This document shows, in pieces, positions 1-64,000 of a stretch of 64,000 nt of DNA. Every line of letters starts with the position of its first letter. Position 1 is the stretch's first letter. This DNA is from Puniceicoccaceae bacterium K14 (GTDB taxonomy: Bacteria; Verrucomicrobiota; Verrucomicrobiia; Opitutales; Opitutaceae): positions 1 to 64,000 of the forward strand of contig JAKYXN010000008.1 of assembly GCA_022538095.1 (NCBI GenBank), written 5' to 3'. The position numbers and the translations under genes are program-made. Below the pieces are notes generated by a model. That model saw only the letters and a list, made by a program, of their open reading frames with translations, ran no database searches and was not told the DNA's origin.

Positions 1-547
1 TTGAGGAAACTGCCAAAAATTACTAACTTCGAAGCGGAACACCTGACTCCAAAGAACTGGAAGCAAAGCCAAGTCAATACGCTCTAGAACGGACGCTTAC
101 GCTTAATCAATATCTAACAGAGAGGCCAAAATCCGTAAAATACCGCTACCGAGCACTCGTGTGCGACACGTCACTGCGGAGTAGTCCAATTCGCCCCATA
201 TACCGTATTTTTGTCCCTTTTCTGTCCCTGAATTGCACAGTAAAATTGTTCGTTTGACTCATCGAAACAAACCTAGCGATGGACCAAATCATGCCTGTTG
301 GTGACAGGAAATTGGGGGCCATTTGTGCGACTACGAAGACTCAACCATCATAAGTATGTTCACAACTAACATATTCGAACTTTGCTAGGCGGGGTTCGAA
401 TCCCCTACGGGGTGCCATTCTAACTCCAGATCAAACAGTGCAAAGTAGGACTGCCAGGCTCAAGAATAACGGCCTGTGGCACACGATGCAGATTTCCGAG
501 GAAGAAATAGCTGATGCTGTTTCGCAGATAGTGAAACTTGGCGACAC
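1..547. other. intergenic left end, no gene recognised
   Basis: I see no convincing protein gene here. The stretch contains the tRNA 3'-end-like fragment described separately (390-417). The plus-strand reading after it, about 430-558, is open but matches nothing I recognise and runs into the 3' end of the convergent BON gene. The first bases can be read as a peptide fragment resembling the end of the direct repeat copies (a K-L-P-K reading), but this is too short to claim. Confidence 0.4.
390..417 (+). other. tRNA 3'-end-like fragment, possible island attachment remnant
   Basis: The sequence has a T-arm with the GGTTCGAATCC core, a four-pair GGGG/CCCC stem around a seven-base TTCGAAT loop, then seven acceptor-like bases, one further base and CCA. 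The 60 bases upstream do not form a D-arm, an anticodon arm or a complementary 5' acceptor strand, so this is only the 3' end of a tRNA-like sequence. Islands that integrate into tRNA genes leave such 3' fragments at one end. The sequence gives the fragment; the attachment-site role is inference. Confidence 0.5.
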
Positions 548-1288
548 TCATCCGTTTTGACCAATGCTCTTTCCGCTCTTCCCTTCAAAGGCTGGGTCTG
601 TGGTCATTTTGTTGCTGACCGCACGTACGCCAACGAACAAAGAAGCAATCTCGGAAACTTTCTGTATTTGTCTCATAACGACAGCCTGCCCAATGATTGT
701 TACATTCCCATCAAAAGTATCGATAGAAAGCGAGAGCGTTTTAGTCATAGGGTCTTGAAGCAATTCAAGCTTGATCAGACCGGTTATGGATATGTCGTCG
801 ATTTGGTCTCGGACGGTTGCAAGGGGGTGGGTATTAACCTGACGCATTGCTTTATTTTCGACGGATTCGACTCCTTCTATTTCTCTCAAGCGGATCTCTA
901 CTAGGTCTTTTATTTCGAGTGAATCGACCACCCCTTCCAGCGTAATCCTTCCCTTGCGCACCGATAAGGAGATCGAGCGCATGTTGATCATCGCGATTAC
1001 GGCAAGTCGTTTTCGGCATTTTATTAGTAGCGCATCATCGGACTCCTTCGGTCTAGGGTCAGAAATGATGAGCTTGTTTTTAACGCCAAGAACACTAACA
1101 AAGGATGTAGCCGTTCGAGATGAAAGATCTTTTTCATATTTGCCAGATACCCGACCGGTAAATGTTACAATGCCGTCGCGAGATATAACTTTTATATAAT
1201 CTCCGAAAAATATCCTGAAGTTGTAAGTTTGTTTTATGACTCGTTCAATAAGCCTATCATCTTTTGATTTATAAATACCCAAAGACAT
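548..1288 (-). CDS. triple BON-domain protein (left copy)
   Basis: The 246-residue product consists of three consecutive BON-type units, each with the pattern of a short helix, a G-x-I/V-T-L/F-x-G-x-V strand and a closing G-V-x-x-V-x-N/K segment. BON domains bind membranes or lipids and occur in osmotic-stress proteins such as OsmY. No signal peptide is evident from this start, so the location is uncertain. The reading frame continues upstream to a GTG at 1378. I chose the ATG at 1288 because it gives exactly the same length as the paralogue at 16280-17020, which shares the F-N-F-R and S-R-x-G-I-V motifs in its first domain. The gene lies just inside the tRNA-like fragment and points in the same direction as the ATP-grasp gene, 41 bp or more downstream of it. 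Confidence 0.75.
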   Translation of the reverse strand: MSLGIYKSKDDRLIERVIKQTYNFRIFFGDYIKVISRDGIVTFTGRVSGKYEKDLSSRTATSFVSVLGVKNKLIISDPRPKESDDALLIKCRKRLAVIAMINMRSISLSVRKGRITLEGVVDSLEIKDLVEIRLREIEGVESVENKAMRQVNTHPLATVRDQIDDISITGLIKLELLQDPMTKTLSLSIDTFDGNVTIIGQAVVMRQIQKVSEIASLFVGVRAVSNKMTTDPAFEGKSGKSIGQNG

Positions 1289-1419
1289 GAGCTTAAAGAC
1301 TCTTTTTATAATAGGGATCATAACCAAAGAGGGGCAGAGCATACATCCTGTCGCTCGTTCCAACAGGTCGCCAAACACGGCCCAGCGACCTTATTGGATG
1401 TTTGATTTCTTTTTAAATG

Positions 1420-2421
1420 TTAAGCGATCTCAAGACGCATTTGCGACTGCGCCGATTCATCGCCTTTTCGATCCAAGCACCTATCCACAATCACTTCTAT
1501 TAATCTGTCGTAACCAATCTCAGACGCGATTTCGCAAGCTAGAGGAAAATAGCTCGACCCCCTAGTCATTCCCGGAACGAGATTCGCCTCCATGAAATAG
1601 CATAAACCGCTATTGTCCGTTTTAATATCGATTCGCCCGAAATCGCGGACGCCCAGTTTTTCGAATACGCTCACTGCCAGCTCGTTCAGTACGTTTTTCA
1701 ACTTGATATCATCTATCCTCAAGAGCTCTTCAGAGTCATCCTTCTTGACGCGCTCCCCCAGTATTCTGAGGCCCGGACCACTCGCTGGGGGTACGATTTC
1801 GATAGGCGAAGCAATCAGACTTCCTGTTGAATCCTTAAATACAGCGACAGTGAACTCTCGCCCATCGAGGTATTCCTCAACAAGAACAGGAACTCCATAT
1901 ATATCGAATAGCGATTCGATTTTCTTCCCATACTGAGACATGTCCGTCACGAATGACGTATCATCAACCCCATTTCCATTGGCCGCGCCAGATGGCTTGA
2001 TAAAGAGCGGAAACTGGACAGGCAATTCGCTTTGGTTCGCATATTGACCAGGGGAAGCCAAAAAATATTCCGCCGTTTTAACCCCGGCATTCCTCAAATG
2101 TTTCTTGGCGAGTGTTTTGCTCGAATCGAATTCGAGGACTCCTCTGCAGGACCCTGAATAATTTATTTTGTTATCCTCGAAAAATTCAGATAGCCAAATT
2201 TCCTCGCCGCCTTCCAGTATGACATATTTTACGGCCAAAACGACTAGGTCAGGGTTGCGCTTTGCAACTGCATCAAGGTCTCCCTTGGTCTTGCAAACGC
2301 TTATTCGTATTGAATGCCCTTGTTTTTCGATAGAATCGCAAATGCTGTTGCATGCTTTAATTGTTCCAAAACCTGTTTCTTTAAGATTAGCGTTTGGAGT
2401 GGTTATAATTTCGATATTCAT
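1420..2421 (-). CDS. ATP-grasp ligase, D-Ala-D-Ala ligase-like
   Basis: This 333-residue protein has the ATP-grasp layout of D-alanine-D-alanine ligases. The N-terminal domain has a D-L-V-V-L-A stretch near residue 60. A central ATP-binding part has P-L-F-I-K-P (about 138-143) followed by a G-N-G-V loop. The C-terminal catalytic part has V-E-E-Y-L-D-G-R-E-F, D-F-G-R-I-D and M-E-A-N-L-V-P-G-M-T, which carry the magnesium and substrate residues. It is about the usual Ddl length. No cell-wall genes are nearby and the island setting argues against it being the housekeeping Ddl. It may ligate another amino or hydroxy acid; related ATP-grasp proteins make dipeptides or modify peptides. The family is clear and the substrate is unknown. 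Its promoter would lie in the 240-bp gap shared with the histidine kinase on the other strand. Confidence 0.75.
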   Translation of the reverse strand: MNIEIITTPNANLKETGFGTIKACNSICDSIEKQGHSIRISVCKTKGDLDAVAKRNPDLVVLAVKYVILEGGEEIWLSEFFEDNKINYSGSCRGVLEFDSSKTLAKKHLRNAGVKTAEYFLASPGQYANQSELPVQFPLFIKPSGAANGNGVDDTSFVTDMSQYGKKIESLFDIYGVPVLVEEYLDGREFTVAVFKDSTGSLIASPIEIVPPASGPGLRILGERVKKDDSEELLRIDDIKLKNVLNELAVSVFEKLGVRDFGRIDIKTDNSGLCYFMEANLVPGMTRGSSYFPLACEIASEIGYDRLIEVIVDRCLDRKGDESAQSQMRLEIA

Positions 2422-2572
2422 AAAATTTAATGTAATAGTGCCCTAAGTTATTTTTGGGCATAGGCGTGCGATGAAGCGCCAATGAACGGCGCCAGTTAGT
2501 TTTCCCGTATCGGGATTGCGTATACAAGCGAACTTTCTAGTTCGCACTCATCAACTATCCCAGCTCACTGAT

Positions 2573-2677
2573 CCTGGCTGGATAGATTCGCATAAATTTA
2601 CCGCACCTGCAATTCGTGCTAAGGCGACCGGCGAGCTACCAAATTAGTGTAGTAGCAGTGCAATGCAATACAATAAG
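2573..2677 (+). repeat. direct repeat copy A (about 105 bp)
   Basis: Bases 2573-2643 match 17088-17158 at 63 of 71 positions without indels, and weaker similarity continues in register to a shared GCAATACA block. Both copies can be read in the same frame as related peptides containing H-K-F, A-P, I-R-A-K-A-T-G and L-P. This copy stops at a TAG at 2644-2646. This suggests remnants of one coding or mobile sequence. The 3' end of the repeat overlaps the longest possible reading frame of the neighbouring histidine kinase. Confidence 0.8.
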
Positions 2678-2824
2678 GCTGAGAGAGAGTTGTATTTCCT
2701 AGGGCAACACCCCAGAAGTCTTTGCTTGCGACATTACGCGATCTCCGATAATTCTACTTGTGGAGGGATGCTCAATCGCAGGGTTTGCGGCGACATTGCC
2801 AAAGCGAAAGCAAATCAAAATATC

Positions 2825-3901
2825 ATGATAGCAAACAAGGGAAATCTCTTTAATCAAATTTATGAAGATGCCCTGAAGGCTCATCTGTCCCGCAAGTCTC
2901 GTGGAGCGACAAAATCCTGGATAGCCCGCAAGATAGGCAAAGAAGCGATTGCTCAGGGACTTAATGCGATAGACCTCGCTAGTATTCACGACCAGGCGAT
3001 ACGGCGACTTAGGCCGAAGGACACTGCTGCGACTGTGACAGGAACAGGCGATGGCTACGTTTCGCGGTCCACTCTTTTCTACATCGAAGCTCTCGTGCCG
3101 CTTGAGCAAGTCCGTAAAGCGGAGCAGACGAAGTTGAAGCAATTCGAAAAGGAACTCGAAAAGCAAACGCAGCGGGAAGCCAAGCGACAGAACAAACTCC
3201 TCGAGGAAGCACGGAGTCAAAAGGAGGAAGTACGGCAGCTGACCCACCAATTCCTTCTCGCTCAAGAGAGGGAGCGTAAGGAGATCAGTCGCGATTTGCA
3301 CGATGAGATCGCGCAGGTGTTAGCTGGAATCAATGTTCGTTTGGCAGCCCTCAAGAAAGTCGTTCAGATTGGAGGAGAAGACATCAGCGAGCGAATCGAC
3401 CAAACCCAAAAACTGGTGGAACATTCTGTTGCGGCTGTCCACCGATACGCGCTTCGCTTGAGACCTTCCTTACTGGATGATTTGGGGCTGATTCCTACTC
3501 TTCGCTCCTACATAGGCACGCACTCGGAGCATCATGGGATTAGCATCCAATTCGATGTCAGCGCGGAAGTCGACTCATTGGGCAATGAACCATGTACAGC
3601 TTTATACCGCGTCGCCCAAGAATCGCTGACGAATGTCGTTCGCCACTCCAACGCCAAGAACGCTTACGTAAAACTAGAATGCCGCGCTCAGCGGATACGA
3701 CTTGAAATTCGAGATGACGGTAGAGGATTCGATGCAAACCGTATCCTGAATTCAACAACACAAAAGCGACTGGGTGTACTCGGCATGCGAGAGCGAATCG
3801 AAATGCTCAATGGAATTTTTTCCATAACATCATCGAGCTCGAAGGGGACGACCGTAGTTGCAGATCTGCCCTTCGATAACGATTCGAGCGAAATTACATG
3901 A
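2825..3901 (+). CDS. cytoplasmic histidine kinase with RsbU_N-like sensor domain
   Basis: The product is a NarX/DesK-type sensor kinase. Residues 1 to about 80 resemble the RsbU N-terminal domain (an L-F-x-x-I-Y-E-x-A-L start and G-L-x-x-I-D-L-A-x-I-H). A charged coiled coil follows, then a HisKA_3 dimerisation domain with R-D-L-H-D-E-I-A-Q, where the phosphoacceptor His is codon 3299-3301. The HATPase_c domain ends it, with N-V-V-R-H-S, D-D-G-R-G-F and G-V-L-G-M-R-E-R. There is no membrane segment, so the signal is probably internal or comes from a partner protein. The frame is open back to an ATG at 2663, but that extension lies partly in the direct repeat, so I use the ATG at 2825. Its stop overlaps the response-regulator start (ATGA), so the two are co-translated. 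Confidence 0.85.
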   Translation: MIANKGNLFNQIYEDALKAHLSRKSRGATKSWIARKIGKEAIAQGLNAIDLASIHDQAIRRLRPKDTAATVTGTGDGYVSRSTLFYIEALVPLEQVRKAEQTKLKQFEKELEKQTQREAKRQNKLLEEARSQKEEVRQLTHQFLLAQERERKEISRDLHDEIAQVLAGINVRLAALKKVVQIGGEDISERIDQTQKLVEHSVAAVHRYALRLRPSLLDDLGLIPTLRSYIGTHSEHHGISIQFDVSAEVDSLGNEPCTALYRVAQESLTNVVRHSNAKNAYVKLECRAQRIRLEIRDDGRGFDANRILNSTTQKRLGVLGMRERIEMLNGIFSITSSSSKGTTVVADLPFDNDSSEIT

Positions 3902-4581
3902 AGAAAATCACAGTACTATTGGCAGAAGACCACTGCATCGTTCGCGAGGGGCTTAGGACACTTTTGGAATTGAGCGAAGGATTCGAGGTCGTAAGCGAAG
4001 CGTCGACTGGACGGGAAGCGGTCAATATGGCCTGCGAGCTTCGTCCCGATGTCGTCGTCATGGATATCGCCATGCAGGGCCTAAATGGCTTCGAAGCCAC
4101 GCGGCAAATCCTCCTTTCGGCGCCCAAGGTCAGAGTGCTGGTGCTCTCTGCTCATAGCGATGACGAGTATGTAGGACGCATGGCGGAAGTCGGAGCATCA
4201 GGATACTTGGTAAAGCAAAATTCGGGCGACGTTCTGGTCCAAGCAATCAGAGAGATAGCGGCGGGCAGGTCCTTCTTTAGCCCAAGCATCGCCAGGCGTT
4301 TACAAAAGGCCAAAGAGAAGTCGCGCTTGGCCGGGACTTCGCGTGAAAACCTCGTGCCTTCGCTGACAAAACGAGAGACCGAGGTATTTCAGCTAGTCGC
4401 CGAAGGCCTGGCGAACAAGCAGATGGCTGCGGAGCTGGGGATCAGTATCAAAACTATCGAGAAGCATCGCCAGCAATTGATGAATAAGCTAGATATTCAC
4501 GACACTGCGGGGCTAACCCGACATGCGATTGCTACAGGCGTGATCGAAAGCAGCGTTCAGGAAACGACCGGAGAGAGTTGA
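3898..4581 (+). CDS. NarL/FixJ-family response regulator
   Basis: This 227-residue DNA-binding regulator is the partner of the histidine kinase whose stop codon it overlaps by four bases. The receiver domain (1-120) has acidic residues E10/D11, phosphoacceptor D56 in V-V-M-D-I, a S-A-H switch region and the conserved Lys in G-Y-L-V-K. A linker leads to a LuxR-type helix-turn-helix (about 155-215), with L-T-K-R-E-T-E-V-F, L-A-N-K-Q-M-A-A-E-L and K-T-I-E-K-H-R-Q. It should be phosphorylated by the kinase and regulate promoters, most likely of island genes; that target is inference. I see no palindromic site that would identify its operator. Confidence 0.92.
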   Translation: MKKITVLLAEDHCIVREGLRTLLELSEGFEVVSEASTGREAVNMACELRPDVVVMDIAMQGLNGFEATRQILLSAPKVRVLVLSAHSDDEYVGRMAEVGASGYLVKQNSGDVLVQAIREIAAGRSFFSPSIARRLQKAKEKSRLAGTSRENLVPSLTKRETEVFQLVAEGLANKQMAAELGISIKTIEKHRQQLMNKLDIHDTAGLTRHAIATGVIESSVQETTGES

Positions 4582-4876
4582 GTACATGCTTCAACCATGA
4601 CGACTGAAAGTATTCGATCGAACGCGCTACCATTACAGAGGGCGTTCTCTGCGACAACGCTTACCTATCCGTGGCTCATGCCGTTGCCGTCAAAAACGTG
4701 ACCCCCCGGCGCTGGGCTCGATCTATAGTGAGCCTCCAGCACTCTCTTGACTCAACATGATCGTATTCAATATTTGGATTATACCAAAGCTGTCCGTCCA
4801 ATAATTGCTAAGAGAACATGTCTGGTTGCCAATCCCCAAGCAGGTATCGGTAAAACGAGCGTCTAATGGCGTATCC

Positions 4877-5089
4877 TCAAAATAATCTTAAGTCGCCCCA
4901 ACGTAGACCCGCTCCGCCACATGCGACGGTAATGAGGCCGCAAGCAAACACCAGACCCACATGACCCTCTGTTATTTCGGCAATGTGGCTTGATACCTTA
5001 AAGGCATTTGAAATTGTAAAAATAAATCCGATTCCCATGAGCAATACTCCCATTGCTACAATCCCAATTGATATATATTTTGTAGTCAT
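4877..5089 (-). CDS. small two-helix membrane protein, DUF3185-like
   Basis: This 70-residue protein is almost entirely two hydrophobic segments: about 5-26, glycine- and isoleucine-rich, and about 42-62, G-L-V-F-A-C-G-L-I-T-V. A short polar loop separates them. The arrangement recalls DUF3185 membrane proteins, but similarity by eye is weak. I chose the ATG at 5089, which follows an AAGAGAG ribosome-binding-like stretch, rather than an upstream GTG. It stands alone, convergent with the response regulator. No function can be assigned. Confidence 0.5.
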   Translation of the reverse strand: MTTKYISIGIVAMGVLLMGIGFIFTISNAFKVSSHIAEITEGHVGLVFACGLITVACGGAGLRWGDLRLF

Positions 5090-5110
5090 AGCTCTCTTAA
5101 TTTCGTCCAC

Positions 5111-5670
5111 TTGTTTCGATCGTTTGAGCAGTGATTTTAGGGGAATTATTAAATACGCTCCATGGGGTGTTGCCCGCCTTCGCGCGATTTTGACACGATT
5201 CGAAGCTCGCTACTTCACAAGGCAGATTGTCGAAGCGAATTGCTGCCTTTCCTTGTTCCGTTGTGAAACAACCAGTCCTGAATTTTTCCACCACCATCTC
5301 TAGAACGAAGCCTTACTTTACTCATTTGCATGACTGCTTCCCGATTGGACCCTTTCTCAGCATTTCTAATCAGCGAAAGCTCACCAAGCGCTATGCGCCT
5401 TCGTCTAATAGTCGCAAACCAAGCGGGCGCAAACTCGAACGGATGGTCATCGGCTCGCCGGACCCTGACAATGCGCCATCCAACCGAAACCGAGGGCTCG
5501 ACTGATTCTCTAACTACGGGTTACGCCCCATACTCTCGCGAGTCTCAGCAGTGTAAAGTCCGGCTAATAATTTAAAGATAAGAAAATGGCGATGTCCGAT
5601 TTTTTTGAGGCGGAGCTTTCGAAATAAGGGAGAACAGTCACTCCACATCGCCAAAAAACACCCTACCGAT
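5111..5670. other. intergenic stretch, nothing recognised
   Basis: About 560 bp between the small membrane protein and the CsbD-like gene. Short open frames exist on both strands, but none has a recognisable product, a consistent composition or a good ribosome-binding site. I see no clear RNA gene or terminator. Confidence 0.4.
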
Positions 5671-5868
5671 ATGCAAACTCACGAAATTAGAAACGTCTGG
5701 AGCACGACTAAAACGAAGCTCAAGCAAAAATGGGCCAATCTAAACAAGCATGACCCGAAGCAACCTCCGGGAAGTCTGAATCAAATAGTGGGAAGTATCC
5801 AAAGGCTAGCTGCAACACTTGCTAAGGCCACAGGGAAAGCCTTTCGCGATGGGAAAGGCTCGAAGTAA
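5671..5868 (+). CDS. CsbD-like small stress protein
   Basis: The 65-residue product has the CsbD pattern. A Trp is followed by K-x-K-L-K-Q-K-W-A-N-L, then a short acidic or polar turn, then a second helix with G-S-x-x-Q-I-V-G-S-I-Q-R, where CsbD proteins have a R-D-x-L-I-G-K-I-Q motif. CsbD proteins are small, charged and often controlled by general stress regulators; their biochemical role is not established. I use the internal ATG at 5671 because it gives the family's usual length of 60-70 residues; a longer frame starts at 5605. It fits the stress character of the island. Confidence 0.55.
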   Translation: MQTHEIRNVWSTTKTKLKQKWANLNKHDPKQPPGSLNQIVGSIQRLAATLAKATGKAFRDGKGSK

Positions 5869-6020
5869 TAGAACAAGTCAATCATCTAATTCGTTTTCTT
5901 TAATTGGATACATTTAGCCACCACACCGTTCGCGAGTCTCCAAGGTAATCAACCAATTTTTTTGAAACAACAAGGACAAGGCAAATGCGCCCTTTGATCC
6001 ACAGCTAAACCGAATGAAAT

Positions 6021-6152
6021 ATGCCAAAGACAAAAGACACCAAGAGAGAGGGCCGAAAGGCTCCGCAAAAGACCGCCAAAGAAAAGAAAGAGGCCAAACG
6101 GGTTAAAAAGGATAAAGCCCAATCTAAATCGCTTTCCAGTATCCACGAATAA
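6021..6152 (+). CDS. small very basic lysine-rich protein (43 residues)
   Basis: A short plus-strand frame starts at the ATG at 6021 and stops at TAA 6150-6152. It encodes a peptide dominated by Lys, with Arg, Glu, Ala and Thr (for example K-T-A-K-E-K-K-E-A-K-R). Such composition is typical of small nucleic-acid- or ribosome-associated basic proteins. The competing 100-residue minus-strand frame over the same bases is rich in Phe and Leu, as expected for a shadow of Lys codons. No strong ribosome-binding site is visible, so expression is uncertain. Confidence 0.4.
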   Translation: MPKTKDTKREGRKAPQKTAKEKKEAKRVKKDKAQSKSLSSIHE

Positions 6153-6209
6153 GATGCGCATCCCTAGCGGGTGATCTATTGACATCGACCTTACAGCGTT
6201 TAGCGCTGC

Positions 6210-6238
6210 TTTTCCGCCCTCAAAGGGGGGCGGAAGCG
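6210..6238. terminator. stable hairpin downstream of groEL-like gene
   Basis: TTCCGCCC (6212-6219) pairs with GGGCGGAA (6228-6235) around an eight-base loop. It lies 18 bp past the groEL-like stop and about 60 bp past the small basic gene, so it could end both convergent transcripts. Neither strand has a proper U-run after it, so intrinsic termination is uncertain. Confidence 0.35.
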
Positions 6239-6252
6239 AGGTCCGCAGCATT

Positions 6253-7842
6253 TTAGGAAGCGATCGTTTCAGGCGTCTCGGCGATCATGCATTCAGTCGC
6301 TAGCAGAAGGCCGGCGATCGATGCGGCGTTCTGCAAAGCCACTCGCGTCACTTTCGCAGGATCTATAACGCCGGTTTTCAATAAATCTTCAAATCCGCCA
6401 GTCGCGACATTGTATCCATAATCTCCTTCTCCTTCGGCGACTTGAGATACCACGACGGCGCCTTCTACACCCGCGTTGGCACAGAGCATGCGCAACGGCG
6501 ACTCGATGGCCCGGGCTACAATTCGAGCGCCCGTGGCTTCATCGCCCGAAAGCTCCAAAGCCGAGATCGCTTTGACGCACCGCAGCAAGGCTACTCCTCC
6601 CCCTGGCACAATGCCTTCCTCGACGGCGGCGCGCGTCGCGTGCAGAGCGTCTTCAACCCGGTCTTTCTTCTCCTTCATTTCAGTTTCGGTCGATGCGCCT
6701 ACATGGATTACGGCGATGCCGCCAACCAGTTTGGCGAGCCGTTCCTGCAACTTCTCGCGATTATAGTCGGACGTCGTTTCCTCGAGCTGGCGGCGAATCT
6801 GCTTCACACAGCCTTCGATATCTGCCTCGACCCGGCGGCCTTCCATGATCGTCGTAGAATCCTTGTCGATGCGAATGCGCTTCGCTTGGCCAAGGTCTTC
6901 GAGAGTTATATTCTCGAGCTTTAGTCCAAGATCTTCGGTGAAGCAGCGTCCGCCAGTAAGCAAGGCGATATCTTGCAGAAAGTCTTTTCTACGGTCTCCG
7001 AAGCCTGGCGCCTTGACTCCGCAGACCGCAAAGCTTCCCCGAAGCGTGTTGACCACCAAGGTAGCAAGGGCTTCGCCTTCGATCGATTCCGCAACTACGA
7101 GCAAGGGCTTTCCGCTACTGGCTACCGCTTGAAGCAGCGGCAGCATGTCCTGGAGGCGCGAAAGTTTCTTCTCGTGGATGAATATATAAGCGTCTTCGAA
7201 CACCGTTTCCATCGCTTCGGCGTCCGTAACGAAATACGACGAGAGATAGCCATTGTCGAACTGCATGCCCTCAACAACCTCAAGCGTCGTTTCGATGGCC
7301 TTCCCTTCTTCCACGGAAATACTCCCGTCTTTGCCGACTTTGGCCATGGCATCCGCCAGAACGTCGCCGATCGTCGCGTCCCAGTTGGCCGAGACCGTGG
7401 CAACTTGTCGGATCTCTTCCTGATCACTAACTTTCTTAGACATACGGGCAATCTCGGCGACGGCCGCTTCAACTGCCTTGTCGATGCCCCGCTTCAAGTA
7501 GATCGGGTTTGCTCCGGCGGTGACGCTCTTAAGTCCTTCGCGGTAGATCGCCTCGGCGAGCACGGTTGCGGTGGTGGTGCCATCGCCAGCCACATCGGAT
7601 GTCTTGGAAGCAACTTCCTTAACCATTTGCACGCCCATATTCTCGTAGGGATCTGGCAGTGATAATTCTTTGGATACAGTGATGCCGTCCTTCGTTACGG
7701 TAGGTGATCCGTAGCCTCGATTTATTACGACATTGCGTCCCTTCGGCCCAAGCGTCACAGAGACTGCGCGAGCGAGAAGCCCAACGCCGTTCATTATTTT
7801 CAAGCGAGCATCCTCGTCGTATAGAAATTGTTTTGCAGGCAT
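6253..7842 (-). CDS. groEL: GroEL-type chaperonin (extra copy, no GroES nearby)
   Basis: This 529-residue group I chaperonin has the ATP-binding motif D-G-T-T-T-A-T (residues about 85-92), the apical segment with F-D-N-G-Y-L-S and G-D-R-R-K, and the closing V-P-G-G-G-V-A-L-L motif. It would form a folding cage in the cytoplasm. Two things mark it as an accessory paralogue. No groES lies on either side, and the C terminus ends in E-T-P-E-T-I without the Gly-Gly-Met tail of most housekeeping GroELs. It is the last gene of a minus-strand set with an omega-like subunit gene (34 bp upstream) and a small unknown gene. No CIRCE (HrcA) inverted repeat is evident upstream. Whether it uses the chromosomal GroES or works on special clients is unknown. 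Confidence 0.95.
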
Positions 7843-7876
7843 AAATAATGCGAATTGTATTGAAATTCTCGGCTCG

Positions 7877-8131
7877 TTAGGAAAACGGCATACTCCGTTT
7901 TGGGTTCATGATCGGAGAAAATTGGAATTGGGACGAATAGCTAGCGGGAACCGGTTCGGATTCCGGACTTTCTCCTGCCAGTTCATAGCTTATCTTAGCC
8001 TCCGCGATTTCACGCATCGCGATGTCCTCAAACGAGAGCCTCTCCATTGATTCTACGAGCGTGCGGCTGCCCTGGCAAAGCTGCTTCACGCTATGTGAGA
8101 TCAGGTTAACAAGAATGTAGGCATCTTTCAT
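7877..8131 (-). CDS. rpoZ: RNA polymerase omega-subunit-like protein
   Basis: The 84-residue product matches the core of bacterial RpoZ: I-L-V-N-L-I-S, then V-K-Q-L-C-Q-G, then L-V-E, then [18 protein letters not shown]. This fits the omega pattern of V-x-x-R-x-x-Q-L, a G-x-x-P-L-V turn and D-I-A-L-x-E-I-A-E-G-K-I. The conserved Arg of the first helix is replaced by H-S, so it is divergent. A proline- and serine-rich tail of about 30 residues follows. The ATG at 8131 overlaps the stop of the upstream small gene (ATGA), and groEL follows 34 bp later, so the three form one unit. It is likely a second omega that could alter polymerase assembly or ppGpp response; that role is inference. Confidence 0.6.
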
Positions 8132-8412
8132 AAATGATTCAAATTCGATTTCATAAGGAGCTTGGTCATGGGTGGACGCTGTACTCGGCACAATGAGGTT
8201 TCATCGTCTAGCTTAGCGTTCTGGCGATCCAAATCCACTTCGCCAGTGAGTTCGCGCTTAGCTTGCTCGTAATCGCGTTGAGTGATTTTGGATTCTCCAC
8301 GATTTGCAATTGCAGCGAGTTGTTGGGTTCGAATATGCAGTCTATCTCTAAGAGATAGGCTTCTGTTTTCGAGAGAATCTCTCGAAGCCGCCGAGTTTGA
8401 TGTTTTCGCCAT
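8128..8412 (-). CDS. small hypothetical protein, first gene of omega-groEL unit
   Basis: A 94-residue charged protein that I do not recognise. Residues 15-60 are helix-forming, with a L-S-L-R-D-R-L-H-I-R run, A-A-I-A-N-R-G, then I-T-Q-R-D-Y-E-Q-A-K-R-E-L-T-G. The last 30 residues look less ordered. Its stop overlaps the start of the omega-like gene, which makes translational coupling likely and suggests a role tied to that subunit or to the chaperonin. No membrane segment or Cys cluster is present. Confidence 0.55.
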   Translation of the reverse strand: MAKTSNSAASRDSLENRSLSLRDRLHIRTQQLAAIANRGESKITQRDYEQAKRELTGEVDLDRQNAKLDDETSLCRVQRPPMTKLLMKSNLNHL

Positions 8413-9004
8413 TTCAACGTCAATTTACCTCGTTTACGTCCGTGAGGGTATGGGGTCTTACCCACAACCTTTTCCTAGGGCTGCTCGTCGCAAGTTCAGA
8501 TTAACTGCACCCGAGCAAGATGCATCCTCTACCGACATTCTCTATCTTCGGAAACGGAACCAAATCGCGATTCAGCTATTGGAAACTATATTCGGAAGGC
8601 GTTGAATTTAGATCTTAGCACTGTACGAGCAGGATCGGTAATTCGATGAAATCGATTTTTCGATCCGAGGATCGATCCGCTGCTCGCTTTCCGAGCCCGA
8701 GTTTCGGCTATGGATTTCTTTGCCCATGAGAGCTCGACTGAATTTATTGTTTTCACGTCCTAATCATAGCCTAAGTCGTGTATTTTCGCGATGGGGTTCA
8801 ACCCTGCTTCCCATCTCCGAGTAGTCTTATTTTAGATACAATGGGTTGCGCAGTAACCATTCGTCTAAAATCTCGATGCGGGTATGACCCCATGGCTGAA
8901 TCTTATTCGATCGATTAAGATGACTATATAAATACTTTATCCTAGTGTCTGAGAGCTGAGCGACCAGCTAAGATGACTGCAGTCTGGCAGATGAAAGAAC
9001 CTAA
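8413..9004. other. divergent intergenic region, probable promoters
   Basis: About 590 bp separate the divergent omega/groEL unit and the GT4-GH130 unit, so promoters of both must lie here. I see a short palindrome, CGATCC-GA-GGATCG, around 8670. There is no CIRCE element, no convincing sigma-54 site and no credible gene. A plus-strand frame running to about 8605 is the shadow of the 94-residue gene. Confidence 0.4.
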
Positions 9005-11290
9005 ATGAATTCAGAATCGAGGCCAATGCGCATAGCGTTCGTAGGAGGCTATGAGCCAAGGCGTTGCGGTATCGCCACCTTCACCCACGATCTATGCAAA
9101 GCAATCAGTGCAACGGACCTGTCGTCCGAGTGTATCGTCGCTGCAGTCAACGATCGCAAGGATGGGTATCGATACCCGTCCAAGGTGCGCCTCGAGATTC
9201 TGGAGAACGATCTCGATTCCTATCGAAGAGCGGCGGATTTCTTAAACTTCCACGATACTGACGCCCTTTGCGTGCAGCATGAATTCGGCATCTACGGCGG
9301 ACGAGCGGGCAGTCATTTGCTCGCTCTCCTCAAGGAGGTACGTATGCCGGTAGTAGCGACCCTACACACGATTTTGAGTGATCCGAATCCATCGCAGCGA
9401 AAAGTGATGGAAGAGCTCTCATGCTACAGCGATCGATTGGTCGTCATGGCCCGCAAAGGCGCTGAAATACTTGGCGAGACGTATGGAATTCCAGATACAA
9501 AGATCGATGTGATCCCCCACGGAATCCCAGATGTGCCCTTCGTTGATTCCGCATTGGCAAAAACGCAGTTTGGCGTAGAGGGGAAAACAGTCTTGCTCAC
9601 ATTTGGGCTACTCGGCCCCGGAAAGGGAATCGAACACGCCATCGAAGCTTTGCCGGAGATCGTAAATAAACACCCCCAAGTCGTGTATATAGTGCTCGGG
9701 GCAACGCACCCGAACTTGCTAGCTCGCGAAGGAGAAAGCTATCGCTTGAGCCTTGAACGGCTCGCAGCAGCACGTGGAGTGAAGGGACATGTCATTTTTC
9801 ACAATCGTTTCGTATCGCTCAAGGAGCTTACCCAATTCATCGCTGCCACTGATATTTATATTACTCCCTATTTAAATGAAGCGCAGATCACTTCCGGGAC
9901 CTTAGCCTACGTGTTTGGGGCGGGCAAAGCAGTGGTCTCAACTCCCTATTGGCACGCTCAAGAAATGCTCGGACAAGGTCGCGGCATTCTCGTGCCATTT
10001 CATGATTCGAAGGCGATCGCCGGAGGCGTAATCTCCTATCTCGATAACCCGAACTGGATGGAGCGGACGCGAGAAGAAGCCTACCGTTGCGGGCGCGAAA
10101 TGATTTGGCCTAAAGTAGCGCAGCAATATCTGGATACGTTTCAACGAACTATAGTCGATCGCGAAACGTTGACGCATGTAGACCTGACAGACTATACGCT
10201 GGCAAACCGTCACTACGAGCTGCCGCCTCGCCGTCTCGACCATATTCACCGCATGAGCGATGGAACGGGCATCTATCAGCATGCAGTCTACAATGTCCCG
10301 AACTTTCACGAAGGCTACTGCATCGACGACAATGCTCGCGCCTACATCCTCTGCGTTTTGCTCGAGGAGCTTGGGCCTGATTCTCAGACGGATAGTCTAG
10401 AGTTTCTAGCAACACGCTATCTCGCTTTCCTAGCGGCAGCTTGGAATCAGCGGACGGGGCGTTTTCGCAATTTTATGAGTCACGGCCGCCTGTGGCTTGA
10501 GGAGACAGGCAGCGAAGACAGCCATGGCCGCGCGCTTTGGGCCTTAGGCGTCGGAACGGGGAGGTCTCTCGAGGAGGGACATCGACGTCTAAGCGCCCTC
10601 CTTTTCGAACAAAGCTTACCGGTCGTCGAGTCCTTCACCTCGCCTCGCGCTTGGGCATTCGCAATACTAGGCATCCACGAGTACCTGAGAGAGAATGCTA
10701 CGTCCGAGCCTGCGATCCTCATGCGACAGACCTTGACTGCCAAACTGATTACGAGTTGGCATACCTACGCTTCGGATGACTGGCAATGGTTCGAGCATAG
10801 CGCGACCTACGAGAACGCTCGACTCAGCCAGGCCCTTATTCTCAGCGGGCAGTGGATGCCGAATGACGAAGCACTGGAAATAGGCCTCCAGTCGCTGCGT
10901 TGGCTCGTGTCCATGCAAAATACGCAAGCGGGCCATTTTCGCCCAATCGGAAGCAACGGCTTCTGCGTCAAAGACGGAAAGAAGGCCGATTTCGATCAAC
11001 AGCCAGTCGAGGCTCAAGCCATGATCGCAGCATGCCTCGAAGCCGGACGCGCGACCCAAGATGAATACTGGTCGATTGAGGCGAAGCGGGCCTTCGAGTG
11101 GTTCCTCGGGCGAAACGACTTGGGACTCTCTCTATACGATCCCAAGAGCGGAGGGTGCGGCGACGGCCTGCACAGCAATCGAGTCAACCAAAACCAAGGA
11201 GCGGAATCTACCCTCGCTTTTCATATTTCTCTCGCCGAGATGAACTGCGCCGAACAGCTCATCGCACACCCAGCTCCAGTAAGCACATGA
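9005..11290 (+). CDS. GT4 glycosyltransferase fused to alpha/alpha-toroid domain
   Basis: This 761-residue cytoplasmic protein has two parts. Residues 8 to about 385 are a GT-B fold GT4 glycosyltransferase, with G-G-Y-E-P-R-R-C-G-I-A near the N terminus, D-V-I-P-H-G-I, a L-T-F-G-L-L-G-P-G-K-G nucleotide-sugar loop, and an E-A-Q-I-T-S-G acceptor/donor motif. Residues about 400-755 have features of an (alpha/alpha)6 toroid as in glycoside hydrolases and epimerases: C-I-D-D-N-A-R-A, E-D-S-H-G-R-A-L-W-A-L-G and Y-E-N-A-R-L-S-Q-A. The fusion suggests coupled transfer and processing of a glycan. Its stop overlaps the start of the GH130 gene (ATGA), which supports a shared pathway, probably of a mannose-type oligosaccharide. 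The substrate is inference. Confidence 0.85.
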   Translation: MNSESRPMRIAFVGGYEPRRCGIATFTHDLCKAISATDLSSECIVAAVNDRKDGYRYPSKVRLEILENDLDSYRRAADFLNFHDTDALCVQHEFGIYGGRAGSHLLALLKEVRMPVVATLHTILSDPNPSQRKVMEELSCYSDRLVVMARKGAEILGETYGIPDTKIDVIPHGIPDVPFVDSALAKTQFGVEGKTVLLTFGLLGPGKGIEHAIEALPEIVNKHPQVVYIVLGATHPNLLAREGESYRLSLERLAAARGVKGHVIFHNRFVSLKELTQFIAATDIYITPYLNEAQITSGTLAYVFGAGKAVVSTPYWHAQEMLGQGRGILVPFHDSKAIAGGVISYLDNPNWMERTREEAYRCGREMIWPKVAQQYLDTFQRTIVDRETLTHVDLTDYTLANRHYELPPRRLDHIHRMSDGTGIYQHAVYNVPNFHEGYCIDDNARAYILCVLLEELGPDSQTDSLEFLATRYLAFLAAAWNQRTGRFRNFMSHGRLWLEETGSEDSHGRALWALGVGTGRSLEEGHRRLSALLFEQSLPVVESFTSPRAWAFAILGIHEYLRENATSEPAILMRQTLTAKLITSWHTYASDDWQWFEHSATYENARLSQALILSGQWMPNDEALEIGLQSLRWLVSMQNTQAGHFRPIGSNGFCVKDGKKADFDQQPVEAQAMIAACLEAGRATQDEYWSIEAKRAFEWFLGRNDLGLSLYDPKSGGCGDGLHSNRVNQNQGAESTLAFHISLAEMNCAEQLIAHPAPVST

Positions 11291-12753
11291 AACCCCTCGA
11301 GCTGCATCGCCATGCAATCAGACTCCACCCCGAAAGCTCGCGCGTTATCATTCGCCCCTTCATTCCCGATAGCTCTCAACGCATCTCAGCCATCATCGGT
11401 CGAGCCCTCGCTTTGACAGAAAACGAGGCCATTCGGGAGCTGAACGCCGTGCACAGTGATTTCGACACCCGCCATCTAGACATCGAGAGCGCGCTGCTTG
11501 AACAATATAAAAAAGTGCAGGAGCATGTCTTTACGCACCGCCCCATCTCCAAAACTCGAAAACTTCTCATCGGTTCGTATTTTTCAGGCGAATACGCCCT
11601 AGAATCCGCCGCTCTCTTCAATCCCTCCATGGTGCCTCACCCCAGCCAGGCAGGTGTCCCTAAAGGATCGCTACGCTTCGTCATGAGTCTACGAGCGACC
11701 GGAGAAGGACACATTTCATCCATAGAATTCCGCTCCGGCCTGATCAGTTCCGACTGCGCCATAAGCCTCGATGAAATCTCGCACTATGTTACGATGCCAG
11801 AGGTGATCGCCAATCCGAACTACCTAAAGATAAGCGTAATCTACAAGTTGCACGAAATGGGCTTCTACAACGAATACCTAACTGCGATCTTGGAGCCGCT
11901 CGAAGACGAGTTCAGCCGTAGCGACTTGGATAAAAGCATCGCCACGGTACATTACGAGAACCAGCCCATGACTCATGAACTTAGACGCACTCTTGAGTGC
12001 ATCCAATGGCTTGTAGACTCCAACTACGAACTACGCTTTTCGCCTAGGCTCAACATTAGCGAACGTATCATTTTTCCGGTCTCCGATGCCGAAACGAACG
12101 GAATCGAAGACGCGCGCTTCGTGCGTTTTGTCGAAGAAGACGGATCCGTAATCTACTACGCTACCTACACCGCGTATAATGGTCGTGCCATCCTTCCAAT
12201 GCTGATCGAAACCGAGGACTTTCTAGAGTTTCGCATGCTCACCCTCAATGGAAATGCAGTGCAAAATAAAGGCATGGCTCTTTTTCCAAGGCGTATCAAC
12301 GGCCGCTATGCCATGCTGTCGCGCCAGGACGACGAAAACCTGTTCCTCATGTATTCGGATAACCCTCACTACTGGAACGATCCAAGCATTCTGATGCGGC
12401 CAGCGGAGGCATGGGAGTCGGCCAAAATAGGAAACTGCGGTTCTCCTATCGAAACCGAAGCCGGTTGGCTAGTAATCACACATGGCGTGGGGCCCATGAG
12501 GAAATACTGCATCGGCGCAGCATTGCTCGACCTAGACGACCCAAGCAAAGTCATCGGGCGTTTACGCAAGCCTCTTCTCTCACCCGAAGGCGTGGAGCGG
12601 GAAGGCTATGTCCCAAATGTCGTATACAGTTGCGGCTCGCTGCGACACGGGAACGACTTGATACTTCCGTACGCAATGAGCGACAAAACATCCGCCATCT
12701 CAAGCGTTCCCCTAGACAGTCTTTTGGCAAGTCTACGGGCCTCAGCCACTTGA
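11287..12753 (+). CDS. GH130-family glycoside phosphorylase or hydrolase
   Basis: The 488-residue product carries the GH130 five-blade propeller motifs in its second half: E-D-A-R-F-V, A-T-Y-T-A-Y, G-N-C-G-S-P-I-E-T, W-L-V-I-T-H-G-V and P-N-V-V-Y-S-C-G. GH130 enzymes mostly act on beta-mannosides, by phosphorolysis or hydrolysis. About 160 residues precede the usual catalytic region, so it belongs to a longer, less studied branch. There is no signal peptide, so it is cytoplasmic. Translation starts at the ATG overlapping the GT4 stop; the frame is open further upstream but only inside the GT4 gene. The pair may build and recycle a storage or protective glycan. Confidence 0.85.
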   Translation: MKPLELHRHAIRLHPESSRVIIRPFIPDSSQRISAIIGRALALTENEAIRELNAVHSDFDTRHLDIESALLEQYKKVQEHVFTHRPISKTRKLLIGSYFSGEYALESAALFNPSMVPHPSQAGVPKGSLRFVMSLRATGEGHISSIEFRSGLISSDCAISLDEISHYVTMPEVIANPNYLKISVIYKLHEMGFYNEYLTAILEPLEDEFSRSDLDKSIATVHYENQPMTHELRRTLECIQWLVDSNYELRFSPRLNISERIIFPVSDAETNGIEDARFVRFVEEDGSVIYYATYTAYNGRAILPMLIETEDFLEFRMLTLNGNAVQNKGMALFPRRINGRYAMLSRQDDENLFLMYSDNPHYWNDPSILMRPAEAWESAKIGNCGSPIETEAGWLVITHGVGPMRKYCIGAALLDLDDPSKVIGRLRKPLLSPEGVEREGYVPNVVYSCGSLRHGNDLILPYAMSDKTSAISSVPLDSLLASLRASAT

Positions 12754-12860
12754 ACTAGCGCCCCAGCGTCCCTCAGTCGCAGCTCTAAAGTTGTCCTAGG
12801 GAAAGACCCCGTATCGAGACGCTACCAAATCGAATAAGGTAGTCGGCACACATTATTAAC

Positions 12861-13160
12861 ATGAAAAAGCCCCAATCGAAAGCAACCCGATCAGAGGTTG
12901 CACCGAAAAGCGAAAGCCAGCAAGCAACCTCAAGGAACGATACAAACGGCTCGAATTTGATAGAATTCCAAATGCCTACAGAAGAAATACCCGTAGAAGA
13001 ACAAACGACATGGGATGCCAACATCCCCGATGCTGCCGGGCGTATCGTAAAAACGGAGCTGGCGAGCGACGAAGAGCGAGTCTCAATCGAAATGTACCGA
13101 CTTGGGCTGAACAATGCCGAAAAGGATCTACGCCGCATGGCAAAATCAATGCATCGATGA
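12861..13160 (+). CDS. small hypothetical protein translationally coupled to Enzyme I
   Basis: A 99-residue protein with no recognised family. The first 55 residues are polar and probably disordered (Ser, Gln, Glu, Lys, Thr). The last 45 are charged and helical, ending in N-N-A-E-K-D-L-R-R-M-A-K-S. It is not an HPr: there is no G-x-H-A-R-P motif. Its stop overlaps the Enzyme I start (ATGA), so the two are made together and may interact. It begins 107 bp after the GH130 gene, possibly as part of the same transcript. Confidence 0.6.
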   Translation: MKKPQSKATRSEVAPKSESQQATSRNDTNGSNLIEFQMPTEEIPVEEQTTWDANIPDAAGRIVKTELASDEERVSIEMYRLGLNNAEKDLRRMAKSMHR

Positions 13161-14845
13161 TCGAAGTACCCAAAGAGAAAGGCTCTGCGTTTAAAACAAG
13201 GAAGCGCATTCAGGGCAAATCGATATCGCCAGGCCTTGCCGAAGGGACAACCTTCATCCACTACGACTTGATCCGTTCTTTGGATACAAAAGACGCGATC
13301 CATTTCGAAGACATCGAAGAGGAGTTGGGATGCCTAGACGATGCAACTTCATCAATTTCAGACGATCTCATCGCGCTAGCCACACGCGTTGAGAGGCAAA
13401 TGGACACTCGACTTGGAGCCGTCTTCGAAGCTCATCAGTTGATGCTCAACGATCCCACCCTAAGGGAGGAATTGAGAAACGAGATTATAAAGAATCTCAC
13501 AAGCGCAAGCGGCGCCGTCAAAGCGGTTTTTCTCCGGTGGGAAAAACGTTTCCTGCGAATGGAGTCCCAAATCGCGCGCCACAAAGGGGATGATATGAGA
13601 GACCTGTCCAATCGTCTCTCCAACGCTCTGGCAGGCATCAAGATCCACCCATTGGAAACATTTCCAATCAGCAGCGTTATCGTCGCCCGGCGTCTGCTCC
13701 CCTCCGACACCATATTTCTCTCGCAGAATTCGGCATCGGCAGTTCTTCTTGAATACGGAGGGGCGGGTTCCCATGCCGCTTTGTTCGCTCGTGAAATGGG
13801 ACTGCCCTGCATTGCCGATATCTCGGACATTCTAAAATGCATCCCGGCAGGAGCCCCCGTTTTGGTGGATGCGAATGTTGCCGAGGCTATCCTATGCCCG
13901 ATTCCGAAGGAAAAGCTTGAACACCACCGGAAAGTAGAAGCTTCTCGCAAAACGCAATTCATCGCCTGGGAAAAGGCCCAAGAGCCGACAGAGACATTGG
14001 ACGGGACCACCATTCTTGTTTGCGCGAATGTGGGATGCCCCATAGATACGCAGCGAGCGATAGCGAATGGGGCCGATGGCATTGGACTGTATCGGACTGA
14101 GCAAGCCTACCTAGGCAGAGCAACTCCTCCAAAAGAGGACGAACTGCTCGACGAAATGCGGCGGACGCTCAAACTCAGCGATCCGAAGACTGCGTGCATC
14201 AGATTATTAGATACAGGATCCGACAAACAACTTCCCTTCGTCGGGTTTCTCGCGGAGTCTAACCCCGCCCTTGGACTCCGAGGTATTCGCTTGCTGAAGG
14301 AGTACCCGAAGCTATTGGAGACTCAACTAAGAGCGATCCTGACGCTTTCACTAGAGTTCAATATTAGCGTTCTGATTCCGATGATATCAACCCCGCACGA
14401 CGTGGCTTTCGTTAAGAATGCACTGAACAGGATAGGAGCAGGAATGGGCATCACGAAGCTCCCTCCACTGGGAGCAATGATAGAAACCCCGGGAGCCGCC
14501 CTAAACGCTCGACAGTTTTCCGAACACATCGACTTCATAAGCTTCGGAACCAATGACCTTACGCAATACGCCTTCGCTGCGGACCGAGAAAACGCCGCGG
14601 TCGAAACCTATTTCGACGATTCCTCAGATGCCATTTTCAGACTGCTTCGGATCGTGCATGACGACGTGCCCCACTTACCGCTATCAATTTGCGGCGAATT
14701 GGCAGGAAACACCGCGAGTATTCAGAGACTCCTTGATTGCGGGATCCGAACCCTGAGCGTTGCTCCTCCGTTGATCCCTATCATTAAGGAGACTGTCCGC
14801 TCTACGCGGATACAGAGCATCATAAAACCATACCTAGCCGACTGA
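13157..14845 (+). CDS. ptsI: PTS Enzyme I-like PEP-protein phosphotransferase
   Basis: This 562-residue protein has the full Enzyme I layout. An N-terminal helical domain is followed by the swivelling phospho-His domain with G-G-A-G-S-H-A-A-L. The C-terminal PEP-binding barrel has [18 protein letters not shown] and C-G-E-L-A-G-N, including the catalytic Cys. It should transfer phosphate from PEP to an HPr-like carrier. No HPr, EII or HPr kinase gene lies in the window, so its partner must be elsewhere. The start at 13157 overlaps the preceding stop; the frame opens further upstream only inside that gene. The 3' end overlaps the convergent sufB by 12 bp. Confidence 0.9.
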
Positions 14846-16240
14846 TCGTTCCATCTCCATTTCTATCAGTCTCTTGAGTTCTGCGCTATACTCCATCGGG
14901 AACTGCCGCGTTAAATCGTTCACGAATCCATTGACGCTCAAACTCATGGCCTGAGCGTTTGTCAAGCCACGCTGCTGCATGTAGAATAATTGATCCGTCG
15001 ACACCCTGCTAACCGATGCCTCGTGTTGAGTTTGGTTCCGGATACCACGGACGGATATGGCGGGATAGGTATCGGTGCGGGATTGCGAGTTGATCAGCAA
15101 GGCATCGCACTCCGTGTTGTTCTTGCAGCCCTTAAGGTGCTTGGGCATATGCACGCGCCCTCGAAAGGTAGAACGCCCCTTGCCCACGCTAATCGACTTC
15201 GCGATGATATTACTCGTGGTTTCATCTGCGGCGTGGATCATCTTGGCGCCCGTATCCTGATGCTGGCCATCGTTTGCCAGGGCGATGCTGAGAACCTCGC
15301 CGCGGGCTCTTCGCCCTTTGAGGATGACGCCTGGGTACTTCATGGTCAGTCGCGAGCCGATATTACAGTCTATCCATTTAACGATTGCATCCTCGTGGGC
15401 GACTGCTCGCTTGGTAACGAGATTATATACGTTGGAAGACCAATTCTGAACGGTAATATATTCGATCTTGGCGCCTGGCATGGCAACAAGTTCGACAACC
15501 GCGCAATGAAGCGTCGCCGTATCGAACTTCGGAGCCGTGCACCCTTCCATATAAGTGACTTCAGAGCCTTCATCGGCGATGATAAGAGTGCGTTCGAATT
15601 GCCCGAAATTCTCCGCGTTAATACGAAAATAGGCCTGAAGCGGGTGGCTGACCTTTACGCCAGGCGGAACGTAAATGAACGAACCTCCGGAAAAAACCGC
15701 GCTGTTGAGAGCGGAATATTTGTTGTCGCCAGTAGGGATCACTTTCCCAAACCATTTTCGAAAGATCTCCGGATGCTGCATAAGCCCATCCGAACTTCCT
15801 AGAAAGATCACCCCTTGTTTGCCGACGCTATCCTTTATGTTTGAATACGCCGCTTCGCTATCGAATTGAGCCTCAACCCCTGCAAGAAATTTTCTCTCGT
15901 TTTCCGGGATGCCGAGACGCTCAAAGGTTTCCTTCACTTCGGCTGGCACTTCGTCCCAACTTTTCTTTGGCTGGCGGCTTCCAGCTAAATAGTAGCGAAT
16001 CTTATCGAAATGAATGTTCTCCAAGTCTTCCGTGGCCCAATGGGTCGGCAACGGCTTTTTGAGAAACGTTCGAAGCGCACGCTTGCGAAAGGCTCGAATC
16101 CAGTCGCTTTCCTGTTTGGTGTCGGAAATATAGTCGATCGTGGCCTCTTCGAGCCCAACCCCGGCGTCGTACTTATGGCTTTCCGCAAAACGAAAGTTAC
16201 CCCGTTCCCGATCAACCGCGATTTCAGATATAGTAGTCAT
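14834..16240 (-). CDS. sufB: Fe-S cluster assembly protein SufB (orphan copy)
   Basis: The 468-residue product is a full-length SufB. It has [34 protein letters not shown], and the C-terminal [10 protein letters not shown] and E-A-S-V-S-R motifs. In the SufBC2D complex it is the scaffold on which clusters are built, driven by the SufC ATPase. Here sufC, sufD, sufS and sufE are all absent nearby, and the gene stands alone between Enzyme I and a BON gene. It may be a spare scaffold subunit using chromosomal SufCD, or it may act alone. The ATG at 16240 gives the standard N terminus. Confidence 0.93.
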
Positions 16241-16279
16241 ATTACAAATACGTTATTCTCAGATCCTGCACGAACGTAG

Positions 16280-17020
16280 TCAGCGAACGGTCATTTCGTT
16301 ATGAACCCATTTCACCCCCCTGAAACTTTGGGCGATGGCTCCGGCAACTTCCCTCTCTTTGCTATCTGAAGCGACCCCCGACAAGACGACAAATCCTGCA
16401 AGTGTTTCGACGTGCGCTTTCCGAAGGGAGTCCTGTAGAGCAGCTCGTACCAATCCGAAGATGGATGCGTCGTCGACTTCTTCCTCCTTCGAGATTTTCG
16501 CTTTCGACGAATCAACTACTAGCTCGTTTCGAAGAGAAAGGACACCCAGATTTGCCCGGACCAAGTTTTCAATCAGAGCTTTGCGAACCGGATTGTCGAC
16601 GACTCCCTTCAAGAAGATCGTTCCAGCCCGCTCTTCGATTCGGATGGTCTTCGGATCAATATTCGCCTTTGCCCATAAACCGCGATGAATCATGTCAACG
16701 ATTCCCGATTCGCTTGTATCCTTCTGGCAAATACTCATAGCTAGGCCATCTTTCACACCCTGAACCCCACTTATGCGGCTAACGGTTTCAATGGCAGTGC
16801 GGCGCTCAATCTCACCCCTTACAAGTCCAGTCAATTCAACAATCCCGTGCCTAGATCTTGCCATCAATTGCGGCCCAAGCATCTTCCGAAAATTAAAAGT
16901 GTCCTTCAGCTCGCACTCGATTCTTCGATCTGAAGCTCGACCGCAAAACGCTCCAGATCGGAGCCTTTGCAAGAGTGAGCTTTCGATCTGCGAACCTCTG
17001 GATGAAATAATTGCCGACAT
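16280..17020 (-). CDS. triple BON-domain protein (right copy)
   Basis: This 246-residue paralogue of the gene at 548-1288 has three BON units with the G-x-I/V-x-L-x-G-x-V signature: S-R-H-G-I-V-E-L-T-G, A-G-T-I-F-L-K-G-V-V and A-G-F-V-V-L-S-G-V. The first units of the two proteins share F-N-F-R, G-I-V and the following T-G-x-V pattern. No clear signal peptide is visible. The frame is open to a GTG at 17041; I use the ATG at 17020, which gives equal length to the left copy. It lies 39 bp upstream of sufB in the same direction, so the two may be co-transcribed. It probably acts at a membrane under stress. Confidence 0.75.
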   Translation of the reverse strand: MSAIISSRGSQIESSLLQRLRSGAFCGRASDRRIECELKDTFNFRKMLGPQLMARSRHGIVELTGLVRGEIERRTAIETVSRISGVQGVKDGLAMSICQKDTSESGIVDMIHRGLWAKANIDPKTIRIEERAGTIFLKGVVDNPVRKALIENLVRANLGVLSLRNELVVDSSKAKISKEEEVDDASIFGLVRAALQDSLRKAHVETLAGFVVLSGVASDSKEREVAGAIAQSFRGVKWVHNEMTVR

Positions 17021-17087
17021 ACCGAAAGGTACACGAGCCACCTTCTTGAAGCAATGGGGTCAAACCCAGCTAAAGCTTGAGTGGTCA

Positions 17088-17192
17088 CCTGGCTGGGTAG
17101 ATCCGCATAAGTTTGCCGCGCCTTCAATTCGTGCTAAGGCGACCGGCAAACTACCAAAAACGAGTAGCCGAGCCTCAAAGCAATACATTAAA
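17088..17192 (+). repeat. direct repeat copy B (about 105 bp)
   Basis: Second copy of the repeat at 2573-2677, same orientation, with eight mismatches in the first 71 bp. Read in the shared frame it gives a peptide with P-G-W-V-D-P-H-K-F and I-R-A-K-A-T-G-K-L-P, and the frame stays open to 17228. The copies lie 14.5 kb apart and enclose the two-component, groEL, glycan, Enzyme I and sufB genes. Confidence 0.8.
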
Positions 17193-17405
17193 CCAGAAAT
17201 CGTGCTCACCTGTCACCAGATGAAGTAAGGCACTCCTAGTCCCGATTGACGCCCTACGCCGAACGTTTAGCGATTTTCTTAGCCTGCCAAGATGGACCTT
17301 ATTCGAGTTTGATCCGTAATTTGTATCCCTGGACCATTTCTAAATATGATGTTTTTCGAGCTAGCAGCGTTAACGGAGCTACCTCACTAGTTGAAACTCA
17401 GTTGC

Positions 17406-17577
17406 CTAATCTGAATCGACAATCGCGAGGATGGCTCGCTTGTAAGCGTCCGGCAGCTTATTCCAAGCTTCGACGATACGTGACAACTCGGGCTCAATCA
17501 TACCCAAAGCTTGTGTGTCTATATTTGTGCATTGAGACCTATCTTTATCGCAAGTGATCTGATTATCAACATCTTGC
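17406..17577 (-). pseudogene. C-terminal protein fragment, possibly recombinase-associated
   Basis: A minus-strand frame ending at TAG 17406-17408 reads as a plausible protein tail with I-E-P-E-L-S-R-I-V-E-A-W, then L-P-D-A-Y-K-R-A-I-L-A-I-V. I recall similar E-x-W-x-x-L-P-x-x-x-R-x-A-I-L tails at the ends of proteins linked to phage-type integrases, but I cannot verify that here. It has no start codon in context and runs back into the tRNA-like fragment. Position and truncation fit the remains of an island integrase. Confidence 0.4.
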
Positions 17578-17587
17578 GAAAAATCAA

Positions 17588-17614
17588 CTCGAGGTTCGAG
17601 TCCCCGCCTTCTGG
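17588..17614 (+). other. tRNA 3'-end-like fragment (weaker)
   Basis: GAGGTTCGAGTCC is a good T-arm core with a seven-base TTCGAGT loop and a mostly paired stem (one A-C mismatch), followed by acceptor-like bases. No 5' tRNA half precedes it. The sequence differs from the fragment at 390-417, so the two are not a matching attachment-site pair. Confidence 0.35.
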
Positions 17615-17685
17615 AAGGCTAACAAAACAGGAAATTAAAGCTAAAACCTTAGCGTTTTCGACTAAAGATGAACTAGCCTCAATAT

Positions 17686-18397
17686 TCACATTTTGGAAGA
17701 TGCACTGTCTTCGACCACAGAAAAGGACCTCTCATCGAAAGCTTGAAGGATAGACACCATAGCTCCCTCAGTATCTCTAAGATTTTCATGCTCTTCCAAA
17801 AATAGAACGGTGTTACTCCTAAGTGAGCTCAATCGCACATATAATAGATATATCATTTCTGAGCATTCCTTGCCTTCTGCTGAGTCACGGATTGGTGCTC
17901 CAGATTCATCAAGTTCAACACCTCCATCCTTTTTAAAATGTTCAACTTGATCCACTAGCTCTACGTTTATTTTTTAAAGCTCACCTTCGCATTTTTTACA
18001 TTGGTCTATACAATGTTGTTTCGAAACATTGACAAAATCAAGGGCATCACGGGTATTCATATCAATATTGGATATTTGATCCAGAGTTAGCCAGCGCGTT
18101 CGAGGAAGATAACGTTCAAATTCAGCGAATTTAGTTTCTAACGATAAAACAATTTGCTCTTTTTCACGTGAGTTCTCATTTATCCGCAACGTTAAGCTGT
18201 TGATTCTGGCAGCAATTATTGCCATCTCCGTCTGGCGATTAATTCCTCGATTTGATTTTTGAAACTCCTTAACTTGATCTCTTAGTTCTCTTGCTTGCAA
18301 TCGCAATGATCGCACCGGCAAAAGCGAATCCCGAAAAAAGAGCTATCGCGGCTCCAAACTGGAGCCAATGTTGAGATTCCTTATAATTATTTTCCAT
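17686..18397 (-). pseudogene. decayed membrane/coiled-coil protein gene
   Basis: Three pieces fit one gene. From the ATG at 18397 a 42-residue frame has a clear membrane helix (A-A-I-A-L-F-S-G-F-A-F-A-G-A-I-I). It ends at 18269 because of a frame change. The neighbouring frame (to 17974) continues with a coiled coil, A-R-E-L-R-D-Q-V-K-E-F. A single in-frame TAA at 17974-17976 interrupts it. After the stop the same frame continues through V-E-L-V-D-Q-V-E-H-F to 17686. An N-terminal helix, coiled coil and helical C-terminal part are reminiscent of DUF4760-type proteins. If genes are called separately here they would appear as a 115- and an 89-residue hypothetical protein. Confidence 0.6.
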
Positions 18398-18573
18398 GGA
18401 CTACGATTAAAGTGATGTCCGAAATTCCGCCAGTTTCGAAATTTGAGACCACTGGAACGTACATCCTATACAGTTGATGGTGATTGAAGAACAGGTCTCC
18501 TCCATTGAGAGGGTCTCAGCGCGGGAACCTGCACACTTCTCTTTTTGTAATTACTTTTCCAAGTAATTAATAG

Positions 18574-20045
18574 CTAGCAGCCCTTGGTTCTATCCGTGTA
18601 GGTATTCGAAAAATGGATCGCGCTTAGGCTGACTCCGGCGAGTCCTTGGCCGGGCAAGGCGGTATCACCTACTAAAAACATATTATCCAATGGGAGCCTC
18701 GATCCTATTCGCTTCCAAATCGGTTGCCATGCCTTCCAGGGTATTCCGCCAACACTGCCTCGATGCCTCCCAGTAAATCGTTCAAAGGTAAGAGGTGTTC
18801 CCGTATGAATCTCTTTAATATCGGCGATGCCGTAATGGTGAAAAGCATCGTTAAATTTACCAATCAGAATATCTTCGATCCGCTGCTTATAGTCCTTATA
18901 TTCACCGCTCTTTCGATCCATAGTAAAGTCTTCGGTTCGTACGTGAGTTGAAATTGTAACCGCTCGATAACCCGGCGGAGCTCGCTCGTAATCTCCCACA
19001 GCGGACAGCGAAACAAACATTGAACGGCTTTCTATTTCGGGGAACTTTTGCTCAAAGTGTACTTGGTGATACAGCTCTTCCGTATCCGTTTCGAACTTGA
19101 TACCGAAATACATCGTAGCTGCCCCCATCGCCAATCATCTTCCTGTATGTGATTGGCAAACGCGTCGATACTTATCGAAGAATTATCCAATAGCTTCACC
19201 GCATTCCATATTGGAATATCAAATACAAGGTTCCTACACTTCTTCGCCCCTCCCGCGAAACAACTTCATAGCCCCCTGCAGTCTTTTGAATACTCCTAAC
19301 CGAGTCATTCATTGAAACCTCATTGCCAAACGACTCTACACGTTCTGCTAAGTTTTCCGCCAACCGACTAATTCCACCCACCGGGTAATACATATCGGAT
19401 GGATACCCTAGCCCCAAAATACCAATGTTTGTCGGAATATCTTCCATGTATCCCTGTGATACTTATGAGTAAAAGCTCATTTATCACATTAACAAAATCT
19501 TTGTTATAACGAAAGCTCGTAGGCAATAGCGAATCAAAGGGGACTAAGGAACCCCTCAGAGCTGAGCTCGCATTCAGTACCCCATTTTTCATTACAGTGG
19601 CGACACTTGCCAAGTTCTTTGGTGGAATCGGAGCAGACGACGCAATCTTCCATAGCTTGGAACTCTTAGCCTCAATCATGCTACAAAACTTCGTCAACTC
19701 TACATCCTTGCAAACCTTAGATAACTCCATGGCCCACCGTACAGGATCCGCATATCGCCGAATTGAGTCATTCCCATAACGACAAACGATTGCGGGGTCT
19801 TGGCGTGCAAATCGAAGATCAATTTGAACCCCCCTTACAATCTTTTCTAAGACTCCTCCCGGACCTAATCCATTCAAAGTGGTTGCCCCGACTTCGAACT
19901 TAAATCCTTTACGCGAGAAATAGCCTGCACAGCCTCCGAGGGTCGCGTGCTTTTCTAAAACAGCAACCTTGTACCCATACTTAGAGAGGTAGGCAGCGCT
20001 TACCAAACCGCCATATCCACCTCCAACAATAATAAAATCGTACAC
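18574..20045 (-). pseudogene. frameshifted CrtI/CrtISO-like FAD oxidoreductase
   Basis: The 5' piece (20045 to about 19470) starts with the FAD-binding motif V-G-G-G-Y-G-G-L and L-E-K-H-A-T-L-G-G, typical of phytoene desaturases and carotene isomerases. The frame then shifts near 19450 to a piece with Y-P-V-G-G-I-S-R-L-A-E-N-L. It shifts again near 19215 and once more near 19130. The last piece runs to 18574 and ends with F-L-V-G-D-T-A-L-P-G-Q-G-L-A-G-V, the C-terminal FAD motif. Joined, the pieces make about 490 residues, the normal family length. Three shifts make sequencing error unlikely, so this is a pseudogene. No other carotenoid gene is in the window. Confidence 0.8.
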
Positions 20046-20067
20046 GATAAAACAAAGAAGACCGAGA

Positions 20068-21612
20068 TCACTTATTCTTTGGCGACACTAAATCTTTGGC
20101 ATACAAAATTGATGCGTCTGTGACAGTCCCCTCTGGAGCGTCTTTCTTTTGATTTACTAACTCTCCTTTACTATTCCAATATCGAATCTCCATTCGTCGA
20201 TCGTCCAATGGACCCTTAAAATCAAGCGTAGCGAAATTCCTGTGACCGACACGATCAATGTCTTCCTCATCGAAAATATCATAACGAGCATGATTCACAT
20301 CAGAGCCCGCCCACGATCCAGCGGTTAGAGACGACGTAGTTATATCGTACATAACATACTCTTCTCCTTTAATACCCGCTTTACCAGGCTCTCCCGGCTT
20401 CCCTTTCCCAAGATAGGTCAACTTGCTCACTTCTCCGAAGTGCACGTCGCCTGATAAAAAGATCACCCCATCAATTCCCTCGTGCACGATACGATCAATC
20501 AAATACTGCCACTCCTTGGTAAAGCTTCGGTAGCCAAAATCACTATCAGAATCACTCAACACTTGGTTCCCCACGCATATTACATTGAAGCGGGCTGGAT
20601 AACTCTTCCCATCATGACTCATCTGACTCTGGGCCCATGCCAAATGATCTATAAGCCAATCAACTTGCTCTTTCCCTAACATGGATTTCTCGTTCCCAAA
20701 TGCTTCGGGATCAGAACTAGGAATACTCAAGTAAGTCCGATTATCCATCAGGTAAAAATTTACATCCCCCCAATTGAAAAAGGTAAAGAGTCCGGGAAGC
20801 TCAGGTAACCCAGCAGATGGGTTCGCCCAAAATTTCGTGAATACTTCAAGCGCTGTATCCTTTAGCCAATACGAACTTCCGATATCGTTAGGACCATAAT
20901 CATGGTCATCCCAAGTAGCATAATGCTGGGAGCGCGTCATTAGAGGCAAAAACCAAGGGTGGTTTCTGTCATGCGTCCAGCGATGCATCATCCCGCTTCT
21001 ATCTTCAAAATCATTCTCTCGATAATAAACGTTATCACCTAACCAAAGCATTAGGTCTGGATTTTTCTCGTAGACTGCCTTATAAATTTCGTGCTCGCCT
21101 CCATAAGGACTCCCGCCTTCACGATCATGTCCCTCTTCATTTACATAGTTACAACTTGCAGCGCCTATCCTAAAATCGAATACGGAGTGTCTCACGTCTC
21201 CATCTGGAACAAATCGCCAGCGGGGCTTCGTTTGAAACGTAAGAGGTATTGCTTCCCCTTCTTCTTCAAAGTCTTCAGGAAAAATTGGCGTTTCCAACTT
21301 CCCGTTAATGTAGACTTGGTACTCGTATGTATTCCCAGCTGAGAGGCCTTTATCTAGCATCACCGTTGCTGTATTCGCATCTATAGACTCTGTCTTATAA
21401 GTTTCTGACTCAAAGTATGATTCATCAACCTTACCCGACAAACGATATTTTAGCACAACATCAGCCGGCTCTTTTGTCTGTATCCATATTTTTGCCATTT
21501 TCATCGTACTATGTCCCGGCATCGGGCCATTGAGCAGCAGGGACTCGCCGAGAGCAAAACTGCAGCAAGTAGTTAAAAGGATAAGTACAACCGAAACACA
21601 CCTTGAACGCAT
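20068..21612 (-). CDS. PhoD-family alkaline phosphatase (intact)
   Basis: This 514-residue exported metallophosphoesterase starts with a Sec-type signal peptide (hydrophobic 5-22). A fibronectin-like N-terminal domain follows, then the PhoD catalytic domain. The metal ligands are intact: A-S-C-N-Y (about 152-156), L-G-D-N-V-Y-Y (D193), A-T-W-D-D-H-D (W234-D238) and S-G-D-V-H-F-G-E. PhoD enzymes release phosphate from mono- and diesters in the periplasm or outside, using Ca and Fe. No Tat double-Arg motif is present. It is divergent from the catalytically degenerate homologue at 22526-23893, with a DUF4202 gene between. Confidence 0.92.
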   Translation of the reverse strand: MRSRCVSVVLILLTTCCSFALGESLLLNGPMPGHSTMKMAKIWIQTKEPADVVLKYRLSGKVDESYFESETYKTESIDANTATVMLDKGLSAGNTYEYQVYINGKLETPIFPEDFEEEGEAIPLTFQTKPRWRFVPDGDVRHSVFDFRIGAASCNYVNEEGHDREGGSPYGGEHEIYKAVYEKNPDLMLWLGDNVYYRENDFEDRSGMMHRWTHDRNHPWFLPLMTRSQHYATWDDHDYGPNDIGSSYWLKDTALEVFTKFWANPSAGLPELPGLFTFFNWGDVNFYLMDNRTYLSIPSSDPEAFGNEKSMLGKEQVDWLIDHLAWAQSQMSHDGKSYPARFNVICVGNQVLSDSDSDFGYRSFTKEWQYLIDRIVHEGIDGVIFLSGDVHFGEVSKLTYLGKGKPGEPGKAGIKGEEYVMYDITTSSLTAGSWAGSDVNHARYDIFDEEDIDRVGHRNFATLDFKGPLDDRRMEIRYWNSKGELVNQKKDAPEGTVTDASILYAKDLVSPKNK

Positions 21613-21698
21613 GCTTTCAAACTAAGCATCATTCAGGCCGTTGAAAGCGCAAAAACGCATCTTCTCCAATTTGTAATAGAAAATGAACTAATCTCGCC

Positions 21699-22322
21699 TT
21701 ATGCGAGAGCTTCTTTGACTAATTCAAGCTCTTCCTCGCCCATCGCGAGGCCCAAAGCGGCAGCATGTCCGTCTGCGCTCATCTTGCCCCAGGTTTTCCT
21801 CAAAATTCCAACCATCGTTTCGCGATCTGTTTTCTGACGGAATTTCGCAAACTGTTTTTCTAGGAAGACTAAGCACAGCGCATCCTCGAGCGTCTGGCAC
21901 TCTTCGTCTTTTCGAAGGTCTTTTTTGAGATTAAGCGAAGAAACTCGGTCTATAGCTTCTTTTTCGTATCCGCACTTCTCGAGAATCTCAGCCGTTTTCT
22001 CTGCATGAAATTTTTTAAGGTCTGCACGCCATTTCAAATACCCAGCACGCCCTTCTGGATAATCTTTTCGAGGGCTTTCCCACCTGCGTATATGTTGACT
22101 TCGACTTGCTAAAAGAAGCTCTTCGCTCGCATTTTCTCTAAGCTTCAAAACCCAGGATACTAGCTGCTGGCTAAAATAAAGCTCATACCCAATTGACTCC
22201 CCCTTCACATCAACACGGTTTGGATCTTGCGCGTTCGCTTCGTCGATCAATGACAATGCCGCAATAAAGCGATCTGTATTCACAATACTGTTATCTGACA
22301 AATCGTGTCCCTCAAATTTCAT
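21699..22322 (-). CDS. DUF4202 domain protein
   Basis: The 207-residue soluble protein matches DUF4202 along its whole length: D-E-A-N-A-Q-D-P-N, then A-S-R-S-Q-H-I-R-R-W, Y-P-E-G-R-A-G-Y-L-K-W-R, F-H-A-E-K, G-Y, then L-E-D-A-L-C-L-V-F-L-E and K-T-W-G-K-M-S. The invariant His and acidic residues suggest a metal-binding enzyme, possibly related to HD hydrolases, but no activity is established. It lies between two PhoD-family genes, 86 bp upstream of the intact one on the same strand. Confidence 0.9.
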   Translation of the reverse strand: MKFEGHDLSDNSIVNTDRFIAALSLIDEANAQDPNRVDVKGESIGYELYFSQQLVSWVLKLRENASEELLLASRSQHIRRWESPRKDYPEGRAGYLKWRADLKKFHAEKTAEILEKCGYEKEAIDRVSSLNLKKDLRKDEECQTLEDALCLVFLEKQFAKFRQKTDRETMVGILRKTWGKMSADGHAAALGLAMGEEELELVKEALA

Positions 22323-22525
22323 TCCGACTACGATGCCATTTTATCTGCATAGAGCAATTCGAATTCACGCCGTATCTTGGCAAAATCATGTGCCGGAGCA
22401 TTTTACCTAATGCTTTCCCTCAAGGGATATTCATAGCTTCCTGAGCATCTATTTGCTTTCCTTTCCCAGTAGCAATCTTGTAAAAAGATCGTCAATTAAC
22501 AAACGTTTTACAGACGCTCTGCTTT

Positions 22526-23893
22526 ATGAAACTGCCAAATATCAAATCCATTATTCTTCGCTTCACACTCCTCCTTGCCCTGGCAGTCAATGCAAGTGCA
22601 GTAGCGACACCTCGCCTAATGCAAGGGCCTATGATCGCTAAATTGGATGAAAACTCCGCCACAATCTGGGCGCGTGTCGCAGGCGAGCATGCCTTCTCTA
22701 TCGAATACAGCAAACGGGCAAATTTTGAAAACTCTGAAGTAACCCGGGCGATTTCCCCAGACGCGTCTAACGATTATTGCGTCCAAGCTAAAATCGAAAA
22801 TCTAGAAGCGGGAGCCTATTATCACTATCGCGTTCTTCTAGATGGCCAGCCGCTAGATAATCCCGGCGAAAGTGACGGATATCCATTTTTGACAGCGCCT
22901 GCTGAGCACCATCAGGCGAAATTTTCAATGGCTTTTGGCTCGGGCGCTCAAGTTGATGCCGATGGCCTTCAAGCAATTTGGCTTCAGGTACAAAACGCCC
23001 GTCCACACGCTTTTTTCTGGCTAGGTCAAAACGAGTCCTTTTCCGGGCTCGAATCTCAATTTCAAGCCGAGCAGTACCGCAAGCAGCGCAACGTTCCCTT
23101 TTTGCAGCCAATCCTACGCTCAATTCCACAATTCTCAACTTGGGACAGCCCAGAGAATGCGCCATCCAAACAAGCAGCTCAAAAGTCTCTCGACGTATTC
23201 AAACGCTATTGGCCAAATCCTGCCTACGGTACAGATAAAGCGCCGGGAACATACTTTAAGCATAGCTATGGGAAGGTAGACTTCTTTTTCCTAGATACCT
23301 ACACTTATCGCAGGGATGGCAAAACGCTTCTTGGAAAAGCTCAAACTCGCTGGCTCACAAAACAACTTTCCGAGAGTGAAGGCGTCTTTAAAATTATCCT
23401 GAATGGTAAAAGTTGGACACGCCAAAATGGAGAGCAATCTGAATCCTGGCTTGCTTATGAAGACGAGCGCAATGCGATTTTCGATCACATCCAGGCAAAC
23501 GAAATAGAAGGTGTTGTCTTGGTCTCCGCAACCGATGAACAAGCGGAGATCAAAGCAATCCCATTTTCTGAAAAAGGAGGCTATGATCTCTACGAATTGG
23601 CAAGTAGCCCACTGGCACAAACTCCATCTCCTGAATACGCAGAACCGACTCAAGATGCGATTAACATTCAAGATCCCTATATGGACGCGATGAACTTCGG
23701 CTTACTCTCTTTTGATATGACACTAGAGGATCCAACCATTAGCTATGACGTAATCAACGTCTTTGGCGAAAGCGTCTTTCCAGCTTTTCAACTAAAAGCG
23801 AGCGAATTATCTAATGGCGTGGTTTCATGGAAAACAAAAATAGACGCCGAGTCTTTGGCTTACATCGAAAACTCAAGCACACAGGCTTTTTAA
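22526..23893 (+). CDS. PhoD-like protein lacking metal ligands (pseudoenzyme)
   Basis: The 455-residue protein has a signal peptide (about 9-25) and the same N-terminal fibronectin-like domain and overall PhoD scaffold as its neighbour at 20068. All the key sites are altered. The G-D-N ligand motif is W-L-G-Q-N (165-169), W-D-D-H-D is W-D-S-P-E (206-210), and G-D-V-H-F-G-E is S-A-T-D-E-Q-A-E (334-341). The A-S-C-N segment is G-S-G-A. The reading frame is intact and a strong terminator follows, so it is expressed rather than decaying. It probably binds something through the old substrate pocket or regulates the active enzyme; that is inference. Confidence 0.8.
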   Translation: MKLPNIKSIILRFTLLLALAVNASAVATPRLMQGPMIAKLDENSATIWARVAGEHAFSIEYSKRANFENSEVTRAISPDASNDYCVQAKIENLEAGAYYHYRVLLDGQPLDNPGESDGYPFLTAPAEHHQAKFSMAFGSGAQVDADGLQAIWLQVQNARPHAFFWLGQNESFSGLESQFQAEQYRKQRNVPFLQPILRSIPQFSTWDSPENAPSKQAAQKSLDVFKRYWPNPAYGTDKAPGTYFKHSYGKVDFFFLDTYTYRRDGKTLLGKAQTRWLTKQLSESEGVFKIILNGKSWTRQNGEQSESWLAYEDERNAIFDHIQANEIEGVVLVSATDEQAEIKAIPFSEKGGYDLYELASSPLAQTPSPEYAEPTQDAINIQDPYMDAMNFGLLSFDMTLEDPTISYDVINVFGESVFPAFQLKASELSNGVVSWKTKIDAESLAYIENSSTQAF

Positions 23894-23938
23894 AAAAGAG
23901 CGGTGACATCGAAGACTTAGAACAATTTCGATTTCTAG

Positions 23939-23980
23939 AATAGCCTCGAAATGACATCGTTCATTTTGAGGCTATTTTAT
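23939..23980 (+). terminator. rho-independent terminator
   Basis: The arm AATAGCCTCGAAATGA (23939-23954) pairs with TCATTTTGAGGCTATT (23961-23976) around a six-base loop and is followed by TTTAT. It lies 45 bp after the PhoD-like pseudoenzyme gene and ends that transcript before the DUF192 gene. Confidence 0.85.
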
Positions 23981-24015
23981 TGATCTCTCTCAGGATCGAT
24001 CACAAATAGTTTAAA

Positions 24016-24465
24016 ATGATTCCCTCAATCCGATCATACATCGCCCTTTTTACTCTCGTTTTCTTAGTAGGCTGTGACAAGGAACTCGTCGAAAAGCAAG
24101 GCGGTCTTGTCGAAATGAGTTTAGGATCCTCAGTATTGCAGGTGGAGCTCGCACTTAATCGAGACAGCCAAGCACGAGGCTTAATGCATCGCGACTACCT
24201 CCCCGAGGACCAAGCGATGCTTTTCGTTTTCAAAGAAACCCAACAAATGTCGTTTTGGATGCGGAATACTCGTATCCCTCTGGATATCGGCTACTTCACA
24301 GCTGACGGAATTTTGAGAGAAGTTTACCCGCTCTATCCATTCGATGAGAATGCAAGACGCTCAATTCGCACCGATCTCTTGTATGCTCTCGAAACGAACC
24401 AAGGTTGGTTCGCCAAAAACGGAATCAAGATCGGTGACAAACTCGATCTAAGTAGCCTCAAATAG
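24016..24465 (+). CDS. DUF192 lipoprotein
   Basis: This 149-residue protein has a lipoprotein signal with lipobox L-V-G-C (Cys 20) and then a DUF192 domain: A-L-N-R-D-S-Q-A-R-G-L-M-H-R, M-L-F-V-F, M-S-F-W-M-R-N-T-R-I-P-L-D-I, and a final G-D-K-L. DUF192 proteins are small beta-rich envelope proteins of unknown activity, common in marine bacteria. The gene is convergent with the DMT transporter, with six bases between the stops. It is single and follows the terminator of the PhoD-like gene. Confidence 0.9.
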   Translation: MIPSIRSYIALFTLVFLVGCDKELVEKQGGLVEMSLGSSVLQVELALNRDSQARGLMHRDYLPEDQAMLFVFKETQQMSFWMRNTRIPLDIGYFTADGILREVYPLYPFDENARRSIRTDLLYALETNQGWFAKNGIKIGDKLDLSSLK

Positions 24466-24471
24466 GCTTCG

Positions 24472-25392
24472 CTAAGCGGTCTTCTTGTCTAGTCGGTTTT
24501 GCTGAATCAGTACGAATACAGCTAAAAGTATAATAGCTGAACTCACCCACCCTAACCAATTAAAGGTTTCCCCGAGGACGAGAGCGCCCAAAATTAAGGC
24601 AACAACGGGATTCACATAGGCATGCGAACTCACAGCTGAAGGCGAGCAATGCTTCAACAAAAACACGAAAGCCGTAAAACCTACGACAGCCCCGACAAAT
24701 AATAGATATACGTAGGCCACCCATGATCGCAGACTCACTGCGGAGAACTCAAAGCCTCTTGCCTCACCTAAAGCCAAGCCAACAAGTAAACAGATTAGCC
24801 CACCAAAACACATCTGCATTCCCGCAGCCATAAAAGGAGAACAAGTGGTTGGGTTGGCCTTAGAATAAATCGCCCCTAATGACCAAAAAATAACGGCTCC
24901 TAAAACGAGCAAGATTCCCGACAAGCTGCCCGAAAGCTCTATCCCCACTGACGAATAAACGAGCAGACAAACCCCAACAAATCCAATTGCTAAGCTCAAA
25001 ACACCCCAAATCCCCGGCTTATTTTGAACCTTCGCTGTAGTCGCAAAAATGGTCATAAAAATTGGATTACTTGCCAGCATGACTGCCGCCAATGTGGAAT
25101 CCACTGACTGTTCTGCAATCGTCACCAAACCATTTCCCCCTAAAATTAGGGCAAGTCCAACAAGACACGCATTCCAACAGTCTTTTCTATTTGGAAGGCG
25201 TTTATCATACTTCCAAATTGCTAGCCCGAACAAAATCAACCCAGCGGGAACAAACCGTGCCCCTGCCATTACCAAAGGGGGAATTGTTTCGATCGCTATT
25301 TTAATCCCAAGATACGTAGACCCCCAAACGACATACAATACGATGAAAGCAATTATGATTTGCAGCCTTTGAGGATTTCTGGACGTATTCAT
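24472..25392 (-). CDS. EamA/DMT-family transporter
   Basis: The 306-residue inner-membrane protein has about ten hydrophobic helices arranged as two EamA repeats. Typical motifs are V-V-W-G-S-T-Y-L-G-I-K at the first helix, P-P-L-V-M-A-G-A-R-F, and in the second half H-A-Y-V-N-P-V-V-A-L-I-L-G. These drug/metabolite transporters often export amino acids or metabolites. The substrate cannot be read from the sequence. It is divergent from the subtilase gene, with about 50 bp between the starts. Confidence 0.92.
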   Translation of the reverse strand: MNTSRNPQRLQIIIAFIVLYVVWGSTYLGIKIAIETIPPLVMAGARFVPAGLILFGLAIWKYDKRLPNRKDCWNACLVGLALILGGNGLVTIAEQSVDSTLAAVMLASNPIFMTIFATTAKVQNKPGIWGVLSLAIGFVGVCLLVYSSVGIELSGSLSGILLVLGAVIFWSLGAIYSKANPTTCSPFMAAGMQMCFGGLICLLVGLALGEARGFEFSAVSLRSWVAYVYLLFVGAVVGFTAFVFLLKHCSPSAVSSHAYVNPVVALILGALVLGETFNWLGWVSSAIILLAVFVLIQQNRLDKKTA

Positions 25393-25443
25393 TGTTTAGA
25401 CGTTTGCAACTAGGAACTTTCAACCCACCGACATCCTAATAAA

Positions 25444-27081
25444 ATGAAACCCAGCAAGGCCTTCATCATCATCACAATGGCTGCAATTGTTTGTGTCGGT
25501 ATATCCTATCTCTTATCCTGGAAAAGCAAGAATAGTGCCTCTCAAAGAGTGTCATACAGTTATCCCAAAAAACAGGATACAAATTCATCTCAGTCGCGAC
25601 GCGCAACATCACAAAGCTCCATAGAAATCACAGAGGAAGACCTCGCAAGTTTACTAGAGGACGTAAACGAAGAAGCCCACTTGTCCGATGAACAAATCAT
25701 TATCAGTCAGGATGATGCAACGTTCCAAGAGCTATTGGAATCGCTCTCGAAAAATGGGATAAACGTCATCAATTCCAATAAGGCTTTGAGAGCAATCCGA
25801 GTTAAGCTTGAGAGTGAAGAAGATTTTAGGAGGCTAAATGGACTAACGAACGATTCTGATCAGTTGGAAAACAATTATCTCGTCTATTTGCCAACGCCCC
25901 AGCTACCTGAAGCTACCGGACCTGCAGGAACAGCCTTTGGAAATACCGCTTTGGAATCAATGGGCGTCCCTGCCAACAATGAAGATTGGGGGTCCGGTAT
26001 CAAAGTCGCCGTGTTGGACACGGGCGTAAGCCAACACAGCGAATTTGGAGATATGACTATCGATTCGATAGATCTCATTGATTCAACTGCAGAATACGCC
26101 CATGGCACTGCAGTTGCCTCACTGATTGCTGGAGAAAATACCGGCGTCGCTCCAGCAACGTCACTACTGAGTATCCGCGTGTTGGATGGGAATGGTATTG
26201 GAGACAGCTATACACTCGCAGAAGGTATCATAGCGGCAGTCGAAAATGGTAGCGATATCATAAGCATGAGCGTCGGGAGTTACGGGTACAGTCAAGTATT
26301 AGAAAACGCCGTGAACTATGCATCCGAACAAGGCGTGATCTTGGTGGCCTCCACTGGAAATGATGGAGCGTCGCAAATAACCTATCCAGCTCGCTTCGAC
26401 GCCGTCGTCGCAGTCACAGCGGTTGACGCCGATTCTCAAATCGCTGGTTTCTCCAACTATGGAAAAGGCGTCGACATTGCAGCTCCAGGCGTGGGCGTTG
26501 TATCCGCATGGTCAGATGAGGAGTGGTCTTACTTCTCTGGAACATCAGCTGCAGTTCCCTATGTAACGGGTTCTTTGTCTTCGCTACTTTCAGAAAACCC
26601 CGGCATGAGCTCTGAAGAAGCCATAGAGTTGATCACAACCTATACGAACGATACGGGAGCTTCAGGTTTCGACGAAGCCACAGGAAATGGCATTTTAAAT
26701 ATTGAGCGAATTGCCAATCGAGAGGAGGAAGGCATTTACGACCTTGCAATATCCGACTTCTATCTAGACTACGAAAACGCAACTGCAGCAGTGGTCCCAA
26801 TTGAGATTACCGTGCAAAACAGAGGTACGGAAACCATAAATAGCCTGACCCTAACTTATGCGGAGCAAGCCAGCTTCGAGCAAGAACGTAGCTTGGAAAG
26901 ACTTGAGCCCAATGCCACTACAAGCTACCAAATAAGCGTTCCCCGAGTGTTGCTCGATTCGGAAGAAGGCTATTCATTACAGGCAAGCATCGAATCGAAC
27001 GGCACGTCCGACTCTACCCCAGAAAACAACATCAAAGAGACCCTTTTTAAGAAAAACGAAGACTTGGACATAGAGGAGTAA
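25444..27081 (+). CDS. exported subtilisin-like serine protease with CARDB domain
   Basis: The 545-residue protein begins with a hydrophobic signal or anchor segment (about 7-26). A Ser/Glu-rich pro-region follows to about residue 165, then an S8 catalytic domain with all three triad motifs: V-L-D-T-G-V (Asp), A-H-G-T-A-V-A (His) and S-G-T-S-A-A-V-P (Ser). The oxyanion Asn lies in S-T-G-N-D-G. Residues about 435-540 form a CARDB-like beta domain (I-E-I-T-V-Q-N-R-G-T-E), used for adhesion or substrate contact. It is likely secreted or surface-held and degrades extracellular protein. The stop is followed at once by the dinB region, 33 bp before its predicted first codon. Confidence 0.92.
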   Translation: MKPSKAFIIITMAAIVCVGISYLLSWKSKNSASQRVSYSYPKKQDTNSSQSRRATSQSSIEITEEDLASLLEDVNEEAHLSDEQIIISQDDATFQELLESLSKNGINVINSNKALRAIRVKLESEEDFRRLNGLTNDSDQLENNYLVYLPTPQLPEATGPAGTAFGNTALESMGVPANNEDWGSGIKVAVLDTGVSQHSEFGDMTIDSIDLIDSTAEYAHGTAVASLIAGENTGVAPATSLLSIRVLDGNGIGDSYTLAEGIIAAVENGSDIISMSVGSYGYSQVLENAVNYASEQGVILVASTGNDGASQITYPARFDAVVAVTAVDADSQIAGFSNYGKGVDIAAPGVGVVSAWSDEEWSYFSGTSAAVPYVTGSLSSLLSENPGMSSEEAIELITTYTNDTGASGFDEATGNGILNIERIANREEEGIYDLAISDFYLDYENATAAVVPIEITVQNRGTETINSLTLTYAEQASFEQERSLERLEPNATTSYQISVPRVLLDSEEGYSLQASIESNGTSDSTPENNIKETLFKKNEDLDIEE

Positions 27082-27113
27082 TCCCCCTTTGACCTTCGCC
27101 AGCTCCTACGCTT

Positions 27114-28190
27114 ATCAGAAAGATAATACACATCGATATGGATTGCTTCTACGCGGCCATCGAGTGTCGCGACGATCCAAGCGTAGCCGACAAGCCCGTT
27201 GGTGTCGGAGGCTCTTCAGGCAGGGGCGTTCTCTCGACCTGTAACTACATCGCGCGCGAGTACGGATGCCATTCGGCGATGCCAGTTTTTCAAGCCAAGC
27301 AGAAATGCCCACACATTGTTCTCAAGCCTCACCGATTCAGCGTATATAAAAGCGAATCTGATAAAATCCGATCTATTTTCTACGATTATACCGAATTGGT
27401 AGAGCCTTTATCGCTGGATGAAGCCTACCTCGATGTCACCCACCAAAACCGCTACGCATGGGACATTGCAAAGGAAATACGCCAACGCATTTTTGAAGAA
27501 ACCCAACTCGCCGCAAGCGCTGGAGTATCTTACAATAAGATGTTGGCCAAGATCGCTAGCGATTGGAAAAAACCTAATGGGCAGTTCGCTGTTCTTCCAA
27601 ACCAAAGCGAAGAATTCATGAAAGAATTGCCGGTTAGGAAAATTTGGGGTATTGGTCCGAAGTCGGCTGAAAAACTCTCCCAACTCGGATTTGACACCTG
27701 TGGCGACCTTCAAAAGCAGAGCATCGGTCGACTCCATTCAACATTCGGAACGAGGTGGGGAACGGAACTTTATCAGCTCTGTCACGGAATCGACGAAAGA
27801 AGTGTAACCACCAATCGGATTCGAAAATCGATGAGTGTCGAGCACACCTTCGATAAGAATTTGGAATCACTCGAAGAGTGTATCGATAAAATGGAAGAGT
27901 CTATAGAGGAGCTGAAAAGCGACCTCATGACTAGTCGTAGTCAGCGGGTTATTGCCAAGCTATTCGTAAAGCTTAAATTCGAAGACTTTAAATCTACAAC
28001 CAAAGAAGCTGAATTCAAACGACTAGATCTCGAAGCCGTCCGTCCCCTTCTAGAGGAGGCTTATACAAGAAGCTCTTTAAACGTACGCCTGATGGGTTTA
28101 GGCGTACGCTTCGCTCAATCGAATGACAACGATTCCCAGCAACTAGAACTAGACTTGGACTTAGGTAAAAAGCGTATCGCTAGTTACTAG
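27114..28190 (+). CDS. dinB: DNA polymerase IV (Y-family) with non-standard start codon
   Basis: The product (358 residues from 27114) is DinB, the translesion polymerase. It carries C-F-Y-A-A-I-E, A-R-E-Y-G, S-L-D-E-A-Y-L-D-V (palm Asp/Glu), helix-hairpin-helix I-W-G-I-G-P-K-S-A-E-K-L and a little-finger domain. The start is odd. The conserved N terminus R-K-I-I-H-I-D-M-D is encoded at 27117-27143, but the codon before it is ATC (27114). No ATG, GTG or TTG lies between the upstream in-frame TGA (27090-27092) and the ATG at 27138. Starting at 27138 would remove the catalytic Asp of H-I-D. Either ATC or another rare codon is used, or the start was mutated. It overlaps the convergent ABC-F gene by 11 bp. 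Confidence 0.88.
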   Translation: MRKIIHIDMDCFYAAIECRDDPSVADKPVGVGGSSGRGVLSTCNYIAREYGCHSAMPVFQAKQKCPHIVLKPHRFSVYKSESDKIRSIFYDYTELVEPLSLDEAYLDVTHQNRYAWDIAKEIRQRIFEETQLAASAGVSYNKMLAKIASDWKKPNGQFAVLPNQSEEFMKELPVRKIWGIGPKSAEKLSQLGFDTCGDLQKQSIGRLHSTFGTRWGTELYQLCHGIDERSVTTNRIRKSMSVEHTFDKNLESLEECIDKMEESIEELKSDLMTSRSQRVIAKLFVKLKFEDFKSTTKEAEFKRLDLEAVRPLLEEAYTRSSLNVRLMGLGVRFAQSNDNDSQQLELDLDLGKKRIASY

Positions 28191-29811
28191 CGATCAATCC
28201 CTCGTCCTTGATGCGTTCGATGTACTCGCTTACATTACAGGTAAGCAATCTAGTTCCAGTTTTGCTAACTTCTAGAACTTTGTTGACAAGAGGATCCAGA
28301 AAATCGCGATCGTGACTTACTAGAATTATAGTGCCATCAAATGCTTTAATCGCGTCCTGCAAAACAGCCTTACTGCGAATATCCAAGTGATTTGTCGGCT
28401 CATCCAGAATAATTGTATTGGCATTTCGGATAAGCATTTTGGCTAACGCCAAGCGATTTCTTTCACCACCAGAGATAACGTCTGTCTTTTTAAATACATC
28501 ATCGCCTCGGAACAACAAGGCTCCTAAGATAGCCCTAGGGTTACTCTCACCATTACCATACTCTTCGGCAGCTTGCTCAACCTCTTCCAAAACAGTATTA
28601 TCTGGATCGAGTTCATCCGCTTGTTGCTGTGCGAAATAAGCTAACTCGGTCTTTTCTCCAACAATCCTCTCTCCTTGCTGGAAAGGTTCAGTTCCCGCTA
28701 AGATGCGGGCGAGCGTAGACTTACCAGCACCATTGACACCTACGATCGCAATACGGTCACCTTTCTCGATATGAAAATCCAAACCTGAATAAATCTGTAG
28801 ATCACCATAAGCTTTGTGCAAATCGGTTAACTCAATCACCTTTTGACTCGAAGCAGGTGGTGGTGGAAAACGGAAAAATATTTTTTTCTCTTCCTTCGGA
28901 ATTTCAACGATTTCAATTTTATCCAGAGCCTTTATCCGGCTTTGAACCATAGACGCCTTTTTAACGTTGGTACGGAATCTGTTTATGAAATCCTTTTGTT
29001 TTTGGATTTCTTTCTTTTGATTATCAAATGCTTTTCGTAGGCGAATTTTCTCAGCTTCACTCTCTTGAATGTAGAAACTGTAATTTCCATTATAACTGCG
29101 GCACTTGCCCATACTCAGGTGTATCGTACGATTGGTGACAGAATCCAAAAATGCCTTATCGTGAGAGATCAGGATAATAGAGCCTTCGTAATTCTTCAAA
29201 TAATTCTCCAACCAAATCTGAGACAGAATATCCAAGTGATTGGTAGGTTCATCCAGAAGCAGCAATGACGGCTCTTGAAGTAGCAACTTGGCCAACGCGA
29301 TTCGCATCTGCCAACCACCAGAAAACTCGCCGGTGTCTCGATCCATATCTTTCATCGAGAAACCTAAACCTAGGAGCATCTTCTCGATTTGAGATTTCAT
29401 CTTCTGTGGTTCCAAGGACTCCAGTCTTTGCTCCCAAGCGCCGATCGTGTCCAACAAATCGTAATACTCTTCACTGGAAGTGTCCATCTCAGCCATCTTT
29501 TCATCCGCGGCATCAATCTTCTCCTGTAAGGACAATACATCTTCGAAGGCAGTCTTTACTTCTTCGAACATTGTTTTGCCACTCACTTCAATGCCATCCT
29601 GCGGAAGGTAGCCCAATGTCGCCCACTCTTCCTTTTCAACACGCCCCGAATCAACTTCGGTCTCGCCCAAAAGCAATTTCATCAAAGTTGACTTACCAGC
29701 TCCATTGGAACCTACCAAACCAATGCGATCACGGCCTCCAATAGTTGCACTGACATTCTCATAGACCACCTTCGGGCCATAACGTAAATTCAAGTCGATA
29801 AATGAAATCAT
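28180..29811 (-). CDS. ABC-F family ATPase (Uup/EttA-type)
   Basis: This 543-residue soluble protein has two ABC ATPase cassettes and no membrane segment. The first has G-S-N-G-A-G-K-S-T, F-S-G-G-W-Q-M-R and L-L-L-D-E-P-T-N-H-L-D. The second has G-V-N-G-A-G-K-S-T, I-S-G-G-E-R-N-R and I-I-L-D-E-P-T-N-H-L-D. The charged linker (about 245-310) is the P-site tRNA-interaction motif region, with many Lys and Arg. ABC-F proteins act on the ribosome, easing stalls or conferring resistance. The C-terminal coiled coil seen in Uup is lacking. It is transcribed alone, convergent with dinB. Confidence 0.93.
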   Translation of the reverse strand: MISFIDLNLRYGPKVVYENVSATIGGRDRIGLVGSNGAGKSTLMKLLLGETEVDSGRVEKEEWATLGYLPQDGIEVSGKTMFEEVKTAFEDVLSLQEKIDAADEKMAEMDTSSEEYYDLLDTIGAWEQRLESLEPQKMKSQIEKMLLGLGFSMKDMDRDTGEFSGGWQMRIALAKLLLQEPSLLLLDEPTNHLDILSQIWLENYLKNYEGSIILISHDKAFLDSVTNRTIHLSMGKCRSYNGNYSFYIQESEAEKIRLRKAFDNQKKEIQKQKDFINRFRTNVKKASMVQSRIKALDKIEIVEIPKEEKKIFFRFPPPPASSQKVIELTDLHKAYGDLQIYSGLDFHIEKGDRIAIVGVNGAGKSTLARILAGTEPFQQGERIVGEKTELAYFAQQQADELDPDNTVLEEVEQAAEEYGNGESNPRAILGALLFRGDDVFKKTDVISGGERNRLALAKMLIRNANTIILDEPTNHLDIRSKAVLQDAIKAFDGTIILVSHDRDFLDPLVNKVLEVSKTGTRLLTCNVSEYIERIKDEGLIASN

Positions 29812-29925
29812 AAGCAGCCGACTTTGATAGAGATATCATCAAAAAAAACAACCGATACTTTCAGAAATTTATCCAAAACTGCAGGCCCACCCCGCACGGG
29901 TTAGACAAAAGCCAGCTGGAACACA

Positions 29926-31884
29926 TTACAAAGTCGCCAGATTCTCAATGTTCAGGTGCTCGTTAAGCAGTTCATAAAATCGACGCGGATTCAGGGGTTT
30001 GGAAATATGGTCGACGCATCCTGCACTCATCGCATCTTCCCTTTCGGAAGTCATAACACAGGCTGATTGAGCAATAATAGGTAGACGCGGTCTTTCTTTC
30101 GAGATCATGCGACTCGCTTCGAATCCATTCAAACCTGGCATTTTAAGGTCCATTAAAACGAGATCTATATTATTTTGCTCCCTAACAATCTCAATAGCCT
30201 CGTTCCCATCCTTAGCATGAAGGACTCTCGCGTTGTGATGGCGAAGAAGCTTCTCAACTAAGAGAAAATTGGTGAGATCATCGTCTGCGACCAAGATTAG
30301 AGCTTGATTGAAATTTGCCCCAAATGACCTGTTATTGGATACACTCCTTATCAGTTGCTCATTATTAGAACACTCTAAAGGCACCCGAAAACCAAAAGTG
30401 CTACCGTGTCCTAAACGCGACTTAACCCAGATTTTCCCGTGCAACAAGTCAGCGATCCCTTTGCAAATAGAAAGCCCGAGCCCTGCTCCATTGACCGTTC
30501 TGTTCATGGAATCTTCTGCTTGGGAAAAACGATCGAAAATAATCTCTAAATCAGCTGGAGCAATCCCGTACCCTGTGTCGACAACATAAAACTCCAAAGT
30601 ATTCTCCGCCAATATCCTGTATCCAAAATTCACAGACCCTTTATCGGTAAACTTCACTGCATTACTCAAGAAATTGATTAAAACCTGCCTCGTTCTCAAC
30701 TCGTCACCAACAATGGCGAAGCAGGTCTCCACATCATTATCCAAAACGATTTCCACTTCTTCAGAACCTTTAGACTTAGTAACACCTTCAAATGCAGTGA
30801 GCACTTCAAGCATCAGACAGTTCAAGTCGAACTCCTCCTTGTTTATCGTAAGCTGATTCGCTTCCAATTGAGCTAGATCAATTAAATCGCCAATAAGTTG
30901 CACTAGGTGCTCCCCGTTTTTGTTGATAATATCGATATAGCGAGCCTTGTCCTCGTTGGTCGCATTGCCCATTTTGAGCAATTGAGCAAAACCCATGATT
31001 CCATTGAGAGGCGTTCGAATCTCATGGGACATGTTCGCCAAAAATGCAGATTTCAAACGATCGCTTTCTTCCGCTTTTTCTTTTGCTAAACGTAATTCCG
31101 CTTCTCCCAATTTACGTTGAGTAATATCAGCCAGTGTCCCAAGCACAACCAAAGGCTTACCATCTGATGATCGAATCAAACGCCCTTTCCCTTCTAACCA
31201 TCGGATTTCACCATTGGATAATGTGATTCGGTGCTCAGCGTAGTACTCACTGCCATCGCTCAATACATTTTCTAACTGGCTGGCAACTTCCGCTCTATCA
31301 TCTGGGTGGACTCGTTCAAGATAGGCTTCGTAAGTCGGATCAAGCGCCCCCTTCGGCATACCAAAAATTTTCTCCACGTATTCCGACCAAATTACTTTAC
31401 CCGAGTTGGCTTCCCAGCTCCAAGTCCCCATATCAGCCGCCTCCAACGCCAGCCGCAAATGTTCCTCACTCTCCCTTAAAGCTCGTACAGCCTCCAGCTT
31501 TTCTAAGCGTATTCGCTTTTGAATGAGTTCTCTCCGCACCGCAGGGACAAAGCGATTCCAGTGCCCTTTTATGATATAATCGCATGCTCCATTCCTCATC
31601 GAATCGATTGCAAACTCCTCTCCCTTGGCATTGGAGAGCATTATTAGAGGGGTCTCATTTTCGAGTTCTTTCAGTAAAATCAAAGCCTCTAGACCCGAAA
31701 ATCTTTCCGCCGAATATTCCGCGACAACGATACTCCAAGATCGAGAATTAATCGCTTTTAAAAAAGCTTTTTGACTACCGACAACCTGACTATGTACCTC
31801 AAAGCCACCCCGATCCAGTTCGCTCAAAATACGGCGAACATCCTCAGAGTTGGCCTCAACTAAAAGTACAGTTATGGGTGTCAT
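29926..31884 (-). CDS. soluble hybrid histidine kinase (REC-PAS-HisKA-HATPase-REC)
   Basis: The 652-residue cytoplasmic protein begins with a receiver-like domain (1-120) that is degenerate. The phosphoacceptor position is Glu56 (V-V-A-E-Y) and the acidic pair E-D is E-A. A PAS/PAC sensor domain follows (about 140-265; W-S-W-E-A, G-T-L-A-D-I-T-Q-R). Next is a HisKA domain with [11 protein letters not shown], then HATPase_c with D-T-G-Y-G-I and G-L-G-L-S-I. The C-terminal receiver is intact, with D-L-V-L-M-D-L-K-M-P and S-K-P. No output domain is present, so phosphate probably goes on to another protein. It lies downstream of dapB by 220 bp and is probably its own transcript. Confidence 0.92.
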   Translation of the reverse strand: MTPITVLLVEANSEDVRRILSELDRGGFEVHSQVVGSQKAFLKAINSRSWSIVVAEYSAERFSGLEALILLKELENETPLIMLSNAKGEEFAIDSMRNGACDYIIKGHWNRFVPAVRRELIQKRIRLEKLEAVRALRESEEHLRLALEAADMGTWSWEANSGKVIWSEYVEKIFGMPKGALDPTYEAYLERVHPDDRAEVASQLENVLSDGSEYYAEHRITLSNGEIRWLEGKGRLIRSSDGKPLVVLGTLADITQRKLGEAELRLAKEKAEESDRLKSAFLANMSHEIRTPLNGIMGFAQLLKMGNATNEDKARYIDIINKNGEHLVQLIGDLIDLAQLEANQLTINKEEFDLNCLMLEVLTAFEGVTKSKGSEEVEIVLDNDVETCFAIVGDELRTRQVLINFLSNAVKFTDKGSVNFGYRILAENTLEFYVVDTGYGIAPADLEIIFDRFSQAEDSMNRTVNGAGLGLSICKGIADLLHGKIWVKSRLGHGSTFGFRVPLECSNNEQLIRSVSNNRSFGANFNQALILVADDDLTNFLLVEKLLRHHNARVLHAKDGNEAIEIVREQNNIDLVLMDLKMPGLNGFEASRMISKERPRLPIIAQSACVMTSEREDAMSAGCVDHISKPLNPRRFYELLNEHLNIENLATL

Positions 31885-32105
31885 TTTGCCTGCGAGGGTA
31901 TTTAACCTCGTTTGCGTCTAGGTGCTGAAAATTATGAAAGCAACAAAGCACGGAGCCTTTATGCATATCAATGGGCAAGCCAACTACGAGTGGAAGAGAT
32001 TAGTTAGATTTACCCAATCGCTACAGTGCATACCCGATTCCCTTTTTCAAGAACGCATATAAATTCTATTACATTGAACGTCTCACTCCAAACATCAAAC
32101 CGTAC

Positions 32106-32825
32106 TCAGAGCACATGCTCCAATCCGGAAGCAAATCGCCCAAGAGAAGGCGCTTTGAGGCATGCCAAGCGTATACCATTTTTAAAAGCGTCCCGGTTCG
32201 TGGCACTCGATTTCAAAACGAGCGTTTCTCCTTCGCTACCAAAAATCACCTCTTGAGCAGCCACAAACCCTGGCATTCTCACCGAATGGACGGGCACGTT
32301 CAAGTACTGTCCTCCAAGTGAACCTTCAAATAATTCTTCCCCACGCGATCTCGACTCAAGATGACTTTCAGACATCATCTCTATAGTTTTCAAAGCCGTG
32401 CCAGACGGAGATTCTTCCTTCTTTTCGTGGTGAAACTCAACAAGTTCGACATTTTTAATATAGCGAGCGGCATCCTGAGCATACTTCATCATCAAAACTG
32501 CAGTGATGCTAAAATTTGGTACAACCAGCCCACTTCCACCGTTTGATGCACATAAATTTGCAAATGTCGCGAGCTCATCCTTCTTCAACCCGCTTGTTCC
32601 TATAACCGGACAAACTCCCTTTTCGATTATTGTGCGGGTGTTTTGAGAGACCACCGAAGCAAGCGTGAAATCAATCACTACCGCAGGTTTCGTTTCCTCG
32701 ATTTTCCCAGCCAAATCGTCCCCTCGTCCCCAGAGACCAACGATCTCGAACTCCTTTGCATTACCCAAAGCCGTTTGAGCAAGTCTCCCCATTTTTCCAT
32801 TCGCTCCATTGATCGCAACTTTCAT
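32106..32825 (-). CDS. dapB: 4-hydroxy-tetrahydrodipicolinate reductase
   Basis: The 239-residue enzyme catalyses the NAD(P)H-dependent second committed step of the diaminopimelate/lysine pathway. The dinucleotide motif G-A-N-G-K-M-G opens the protein. G-T-S-G and the catalytic segment E-F-H-H-E-K-K-E-E-S-P-S-G-T-A-L carry the His and Lys. The length is on the short side of normal. It stands alone on this strand, divergent from the VanZ-like gene; lysS lies several kilobases away in a different unit. Confidence 0.95.
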   Translation of the reverse strand: MKVAINGANGKMGRLAQTALGNAKEFEIVGLWGRGDDLAGKIEETKPAVVIDFTLASVVSQNTRTIIEKGVCPVIGTSGLKKDELATFANLCASNGGSGLVVPNFSITAVLMMKYAQDAARYIKNVELVEFHHEKKEESPSGTALKTIEMMSESHLESRSRGEELFEGSLGGQYLNVPVHSVRMPGFVAAQEVIFGSEGETLVLKSSATNRDAFKNGIRLACLKAPSLGRFASGLEHVL

Positions 32826-32948
32826 AATGAACCAAGCAGAAGGTCACAAATCGCAAAAGGTCAACGCTTGGAGTGGTTTTCACAGGAAACCTTATAATTT
32901 TTTGCGAGTCTTCAGACAAGTTCAGTTGACCTAATTCGGCAAGCTCCT

Positions 32949-33353
32949 ATGCGTATCCACAGAATTCAACTTATGCTTCGCTATATTTTTCCAATAAGCT
33001 TTTTCGCATTCATTTGCTGGTTAATTTATCAAGCCGACACAGCTCAAAGCAATGTCTTTCTGAAGCTCAGCAACAGCATACCTCACGGCGACAAACTGGG
33101 CCACGTTCTTTTGTATGGAACGCTCGCCCTATCCCTTAACCTCGCACTTTCCTTTCGAAAGATCCAAATTCTAAAGCTTTCTCTTCACCTAGGCTCGGTA
33201 ATCGTCTTTACATTTGCCCTCGCTGAAGAAGTTTCTCAAGGCTATTTCCAAACACGCAACCAGGATTTCAACGACATACTGGCAAACATGATTGGCATCT
33301 GCCTGTTTACTCTAATTGGAAAACGCCTATTTATGATTTTTAAGCGATCGTAA
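32949..33353 (+). CDS. VanZ-like family membrane protein
   Basis: The 134-residue membrane protein has four hydrophobic helices and the VanZ-like signature: [10 protein letters not shown] between helices 1 and 2, A-E-E-V-S-Q, and [11 protein letters not shown] before helix 4. VanZ-like proteins are inner-membrane proteins of poorly known role; the founding member gives low teicoplanin resistance. The gene is 19 bp upstream of the cyclophilin gene, so the two are probably co-transcribed. Confidence 0.88.
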
Positions 33354-33372
33354 GATATTTCAAATACACACA

Positions 33373-34248
33373 ATGAATACCTCGAAATCGAAAATCCTAA
33401 CATTATTACCTCTAACGTTTCTTTTTTTTCTCAGCAGTTGCGCAAAGAAAGAAAAGCAACTTGAAGCTCACATGGAAACCTCCCTGGGAACCATGGTCTT
33501 CAAACTCTACGAAAGTAAAACGCCGAAAACAGTAGAAAATTTCGTAAAGTTAGCCAAAGGCGAGCTACCAGAGAAAGAAGTCTCAGACTCAGAGGATAAT
33601 AGTACGGAAGATACGACCTTAACTCCGTACTATGATGGCCTAGTTTTTCACCGAGTGATAAAGGACTTTATGATTCAAGGCGGTTGCCCACAAGGAAATG
33701 GGATGGGCGGACCTGGATACACTTTCGAAGATGAATGCTATGCTATCGGTGACGAAATCACTGGTGAAATCATCGACGAGGAAATGGCCCAAAACGTTTT
33801 CGACACCGTAATGGTCCCCCATCTCAGACAACATAGAGGTGTGAGCCCTAACCAGCTGATTGCTGACGTATTCACCGAAATGCAACAATCTCGCTCTATA
33901 AAACCACTCGTTGGTCGCACCCTTGAGGAAATTAAAGCCGGAACCGCATTTGAAGGCTCCGTCTATGAGAGAAACCTTATCGGCTCTGTCGAATACGGAA
34001 CACTTTGCATGGCCAACTCAGGTCCCAATACGAATGGTTCTCAATTTTTCGTAACCACCAAAAAGGATGGATGTCCCTGGCTGGATGGGAAACACACCGT
34101 ATTTGGAGAAATAATATCCGGACTCGAAACACTCGAAAAAATCCAAAATGTCGAGACAAGTAAAGGAAACGACAAACCAGTCGAACCCGTCACAATAGTA
34201 AGCCTCACTATAAAGGAAAACTGGATAAAGGTTAAAGAAGACGCTTAG
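33373..34248 (+). CDS. cyclophilin-type peptidyl-prolyl isomerase lipoprotein with insert
   Basis: The 291-residue protein has a lipoprotein signal (lipobox L-S-S-C, Cys 23) and a cyclophilin domain. Catalytic and binding motifs are intact: [14 protein letters not shown] (about 91-104), [14 protein letters not shown] (213-226) and [10 protein letters not shown]. It should isomerise X-Pro bonds of envelope proteins. Two features are unusual: an acidic loop at about 67-85, and an insert of roughly 85 residues (about 121-207) where normal cyclophilins have a short turn. The insert has helical I-D-E-E-M-A-Q and L-I-A-D-V-F-T-E-M segments. The last four bases overlap the convergent lpxB. Confidence 0.9.
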
Positions 34249-35438
34249 TTACCTTTTTCTAAATGCTCCAAAACCCAATCAGCCACTCCTCCTCGGGATG
34301 GTTGATCTAAAAGTTCGCGTAACTCTGCGCTCCAGCGACGGGTTTGTTTGATTCTCTCCACGCTTTCCATGCTTTCAGAGAGTTCGTGTGCCAGTGCCTT
34401 CGCTGTAGCAGCGCCCTGGATGTACTCTGGATACAAGGGCTTATTCAAAAGCAAGTTTGCGATCCCGATAAATTTAATTTTTACCAAAATCCTTCCGAGG
34501 TAGTAAGTGAATGGATGCGTACGGTAAGCAACCGCCCCAGGAATACTCGCCAAAGCACATTTTAAAGACATCGTCCCTGAGCTTGTTAGGACTGCACTCG
34601 CCTTCACATTCGTTTCGTTCGCAATCAATGATACATGCCCTTTGAGCACTGGATACTTAGAAAGTATATCTTCTAACTGCTCCTTGAGCATTTTCGAAGC
34701 ATAGACACATACTGCCGATAGCTTCTGCTTAGACTTCAAACGTTCTTCGAATGCTCGAAAAAGCACCGGAGCAATTCGGCCAACTGCAGCCGTTCGACTT
34801 CCAGGCAAAATCAATACAGGACCTTCTGGGGCGTAAGAAACTGGGAGATCAAAATCCTCAGCGAGAAACGGATGCCCCACGAAACGCGTATCCAATCCAG
34901 TATCATCAAAGACCTCTACTTCGAATGGAAAAATGACTGCGAGCGAATCAAGATATTCGGCCATTTTGTACTTCCGTTTGGCCTTCCATGCCCAAACTTG
35001 GGGGCTGATATAGAATAGTAACGAAATATCTCCGCCAGATTTTTTGGTCAACCCAAGGTCAAAAAGAGCTTTCGCAACTCGAAGATTGAGCCCTGGATAA
35101 TCGACAAAACAAATCACCTTAGGACGATGCGTTTTTACCCAACGAAGAATTTCATCGCGGATCCTAAACTGATCCTTTAGTGTTCGAATGACCTCGACGA
35201 AGCCAACAACGGAAAAACGCACCAAATCGAAAAGTAATTCAGCCCCGGCCTTTTCAACATGGCGCCCTCCAATGGCAGCTACCCTCAAACTTGGATTCTT
35301 CAGTTTAGCGGATTTGACCAGGCGAGCTGCGTGCTCATCCCCGGAGTGCTCTCCCGCTATGACCAGCAAATCGACCCCGGGTCCATCCTTTGGATCCGGG
35401 AAAGAGATATCTGCCTTTTTCTTTGGAAACTCACTCAT
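34245..35438 (-). CDS. lpxB: lipid-A-disaccharide synthase
   Basis: The 397-residue GT19 glycosyltransferase joins 2,3-diacyl-GlcN-1-P with UDP-diacyl-GlcN to form the lipid A disaccharide at the inner face of the inner membrane. It shows I-A-G-E-H-S-G-D at the N terminus, the C-F-V-D-Y-P-G-L-N segment, [18 protein letters not shown] and the T-S-S-G-T-M-S-L donor site. It is last in the minus-strand run lysS-lolC-lolD-Gfo/Idh-lpxB, 28 bp after the oxidoreductase stop. It confirms an LPS-type outer membrane. Confidence 0.95.
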
Positions 35439-35466
35439 ATTCTTACGAACGGCAACCGTCGCTCCG

Positions 35467-36393
35467 CTAAGCCTGTGCTCGTATTTGCTCCGTTACTGCA
35501 ATTGCGATTTCCAGAGCAGTTCTGCCGAGTTCTCCTGTAACCTTAGGCGCTTGGCGACGACGCACACTTTCAGCAAAGGAAGCTAACTCAAACTTAAGAG
35601 GCTCACCTTTTTCAATCGGAACCTCTCCTTTATCCAAACCGCCACTTCCAACGTTCACTACGTGGCCAGCTTGATTCATAAAATCGAGCGACAGATAACC
35701 AGAGGACTGGAAGACACGTATTTCCCTCACCTTCTTGCTACTAACTCGACTCACGTTTAGGTTGGCCACACAGCCGTTCTCAAATTGGATACGGGCATTG
35801 GCAATGTCTTCTGTTTTCGAAAGAACATTTACACCGACGCTATCAATTTTCTTAACCGGTGACTTCACTAATTGAAGCACAATCCCAATATCGTGTATCA
35901 TAAGGTCAAGCACGACACCCACCTCCGTGCCACGCGACTGAAACGGAGCTAATCGATCCGCAGTGATGAATTTCGGAGCCGCCACTGCTTCTTCCAGAAA
36001 ACTCATAACCGGATTAAAGTGCTCGATATGCCCAACCTGAACCAAAAGATTGGACTCCTTAGCTGCTTTGAGGATGTCAGAGGCTTCTTCCAACGACTGG
36101 CAAATGGGCTTCTCAATTAAGAGATGGGCTCCTCCAGCCAATAAAGGCATCGCGACCTCATGGTGTCGATCTGTAGGCACAACAACACTTATCGCGTCGC
36201 AGACATCTGCTAATTCTTCCAAAGTTTCTACTCTAGGGCAGTTATACTTACCGCATATTTCTGCCGCTCGCTCGTCGTCCATCTCAAAGATTCCTGCAAG
36301 CTCCACACCTTCCAACTCTGAATAAATTCTAGCATGGTGTTGCCCTAAGTAGCCAACTCCTGCAACTCCGCATTTCAATACGTTCTCACTCAT
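35467..36393 (-). CDS. Gfo/Idh/MocA-family oxidoreductase
   Basis: This 308-residue NAD(P)-dependent enzyme has the Rossmann motif G-V-A-G-V-G-Y-L-G (about 7-15), the E-K-P-I-C motif carrying the catalytic Lys, and the C-terminal alpha/beta substrate domain with D-L-M-I-H-D-I. Family members oxidise or reduce sugars and nucleotide sugars. Placement between lolD and lpxB suggests a lipid A or LPS sugar precursor. GnnA, which makes the 3-keto UDP-GlcNAc used for amide-linked lipid A, belongs to this family, but no GnnB-like aminotransferase is adjacent. The start is uncertain among 36393, 36405 (ATG) and 36423 (TTG). Confidence 0.9.
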   Translation of the reverse strand: MSENVLKCGVAGVGYLGQHHARIYSELEGVELAGIFEMDDERAAEICGKYNCPRVETLEELADVCDAISVVVPTDRHHEVAMPLLAGGAHLLIEKPICQSLEEASDILKAAKESNLLVQVGHIEHFNPVMSFLEEAVAAPKFITADRLAPFQSRGTEVGVVLDLMIHDIGIVLQLVKSPVKKIDSVGVNVLSKTEDIANARIQFENGCVANLNVSRVSSKKVREIRVFQSSGYLSLDFMNQAGHVVNVGSGGLDKGEVPIEKGEPLKFELASFAESVRRRQAPKVTGELGRTALEIAIAVTEQIRAQA

Positions 36394-36444
36394 AGCATTT
36401 TCCATTTTTTTTGATTCTCTCAAAATAATTCTTTTAGCACGTAT

Positions 36445-37122
36445 CTATTTTTCACTACATGCCTTTCCGCGTTCTAAATATATCTTACTCTTAGCGAGCT
36501 CAGCATGGCTCTTATTATGCGTTACTAAAATTAAGGCTGTATCCAATTCCGAACACAAAGAACTCAATAAATCCATAACTCGATTGCCCGTGTGTTCATC
36601 AAGGTTTCCCGTGGGTTCGTCCGCCAAAACTAAACTGGGTTCCGTAACCAATGCCCGAGCAATGGCAATACGTTGGCGCTCCCCGCCCGAAAGGGTGTTC
36701 GGCATCTGCTTTTGGCGATCCAATAATCCGACTTTTTCCAACAAAAAAAGCGTTTTATTTTTAATTCTTTCACTTATCCCATTTTGGGCAATTCTAGCTG
36801 CCAAAAGAACGTTATCGAGAGCATTGAGTTCTGGCACGAGATAGTAAGACTGAAATACCATTCCCAAGAATGAGCGCCTACGCTTTGCCAGTTCATCTAA
36901 ACTTAAAGAATCGATCTGTTTACTTTCCCAGGAAATAGAGCCTGAGTCGCACTTTTCCAATCCTGCTAAGATATTGAGCAAAGTCGTTTTTCCAGACCCA
37001 GACTCACCTTGGATGCTTACGAATTCTCCCGCTGCGATTTTAAAATCAACTCCCATTAAAACGGGAATTTTCTGTTCTCCGCTCATATAGGCTTTTTCGA
37101 TGTTGTTTGCTTCGAGTATCAT
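36445..37122 (-). CDS. lolD: LolD-type lipoprotein-release ABC ATPase
   Basis: The 225-residue ATPase of the MacB/LolD group has Walker A G-E-S-G-S-G-K-T-T, Q-loop V-F-Q-S-Y-Y-L, the signature L-S-G-G-E-R-Q-R, Walker B L-V-L-A-D-E-P-T-G-N-L-D and the switch His in V-T-H-N. It powers extraction of lipoproteins from the inner membrane with the permease encoded just upstream. I use the ATG at 37122, one base after the permease stop; a longer frame starts inside that gene. Confidence 0.92.
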   Translation of the reverse strand: MILEANNIEKAYMSGEQKIPVLMGVDFKIAAGEFVSIQGESGSGKTTLLNILAGLEKCDSGSISWESKQIDSLSLDELAKRRRSFLGMVFQSYYLVPELNALDNVLLAARIAQNGISERIKNKTLFLLEKVGLLDRQKQMPNTLSGGERQRIAIARALVTEPSLVLADEPTGNLDEHTGNRVMDLLSSLCSELDTALILVTHNKSHAELAKSKIYLERGKACSEK

Positions 37123-37123
37123 C

Positions 37124-38353
37124 CTATTCGCTACGCAATGCATCCACAGGTTTCATTTTTCCAGCTTTAAGCGCAGGAATAATCCCCGCTAAAAAAGAAA
37201 CAATCAAGGCAAGCAAGCCGATCACCAACATATCGGAGACTTGCACATGAGAAGGCAAAAAAGAAAATGGATACACATCATGAATACTGTCTCCCGCTCC
37301 TGTCACCGTCGCAAAAAAGGTAATGATTTGATCGCGAAACCTGAGAGCAATCGCTCCCAGACCAAAGCCAGACAAAACGCCAACCAAACCGAGAAAGACA
37401 GCTTGCAAGCAGAAACAAGCTGCAATTTGAGAAGAAGTAGCCCCCATGGAAGCGAAGAGCCCGATCTCTCTTGTCTTGCGCACGACAGCGATCAACAGCG
37501 GCGATATTATTGAAAACGAAGCGACCAATACGATAAACGATAAGAGGAAAAACATCATACGCTTTTCGAACTGTAGCACAGACAAAAAAGCATTGTTCGA
37601 ATCCATCCAAGTAAACACATTTACACGCCGTTCAAACAATTCATTGAAGTCTTCAGCAGCAGCCATTTCGTCTTCACCTTCATGAAGTCTAACTTTTAAT
37701 CCGTGAACACCTTCTTCTAGGCCATACAAGTCCTGCATCAGCCTCAAAGTGCACAAAACCGTATTCTCGTCCAAATCGTTCCAGCCTGTGTGAAAAATTC
37801 CAGCAACTCGAACTTGGCGAGGAAGGAGAATCTCGTCTTGTTTCAATTTTTCTAATAAAAGAGGCGTATACAATTCGATCTCTACACCAACATAAGCTCC
37901 CAAGCGAGATGCAATCCCAGAACTTAGAAAAATCGAATCGTCATCCAAGTCATCCAAGGCACCCACCTGCAAGTATTTTGCGATGGGGACAACCTCCTCC
38001 TCTTGCACCAAATCAATGCCTTGGATAGCAGGAAAAACCGGGAGATTGCCACGCTGGGCCATTACCATGCCATGAGCATAGGGGGCCACAGCCTTCACCC
38101 GATCGTCGGCTAGAAGCTTTTCGCTGTATTCCTCGTAATCGTACAAGATTGAGCGATTCTCCACTCGTAGATCTCCAAAGCTTTCTGCGATGCGTCCGCG
38201 GATCTCGTAGCCAAAGCCATTAAAAACCGCGATAACAATATGCAACAAGGCGACACCAAGTGTCGTGCCGATTACTGATATAAAAGTGAATAGCGAAAAC
38301 CAACGTCCCTCTGGAAACAAATGCCGCAAAGCGATGATTACATACCAGGGCAT
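37124..38353 (-). CDS. lolC: LolC/LolE-type lipoprotein-release permease
   Basis: The 409-residue inner-membrane permease has an N-terminal helix (about 17-45), a large periplasmic domain (MacB_PCD-like, about 50-250) and three C-terminal helices with F-I-V-L-V-A-S-F-S-I-I-S and R-E-I-G-L-F-A-S-M-G-A motifs. It pairs with LolD, encoded directly downstream. Only one permease gene is present, so the complex may be a homodimer (LolF-like), as in many bacteria outside the gammaproteobacteria. It is preceded by lysS on the same strand, 51 bp away. Confidence 0.92.
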   Translation of the reverse strand: MPWYVIIALRHLFPEGRWFSLFTFISVIGTTLGVALLHIVIAVFNGFGYEIRGRIAESFGDLRVENRSILYDYEEYSEKLLADDRVKAVAPYAHGMVMAQRGNLPVFPAIQGIDLVQEEEVVPIAKYLQVGALDDLDDDSIFLSSGIASRLGAYVGVEIELYTPLLLEKLKQDEILLPRQVRVAGIFHTGWNDLDENTVLCTLRLMQDLYGLEEGVHGLKVRLHEGEDEMAAAEDFNELFERRVNVFTWMDSNNAFLSVLQFEKRMMFFLLSFIVLVASFSIISPLLIAVVRKTREIGLFASMGATSSQIAACFCLQAVFLGLVGVLSGFGLGAIALRFRDQIITFFATVTGAGDSIHDVYPFSFLPSHVQVSDMLVIGLLALIVSFLAGIIPALKAGKMKPVDALRSE

Positions 38354-38404
38354 CTCAGTTTATCGCAGGTTCATCGATTGATTAACACTCTTACTTTGTA
38401 AATC

Positions 38405-39871
38405 TCAGGAGCGAAGTTGTGGATACAAGATTACATCACGAATATTTTCCGCTTCCGTAAGCAAGATCGTAATACGATCGATTCCCATCCCGAGTCCGCC
38501 TGCTGGCGGCATGCCAAACTCTAACGTCTCCAAGAAGTCGTTATCAATGTTTTGAGCTTCTCCACCTGCCTGTTTTTCAAACATTTCACGTTGGACGTTA
38601 GGATCATTCTGCTCTGAGTACGCTGGAGCGATTTCCATTCCACCGATTACGAGCTCGAACACATCGATGGTAGACTCGTCGCTCTTCGTGAGCTTAGCCA
38701 AAGGACAAAGTTCCTTTGGTAAGTGGGTAACAAAAGTTGGTTGAATCAGATTTGGCTCAATCAGTTTCGAGTAGATCTCATGAGTTACCTCATAATCCTC
38801 GCATCCCGCTTCCACCTCGAGGCCCATTTCCTTAACCTTAGCCTCCTTTTCATCGGTGCTCAGCTCAAACCAACTTGGGTTCTCCGTCTTTTCGCATATC
38901 AAATCTTTGTATTTGGCTCGGCGCCACTCCCCAAAGAAATCGATCACTTCTCCGCCAGGCATAGTAACTTCTTCCTTTTTGAGAACGTCCTTAATCAAGT
39001 AACGGATCAAGTTTTGAATTAGCTCCATCATGCCTTCGAAATCCGAATACGCTTGATACAGCTCAAGCATGGTGAATTCCGGGTTGTGGCGGCGGGAGAT
39101 TCCCTCATTTCGGAAATTTCGTCCAATCTCGAAAACGCGATCAAAGCCACCCACCAAAAGTCGCTTCAAATAGAGCTCAAGCGAAATGCGCATAAAGAAG
39201 TCACGATCCAGGGAATTGTGGTGAGTGACAAATGGACGGGCGACTGCCCCTCCTGCAATGTTTTGAAAAATCGGCGTTTCTACCTCTAAGAAAGAGCGCT
39301 CCTCTAGAAAACGGCGGACACCGCTAATGATTCGACTCCTCGCAAAGAAGCGTTCGCGCGATTCCTTGTTTATAATCAAATCCAAGTGACGCTGACGGTA
39401 GGTCTGCTCCTGGTCGTTTAGTCCATGAAATTTTTCTGGCAACGGGCGCAGAGCCTTTGACACCATTTCATAACGAGCCGCTCGGATGGTCACTTCGCCA
39501 GTTTTTGTGGTGAACAACTGGCCTTCAATTCCAATAATATCCCCCAAGTCGAGCTTCTTAAACTCAGCGTAAGCCTCACCTCCCAGGGCATCAATCCGCA
39601 CGTAAGATTGGATAATGCCGGATTGGTCCTGAATCTTTACAAACTGAGCCTTGCCCATTTTACGAATGACCAAGAGACGTCCCGCTACTGCCACAGTTGG
39701 CTGATCTTCTACTTCCGAGTCAGGCAAATAGGCAGCGACCGCCTCCGTCGCAAAATGGCTCGGTTTGAACTCCGAACGATACGGGTCCACACCCTTTTCT
39801 CGCATGTCGGCCAACTTCTGGCGACGTACCGCTAACTGATCGTGGGAAATGTCGGATAAATTCGTGCTCAT
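38405..39871 (-). CDS. lysS: lysyl-tRNA synthetase, class II
   Basis: The 488-residue enzyme charges tRNA-Lys. An N-terminal OB-fold anticodon domain (about 60-165, with V-A-G-R-L and K-I-Q-D-Q-S-G-I-I-Q) precedes the class II core. Motif 1 surrounds F-L-E-V-E-T-P, motif 2 has F-E-I-G-R-N-F-R-N-E-G, and motif 3 is G-G-L-G-M-G-I-D-R. The length is standard. It is the first gene of the minus-strand set leading to lolC and lpxB, so a housekeeping promoter for the set is expected in the 147 bp shared with the divergent lipA. Confidence 0.96.
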   Translation of the reverse strand: MSTNLSDISHDQLAVRRQKLADMREKGVDPYRSEFKPSHFATEAVAAYLPDSEVEDQPTVAVAGRLLVIRKMGKAQFVKIQDQSGIIQSYVRIDALGGEAYAEFKKLDLGDIIGIEGQLFTTKTGEVTIRAARYEMVSKALRPLPEKFHGLNDQEQTYRQRHLDLIINKESRERFFARSRIISGVRRFLEERSFLEVETPIFQNIAGGAVARPFVTHHNSLDRDFFMRISLELYLKRLLVGGFDRVFEIGRNFRNEGISRRHNPEFTMLELYQAYSDFEGMMELIQNLIRYLIKDVLKKEEVTMPGGEVIDFFGEWRRAKYKDLICEKTENPSWFELSTDEKEAKVKEMGLEVEAGCEDYEVTHEIYSKLIEPNLIQPTFVTHLPKELCPLAKLTKSDESTIDVFELVIGGMEIAPAYSEQNDPNVQREMFEKQAGGEAQNIDNDFLETLEFGMPPAGGLGMGIDRITILLTEAENIRDVILYPQLRS

Positions 39872-40018
39872 ATCAACAAAACGAATGGATTAGGCGCTTT
39901 CGGCGGAAAAGATCAAAGCCTTTTCCCGACTTATTCACTCAAACTAAATAAAAGAAACCTGCGTCTTCAAATTGATTAAAGGTTGAATTTTCCAAAAGAA
40001 TGTCGAATTTCCCAAACC

Positions 40019-40900
40019 ATGACTTCACGCAAGCCAACATGGCTTCGAGCAAAATTGCCTAGCGGCAAGGGCTACGGAGCTGTTAGGAAACTCGTCGACG
40101 ACAACTCTCTGCACACCGTTTGCCAGAGTGCTCAGTGCCCCAACATGGGGGAATGCTGGTCGCGTGGTACCGCAACAGTGATGATTTTGGGAAACGTTTG
40201 CACACGTTCTTGCAATTTCTGCGCAATCCAGACGGGCCGTCCAACTGAGCTTGATTTGGGCGAACCAGCGCGCGTCGCCGACGCTGTGCACAAGATGCAA
40301 CTACGCCACTGCGTGATTACCTCGGTAACTAGAGATGAATTGGCCGATGGTGGCGCAAGCGTATGGGCAGCTACTATTAGAGCCATTCGCCACAGAAACC
40401 CGCAAACCGCTATCGAAGTACTGACTCCAGACTTCCGCGGCAAGACAGAGCAATTGGACATCGTCCTCGAAGCCAAACCTGACATTTTTAACCACAATGT
40501 AGAAACCGTCGAACGCCTGCAAAAGCCAGTTCGCGTTCAAGCGAAGTACGACAGATCCTTAAAGATACTCGAGCACGCCGATAAAAAAGGCTTCGTGACA
40601 AAATCGGGCGTTATGCTCGGTCTCGGCGAGCAAAAAGACGAAATCGCTCAAACCCTACAGGACATGCGAGCGGTCGGCATTAAGATTTTAACACTCGGCC
40701 AATACCTACAGCCGACTTCTAAGCACATTCCAGTTGACCGATGGGTTACCCCGGAAGAATTCGCAGAATGGAAAGAATACGCCTTATCGATCGGTTTCGA
40801 TTTTGTGGAATCTGGTCCGTTGGTTAGATCTTCCTACCATGCGGATGAGCAATCTTCTTACTTCACTGGAATAGATTCTCTAAGAAATCGAACGGCTTAG
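40019..40900 (+). CDS. lipA: lipoyl synthase
   Basis: This 293-residue radical SAM enzyme inserts two sulfurs into octanoyl groups on lipoyl domains. Both Fe-S motifs are present: the auxiliary cluster C-Q-S-A-Q-C-P-N-M-G-E-C-W and the radical SAM C-T-R-S-C-N-F-C. The R-S-S-Y-H-A-D motif near the C terminus supplies the Ser ligand. I use the ATG at 40019, which gives the usual N terminus (P-x-W-L-R-A-K); a TTG lies 36 bp upstream. No lipB is adjacent. A terminator-like hairpin follows. Confidence 0.95.
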   Translation: MTSRKPTWLRAKLPSGKGYGAVRKLVDDNSLHTVCQSAQCPNMGECWSRGTATVMILGNVCTRSCNFCAIQTGRPTELDLGEPARVADAVHKMQLRHCVITSVTRDELADGGASVWAATIRAIRHRNPQTAIEVLTPDFRGKTEQLDIVLEAKPDIFNHNVETVERLQKPVRVQAKYDRSLKILEHADKKGFVTKSGVMLGLGEQKDEIAQTLQDMRAVGIKILTLGQYLQPTSKHIPVDRWVTPEEFAEWKEYALSIGFDFVESGPLVRSSYHADEQSSYFTGIDSLRNRTA

Positions 40901-40909
40901 CCGATTTAC

Positions 40910-40944
40910 AGTCCCACGCCTCACCCGCTGGGACTTTTGTATTT
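40910..40944 (+). terminator. intrinsic terminator after lipA
   Basis: AGTCCCA (40910-40916) pairs with TGGGACT (40929-40935), with two further G-C pairs possible inside the loop, and is followed by TTTGTATTT. It lies ten bases past the lipA stop and just ahead of the ridA start. Confidence 0.7.
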
Positions 40945-40952
40945 ATTGACAC

Positions 40953-41423
40953 ATGCATACGCTCGAATCTGTCACAGAGAAAATCGAAGAACTAGGGCTT
41001 TTCTTGCCCGAAACGCCTGAAGCGAAGGGAAATTATCTTCCCTACGTGATTGCCGGAAAAATAGTAACTCTATCGGGAACCCTGCCAATAGCAGAAGGCA
41101 AAGTTGCATACACCGGACAAGTTGGCGAAGTGCAATCGATTGAAAGCGGCTACGAGTCAGCTCGCCTCTGCGCCTTAAATGCCCTAGCCAACCTACGTGC
41201 AGCAAGTAACGACTTTAAGTCACTGAAGCGAATAATTTCTGTCACTGGCTTCGTAAACAGCGTTAATGGTTTCGTTGATAGCCCAAAGGTGATCAATGGA
41301 GCCTCTGATTTTCTAGTCTCAGTATTCGGCGAATCAGGACAACACGCACGAGTAGCCGTATCGACAAATGGTCTTCCACTTAACGCGACAACTGAAACAC
41401 AAATCGTGGCAGAACTAGTCTAA
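40953..41423 (+). CDS. RidA/YjgF family protein
   Basis: The 156-residue protein belongs to the RidA family, whose best known members hydrolyse reactive enamine or imine intermediates from PLP enzymes. It shows the longer subfamily form (sometimes called endoribonuclease L-PSP) with G-K-I-V-T-L-S-G-T-L-P, A-L-N-A-L-A-N-L-R and a C-terminal H-A-R-V-A-V-S-T-N-G-L-P-L-N-A. In these variants the canonical active-site R-x-T motif is not typical, so the activity is uncertain. It stands alone after the lipA terminator. Confidence 0.9.
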   Translation: MHTLESVTEKIEELGLFLPETPEAKGNYLPYVIAGKIVTLSGTLPIAEGKVAYTGQVGEVQSIESGYESARLCALNALANLRAASNDFKSLKRIISVTGFVNSVNGFVDSPKVINGASDFLVSVFGESGQHARVAVSTNGLPLNATTETQIVAELV

Positions 41424-41955
41424 ACACTTACAAAGTGTAAATGATTACCCTAAATAATCGTATATTTTTGGAAAATAAGAAGTCAATTTGGCTAAATGCA
41501 TATTGACCTCCTACATTTGTATGAATTAGCTTTCGCACACTCATAATCATTACCCACTGCCTCAGTTACGAGTTAACCTCACAAAATTCTAGATAAGAAA
41601 ATCAATAAATTAACAAGATCCAATCTCGTCATAACCATCACCCCCAATTTGCATACATCAGATGTTACGATACCGGATCCTGAGTATAAAGATCTTGCAG
41701 AATATTTCAAAACCTACTCCTTTCTCACCTTTAAACGAACCTTAACGACTAATACTCAATATCCCCTATACTCCTAAGAGAATCTAGTAGATCAGAATCT
41801 CATCAATGACACCTCGAGATATTTCCAACGAAATGGCTCATGTTAGAGAAACTCAATCAAGGCATGACTTTCCTTCTGTCACATTCCACCCCACGGCAAA
41901 CCACAGAAATTTCAAAATTAAATCAGGAAAACCTTACGACTAAGACATCGCACAA
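41424..41955. other. long leader region of the ExbB/ExbD operon
   Basis: These 530 bp, AT-rich by eye, lie ahead of the DUF3450 gene and hold no credible gene. A perfect short palindrome, ACACTT-ACA-AAGTGT, sits just after the ridA stop (about 41426-41440). The operon promoter must lie here. I could not pick a convincing -35/-10 pair, riboswitch or iron-box sequence by eye. Confidence 0.4.
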
Positions 41956-42723
41956 ATGAATATGAAAAAAGCAATCACGATCATCGCAGCAGGCCTTGCC
42001 CTCGCAGGCCCCTCAGCGTTAATCTCAGCACCTGACCTCAAGGGCACGCGTAGCACTCTTGAACAGTGGGTTGAAATCAAAACGTTAATCTCTGAAGAGA
42101 GCAGCGATTGGAAAGTGGAGAAGGCAACTCTCGATGAGTCTATCGAACTTCTTGAGTCTGAAATCGAAGGTCTAAAAGAGGCGATCGAAGCAAAAGAGGA
42201 AGACGCCACAGCTGCCCAAGAAAAACGCCAGGAACTAACAGCTAAAGAAGAAGAGCTCAAAGCTGCTTCCTCCGTTATCAAACAAGTTATTAGCGATTTA
42301 GAAGAGCAGATCCTCGATCTAGTGAGCTACTTCCCACCTAGCCTACAAGAGAAAATTGAAATCATTACAGTTCGTATTCCAAAAGATGAAGAAGCGGCTA
42401 GAAAGGTTTTTCTATCACAACGCGTACAAAACTTGGTAGGTATTCTAACTGAAGCAGAGAAATTTAATGACCAAATCACTGTCGCAACTTCAATGCAGTC
42501 AATTGGAGGGAACAATGTTCAAGTTCGCACTATCTATTTAGGCCTATCTCGTGCTTACTATGTAGATGGCACAAAGAGCGAAGCCGGTTACCTCGTACCC
42601 GCCAAAGGTGAGTGGAAGAAGGAGCAAGATAACAGCTTAGCGGAAGCAATCGCTACCGCAATCGCCGTCATAGATGGAGAAGACGTTGCTCAATTCATAA
42701 ACCTTCCAATGGCAGTCAACTAA
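41956..42723 (+). CDS. DUF3450 periplasmic coiled-coil protein
   Basis: The 255-residue protein has a signal peptide (A-G-L-A-L-A-G-P-S-A region, about 5-24), then a long coiled coil (about 30-125) full of Glu, Lys and Leu, then a C-terminal domain with G-N-N-V-Q-V-R-T-I-Y-L-G-L-S-R-A-Y-Y. This is DUF3450, which in marine bacteria regularly opens operons of a TtpC-type ExbB, ExbD and TPR protein. It is probably a periplasmic partner of the motor complex. The next gene starts 36 bp later, so it is the first member of the operon. Confidence 0.9.
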   Translation: MNMKKAITIIAAGLALAGPSALISAPDLKGTRSTLEQWVEIKTLISEESSDWKVEKATLDESIELLESEIEGLKEAIEAKEEDATAAQEKRQELTAKEEELKAASSVIKQVISDLEEQILDLVSYFPPSLQEKIEIITVRIPKDEEAARKVFLSQRVQNLVGILTEAEKFNDQITVATSMQSIGGNNVQVRTIYLGLSRAYYVDGTKSEAGYLVPAKGEWKKEQDNSLAEAIATAIAVIDGEDVAQFINLPMAVN

Positions 42724-42759
42724 TCCGAGGGATAACTAATCAATATACAGTACAAGACA

Positions 42760-44148
42760 ATGAAAGTTCTTAAAACACTCTCTACTGGTCTAGCGCTCTT
42801 CGGAGCTGTAGCCCTCCAAGCGCAAACATTCGACCAAGTAGCTGAACAAGCTGAACAGGATTTGCTGGATGCCGAAAAGGAATTGGCAAGCCTGCGCAAC
42901 AGCATTGCGGATGAAAAAATTCCAATTTCACAAAAGCTGACTCAGCTTGAAAACGAAGTACAAACGGAGCGTAAGGACTACGACCGCGTAGTCAAAGCCG
43001 CTGACAATGTGGATGTCGACTTAAGCGCGATGGAAAACAAGGTTAAAAGCTTCGAAGACGAAAACGTTTATTTGAAGAACCTCCTCTCATCTTATATCAA
43101 GGCTTTCAATACACGCATCCATTCTGCGGAGCTAAATACGTATAAAGCAGTAATCGAAAAAGGAGAGCAAACTCTTGAAGATGCAAACGCTAGCGACTCC
43201 GACAAGCTCTCAGCGCAAATCGCAGTCGTTCAAACTTCCATTGAGCGCATTAAGGCGATTATGGGTGGCCACAAGTTCGAAGGAAAAGCACTTGGCAAGA
43301 ACGGGCGCGAAGTTAAAGGAACATATATTCTCGCCGGTCCAGTAGCTATGTTCGGAGATGGTGGCGAAAACGTTGGCTTTGCCCAAGGCGAGGTAAATGC
43401 TGCCTATCCTATCGTATTCAACCAGGGAATAAGTCCAGAAGTAATCGCAACAATCGGAAGCATCACTTCTGGCAGTGGGGGTCTAATGCCAATCGATCCT
43501 TCTGAAGGAAATGCAATTAAGATGGCACTCGTCGAAGAAACTCTCGTAGAGCACATCATGAAAGGTGGACGCACGATGTTTGTTCTTCTCGGTTTAGCTT
43601 TCGTCGCTCTTTGCGTCGCAATTTTTAAGATTTTCGAAATCACTTCAGTAAAGCGTCCAAAGGCTGGTCAACTTCAACAGATTTTGGACAACCTCAATTC
43701 AGGCAAGAAGCAACAAGCTCTTGAAATTGCTAACTCAGTCGATGGCCCTTTTGGAGACCTTCTTGTTGCAGGTGTTGAACACGCAGACCAAGAAAAAGAG
43801 CTACTCGAAGAAGTCCTCTATGAAAGACTACTCGCCGCTCAGCCTAAGCTCGAAAGAATGCTAGCCTTCATAGCGCTTACAGCAGGTGCTGCTCCTCTAC
43901 TCGGACTTCTTGGTACTGTAACAGGTATGATCAACACATTTAAGTTGATCACAGTTTTCGGTACGGGTGACGCAAGCTCGCTTTCATCTGGTATTTCAGA
44001 AGCCTTGATTACAACAGAGTACGGTTTGATCGTAGCGATCCCGGCACTACTCGCTCAAGCCCTCCTCACCCGTTTAGCAAAAGGTCGACTCGGTGAAATG
44101 GAGCAAGCATCCGTAGCATTCGTAAACGGATTGGCTAACAGGAAATAG
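42760..44148 (+). CDS. ExbB/TolQ-type motor protein with periplasmic coiled coil (TtpC-like)
   Basis: The 462-residue protein has a signal peptide (1-21), a periplasmic coiled coil (about 25-115) and a small beta-rich region. The MotA/TolQ/ExbB core (about 265-462) has three membrane helices, including A-P-L-L-G-L-L-G-T-V-T-G-M and I-S-E-A-L-I-T-T-E-Y-G-L. This layout is that of TtpC of the Vibrio TonB2 system. ExbB pentamers use the proton gradient to drive ExbD. No separate short ExbB is present, so this long form must be the channel. A hairpin separates it from exbD. Confidence 0.92.
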   Translation: MKVLKTLSTGLALFGAVALQAQTFDQVAEQAEQDLLDAEKELASLRNSIADEKIPISQKLTQLENEVQTERKDYDRVVKAADNVDVDLSAMENKVKSFEDENVYLKNLLSSYIKAFNTRIHSAELNTYKAVIEKGEQTLEDANASDSDKLSAQIAVVQTSIERIKAIMGGHKFEGKALGKNGREVKGTYILAGPVAMFGDGGENVGFAQGEVNAAYPIVFNQGISPEVIATIGSITSGSGGLMPIDPSEGNAIKMALVEETLVEHIMKGGRTMFVLLGLAFVALCVAIFKIFEITSVKRPKAGQLQQILDNLNSGKKQQALEIANSVDGPFGDLLVAGVEHADQEKELLEEVLYERLLAAQPKLERMLAFIALTAGAAPLLGLLGTVTGMINTFKLITVFGTGDASSLSSGISEALITTEYGLIVAIPALLAQALLTRLAKGRLGEMEQASVAFVNGLANRK

Positions 44149-44160
44149 ACTGTGGAAAAT

Positions 44161-44200
44161 GTTGGCTGTATCGGATAATCAATGCAGCCAACTTTTGTTT
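44161..44200 (+). terminator. intergenic hairpin, possible attenuator between exbB and exbD
   Basis: GTTGGCTG (44161-44168) pairs perfectly with CAGCCAAC (44185-44192) around a 16-base loop, followed by TTTTGTTT. This is terminator-shaped but lies inside the operon, 12 bp past the exbB-like stop and 34 bp ahead of the AGGAGG site of exbD. Partial termination would lower ExbD relative to ExbB. Confidence 0.6.
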
Positions 44201-44234
44201 CCAAAGATATTAAATAAATAGGAGGAATTACCTT

Positions 44235-44642
44235 ATGGGAAAAAACAAAAAGTCACTATCAAGCGGAGAGGATGTGGATGAAATCAACATCTCCCCTCTG
44301 ATTGACATGGTATTCATCCTCCTGATTTTCTTCATTGTTACCACAGTGTTCGTAGAAGAACCTGGCGTAGAAATCAATAAACCTATTGCGATAAATTCAG
44401 CCGACCTCGCTAAGAATTGTGTCCTCATCGCCATCACTCAAAATGACCAAGTGATGTACGGAGGCGACAATGTAGGCGTAGGAGGAATTCGCACGATTGT
44501 AAGAAAGCTAGTCAGTGAAAATGACCTTCCAGTGATCATTCAAGCCGACCAGTTATCTAAAGGCAGCACGGTTATTCGGGTAGTAGACGAGTGCAAACTT
44601 GCTCAAGCTACCGAAATCTACGTATCCACATTGGGGAGCTAA
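44235..44642 (+). CDS. exbD: ExbD/TolR-family protein (first copy)
   Basis: The 135-residue protein has one N-terminal membrane helix with the proton-carrying Asp in S-P-L-I-D-M-V-F-I-L-L, then a periplasmic domain ending in V-D-E-C-K-L-A-Q-A. It couples the ExbB channel to a periplasmic effector. A strong ribosome-binding site (TAGGAGGAA) is nine bases ahead. The second exbD follows 32 bp later and has nearly the same membrane segment. Confidence 0.93.
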   Translation: MGKNKKSLSSGEDVDEINISPLIDMVFILLIFFIVTTVFVEEPGVEINKPIAINSADLAKNCVLIAITQNDQVMYGGDNVGVGGIRTIVRKLVSENDLPVIIQADQLSKGSTVIRVVDECKLAQATEIYVSTLGS

Positions 44643-44674
44643 AATCAGGAGACATTATTTAACCATTTACCAAT

Positions 44675-45082
44675 ATGAAAGGTAGAAAAAGTTTTAGCCA
44701 AAACGACGACGTGACCGAGATCAACATCTCGCCATTGATCGACATGGTCTTTATCCTGCTCATCTTCTTCATCGTTACCACAGTATTCGTTGAAGAAAAA
44801 GGCATGGCAGCCAACACACCGGACCCGAGTTCCGTGTCTGAACCAAACGACAACGAACCCGTTGCATTCCTAATTCGCAGTAATGGATCTGTAGTTTTTA
44901 GAGGCAGAAATGTAGGCGTTGGTGGGGTTCGTGCAATCGTGCGACCAGAAATGCAACGTGAAGTCACCCCTATCACCGTAAACGTTGAATCAAAAGCGCT
45001 TACGAACCTAGTAGTCCGAGTCATGGACGAATGCTATCTAGGAGGAGCTGAGTCTGTCAGCATGAAAGCAGTCAATGAATAA
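44675..45082 (+). CDS. exbD: ExbD/TolR-family protein (second copy)
   Basis: This 135-residue paralogue has the same length as the first ExbD and an almost identical N-terminal stretch, including E-I-N-I-S-P-L-I-D-M-V-F. The periplasmic part diverges but keeps G-V-G-G-V/I-R. The pair arose by tandem duplication. They may form heterodimers inside one ExbB pore. It lies in the middle of the operon before the TPR gene, at the position where TonB2-type operons have tonB; no TonB is encoded here. Confidence 0.93.
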   Translation: MKGRKSFSQNDDVTEINISPLIDMVFILLIFFIVTTVFVEEKGMAANTPDPSSVSEPNDNEPVAFLIRSNGSVVFRGRNVGVGGVRAIVRPEMQREVTPITVNVESKALTNLVVRVMDECYLGGAESVSMKAVNE

Positions 45083-45121
45083 TCAGTATTTAAAAATTTA
45101 GAACAATTTATCGTAACCATC

Positions 45122-46507
45122 ATGACAAAGAATAATATTTTGAAATCGACAATAGCAGGACTAGCTTGCTTGGCTGGCACAGCGACAATGTCGGCGCAAA
45201 TCGAATACGACCGCGCAGAATTCTGGAATCAAGACCACATAAAGGAATCATTCCTTTACACTTATCAATACGACCCAGAAACGGAGCCTGAACTTTCAGA
45301 AGAGGACAAAACAAAGCTCAGGGAGGTTCTACCTATCGTACAGACAGATAAGGAGCTAGCGTTCCAAATGCTCCTCGACTACATAACTCCTGAATCAAGT
45401 GCAGCTATTAGCTTTTTAGTTGGAAACTTTTACGCGGAGGATGGCGACACTGATGAAGCTCTAAAGTACTACGAAACTTCCGTAAAAAAATTCCCCAACT
45501 ATCAGAGAGCACACAAGAACATTGCATTCATGTATGTACAAGCTGGTGATTTTGAAAAAGGGATAACATCCCTGACAAAGGCAATAACTTTGGGAGTAAA
45601 TGAATCGACTGTTTATGGTCTACTTGGTCTTAGCTATGTGAATACCGCGAACTTCATCTCTGCTGAAACTGCTTATCGCCTAGCAATTATCTTAAACCCC
45701 TCTATCAATGACTGGCGAGTTGGTCTAGCGAAAGCCCTCCTTAGCCAGGGGAAATACCAAGAGTCCATTGCTGTATTGGAAGAGATTCTGACAATCGACC
45801 CAGAAAATGACATAATTTGGTCAAGCCAAGCAAACGCATACTTGGGTACTGAAGAGCTCGACCTCGCCGTGGCAAACCAAGAGATCGTTGCTCGGATGGG
45901 TAAAGCGACTCCAGAGACCCTAAACTTCATGGGCAACATCTACCTTTCAAAAGGTTTAAGTGATCTAGCCTTGGAGAACTACCAAAAGGCGATTACAATG
46001 GATCCGAATCAAGACGTATCGACCTACATCGATATAGCATCCATAATGGTAGGACGTGGATTCTTTGAGAAATCATCCGTGCTCATTAAAAAAATTCGCA
46101 ATGATTTTGGTGAGCTTTCACGCGATGAAGAAATTTCAATGCTACGCCTTCAATCAAGAATCGCCCTTGCAACAGGAGAAGCAGAAGAAGCTGTTCCTAT
46201 CCTTGAAAAGCTTGTTGAAAACGATCCTCTAGATGGACAAGCACTCATTCTTTTAGCTGAGCATTACTCAGGGCTTGATACATCGGATGGATACAGCCGT
46301 GCAGACCTTTACTATCAAAGAGCTGTTAAGGTACAAGAAGAAGAAGTGCGTGCGCTCATCTCATGGGCACGTTCTTACGTTGCACGTGAGCACTTCGGCA
46401 AAGCCATTCCAAAACTCGAAAGAGCAAACCAATTGGATCCAAAGGAGTATATTTCACGCTACTTAGAGCAAGTCCGTATGATCAACCGCACAAAAGTCGG
46501 CGGATAA
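45122..46507 (+). CDS. periplasmic TPR protein of the ExbBD operon
   Basis: The 461-residue protein has a signal peptide (A-T-M-S-A-Q cleavage region near 24-26) and a long array of tetratricopeptide repeats from about residue 95 to 440, for example Y-Y-E-T-S-V-K-K-F-P-N and L-E-N-Y-Q-K-A-I-T-M-D-P-N. TPR proteins close such operons in other marine bacteria and are thought to recruit envelope partners. It ends the transcript; a strong terminator follows 24 bp later. Confidence 0.88.
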   Translation: MTKNNILKSTIAGLACLAGTATMSAQIEYDRAEFWNQDHIKESFLYTYQYDPETEPELSEEDKTKLREVLPIVQTDKELAFQMLLDYITPESSAAISFLVGNFYAEDGDTDEALKYYETSVKKFPNYQRAHKNIAFMYVQAGDFEKGITSLTKAITLGVNESTVYGLLGLSYVNTANFISAETAYRLAIILNPSINDWRVGLAKALLSQGKYQESIAVLEEILTIDPENDIIWSSQANAYLGTEELDLAVANQEIVARMGKATPETLNFMGNIYLSKGLSDLALENYQKAITMDPNQDVSTYIDIASIMVGRGFFEKSSVLIKKIRNDFGELSRDEEISMLRLQSRIALATGEAEEAVPILEKLVENDPLDGQALILLAEHYSGLDTSDGYSRADLYYQRAVKVQEEEVRALISWARSYVAREHFGKAIPKLERANQLDPKEYISRYLEQVRMINRTKVGG

Positions 46508-46531
46508 GTTAAGCTCTTAGGCAAAACAATT

Positions 46532-46566
46532 AAAAAAGACAGAAGCTTCGCTTCTGTCTTTTTTTG
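46532..46566 (+). terminator. strong rho-independent terminator of the ExbBD operon
   Basis: GACAGAAGC (46538-46546) pairs with GCTTCTGTC (46550-46558) around a TTC loop, flanked by AAAAAA and TTTTTTT. The symmetry suggests it can also end transcripts from the convergent uvrB side. Confidence 0.95.
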
Positions 46567-46593
46567 TTTTATAAATTCCAGTCCACAAAAAAA

Positions 46594-48588
46594 TCACCGC
46601 CGACCATACTTTGAGCGCTTTTTAGGAGTTCCCTTTTTATAGTCCCCAGATCGCAAAGCATCGATCTGATCCCGCAATAGAGCTGCCCTTTCAAATTCTA
46701 ACTTGGCTGCCGCTTCATCCATCTCCCGACTGAGCTCTTCAATCACAGAAGCCACATCTTCGTCTTCACCTACCATCTGAGGTAACGAATCCCCTTCCTC
46801 TTCTTCATGTAAGCTAGCTTGGTCGTTGCGTTTTACACTCCGCGGAACGATACCATTCAATTCATTATACGTAATCTGCTTTTCCCGCCGATTCTCGCTA
46901 ACCTCTAAGGTCCTTGCGATCGACTTTGTTATAACGTCAGCATACATTATAACTCGACCATCTTCGTGTCGAGCCGCTCGCCCTGCAGTTTGAATCAAGC
47001 TGGTTTCGCTACGTAGAAATCCCTCCTTATCTGCATCTAGGATCGCGACTAATGCGACCTCAGGCAAATCCAACCCCTCGCGTAGTAAATTTATTCCTAC
47101 TAAGACATCGAATTTTCCGCGTCGCAATCTCCTCAAAATTTCAACACGCTCGATGGTATCGATATCAGAATGAAGGTACTCAACCTTGACACCCCGTTCA
47201 TTTATGTAGGCCGTGATATCTTCTGAAAGTCGCTTGGTTAAAGTCGTCACCAATACTCGCTCATTCTTAGCGACTGCCGCTTCTATTTCACCCAACAGAT
47301 CCTCTACCTGCCCCTTAATTGGCCTAATCGATACAATAGGGTCCAAGAGCCCAGTTGGTCGAATAACTTGCTCTGCGACGACAGAACTCTTTTCAATCTC
47401 ATATTTTGCCGGAGTTGCCGAAACGAACAATGTTTGTCCGGTCACCTCTACAAATTCCTGAAAATTCATCGGCCTATTATCGAGTGCAGAAGGCAAACGA
47501 AATCCATGCTCAACCAAAGTGCTCTTTCGCGATCTGTCCCCCGCGTACATTGCTCCTATTTGCGGAATACTTACATGGCTTTCGTCGATAAACACGAGAG
47601 CATCATCAGGAAAGAAATCCACCAAACAGAAGGGCCGTTCACCAGGCTTTCGGCCCGACATATGCATTGAATAGTTCTCAATCCCATTGCAAAAACCAAC
47701 TTCCTGCAACATTTCGAGATCATAATTCGTGCGCATGCTAATCCTCTGAGCTTCCAATAACTGGCCATTAGATTCAAATTGAGCTACGCGTTCCTTAAGC
47801 TCTTCTTTGATGGAAACGATCGCTTTCTCTATTTTACCTTTTGTTGTCACGAACTGATTAGCTGGATACAGGTCAAACAGCTCAAAACGTTGAGTCACCG
47901 TTCCAGTCACAGGGTCAAATTCAGATAATCCATCTATTTCGTCACCCCAGAACTCAACGCGTAAACCTTTCTCCAAATAAGCAGGCATAATGTCTACCAC
48001 ATCTCCACGAACACGAAAACGCCCTCTTTCTAAATTTATATCATTTCGTTCGTACTGAATATCTATTAAGCGGTTTAATAACACGTCACGTCCAAATTCT
48101 TCACCCATACGAAGCGGAATCATCAACTCAACAAAATCCTCAGGCGAGCCCAACCCGTAAATACAGGAAACGCTCGCAATTACGATGACGTCGCGACGAC
48201 TTATCAACGAACTCGATGCTGCAATTCGCAAACGATCTATTTCATCATTTATTGATGAATCCTTTTCGATGTATGTATCCGATGAAGGCACATAGGCCTC
48301 TGGCTGATAATAGTCGTAATAACTAACAAAATACTCGACTGCGTTATTAGGAAAGAAATTCTTAAATTCAGAATACAACTGAGCTGCCAGAGTCTTGTTG
48401 TGAGAAATTATTAGTGTCGGCCGGTCACACTTAGCGATAATGTTGGCCATACTATACGTTTTTCCCGACCCCGTAACACCTAACAAAGTTTGGTAGCGAT
48501 TTCCTTGATTAATCGAATCAACCAATGCATTGATCGCCACGGGTTGGTCCCCCATTGGGGCGTATTCTGATTTTAGGTCAAACAGCAT
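46594..48588 (-). CDS. uvrB: excinuclease ABC subunit B
   Basis: The 664-residue DNA-repair helicase works with UvrA and UvrC in nucleotide excision repair. It has Walker A G-V-T-G-S-G-K-T, the beta-hairpin Y-Y-D-Y-Y-Q-P-E-A-Y-V-P, D-E-S-H-V-S, helicase motifs Q-T-A-G-R-A-A-R, and the C-terminal UVR domain (E-L-S-R-E-M-D-E-A-A and F-E-R-A-A-L-L-R-D-Q-I) that binds UvrC. It is the last gene of a minus-strand run, starting ten bases after the symporter stop. An SOS (LexA) site is not apparent ahead of it. Confidence 0.97.
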   Translation of the reverse strand: MLFDLKSEYAPMGDQPVAINALVDSINQGNRYQTLLGVTGSGKTYSMANIIAKCDRPTLIISHNKTLAAQLYSEFKNFFPNNAVEYFVSYYDYYQPEAYVPSSDTYIEKDSSINDEIDRLRIAASSSLISRRDVIVIASVSCIYGLGSPEDFVELMIPLRMGEEFGRDVLLNRLIDIQYERNDINLERGRFRVRGDVVDIMPAYLEKGLRVEFWGDEIDGLSEFDPVTGTVTQRFELFDLYPANQFVTTKGKIEKAIVSIKEELKERVAQFESNGQLLEAQRISMRTNYDLEMLQEVGFCNGIENYSMHMSGRKPGERPFCLVDFFPDDALVFIDESHVSIPQIGAMYAGDRSRKSTLVEHGFRLPSALDNRPMNFQEFVEVTGQTLFVSATPAKYEIEKSSVVAEQVIRPTGLLDPIVSIRPIKGQVEDLLGEIEAAVAKNERVLVTTLTKRLSEDITAYINERGVKVEYLHSDIDTIERVEILRRLRRGKFDVLVGINLLREGLDLPEVALVAILDADKEGFLRSETSLIQTAGRAARHEDGRVIMYADVITKSIARTLEVSENRREKQITYNELNGIVPRSVKRNDQASLHEEEEGDSLPQMVGEDEDVASVIEELSREMDEAAAKLEFERAALLRDQIDALRSGDYKKGTPKKRSKYGRR

Positions 48589-48598
48589 CTAAGAGTGC

Positions 48599-49858
48599 TC
48601 AATTATTAGATTTAAAAACCTTCGTATCCAATTCGCCTTCGCTCTTTGCAACCACACAGGTTACAGCTGCATCTCCTGTAACATTCACAGCGGTACGAAC
48701 CATATCGAGCAATCGGTCAATACCCACAATGAGAGCAATGTATTCGGTCGGCAATCCTACTTGTTTTAGGACCATTCCAAGCATTATCATACCCACACCG
48801 GGCACGCCCGCGGTACCAACTGATGCCAGGGTGGCACTCACAACCACCATTACAAATTGCCCCAAGGACAAATCAACCCCAGCAACATTGGCGATAAATA
48901 CGGTCGCCACCCCCTGCATAATTGACGTGCCATCCATATTCACAGTCGCTCCAAGCGGCACTGTGAATGAACCGATTTTGTTGCTAACCCCGAGCTTCTC
49001 TTCTACACTCGTTAATGTAACTGGAATCGTCGCATTACTGCTCGCTGTACTGAAAGCAAAAACCTGCGTCTGCCAAAATTTTCGCAAAAATTGCAACGGA
49101 CTCAATCCAGCGAGTGTCTTTAGAAGAGTCGGGTACACAATCAATGCGTGCACGATCAAAACACTTAAAACAACTAGAAAGTAAGCTCCCAATTCCACAA
49201 TAGCATCAAAACCAGTAGTCGCAAAAACAATACAAACTTTTGCAAAAACTCCAATCGGAGCTATCAGCATCAAGAGCATCACTAATTGCATAATGACTTC
49301 GTTGAGATCCTCAAAAACCTTCAGGACGCGCTTTCCTCGTTCTCCTGCAAGCAAGAGGGCAATGCCTAACAACACAGCAAATACGATAATTTGCAGCATA
49401 TTTTCCTCTACCAAAGCTTTAAATGGATTGGTTGGAAAAATATTTATCAAAACATCTATAAATGCCGGAGCTTCCTTTACTACGTAATCTGTTTCAATCG
49501 TTATCTCAAACCCTTTCCCGATATTGAAAAAACTCGCAACGACCAAACCTAATGTGATGGCAATTGAAGTAGTCAGTAGGTAAAGTCCTAAGGTCTTCAA
49601 TCCAGTACTCCCAAGCTTGCGAACATCGTCTATCGCCGCAGTCCCACATACAAGTGAAACCAAAACAAGGGGGGTTACTAACAATTTTAGAGATCGCACA
49701 AAGATATCGCCAAAGAACTTCAGAACGCCTCCCAAAACATACGTATCCACAAAATCATTCTTATTCAATTCGGTCCAATATAAAACGAGACCAAGAACTA
49801 CCCCGAACCCCATTCCGATCAAAATATATTTCGTCAATTTGATTTTGCTTAGATCCAT
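48599..49858 (-). CDS. dicarboxylate/amino acid:cation symporter (SDF/GltP family)
   Basis: This 419-residue inner-membrane transporter of the SDF (GltPh) family has eight helices, two hairpins and the substrate/ion motifs: a serine-rich F-S-T-A-S-S-N-A-T-I-P hairpin, N-M-D-G-T (Na binding) and G-T-A-G-V-P-G-V in HP2. It imports glutamate, aspartate or C4-dicarboxylates with Na or H. I use the ATG at 49858, preceded by AAGGA at good spacing, rather than an upstream TTG. It lies between a HAD phosphatase gene and uvrB in close spacing. Confidence 0.93.
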   Translation of the reverse strand: MDLSKIKLTKYILIGMGFGVVLGLVLYWTELNKNDFVDTYVLGGVLKFFGDIFVRSLKLLVTPLVLVSLVCGTAAIDDVRKLGSTGLKTLGLYLLTTSIAITLGLVVASFFNIGKGFEITIETDYVVKEAPAFIDVLINIFPTNPFKALVEENMLQIIVFAVLLGIALLLAGERGKRVLKVFEDLNEVIMQLVMLLMLIAPIGVFAKVCIVFATTGFDAIVELGAYFLVVLSVLIVHALIVYPTLLKTLAGLSPLQFLRKFWQTQVFAFSTASSNATIPVTLTSVEEKLGVSNKIGSFTVPLGATVNMDGTSIMQGVATVFIANVAGVDLSLGQFVMVVVSATLASVGTAGVPGVGMIMLGMVLKQVGLPTEYIALIVGIDRLLDMVRTAVNVTGDAAVTCVVAKSEGELDTKVFKSNN

Positions 49859-49899
49859 CTCCGTTGTCCTTTTATTCAATGCCTTCTAAATACTTACCG

Positions 49900-50571
49900 T
49901 TATTCAAACAGAGCTAGCATTCGCTCTACTGATATTTCTTCAAAACTATCAACCACCAAACCGACACCCGCATCTCGCAAAATCTCTTCAGGATTGGTCG
50001 TAGTTACTCCTACAACCTTCGCTCCAGATGCGAGCCCAGCTTCTATCCCTCCTAATGAATCTTCAAACACCACGCACTTTTCTGGAGGCAATCCGACTAA
50101 TTTCGCTGCTTTAATAAAGACTGCGGGGTTTGGCTTACCGATTTCTACGTCCTCAGCTGCTACTATATCTGCAAGCAGTCCATTCAATCCCGTGATCTCC
50201 AGAACCGCCAAAATATTGGCCTTGGGAGTAGAGGAACCTACGGCTGCTCTGTACCCTTGAGACTGAAACTCTTCTATAAATTGCTTAACCCCAGGCAATG
50301 GATCCAAACCTGTTTTTCGTACAATATCACGGTACAATCTCTCCTTCTCCTCACCCAAGCGAGAGATCTCTGCAGTCTGATCCGTCCACTGCAGCACATT
50401 TCGCATAATCCATTCATTTTTTTTGCCAAATCCTTTCTTGAAATGACCAGTTGGCAAAACTTGATTCTCTTGTTTTGCCAACAGCTCCCAGCTCTCTTCA
50501 TGCTGTTTGGAAGAATCTACCACCACGCCATCCCAATCAAAAATAAAACCAATTTCAGCTGCACTCTTCAT
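49900..50571 (-). CDS. HAD-family phosphatase, beta-phosphoglucomutase-like
   Basis: The 223-residue soluble enzyme has HAD motif I F-D-W-D-G-V-V-V-D-S (Asp nucleophile and second Asp), a helical cap (about 18-85), motif II G-S-S-T-P-K and motif III/IV G-K-P-N-P-A-V-F with E-D-S-L-G-G-I-E-A-G. The pattern is closest to phosphoglycolate phosphatase or beta-phosphoglucomutase types; the substrate is not readable. It precedes the symporter by about 40 bp. Confidence 0.9.
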   Translation of the reverse strand: MKSAAEIGFIFDWDGVVVDSSKQHEESWELLAKQENQVLPTGHFKKGFGKKNEWIMRNVLQWTDQTAEISRLGEEKERLYRDIVRKTGLDPLPGVKQFIEEFQSQGYRAAVGSSTPKANILAVLEITGLNGLLADIVAAEDVEIGKPNPAVFIKAAKLVGLPPEKCVVFEDSLGGIEAGLASGAKVVGVTTTNPEEILRDAGVGLVVDSFEEISVERMLALFE

Positions 50572-50648
50572 AATAAAACATCAACAATCGTTTACCTCCC
50601 ACAAAACGCCAGCCAGAATTGAATGAATGCATATTCAAACACACGAAG

Positions 50649-52052
50649 TTAAATTCCTAAAACCTTGAGAATGGAATTCCACACCTGGCTCCAAAATTTC
50701 TTAGCTGAAGCCCCTTCCAAAGTATTGGATATTTCTTGGCAGAGAAAGAGGCCGTTTCCCCGAAAGACATCATCAAACAGCGGATTCAACCCTCGTAAAT
50801 AACTCCAAAAAGTTTCTGCTCTAACAACGGAATAATGAAGACTTGGAACAAACCCTATCGTAGCGCTCTGATTTGTTCTACGTCCTTTGGCATTATCTGC
50901 AAGAATCCGCTCCGAGCGCACTCCTCGTATTCCTGATATAAATACAACACAAGGGCCCTTTATTTCGAAATAGCGGAATTGCAAGGTTACCCAAGATTGA
51001 ATATTGAACAACCTCCAATGTCTTTTGATCAGAACGCCATCCAATTTCCTCGAAACGACACCAGCAATATGACTTGGCCGTATAATCAAAGCGGTTCCCT
51101 CGCTCAATGTGACATCCACCAATTCCACATCTGATCTGTCTTGTGTTGAAACTGTTATCGAAGCAGAGGAAGCATCATTCGGCACCTTAAAACGAATCAG
51201 CTCAACCAACCCTGCCGCCATACAGGTAAAGGGGATTTTCCAATCCAAAACGAAACAAGTTTTCTTTTCTAAATTCTCATCAGATGCCTGCAGGTAAGAT
51301 TCCTTAACCCAAGCAACGTCACCCTGCCCTAACTCTATAGAAGCAGAAACGCTACTCCTACCGAGCGTAGGTAGTTCTAGTTCCTTATCCGCGAAGCTAA
51401 TCGGTTTGGCCCACGACAAAAAGGGAGCTCCCACATAGAACGCAAAAAGCTTCAACACGAATGGACCAAATAAAATAATAGCAAGCGTCACAAAAAAATA
51501 AGTCTTCATTGCCCGCCAGGAATCTAGAATATGAGTCGCCAAGCTCGGCTCCATCGCTTCAATTTCGCCAATCTCACGATTGAGATTTTTTGTATTCGCA
51601 AAAGCCAAATCTTTTAGACTATCGAGGTTGAGCGATTCAAGCTCTAGAGACTCGATTAACAATACGCTTACCCGCTCGCGTTTTTCTTCTTCGCCCAAAC
51701 GTTTATTGTAACGTTCTCTTTCTTCCGGGCTCATGAAAATGTATTCAACTTTTGCGAGCGCCCCCTTCAGGTATGCGATTCCTTTTTGAGCACGTTCGAG
51801 GTCTCTCCGAGCTTCCTTCGCCTGTTCTGCCACCTCGTGCAACCTTTCCTCATATTCGGACGCTTCTAACTTCAAAAGCTCAGCTTTACCACGCAAGTCT
51901 TCCAACAACGCACTCCGCTCGTTCTCCTCATCTATCCCCTCCTGGACAAACGTATAAAATGCAAAGCCGCCGACAATTAGCGTACCCGCTATCAAGATCA
52001 CGAAGCCCTTGCTAATAAGCCACCTGAATACGGCTACAAGTAGCAAGGACAT
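50649..52052 (-). CDS. membrane protein with coiled coil and AIM24-like region
   Basis: The 467-residue protein has an N-terminal membrane helix (about 14-34), a strongly charged coiled coil (about 40-130), a second membrane helix (about 190-215, F-V-T-L-A-I-I-L-F-G-P-F), then a beta-rich C-terminal domain (about 235-450). The latter has G-T-A-L-I-I-R-P-S-H-I and R-G-N-G-L-F-L, which loosely recall AIM24-type domains. That assignment is weak. I use the ATG at 52052, seven bases after the cysC stop; a longer frame would overlap cysC. Membrane location is clear and function unknown. Confidence 0.65.
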   Translation of the reverse strand: MSLLLVAVFRWLISKGFVILIAGTLIVGGFAFYTFVQEGIDEENERSALLEDLRGKAELLKLEASEYEERLHEVAEQAKEARRDLERAQKGIAYLKGALAKVEYIFMSPEERERYNKRLGEEEKRERVSVLLIESLELESLNLDSLKDLAFANTKNLNREIGEIEAMEPSLATHILDSWRAMKTYFFVTLAIILFGPFVLKLFAFYVGAPFLSWAKPISFADKELELPTLGRSSVSASIELGQGDVAWVKESYLQASDENLEKKTCFVLDWKIPFTCMAAGLVELIRFKVPNDASSASITVSTQDRSDVELVDVTLSEGTALIIRPSHIAGVVSRKLDGVLIKRHWRLFNIQSWVTLQFRYFEIKGPCVVFISGIRGVRSERILADNAKGRRTNQSATIGFVPSLHYSVVRAETFWSYLRGLNPLFDDVFRGNGLFLCQEISNTLEGASAKKFWSQVWNSILKVLGI

Positions 52053-52059
52053 AACAAAC

Positions 52060-52659
52060 CTACTTCGCCGAGATTTCCGGCAATACCAATGCGACCACCT
52101 TGGCCAAGGACTCATCTACGGACTCTGCAGACGTATCAATAACAAGGTCAGGATTTGCGGGTTCTTCAAACCCTGAGTCTTTACCTGTAAATTGTGGAAC
52201 GAGCCCCTTCTCAGCCTTCGCGTACAATCCTTTAACGTCTCGCTCACGGCAAACCTCAAAGGATGCTTTCACGTAGATTTCTATGAGATTTTCTTTGCCA
52301 ATGATACCTCGCATCATCCCTCGCAAATCCTCTTTTGGAGTAATGAAACTGTTGAGAGTTATCACTCCAGCATCAACAAACAGCTTGGATACTTCTGCAA
52401 TGCGTCTAATATTCTCAAACCTATCGTCATCGGAGAAACCAAGACCGCTATTTAAGCCAGTTCTTATATTATCACCATCCAAGACATAAGATAGCAATCC
52501 TCTAACGTGTAGTTGCTTCTCAAGCGCGATTGCCAAAGTACTTTTCCCTGACCCAGAAATACCATAGAACCAAATAACTTTGGCAGTCTGCTTTGTGATC
52601 GATTGGCGATCAGTTCGCGCTAGCAGTCGATCTGTGATTGGATAAAGATTATCGCTCAT
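52060..52659 (-). CDS. cysC: adenylylsulfate (APS) kinase
   Basis: The 199-residue kinase phosphorylates APS to PAPS. It has the P-loop G-I-S-G-S-G-K-S-T, the APS-binding D-G-D-N-I-R-T-G-L-N, L-G-F-S-D-D-D-R-F-E-N-I-R-R, and the lid with K-G-L-Y-A-K-A. It forms a pathway with the ATP sulfurylase whose subunit CysN is encoded at the right edge of the window, though the two lie 11 kb apart. It sits 23 bp downstream of a TPR membrane protein gene in a mixed minus-strand run. Confidence 0.95.
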   Translation of the reverse strand: MSDNLYPITDRLLARTDRQSITKQTAKVIWFYGISGSGKSTLAIALEKQLHVRGLLSYVLDGDNIRTGLNSGLGFSDDDRFENIRRIAEVSKLFVDAGVITLNSFITPKEDLRGMMRGIIGKENLIEIYVKASFEVCRERDVKGLYAKAEKGLVPQFTGKDSGFEEPANPDLVIDTSAESVDESLAKVVALVLPEISAK

Positions 52660-52682
52660 TTCGGATAGATGCTCTACAAAGA

Positions 52683-53453
52683 TTAAGGGATCACAAGAAC
52701 CTTTTGTTCCTCAAGCTTGATTTCCAATTGTCGGATTCTCTCAGCCACAAAAGGCTTCATTGCCTGAATATCGTCGTCAGGTAAACTGGAATAGATGCTC
52801 TTTAAATAAGACAAGGCATCATCAGTGCGTCCTAATTCCACTAGTAGCTCTGCGTACAAGCGACCTGCGAAGTAAGGAGAGTTCGGCATTGTTGCGATTT
52901 CTAAGAAACTCTTAGCAGCCTCTTCGAGGTCCTCCCGCTTCTTCCAATGAATTACAGCTCGGTCCACCATTAATTCAAAATTCCCTGGATGAGCGACTAA
53001 ACCGTTCTCAATCAATTCGAGAGCTTTTTCGCTAAACTTAAGATTTAAGGCTTTCACAGTATTTGGGTGCTTCTCTTGGTCCAAACCTTGATTAGCAATC
53101 ACCCAAGCCGGCATGTCATTTGCCACTACACGGGCACCATTGAGCCAGAAAAATAAAGCTCTCGGATCTGTTGCCGTTGCCAATTCAATCTTAGCCAAAG
53201 TTTCATTGATATTTTGCTTCTCCCAGCTGCCATTCATATCCAACCATATCAAATTAGCAGCGATCGATCTATACCCACCTAAAATCGCAAGCGAGAGCCC
53301 TTGTCCTAAACTCTCAGACTTAGGCAAACTATTTGTGCCCAACGAGTCTCCATGCAACGACCGAAAAATAAGTCGCTGCCAGCCACTAGTAAGCGCTCCG
53401 ATACTCAAAGCGCCCACCAACGAAACTACAATTGTCCATTTCCTATAGCTCAC
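52683..53453 (-). CDS. membrane-anchored TPR-like protein of ABC-2 exporter operon
   Basis: The 256-residue protein has an N-terminal membrane helix (about 5-25), then G-Y-R-S-I-A-A-N-L-I-W-L-D, a motif I associate with TPR proteins encoded beside ABC-2 exporters in Verrucomicrobiota and relatives. Helical repeats follow with A-K-S-F-L-E-I-A and Y-A-E-L-L-V-E-L-G-R-T-D-D-A. The start is the GTG at 53453, which overlaps the permease stop by 11 bp; an ORF extending to 53555 would run through the permease gene. Tight overlap points to co-translation with the exporter. Confidence 0.75.
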   Translation of the reverse strand: MSYRKWTIVVSLVGALSIGALTSGWQRLIFRSLHGDSLGTNSLPKSESLGQGLSLAILGGYRSIAANLIWLDMNGSWEKQNINETLAKIELATATDPRALFFWLNGARVVANDMPAWVIANQGLDQEKHPNTVKALNLKFSEKALELIENGLVAHPGNFELMVDRAVIHWKKREDLEEAAKSFLEIATMPNSPYFAGRLYAELLVELGRTDDALSYLKSIYSSLPDDDIQAMKPFVAERIRQLEIKLEEQKVLVIP

Positions 53454-54291
53454 GTTCTCGAAATGACAGCACCGCCAACGACAAATACAAGGCACAATAC
53501 AGAGCTCCGTAGCCCACAAGCTGTAAATAAACAGAAATCGAAGCACTCTCCCCAAGCGCTATTTTGTCTCCAAAATCGTATAGGTGAAAATTTGGCAATG
53601 CGATGCTTACGATGAATAAAATCGTATTCAAAAACAAGCTGTCGTATTGCCCCCAAGCATTTACTGCCAAGTGTTGAAGCTGCCCAAGTATCCAGGTAAC
53701 AACTCCAATAATAATTGAGAAAAGAGAAGATGTTGCGTAACTAGAAAAGAGGATGACGATGCTTCCTAGCATCCCCAAGCGCACACATTGCATAAAGCCA
53801 AACCCAAGCACGTCCAAATAGTTTAATAGGCGTCCCTCGGAAAAGACTTCGGGATACTGCGACATCAAAATTGATTCGCGCACAAACAGAGAAAGCATCA
53901 AGCAAAGCGTCAGACAAAGTACAAAGGAAACAATACAAAACCAGGCTCCAATGAATTTCCCTACAACAAATTCTGACCGCCTGATCGGCTTCGCCAAAAT
54001 TGTGAACACTGTACGGTCTTCAATCTCACCATAGAAAAGTTGCGAGGCCGTAACTATTGCCAAAATAGAGCCAAAAAACGTCATCCCCCCAAAACCAAAG
54101 TCCATAATGAACTTCAATTCGTCTGACCCAAAGTTAAACTCTTGCAGCAAGAAAGAGCATCCTAACGAAAAAAGCGATAAAGCCAGCAACGCGTAGAAAA
54201 GTTTCATTCGCACCGTCTCGAGATACGAAGTCTTGCCAATCAGCCACGCATGACGCATATTCCAAAAAGAAAGGTTCAACTTCTCATTCAT
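53443..54291 (-). CDS. ABC-2 type permease
   Basis: The 282-residue inner-membrane protein has six hydrophobic segments. The typical ABC-2 order is seen: an amphipathic start, F-Y-A-L-L-A-L-S-L-F-S-L-G, then E-I-E-D-R-T-V-F-T-I-L-A-K-P-I-R-R, the coupling-helix region. It is the permease for the ATPase encoded eight bases upstream. Substrate unknown; such pairs export lipids, polymers or antibiotics, or serve in gliding. Its 3' end overlaps the TPR gene. Confidence 0.9.
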   Translation of the reverse strand: MNEKLNLSFWNMRHAWLIGKTSYLETVRMKLFYALLALSLFSLGCSFLLQEFNFGSDELKFIMDFGFGGMTFFGSILAIVTASQLFYGEIEDRTVFTILAKPIRRSEFVVGKFIGAWFCIVSFVLCLTLCLMLSLFVRESILMSQYPEVFSEGRLLNYLDVLGFGFMQCVRLGMLGSIVILFSSYATSSLFSIIIGVVTWILGQLQHLAVNAWGQYDSLFLNTILFIVSIALPNFHLYDFGDKIALGESASISVYLQLVGYGALYCALYLSLAVLSFREREL

Positions 54292-54298
54292 CGTTAAC

Positions 54299-55138
54299 TT
54301 ACTCCTCCTCTTGCGTTAGTTCGATAAAGAGTTGCTCTAAAGACTTCCTGTCTCGCCTTTTCACCAAGGATTGACCCTCCTCCGATAAAATCGCCTCGAT
54401 TCGCTGCGTTGCTTCTAGCGAACATTCCGGAATTTCCATATATTCATTCCCCGCTACAAGTAATTCATCAATCTTTCCAGACGCCACAAGATTCCCCTTA
54501 TTCAAAACAGCAACCTCATCGCAAACTGTTTCTACCTGGGACAACAGATGCGAGCAGAGTAAAATCGTCTTTCCTCGATTTTTTAACCCGCCAATAATAT
54601 TCGCTATATCGACAGCCCCAACTGGATCGACGCCAGCAGTCGGTTCATCCAAAATCAGGATACTGGGGTCATTCACCAACGCTTGAGCCAATCCCAATCG
54701 TTGCAACATCCCTTTCGAGTAACCACTTATCCGGCGATCACACGCATCTTGAAGCCCTACTAGATCCATCAATTCTTCTCCTCGAGAAACGGACTCAAGC
54801 TTAGTCAAACCACCGAGTTGCCCCACCAAAGATACGAACTCAAGTCCTTCCATAAACTTGTAATAATAGGGCCCCTCCGGCAAATATCCAATGCGTGCTC
54901 GCGATTCTCTTTTTTTACTAGAGATCCCCTCGATTAGGCATTCTCCCTTATCAGGGTTCAACATACCAAGAATCGCTTTTATTGTCGTGCTCTTTCCAGA
55001 TCCATTTGGTCCTAATAAACCAAATACACTTCCGGTGTTTACTTGAAACGACAAATCGTCCACTGCCCTCAATCGCTGCGATTGTCTTGCTAGAACAAAA
55101 TCTTTACGCAGATTCTTAACTTCAATAGCAATGTCCAT
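54299..55138 (-). CDS. ABC transporter ATP-binding protein (ABC-2 partner)
   Basis: The 279-residue ATPase has Walker A G-P-N-G-S-G-K-S-T, the signature Y-S-K-G-M-L-Q-R, Walker B I-L-I-L-D-E-P-T-A-G-V-D-P and the switch His of C-S-H-L. It is of the CcmA/NatA type, with about 60 residues after the core. It drives the permease downstream (eight-base gap). The acylphosphatase gene lies 12 bp upstream on the same strand. Confidence 0.93.
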   Translation of the reverse strand: MDIAIEVKNLRKDFVLARQSQRLRAVDDLSFQVNTGSVFGLLGPNGSGKSTTIKAILGMLNPDKGECLIEGISSKKRESRARIGYLPEGPYYYKFMEGLEFVSLVGQLGGLTKLESVSRGEELMDLVGLQDACDRRISGYSKGMLQRLGLAQALVNDPSILILDEPTAGVDPVGAVDIANIIGGLKNRGKTILLCSHLLSQVETVCDEVAVLNKGNLVASGKIDELLVAGNEYMEIPECSLEATQRIEAILSEEGQSLVKRRDRKSLEQLFIELTQEEE

Positions 55139-55150
55139 AAACGCTAGTTC

Positions 55151-55435
55151 TTAGACAATCGAGAAGCTCTTGTGCTTTCTACCACCGATGCCTGAAGATT
55201 TCTCAACTTTTCGAACAAATCCGTCCATCTCCTCTTCCACAGTTTTAATAAACGACGTGCACTCTTCTGCCTCACCCTCGGCAAAAAGCTCAACTCGTCC
55301 ATCCGAGAGATTCGTAACATAACCTGTTAACTCATACCCTTTAGCGATCTGCGATGTAGAATAGCGAAAGCCAACGCCTTGAACGCGCCCTTCAAAAAAA
55401 GCCTTCAAATAATAAACGGATTCCTGATTTTCCAT
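55151..55435 (-). CDS. acyP: acylphosphatase
   Basis: The 94-residue enzyme hydrolyses acyl phosphates. It shows the catalytic Arg in G-R-V-Q-G-V-G-F-R and the catalytic Asn in [12 protein letters not shown], with standard length. It is the first gene of the minus-strand run that continues into the ABC exporter. Confidence 0.95.
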
Positions 55436-55614
55436 AAATGCCTATTTCCCAAAGATATAAGTAAAATGCCTTCGAAATACTGAAAATGTAAACGATAGAA
55501 TACATTTTCGTTTCCTCTATCATTGGTTAAATTCAGAAACATTTTATTTGCAAATCAAGATTCGCCGACCTATCACTCTCCCCGAATAAGCTTAAAAAGC
55601 TTGTTAATTAGCAC

Positions 55615-56286
55615 ATGGAAAATTTCGATAACGAAAGCCAATCAGATAATAATTGGGACGACCACAATTGGGAGTCGGCTTGGAATGAGTTCGACTGGGA
55701 ACGTTACCTTAAAAGCGAAGATAACGAAGTTCTCAAATATCAAAAACTCTACAGCAAATTGGTTAAAAGCCAAAATCGGTTAGATGAAGTCGCTCTATAT
55801 ATGGGCTGGGACTCAGCCAACCTCCCCGAACAAACTTCCATAGACTCAAGCTCAGGCCAACAGCTCGAAAATTCCGAAGCTCCTTATACCCTACACCGAC
55901 ATCCGCTTTTTATCGCGAGCAAAGCCCTTCATTCCTGGCTTCAAGAAAAATGGATGCAACACTCGTCGCTCGCTTCTCAATACATATCACCAGAGCTAGC
56001 TCTAAAACTTAGCAGCTCTTTTAGCCAATCCGATTACCAAGGACTTCTCGCTGTAATGGCACTCGACATGGGTGATTACGCCCTAGCCATTGCTTATCTT
56101 AAAAGAGGAATGGCTTCCATTAACGATTCATTCGCTGCCCTAGAAGAAATTTCCCAATTAGAGATTGAACCACTCCCTCGCTATGTGACTCAAGCAAAGA
56201 TTCGACTCTTTGACATCAGGGACATATGGCTTCGTGTTGTGGCCGACTGCCGGGCGGCAGTTGCTAAAAAATCAGAAGAAGAGTAA
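55615..56286 (+). CDS. hypothetical protein paired with sigma-like gene
   Basis: The 223-residue soluble protein is not one I recognise. The first 35 residues are very acidic and rich in Trp, Asn and Asp (N-W-D-D-H-N-W-E). A helical part follows, with A-L-H-S-W-L-Q-E-K-W, then D-Y-Q-G-L-L-A-V-M-A-L-D-M-G-D-Y-A-L-A-I-A-Y-L, which resembles one tetratricopeptide-like hairpin. The gene is 27 bp upstream of the degenerate sigma-like gene and probably forms a two-gene operon with it. A role as a partner or anti-factor is only a guess. Confidence 0.65.
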   Translation: MENFDNESQSDNNWDDHNWESAWNEFDWERYLKSEDNEVLKYQKLYSKLVKSQNRLDEVALYMGWDSANLPEQTSIDSSSGQQLENSEAPYTLHRHPLFIASKALHSWLQEKWMQHSSLASQYISPELALKLSSSFSQSDYQGLLAVMALDMGDYALAIAYLKRGMASINDSFAALEEISQLEIEPLPRYVTQAKIRLFDIRDIWLRVVADCRAAVAKKSEEE

Positions 56287-56313
56287 CTCTTATTCTCCAA
56301 CTTTCATTTGCTC

Positions 56314-57114
56314 ATGTCTTTCTTAACAAAGAAAGGTTCTTCCGCTAGTAGGACCGAAAGAAATCATATTCGGGCTCTTCTGAAAAAGTCAGGACAAGGA
56401 AACTCAATAGCCTTCACCCAAGTTTTTACTTGTTACGCAAACTTTCTGAGCTGCTACTTCTACACACTTGGTTATACCGATGCTGATGCTAGGAATCGCG
56501 AAATCGAAAAGACGCTCGTAAAAATTTGGAAATACCTACCATACACAAAGAGAGTGTCGGACCTTGAGCGCTTCCTTTTTATTCAATTGGGAGACGAACA
56601 GCCTCTCGAAGGAAGAGAATTTCCTGAGTTACACGCTTATTTGGCTAACCTTCGTCACGAGCATAGATTTCTTTTGGTAGCCCGTATATTCGAAAGATGG
56701 AATTACAAAGAACTAAAGCTGGCCCTTCGAGCCAATGAAAAAGAAATCGCCTTTGAACTAATGACTGTGAAGTCAAAGCTGATCGGGTTTCAAAGCCACT
56801 TACTCAAACTGCAAGAGAAAGCTCGAATCGTACAAATCAGCGAACTTCTTGAAGGAAATATTTCAGAAAAAAATTCTCGAAAAATCGAAACTCAAATAGC
56901 TACGGAATACAGCTCGCTGCAATTCAAAGCCGATTGGCTTGCTTATCGTTGCGAGCTTGCCGAATTACTCGAGTCGATTAGGATGGCTCCCGAAGAGCAG
57001 GAAGAGCTTAAAGAAAGAATTCCTGAGCTAATCAAAAGTGAATCGATGGCACGGCCCAAGTTAACAGACAATTTGAGTAACCTTGTCTCCTTCGACGTTC
57101 TCCCTTCGAGGTAA
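56314..57114 (+). CDS. degenerate ECF sigma-factor-like protein
   Basis: The 266-residue protein resembles an ECF sigma factor in layout. Residues about 22-75 look like region 2 (G-N-S-I-A-F-T-Q-V-F-T-C-Y, then E-K-T-L-V-K-I-W-K-Y-L). Residues about 105-155 look like a region 4 helix-turn-helix (H-R-F-L-L-V-A-R-I-F-E-R-W-N-Y-K-E-L-K). About 100 extra C-terminal residues are helical, with E-L-A-E-L-L-E-S-I. The conserved DNA-melting residues are weak, so it may be a derived regulator rather than a working sigma. I use the ATG at 56314; a TTG start lies six bases earlier. Confidence 0.55.
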   Translation: MSFLTKKGSSASRTERNHIRALLKKSGQGNSIAFTQVFTCYANFLSCYFYTLGYTDADARNREIEKTLVKIWKYLPYTKRVSDLERFLFIQLGDEQPLEGREFPELHAYLANLRHEHRFLLVARIFERWNYKELKLALRANEKEIAFELMTVKSKLIGFQSHLLKLQEKARIVQISELLEGNISEKNSRKIETQIATEYSSLQFKADWLAYRCELAELLESIRMAPEEQEELKERIPELIKSESMARPKLTDNLSNLVSFDVLPSR

Positions 57115-57126
57115 TAACTCAGCGGT

Positions 57127-59610
57127 TCAACCAGTCGACTCTAATTCAATTTTGGTTTTTCGAGACTGGCAGTAGTAATCAACGACACTCAAAAGCTTCT
57201 CTGCCTTTATTGGCTTAGCTAGGAAGTTATCCATTCCGCACTCGAAGCACCGTCGTTTATCTTCATCAAAGGCATTTGCTGTTAAGGCTATAATCGGAAT
57301 GTCTTTGTTTATATGCCCAATCGGGAACGAGCGAATCTTCTTTGTCGCTTCAAAGCCATTCATCAAGGGCATTCGACAATCCATTAGAATAAAGTCGAAA
57401 GATTTCCTTCCGAGCTCGCGAAGAGCTGCCAACCCATTTTCAGCAATTGTTACTTCGTGCCTTCGTCTCTCTAAGAAAGATTTGATGACATGCTGATTAA
57501 TGGAATTGTCCTCTACCATAAGAATGCTCTTCTCAAAAACGTTCTTTACCTCAAATGGTATTTCATTCGTTGAAGAAACATCCACTCCCACACGCACACC
57601 CATCCAAAATTCAAAAACACTTCCTTTCCCATAAGTGCTTCGAGCATTGAGCTCAGCACCCATTACCGCAGCCAATCGCTTAGAGATCGACAACCCTAAA
57701 CCGGTACCGCCACTCGAGGAATCCCCCTTGCTATCAACCTGTATAAAAGCGTCGAATACATCATTAAGAGAATCCTCATGAATTCCGACCCCAGAATCTA
57801 TCACAGAAACCAACACGCCCTCTTTGGAATTTCTATCTTGGGTTTCTACGACGAGCTCAACGTAACCTTCATTAGTAAACTTTACAGCATTACTAAGTAA
57901 ATTGGTAAGTATCTGCTTTATCCTTACAGAATCACCAATTAAAAACTGCGGAACATCCTCTCCTATTGAAATCCTATACTCAATACCTCTTTCATTCGCT
58001 TTGGAAAGAAAAAGAGAAAACGCAGCCTTACACGCCTCGACAAAATCAAACGAATCGGCTTTCAACTCCATTTTACCCGCCTCAATTTTTGAAAAATCGA
58101 GAATATCATCAACGATACACATCAGTGCTTCGCCAGATACTTTTACAATTTCAACGCGCTCTCGAATCTCTTCTGGCAAGTCTCGTTCCAGTAAATCATC
58201 CGACATTCCAATAATACCGTTCATCGGTGTGCGAATTTCATGTGACATCGTTGCCAAAAACTCTCCTTTAGCATCGTTTGCTAATTTCGCCTTCGCCTCT
58301 GCCGCCGCCCTTTCTCCAATCTCTTGAACGAGGTGCCTGTTTGCCATTCGTAGCTCGTCAGTCTTAGAGGCAACTACTGAATCCAAATTTCGGATATTTG
58401 ATTTTATCTTTAGCCTCATTTGGTCGATAGCGCTAGCCAATGAATCCAGCTCATCACCTCTAGAGTATGTCTGCACTTCAATATCGAGATTACCGGATTT
58501 TATCTCGTTTGCTGCCGATATCAAAGAAACCAATGAAGAACTTAGCTTGCGCGAAGCGAACAAAACCGCAACCGCGGAAACAAAGACAATAAGCACAAAC
58601 GCAACGATATAAACCTCACGTCGATCGATAGCTCTCTCCTTTAGATTTTCTACTCGGACTGCTAGTGAGCTTGCTTCACCAGCAGTATCGTCGACCGCAC
58701 TTGCCCAAGCAATCGCTTCTCGATTCAGAGCTTGATTAGAAAAAGCGAGAAACGCGTTTAATTTCCCAGACACAATTTCTGTATTCAGTAACTGGACCTC
58801 TTTTTCTTCCAAATAGGAGAGAGACTCATTTGAACCTTCGGGCCAAATGGCGTTGTCATGCAATTTGAAATAGACAAAAGCTTGTTCATTGCCATCACCT
58901 AGCTCAGTCAAATCCTGACAAACCGTTTCTAGTGGAATTATAAATTGGAGATAACCTAGCTTTTTCCCTATGCTTTTTTGATAGCGAGAATTAGCAATCC
59001 TCAAATCAAGAGCAATAGAAAGCGAAGGAACGCCTGTATTCAATATATCAATCTCAAAAGCCTCTCCTGAATCCATCCGTTTTTTAAACCGATTCATAGA
59101 ATCTGAATGGCTAACATCTGGAATCACCTCTAAAACTCCATCATCCAGCGAATGTGATAAACGAGTAGTCTCTAGAAGAAGCTCCCCTTCAACGTCGAAA
59201 ATCCGAACGACATCCAAGTTTAAGGAATTTATGAAGCCATCCAAATACAACATAGTCTCTGGCTTCATAAATTTTCGAATGGGGTCATTGCCTGATATAA
59301 ATTGTGCGACATCCTTGCTCTTCGCCGCCAACTCCATACTGTTTTTGATACTAGAGATCCTTCCCTCAATAACCTCTCCAATATTCTCCAGAGCTAGCTT
59401 ATGCCCTTCTCTGACTTGTTCCTTAAATTTTGAAACAACCTCGACATAAGTGTCATTAGCATTTGTTGAAAGCGAAGCAAATTCACCTGAACTGCGCCTT
59501 AAATTCTCGGCAAAATCGATGTAGCTGCTAATGGAAAAGAGGCCAATTCCGATCAAGGGAATCAATACAAAGGGCAATACGTATAGGAAAAGCTTGTACT
59601 TAATTTTCAT
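57127..59610 (-). CDS. membrane hybrid histidine kinase coupled to PotD-like protein
   Basis: The 827-residue inner-membrane kinase has helix 1 (about 9-30), a periplasmic sensor region (about 31-335) and helix 2 (about 337-358, [17 protein letters not shown]). HAMP, HisKA ([11 protein letters not shown]), HATPase_c (D-S-G-V-G-I and G-L-G-L-S-I) and a C-terminal receiver with F-I-L-M-D-C-R-M-P follow. Its start overlaps the stop of a polyamine-type binding protein gene by 11 bp. The periplasmic domain probably reads the ligand state of that protein. No output regulator is adjacent. Confidence 0.93.
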
Positions 59611-60697
59611 TCAAGAACCGATGCCAATACTGTATCAACGATGCAGAACGCATAGAAAACTCGTGAAGTCCCCTTACCGTTTCAGGCAGAGGATATATGT
59701 TCTCATCCAACAATTGATCTGGCGCACGTTTCTCAACAATACTAAGTGCCGCGAGGTTTAATGTAGGAAATAGCAATTCCATCGACTCCCTAGCATTGAT
59801 ATCTGGTCTCAGCATGAAGTTTAAAAATGAGTGAGCGAGCTCCTTGTTTTTTGATGACGAAGGAATCACAAAAGAATCAATATAGTACTCTGCTCCCTCA
59901 CTTGGAATTATATACTCAATATTCGATTCTTCCTCGGCTATCCCTAATGCATCCCCAGAGTACATAATCGCAAAGCCAATTTCTCCGTTTACAAGCTTTT
60001 CTCCAAGAAGTTCGACGCTGGTTGAGATCGTATCAATCAGATTCGCGGATTTCAAGCGATGCAACGTTTTTGCGGCATCACTGTGATATCCTCTTCGGTT
60101 AGTGTTTGGATCATTTCCTAACATGATGCTAACTAAACCAAACATCACCTGGCTATCGTTTAAAATCGCTCGTTTCACATCGGGGCTAAATTCTGGATCG
60201 AAAAATTGATCTAATCCCGTAACCATTTGACTGACAAGATCCGAGCGAAAAGCTATTCCAGTAGTGCCATATAAATAAGGCATCGCGTAATTCCAAATAT
60301 CTCTCTGCGACTCTAAGTCATCGTAAAATAGAGATACATAGCGATAATTGGGAATCTTCACCTTATCGAGAGGTTCCACATAGCCGCCTTCAATCATTCT
60401 TACGACCTCTCCAGACGAAGCGACCACAACGTCATAAAACCCCTCATTCTTATCAATTCGAGAAAATGCCTCAGTTGTCTCTTCGTATTCATAGTACTCC
60501 ACCTTGCATCCAAATTCCTTTGAAAACTCGCGGAGAGCATAGGACTTCTCTTCGATCGCCAAACCATCATCAACCTTTGGGTCGACTGATAAATACTCAG
60601 ACCAATTTAAAACACGAAGAACCGGAACCTCTTCGCTTTCAGCAATCAGACAAGAACTTGCTAGAAGCAAAATGGAAAAAATAGTACGGGTATACAC
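59600..60697 (-). CDS. PotD/PotF-like periplasmic binding protein
   Basis: The 365-residue protein has a signal peptide with a possible lipobox (L-A-S-S-C). A spermidine/putrescine-type solute-binding fold follows: [40 protein letters not shown] and Y-Y-I-D-S-F-V-I-P. The Asp of the S-G-D-A segment corresponds to a ligand-contacting residue in PotD. No potABC transporter genes are near. The overlap with the hybrid kinase gene suggests a sensing role, as for NspS with MbaA in Vibrio cholerae or LuxP with LuxQ. Ligand identity is inference. Confidence 0.88.
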
Positions 60698-60709
60698 GGG
60701 AACAGAGAT

Positions 60710-60728
60710 AGACAGAACATTTCTGTCT
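60710..60728. promoter_or_regulatory. perfect inverted repeat ahead of the PotD-like gene
   Basis: AGACAGAA-CAT-TTCTGTCT occupies 60710-60728, with three further flanking pairs if one base is bulged. It lies 13-31 bases before the start codon of the PotD-like gene and about 23 bases past the Usp stop. No U-run follows on the gene's strand, so an operator or an mRNA leader hairpin is more likely than a terminator. Confidence 0.5.
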
Positions 60729-60750
60729 GATCGAGAAAAATTTAGTAATA

Positions 60751-61596
60751 CTACCTAAATAATAATGTCGGCAATCGACAATCACGCAACATTTCAGTCG
60801 TAGCACTTCCTATAAACAGATGCCGTATCCGTGAATGCCCGTACGCACCCATAATCAACAAATCAATATCGCTCGACTTACAATACTCTGCGATAGTCTG
60901 GCTCGGAATGCCGTGAAGCATCTGGCAGCTAACGTCAAACGACGCATTTCGCAAATCACTTTCAACCTTATTGATTGAACGAAGTGCCTCTTCTTCCTCT
61001 TGATTTGGCGAGACCGTTATAAGATGTAATTCAAAACTCCTTAGCCAAGCCTGCCTTTTAATAAAAGTGATAGCTTCGTGACAACTGGGAACATCTTGGT
61101 AAGCAAAGAGAATTTTTCGTACCGAAGTAAATGAGCGAGACGACACAAAACAAGGCTTCGTCGCAGATCGAACAACTCTTTCCATCGTAGATCCCAAATG
61201 TTCAGTTGCAAAATTCGCATTTTCACCCCGTTTGCCGATTACAATTAGATCAGCGTTGGATTCTAGCTCTTTCAAGCTGTCTACCAAAAAACCAGTCTTA
61301 TGCGTTTTAGCAACGTCCCCTTTATGTCCGAATTCTCGCAAGACTTTCTCGCACTGATTAAGAATAATGTCTGCCTTCTGCTTTTCCAACTCCTGAAGCT
61401 GGCCCATTACAGCTTGGTAGGGCTGCAACCCGAGACTTCCACTCAAGTCAGCGATAAACGGAACCTCAAATTGACGAAGATCGGTTACGTAGACAACTTC
61501 TAAACTGGCACCGGATAGCTGAGCCAACCAAGCAGCGTACTGACAGCAAGTGGCCATGTAATTTGACCCATCAACGCATGCCAATATCCGCTTCAT
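60751..61596 (-). CDS. universal stress protein, tandem Usp domains
   Basis: The 281-residue cytoplasmic protein has two UspA domains. The first (1-150) has V-I-G-K-R-G then nine residues and G-S-T, the ATP-binding G-2x-G-9x-G-S/T motif. The second (about 160-281) has M-G-A-Y-G-H then I-G-S-A-T. Both seem able to bind nucleotide. The gene starts 11 bases after glgC on the same strand, so it is linked to glycogen synthesis, which many bacteria raise under stress. Confidence 0.93.
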   Translation of the reverse strand: MKRILACVDGSNYMATCCQYAAWLAQLSGASLEVVYVTDLRQFEVPFIADLSGSLGLQPYQAVMGQLQELEKQKADIILNQCEKVLREFGHKGDVAKTHKTGFLVDSLKELESNADLIVIGKRGENANFATEHLGSTMERVVRSATKPCFVSSRSFTSVRKILFAYQDVPSCHEAITFIKRQAWLRSFELHLITVSPNQEEEEALRSINKVESDLRNASFDVSCQMLHGIPSQTIAEYCKSSDIDLLIMGAYGHSRIRHLFIGSATTEMLRDCRLPTLLFR

Positions 61597-61607
61597 GATT
61601 ATTAATA

Positions 61608-62888
61608 CTATATAACAGTGTTATCAGGAATAACCGCGTTTTTTTGCACTATAACAATGTTGTCACGTACGTAAACCCCGTCTTTTTCATAACCCTCCGG
61701 CTTGCCCTCTGGGCTCAAGGTAACATTGGACCCTATCCGTGCCCCCTTGTCTATAATGGCATTTTTTATTTCGCAGTTCATACCAACACCGATGTCGGGA
61801 ATTCCCTTTTTCTCATTAGCCTCTCTATCCGCAGAACTCTCGAAATAATCAGAGCCCATCATAATTACGTTTTCTAAACGTGTCCCTTCTCTCAATACTG
61901 ACCGGATTCCAATTACACACCGCTTGAGATAAGAGTCTGTTATGATACACCCATCTCCAATGATCACGTGGTTAATCGAGCAGCGGTTGATCTTGCTAGC
62001 CGGAAGATAACGAGCTCGCGAGTACACGGGCTTGCCGCGAGAAAAAAAGTTAAACTGAGGAAATGGATCTGCCAATTGAAGGTTCGCATCAAAAAACGCC
62101 TTAACTGTTCCAATATCCTCCCAATACCCCTCGAAAATGTAGCAAGATAGCTTAGAAGACTCTAACAAACTTGGTATGACCTCTTTACCAAAATCTGTCA
62201 TATCATTGGCCAAAGCTTTTTCCATCGTCTCGCGGTTGAAAATGTAGATACCCATTGAGGCTAAGCAGCGTTCACCGTCTTCCGGGTTCTCGAGAGCGTC
62301 CTTTATTGAATCTGGAATAACTAATCCGTCAATTACACCCGGATCTGTTGGTTTTTCTACAAATTCAGTCACCGTCATATCGTCAGCAACTCGCATCAAG
62401 CCGAGCCCGTGCACTTGGTCCTTCGGAAATGGAATGCCAGCCACGGTAACATCCGCCCCAGATTCAATATGGGCGCTAAGCATCTTCCCGTAATCCATTC
62501 GATACAACTGATCACCCGACAAGATAATAGTGTAATCATAATCCGAAGACGAAAAATGGTGCAAATTCTGACGAACAGCATCAGCCGTCCCTTGATACCA
62601 ATTGTCTCCAGAGTTAGTCTGCTCAGCGGACAGTATATCAACGACTCCACCACCAAAAGGGTCAAAACGATAAGTCTCTTGAATATGCCTATGCAATGAA
62701 GCGGTATTAAACTGCGACAATAGATAAATATTGTTAATCCCTGAATTCAAACAATTGCTTATTGGGATATCTACCAGTCTGTATTTTCCCGCCAGAGGGA
62801 CCGCTGGTTTGCAGCGTTCTTTAGTCAATGGGTAAAGACGAGTGCCGCGCCCCCCTCCCATAATTACAGCGATAGCTTTTTTTTGCAT
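61608..62888 (-). CDS. glgC: glucose-1-phosphate adenylyltransferase
   Basis: This 426-residue ADP-glucose pyrophosphorylase makes the glucosyl donor for glycogen. It has the nucleotide-binding G-G-G-R-G-T-R-L-Y-P-L-T, an effector/substrate Lys in R-C-K-P-A-V-P, N-S-G-I, L-S-G-D-Q-L-Y-R-M-D-Y, V-E-K-P, and a left-handed beta-helix C terminus with Y-L-K-R-C-V-I-G. glgA, glgB and glgP are not in the window. It heads a two-gene unit with the Usp gene. A 190-bp upstream region without genes should hold the promoter. Confidence 0.96.
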   Translation of the reverse strand: MQKKAIAVIMGGGRGTRLYPLTKERCKPAVPLAGKYRLVDIPISNCLNSGINNIYLLSQFNTASLHRHIQETYRFDPFGGGVVDILSAEQTNSGDNWYQGTADAVRQNLHHFSSSDYDYTIILSGDQLYRMDYGKMLSAHIESGADVTVAGIPFPKDQVHGLGLMRVADDMTVTEFVEKPTDPGVIDGLVIPDSIKDALENPEDGERCLASMGIYIFNRETMEKALANDMTDFGKEVIPSLLESSKLSCYIFEGYWEDIGTVKAFFDANLQLADPFPQFNFFSRGKPVYSRARYLPASKINRCSINHVIIGDGCIITDSYLKRCVIGIRSVLREGTRLENVIMMGSDYFESSADREANEKKGIPDIGVGMNCEIKNAIIDKGARIGSNVTLSPEGKPEGYEKDGVYVRDNIVIVQKNAVIPDNTVI

Positions 62889-63077
62889 GGAAATATTTTA
62901 TTCAATCGAGTTCGTGCAGTTTCCATAAACTACTCATTACCAAGAAATCCACAACCTCAAAAGCGGGTAATCACGTTAAAATCCGGGTACAAAAAAACGA
63001 TTCTCCCCATGCCTCCAACCTTGAGAATGAATAAGTTGTAAAGAAGCTCCAAAAAGCCAATACAGGGCAACCCCTTA

Positions 63078-63428
63078 TCAAATATTCGAGATAGTCTGCA
63101 ACTTGTCACAGACCAATTTTGCAGCGCGCTGCACACTCTCTTTGGTCGACCGAATTTGCAACCACTCCAGTTGGGTCGTCAAAATAGCTTTAACATTCGG
63201 GCGCAAATCATCCTTGTCTACATTACCCTCTATTGCTGGGAGGCCGGCTATGTTTCTAATTTTATGAATATTGGTTAGTTGAAACATCATCATGTCTCGA
63301 ACAGTTAGGCGGCCTTCAGAATCCGTTTGGCACCCAGCATCGATCGATAGCTGCACCCAGCCTCTAGCGCACTTTAGCTTAGATGCAATTTCGTCAACGC
63401 TCATCGGTGTTTCTTCAGCCATGTCCAT
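63078..63428 (-). CDS. small helical protein, possible DNA-binding
   Basis: The 116-residue protein from the ATG at 63428 has no recognised family. Residues 8-30 (M-S-V-D-E-I-A-S-K-L-K-C-A-R-G-W-V-Q) could be a helix-turn-helix. The rest is helical, ending in A-A-K-L-V-C-D-K-L-Q. The frame is open upstream to 63614, but that extension overlaps the cysN 3' end and the terminator hairpin at 63513-63540. A start at 63500 would lie immediately after the hairpin. I therefore prefer 63428, with 63500 as the alternative. Confidence 0.5.
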   Translation of the reverse strand: MDMAEETPMSVDEIASKLKCARGWVQLSIDAGCQTDSEGRLTVRDMMMFQLTNIHKIRNIAGLPAIEGNVDKDDLRPNVKAILTTQLEWLQIRSTKESVQRAAKLVCDKLQTISNI

Positions 63429-63512
63429 ACGCAACACGCTACCATCACCATTGAATCTGTAAAGAAAACGTAAACAAGAATATTGCCTAAGCTTTCCCAT
63501 TATAAGCAAAAG

Positions 63513-63540
63513 AACCCACCGAATATTATTTCCAGTGGGT
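63513..63540 (-). terminator. terminator after cysN
   Basis: On the minus strand ACCCAC pairs with GTGGGT, with inner GAA/TTC pairs, followed by TCTTTTGCTT. It begins about 27 bases after the cysN stop and is the natural end of the sulfate-activation transcript. Confidence 0.6.
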
Positions 63541-63567
63541 CCTTCGACAAATTGAACTGTAGAGATA

Positions 63568-64000
63568 CTATCGAACCATTCCAGCAGCAACCGTTTCATT
63601 CGTAAAGTTGTCAATCAGAACGAACGAACCAGTAACGCGATTCTTTTTATAACTATCAGCACCAAGAGGAGCGGCAGTTCTCAAGACGATTCTTCCAATA
63701 TCATTGAGTCTAAACTCAGAGTCATCTTCAACCTTGTGCAGGGTATTGATATCTACCTTGTACTTTACGTCCCTAACGACCGCTTGCGTCTCTTTAGTCG
63801 TGTGGCGAATTATATATTTCCCCCTGGGCTTCAAAGGTTTTTCACTAAACCAGCAGATCATCGCATCAATATCTTGAGTCGGCTCCGGTGCATTGTTCTG
63901 CTTCACAATCATATCGCCGCGACCTATATCGATTTCTCGATCGAGAGTGATTGCAGCACTCAATGGAGCAAAAACTTCATCGAGTTCGCCTTCAGCAGTA
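63568..64000 (-). CDS. cysN: sulfate adenylyltransferase subunit 1, C-terminal part
   Basis: The reading frame is open to the window edge, so the 5' part is outside. The visible 144 residues are the C-terminal beta domains of CysN: L-D-R-E-I-D-I-G-R-G-D-M-I-V, M-I-C-W-F-S-E-K-P-L, K-Y-I-I-R-H-T-T-K, V-D-I-N-T-L-H-K and T-G-S-F-V-L-I-D. CysN is the GTPase subunit that with CysD makes APS from sulfate and ATP. Any fused CysC domain is excluded because the protein ends here; a separate cysC lies at 52060. Confidence 0.95.
   Translation of the reverse strand, partial: TAEGELDEVFAPLSAAITLDREIDIGRGDMIVKQNNAPEPTQDIDAMICWFSEKPLKPRGKYIIRHTTKETQAVVRDVKYKVDINTLHKVEDDSEFRLNDIGRIVLRTAAPLGADSYKKNRVTGSFVLIDNFTNETVAAGMVR

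Follow-up and report, generated by a model that had tools for sequence, protein, structure and literature searches.

A PotD-type binding-protein gene overlapping a hybrid histidine kinase gene: a candidate amine co-receptor in a verrucomicrobial genome

What does a polyamine-type solute-binding protein do when its gene overlaps that of a membrane kinase and no transporter genes are nearby? The question is raised by Puniceicoccaceae bacterium K14 (Opitutales; Verrucomicrobiota; assembly GCA_022538095.1, here G000), in which such a pair lies in the stretch of DNA analyzed, positions 1-64,000 of contig JAKYXN010000008.1 (the window). The original prediction was of an exported PotD-like protein that works with a hybrid kinase as NspS works with MbaA and LuxP with LuxQ. 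We hold with moderate confidence that the pair would be an amine co-receptor on the lines of LuxP-LuxQ that feeds a phosphorelay, analogous to NspS-MbaA but with a kinase output, rather than part of an importer.

Two overlapping genes in a genome without a PotC-like permease

The features of the locus, all on the minus strand, are as follows.

59600..60697, minus: exported solute-binding protein of the PotD/PotF type, 365 aa, possibly a lipoprotein; a 14-residue insert follows NWSEY
57127..59610, minus: hybrid histidine kinase, 827 aa, with TM, dCache-like periplasmic domain, TM, HAMP, HisKA, HATPase and receiver
59600..59610, minus: 11-bp gene overlap holding the binding-protein stop codon and the kinase ATG
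58618..59529, minus: kinase residues ~28-331, the periplasmic sensor region, dCache-like in a predicted model
60751..61596, minus: universal stress protein with two domains, encoded 53 bp upstream of the binding-protein gene
61608..62888, minus: ADP-glucose pyrophosphorylase of the GlgC type, on the upstream side of the stress protein gene and 11 bp from it

The binding-protein ORF has a GTG start and an N-terminal hydrophobic leader, and lies upstream of the kinase gene. The overlap was found as predicted, but the description of the two genes as "fused" was not borne out, since they are read in separate frames, which rules out a true fusion protein. The universal stress protein gene and glgC may share the transcript of the pair. 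Convergent with the kinase gene are two consecutive genes (55615-57114, plus strand; 223 and 268 aa) that gave no Pfam match. Elsewhere the window encodes a further hybrid kinase (29926-31884, minus; PAS-HisKA-HATPase plus two receiver stretches) and a HisKA_3 kinase with a LuxR-type response regulator, the genes of which overlap by 4 bp (2663-4581, plus).

No potABC genes adjoin the binding-protein gene. When the whole assembly (5.72 Mb, 97% complete) was searched with a PotC query, no PotC-like permease was found; the matches, at E 2e-12 and weaker, read as ModB-like and iron-type permeases, and the PotC proteins of potABCD operons in the order score far better with the same query. Hence the search gave no Pot permease with which the binding protein could work, and the claim that the pair stands without PotABC held both beside the pair and for full potABC genes elsewhere in the assembly. 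A hidden PotABC system was also sought with the PotC query in two further genomes (G105 and G018); all matches were again weak, and those read (in G000 and G105) were ModB-like and iron-type. The single sugar-type binding protein of the assembly has its own permeases.

Two PotD-like proteins are encoded in the assembly, that of the window and, on contig C351, a paralogue with 36% identity to it (L030, 187-1317, minus). The paralogue carries the same insert and stands alone near a contig end. As C351 ends 186 bp behind this gene, its partner, if any, may lie on the missing side. The genome also encodes the carboxynorspermidine decarboxylase NspC (516 bits against a cut-off of 409 bits), and by this sequence match the host probably makes (nor)spermidine. 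With no usual polyamine importer, and with the binding protein encoded directly before a sensor kinase, the host probably senses extracellular amines rather than importing them.

The ligand pocket and the kinase sensor

The prediction of a PotD-like protein was upheld by family and by fold. Pfam assigns the protein to SBP_bac_8 (4e-22), and its PDB sequence matches include Lmo0810 (1e-35), PotD (1e-31) and PotF (1e-29); by sequence, PotD and PotF are its best characterized relatives. Its NCBIfam PotD score is 117 bits, far under the equivalog cut-off of 582. An AlphaFold model (pLDDT 90, 13 sequences) matched PotF, SpuD and PotD best (Z 35-38), whereas GABA and opine binders gave Z values of 28-31. 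The traits of the polyamine branch of these proteins (the PotD/PotF family) are present in both sequence and predicted fold.

The pocket was mapped by a phmmer alignment to E. coli PotD, using what we take to be the spermidine contacts of that protein. PotD D168 and D257 are kept as D181 and D274, and W34 and Y37 are W32 and Y35, which lie within the conserved NWSEY motif. Tyrosines replace W229 and W255 (Y246 and Y272), phenylalanine replaces Y293 (F310) and aspartate replaces S232 (D249), the last as in most surveyed relatives. The pocket positions W32, Y35, D181, Y246, D249, Y272, D274 and F310 are therefore kept or conservatively changed, but E171 has become V184 and Y85 has become G96, and the S211 and Q327 positions are also altered, so that the complete PotD contact set is absent. 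Owing to the replacement of E171 and Y85, PotD-like spermidine binding by the window protein is not assured. Aligned via PotD rather than directly, the NspS residues W41, Y233, D236, W261 and D263 correspond to W32, Y246, D249, Y272 and D274, with one conservative change (W261 to Tyr) among these contacts and with NspS D70, D90 and F131 left out of the mapping. The resemblance to PotD, and by way of PotD probably that to NspS, extends to most pocket positions but not to PotD E171, and the ligand is likely a small amine.

That amine may not be a polyamine. A co-receptor for GABA, 5-aminovalerate, agmatine or another small amine is the strongest of the alternatives, although we consider it unlikely. 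It would account for the loss of E171 and Y85, and it has precedents in the orphan SBP_bac_8 proteins of Pseudomonas aeruginosa, which were predicted to bind spermidine but bound GABA (PMC11113362), and in a SAR11 PotD-family protein solved with GABA (8jv1, Z 30.6). Against it, PotF, SpuD and PotD match the model clearly better than do the GABA and opine binders, and D249 and D274, the counterparts of NspS D236 and D263, are kept. In five clade-mates from other genomes the position of E171 holds Glu or Asp and that of W255 holds Trp, which makes a polyamine the better bet for those proteins; one of the five (L136) lacks W34 and Y37.

In the kinase, Pfam detected HAMP (352-402), HisKA (447-512), HATPase (559-670) and receiver (696-810) domains, with His457 of HisKA and Asp744 of the C-terminal receiver as the predicted phosphoacceptor residues. 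The predicted periplasmic domain of about 300 residues was read from the sequence between hydrophobic segments at ~8-27 and 332-352. Pfam found no Cache domain in this kinase. A low-confidence model of its N-terminus built with four relatives (pLDDT 66) has a double Cache topology, and at that confidence it matched the dCache domains of histidine kinases, DctB included (Z 14), plus the polyamine chemoreceptor McpU. A weaker Foldseek match of the same pLDDT 66 model was the LuxQ periplasmic domain from the LuxP complex (1zhh_B, E 4e-4).

The two closest kinases, one in the same genome (C221) and one in G018, have no adjoining binding protein. The former (L029, 5527-8001, plus) is an unpaired paralogue with the same type of sensor, and upstream of it are ABC export-type genes and a gene for a His-rich lipoprotein-like protein. 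In the alignment, a PWF stretch present in both of these unpaired kinases is missing from the window kinase, a sequence hint that its sensor may no longer bind ligand in the usual Cache manner.

Recurrence of the arrangement in the order and phylum

Conserved linkage, which the original prediction would lead one to expect, was found for the arrangement but not for the pair itself. The searches covered 200 genomes of the family, 323 of the order and a sample of 388 from the phylum. Among the 200 family genomes the exact pair occurs in no other genome, and a subfamily search gave no close homologue of the binding protein besides its own paralogue. Deep conservation of the exact pair was rejected: searches with the kinase sensor gave only unpaired paralogues in the 323 order genomes and one weak, unpaired kinase in the 388 phylum genomes.

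Similar permease-free pairs, each a PotD-type protein with a hybrid kinase, are nevertheless present in six further genomes of the order and phylum that are only distantly related, one pair per genome, at distances from a 4-bp overlap to an 18-bp gap. G105 holds the best binding-protein match outside the host among the 323 order genomes, with a 1058-aa dCache hybrid kinase encoded 18 bp downstream; no pot genes lie beside this pair, and none of the weak matches to the PotC query in that genome was PotC-like. In the other five (G450, G515, G658, G392 and G477) the binding-protein gene is followed by that of a ~890-aa dCache-HAMP-PAS-HisKA-HATPase-receiver kinase, with a 4-bp overlap in four of the five. 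G450 and G515 gave the two best binding-protein matches outside the host in the phylum sample.

Among 102 binding-protein places surveyed, the window excluded, no kinase gene follows at any of the 62 with a permease close by, whereas one follows at 6 of the 40 places without a permease. A Fisher test gave p = 0.003 when run as 6/41 versus 0/62, one place more than the true count of 6/40, and because the survey comprised matches to a profile in which the window and G105 proteins were themselves included, the number is descriptive and gives no unbiased rate. The remaining 34 places have neither permease nor kinase. Plasmid-borne relatives were considered as further pairs and rejected, since the four loci read were orphan PotD-type genes without kinases. 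Permease-free PotD-type proteins are thus common, and the orphan state alone proves little. In G473 a kinase gene lies in front of the transporter genes of a potABCD locus.

The binding proteins paired with ~890-aa kinases (five of the six further pairs) group in a single clade (support 99 and 100). A second clade (support 98), to which the insert is common, unites the window protein with its C351 paralogue and with a G521 protein encoded at a contig end. The G521 gene (L124, contig C245, 3-1028, minus) carries the same insert and runs off its contig end, so that a kinase could follow. An IQ-TREE branch with negligible support (8) grouped nine binding proteins, all of the paired ones included, against 40 others, and a single origin of the paired proteins is neither shown nor excluded. 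As the groups of pairs have different kinase cores, either the pairing arose repeatedly or one kinase was swapped for another.

These data bear on whether the two proteins are partners at all. The kinase might have its own Cache ligand and the binding protein be an orphan or serve a distant permease, a reading that we judge less probable than that of a different amine. It draws on the related kinases without adjoining binding proteins, on the unpaired PotD-type paralogue and on the negative precedent of AgtS and AruS (PMC11113362). It is opposed by the 11-bp overlap, by the failure of the PotC query to find a PotC-like permease in the genome, by the six further pairs, five of them from one clade, and by the missing PWF stretch. 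Least probable is that the window protein and its C351 paralogue bring different amines to one or both of the related host kinases; the shared 14-residue insert, the clade with a third protein and the unpaired C221 kinase are compatible with this, but the contig end hides the paralogue's own neighbor.

A candidate receptor compared with known systems

In the co-receptor that we favor, the ligand of the exported PotD-type protein would be a small cationic amine, with a polyamine or a close relative the most likely, and the protein would dock on the periplasmic, dCache-like domain of the adjoining kinase. Ligand-driven closure would alter the kinase dimer and set the balance of kinase and phosphatase activities. 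Phosphate would move from His457 to Asp744 in the kinase's own receiver and then, presumably, to an HPt protein and a response regulator encoded elsewhere.

NspS-MbaA of Vibrio cholerae and Sinorhizobium meliloti resembles this arrangement in that a PotD-type protein encoded without a transporter signals rather than transports (as we propose here), and in that its gene overlaps that of an inner-membrane receptor with a periplasmic domain, by 16 bp in V. cholerae (PMC9993111). MbaA differs in its GGDEF-EAL (c-di-GMP) output, in place of which the window kinase has HisKA-HATPase-receiver. Vibrio LuxP-LuxQ likewise joins a periplasmic binding protein to a hybrid kinase, with a tandem PAS/Cache sensor in LuxQ and a dCache-like one here (in the low-confidence model). 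LuxP is a ribose-binding-type protein that binds AI-2, whereas the window protein is SBP_bac_8, PotF-like by sequence and fold, and not of the LuxP family. The proposed analogy is supported in part, LuxQ being among the fold matches of the low-confidence model, but neither the GGDEF-EAL output nor a LuxP-type binding protein is present. The pair is like LuxP-LuxQ in its kinase and like NspS-MbaA in its binding protein, and is a member of neither. PotD and PotF of the PotABCD and PotFGHI importers are homologous to the window protein, but those systems are permease-based, whereas this genome has no PotC-like permease and couples the binding-protein gene to a kinase.

To our knowledge, the use of a transporter-type binding protein to sense polyamines has been found only with c-di-GMP output (NspS-MbaA), and our search among openly licensed papers found no report of a PotD-type/hybrid-kinase pair. 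In P. aeruginosa, SBP_bac_8 proteins are encoded near the sensor kinases AgtS and AruS, by genes that are separate and further apart than the window pair; of these binding proteins, PA0602 (near AgtS) and PA4985 (near AruS) are orphans. The proteins near these kinases bound GABA or 5-aminovalerate, but no kinase contact was found for the two orphans or for AgtB, although the genes lie together in 10 of 11 characterized binding-protein/kinase pairs (PMC11113362). This absence of contact is the strongest caution on the co-receptor reading, which also has against it the loss of E171 and Y85, the lack of a close homologue of the exact pair in the 200 family genomes, the unpaired nearest kinases and the pLDDT of 66 for the sensor.

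More broadly, and more tentatively, with a likelihood that we put a little short of even, the pairs may represent a phylum-wide class in which an ex-importer PotD-type protein has become the obligate ligand half of a dCache hybrid kinase, giving a polyamine or amine phosphorelay that had two or more origins, with differing kinase cores. The loci offer concrete test cases for whether a binding-protein gene beside a kinase gene signifies a shared receptor, and a conserved PotD-type/kinase pair, if real, would couple amines outside the cell to a phosphorelay.
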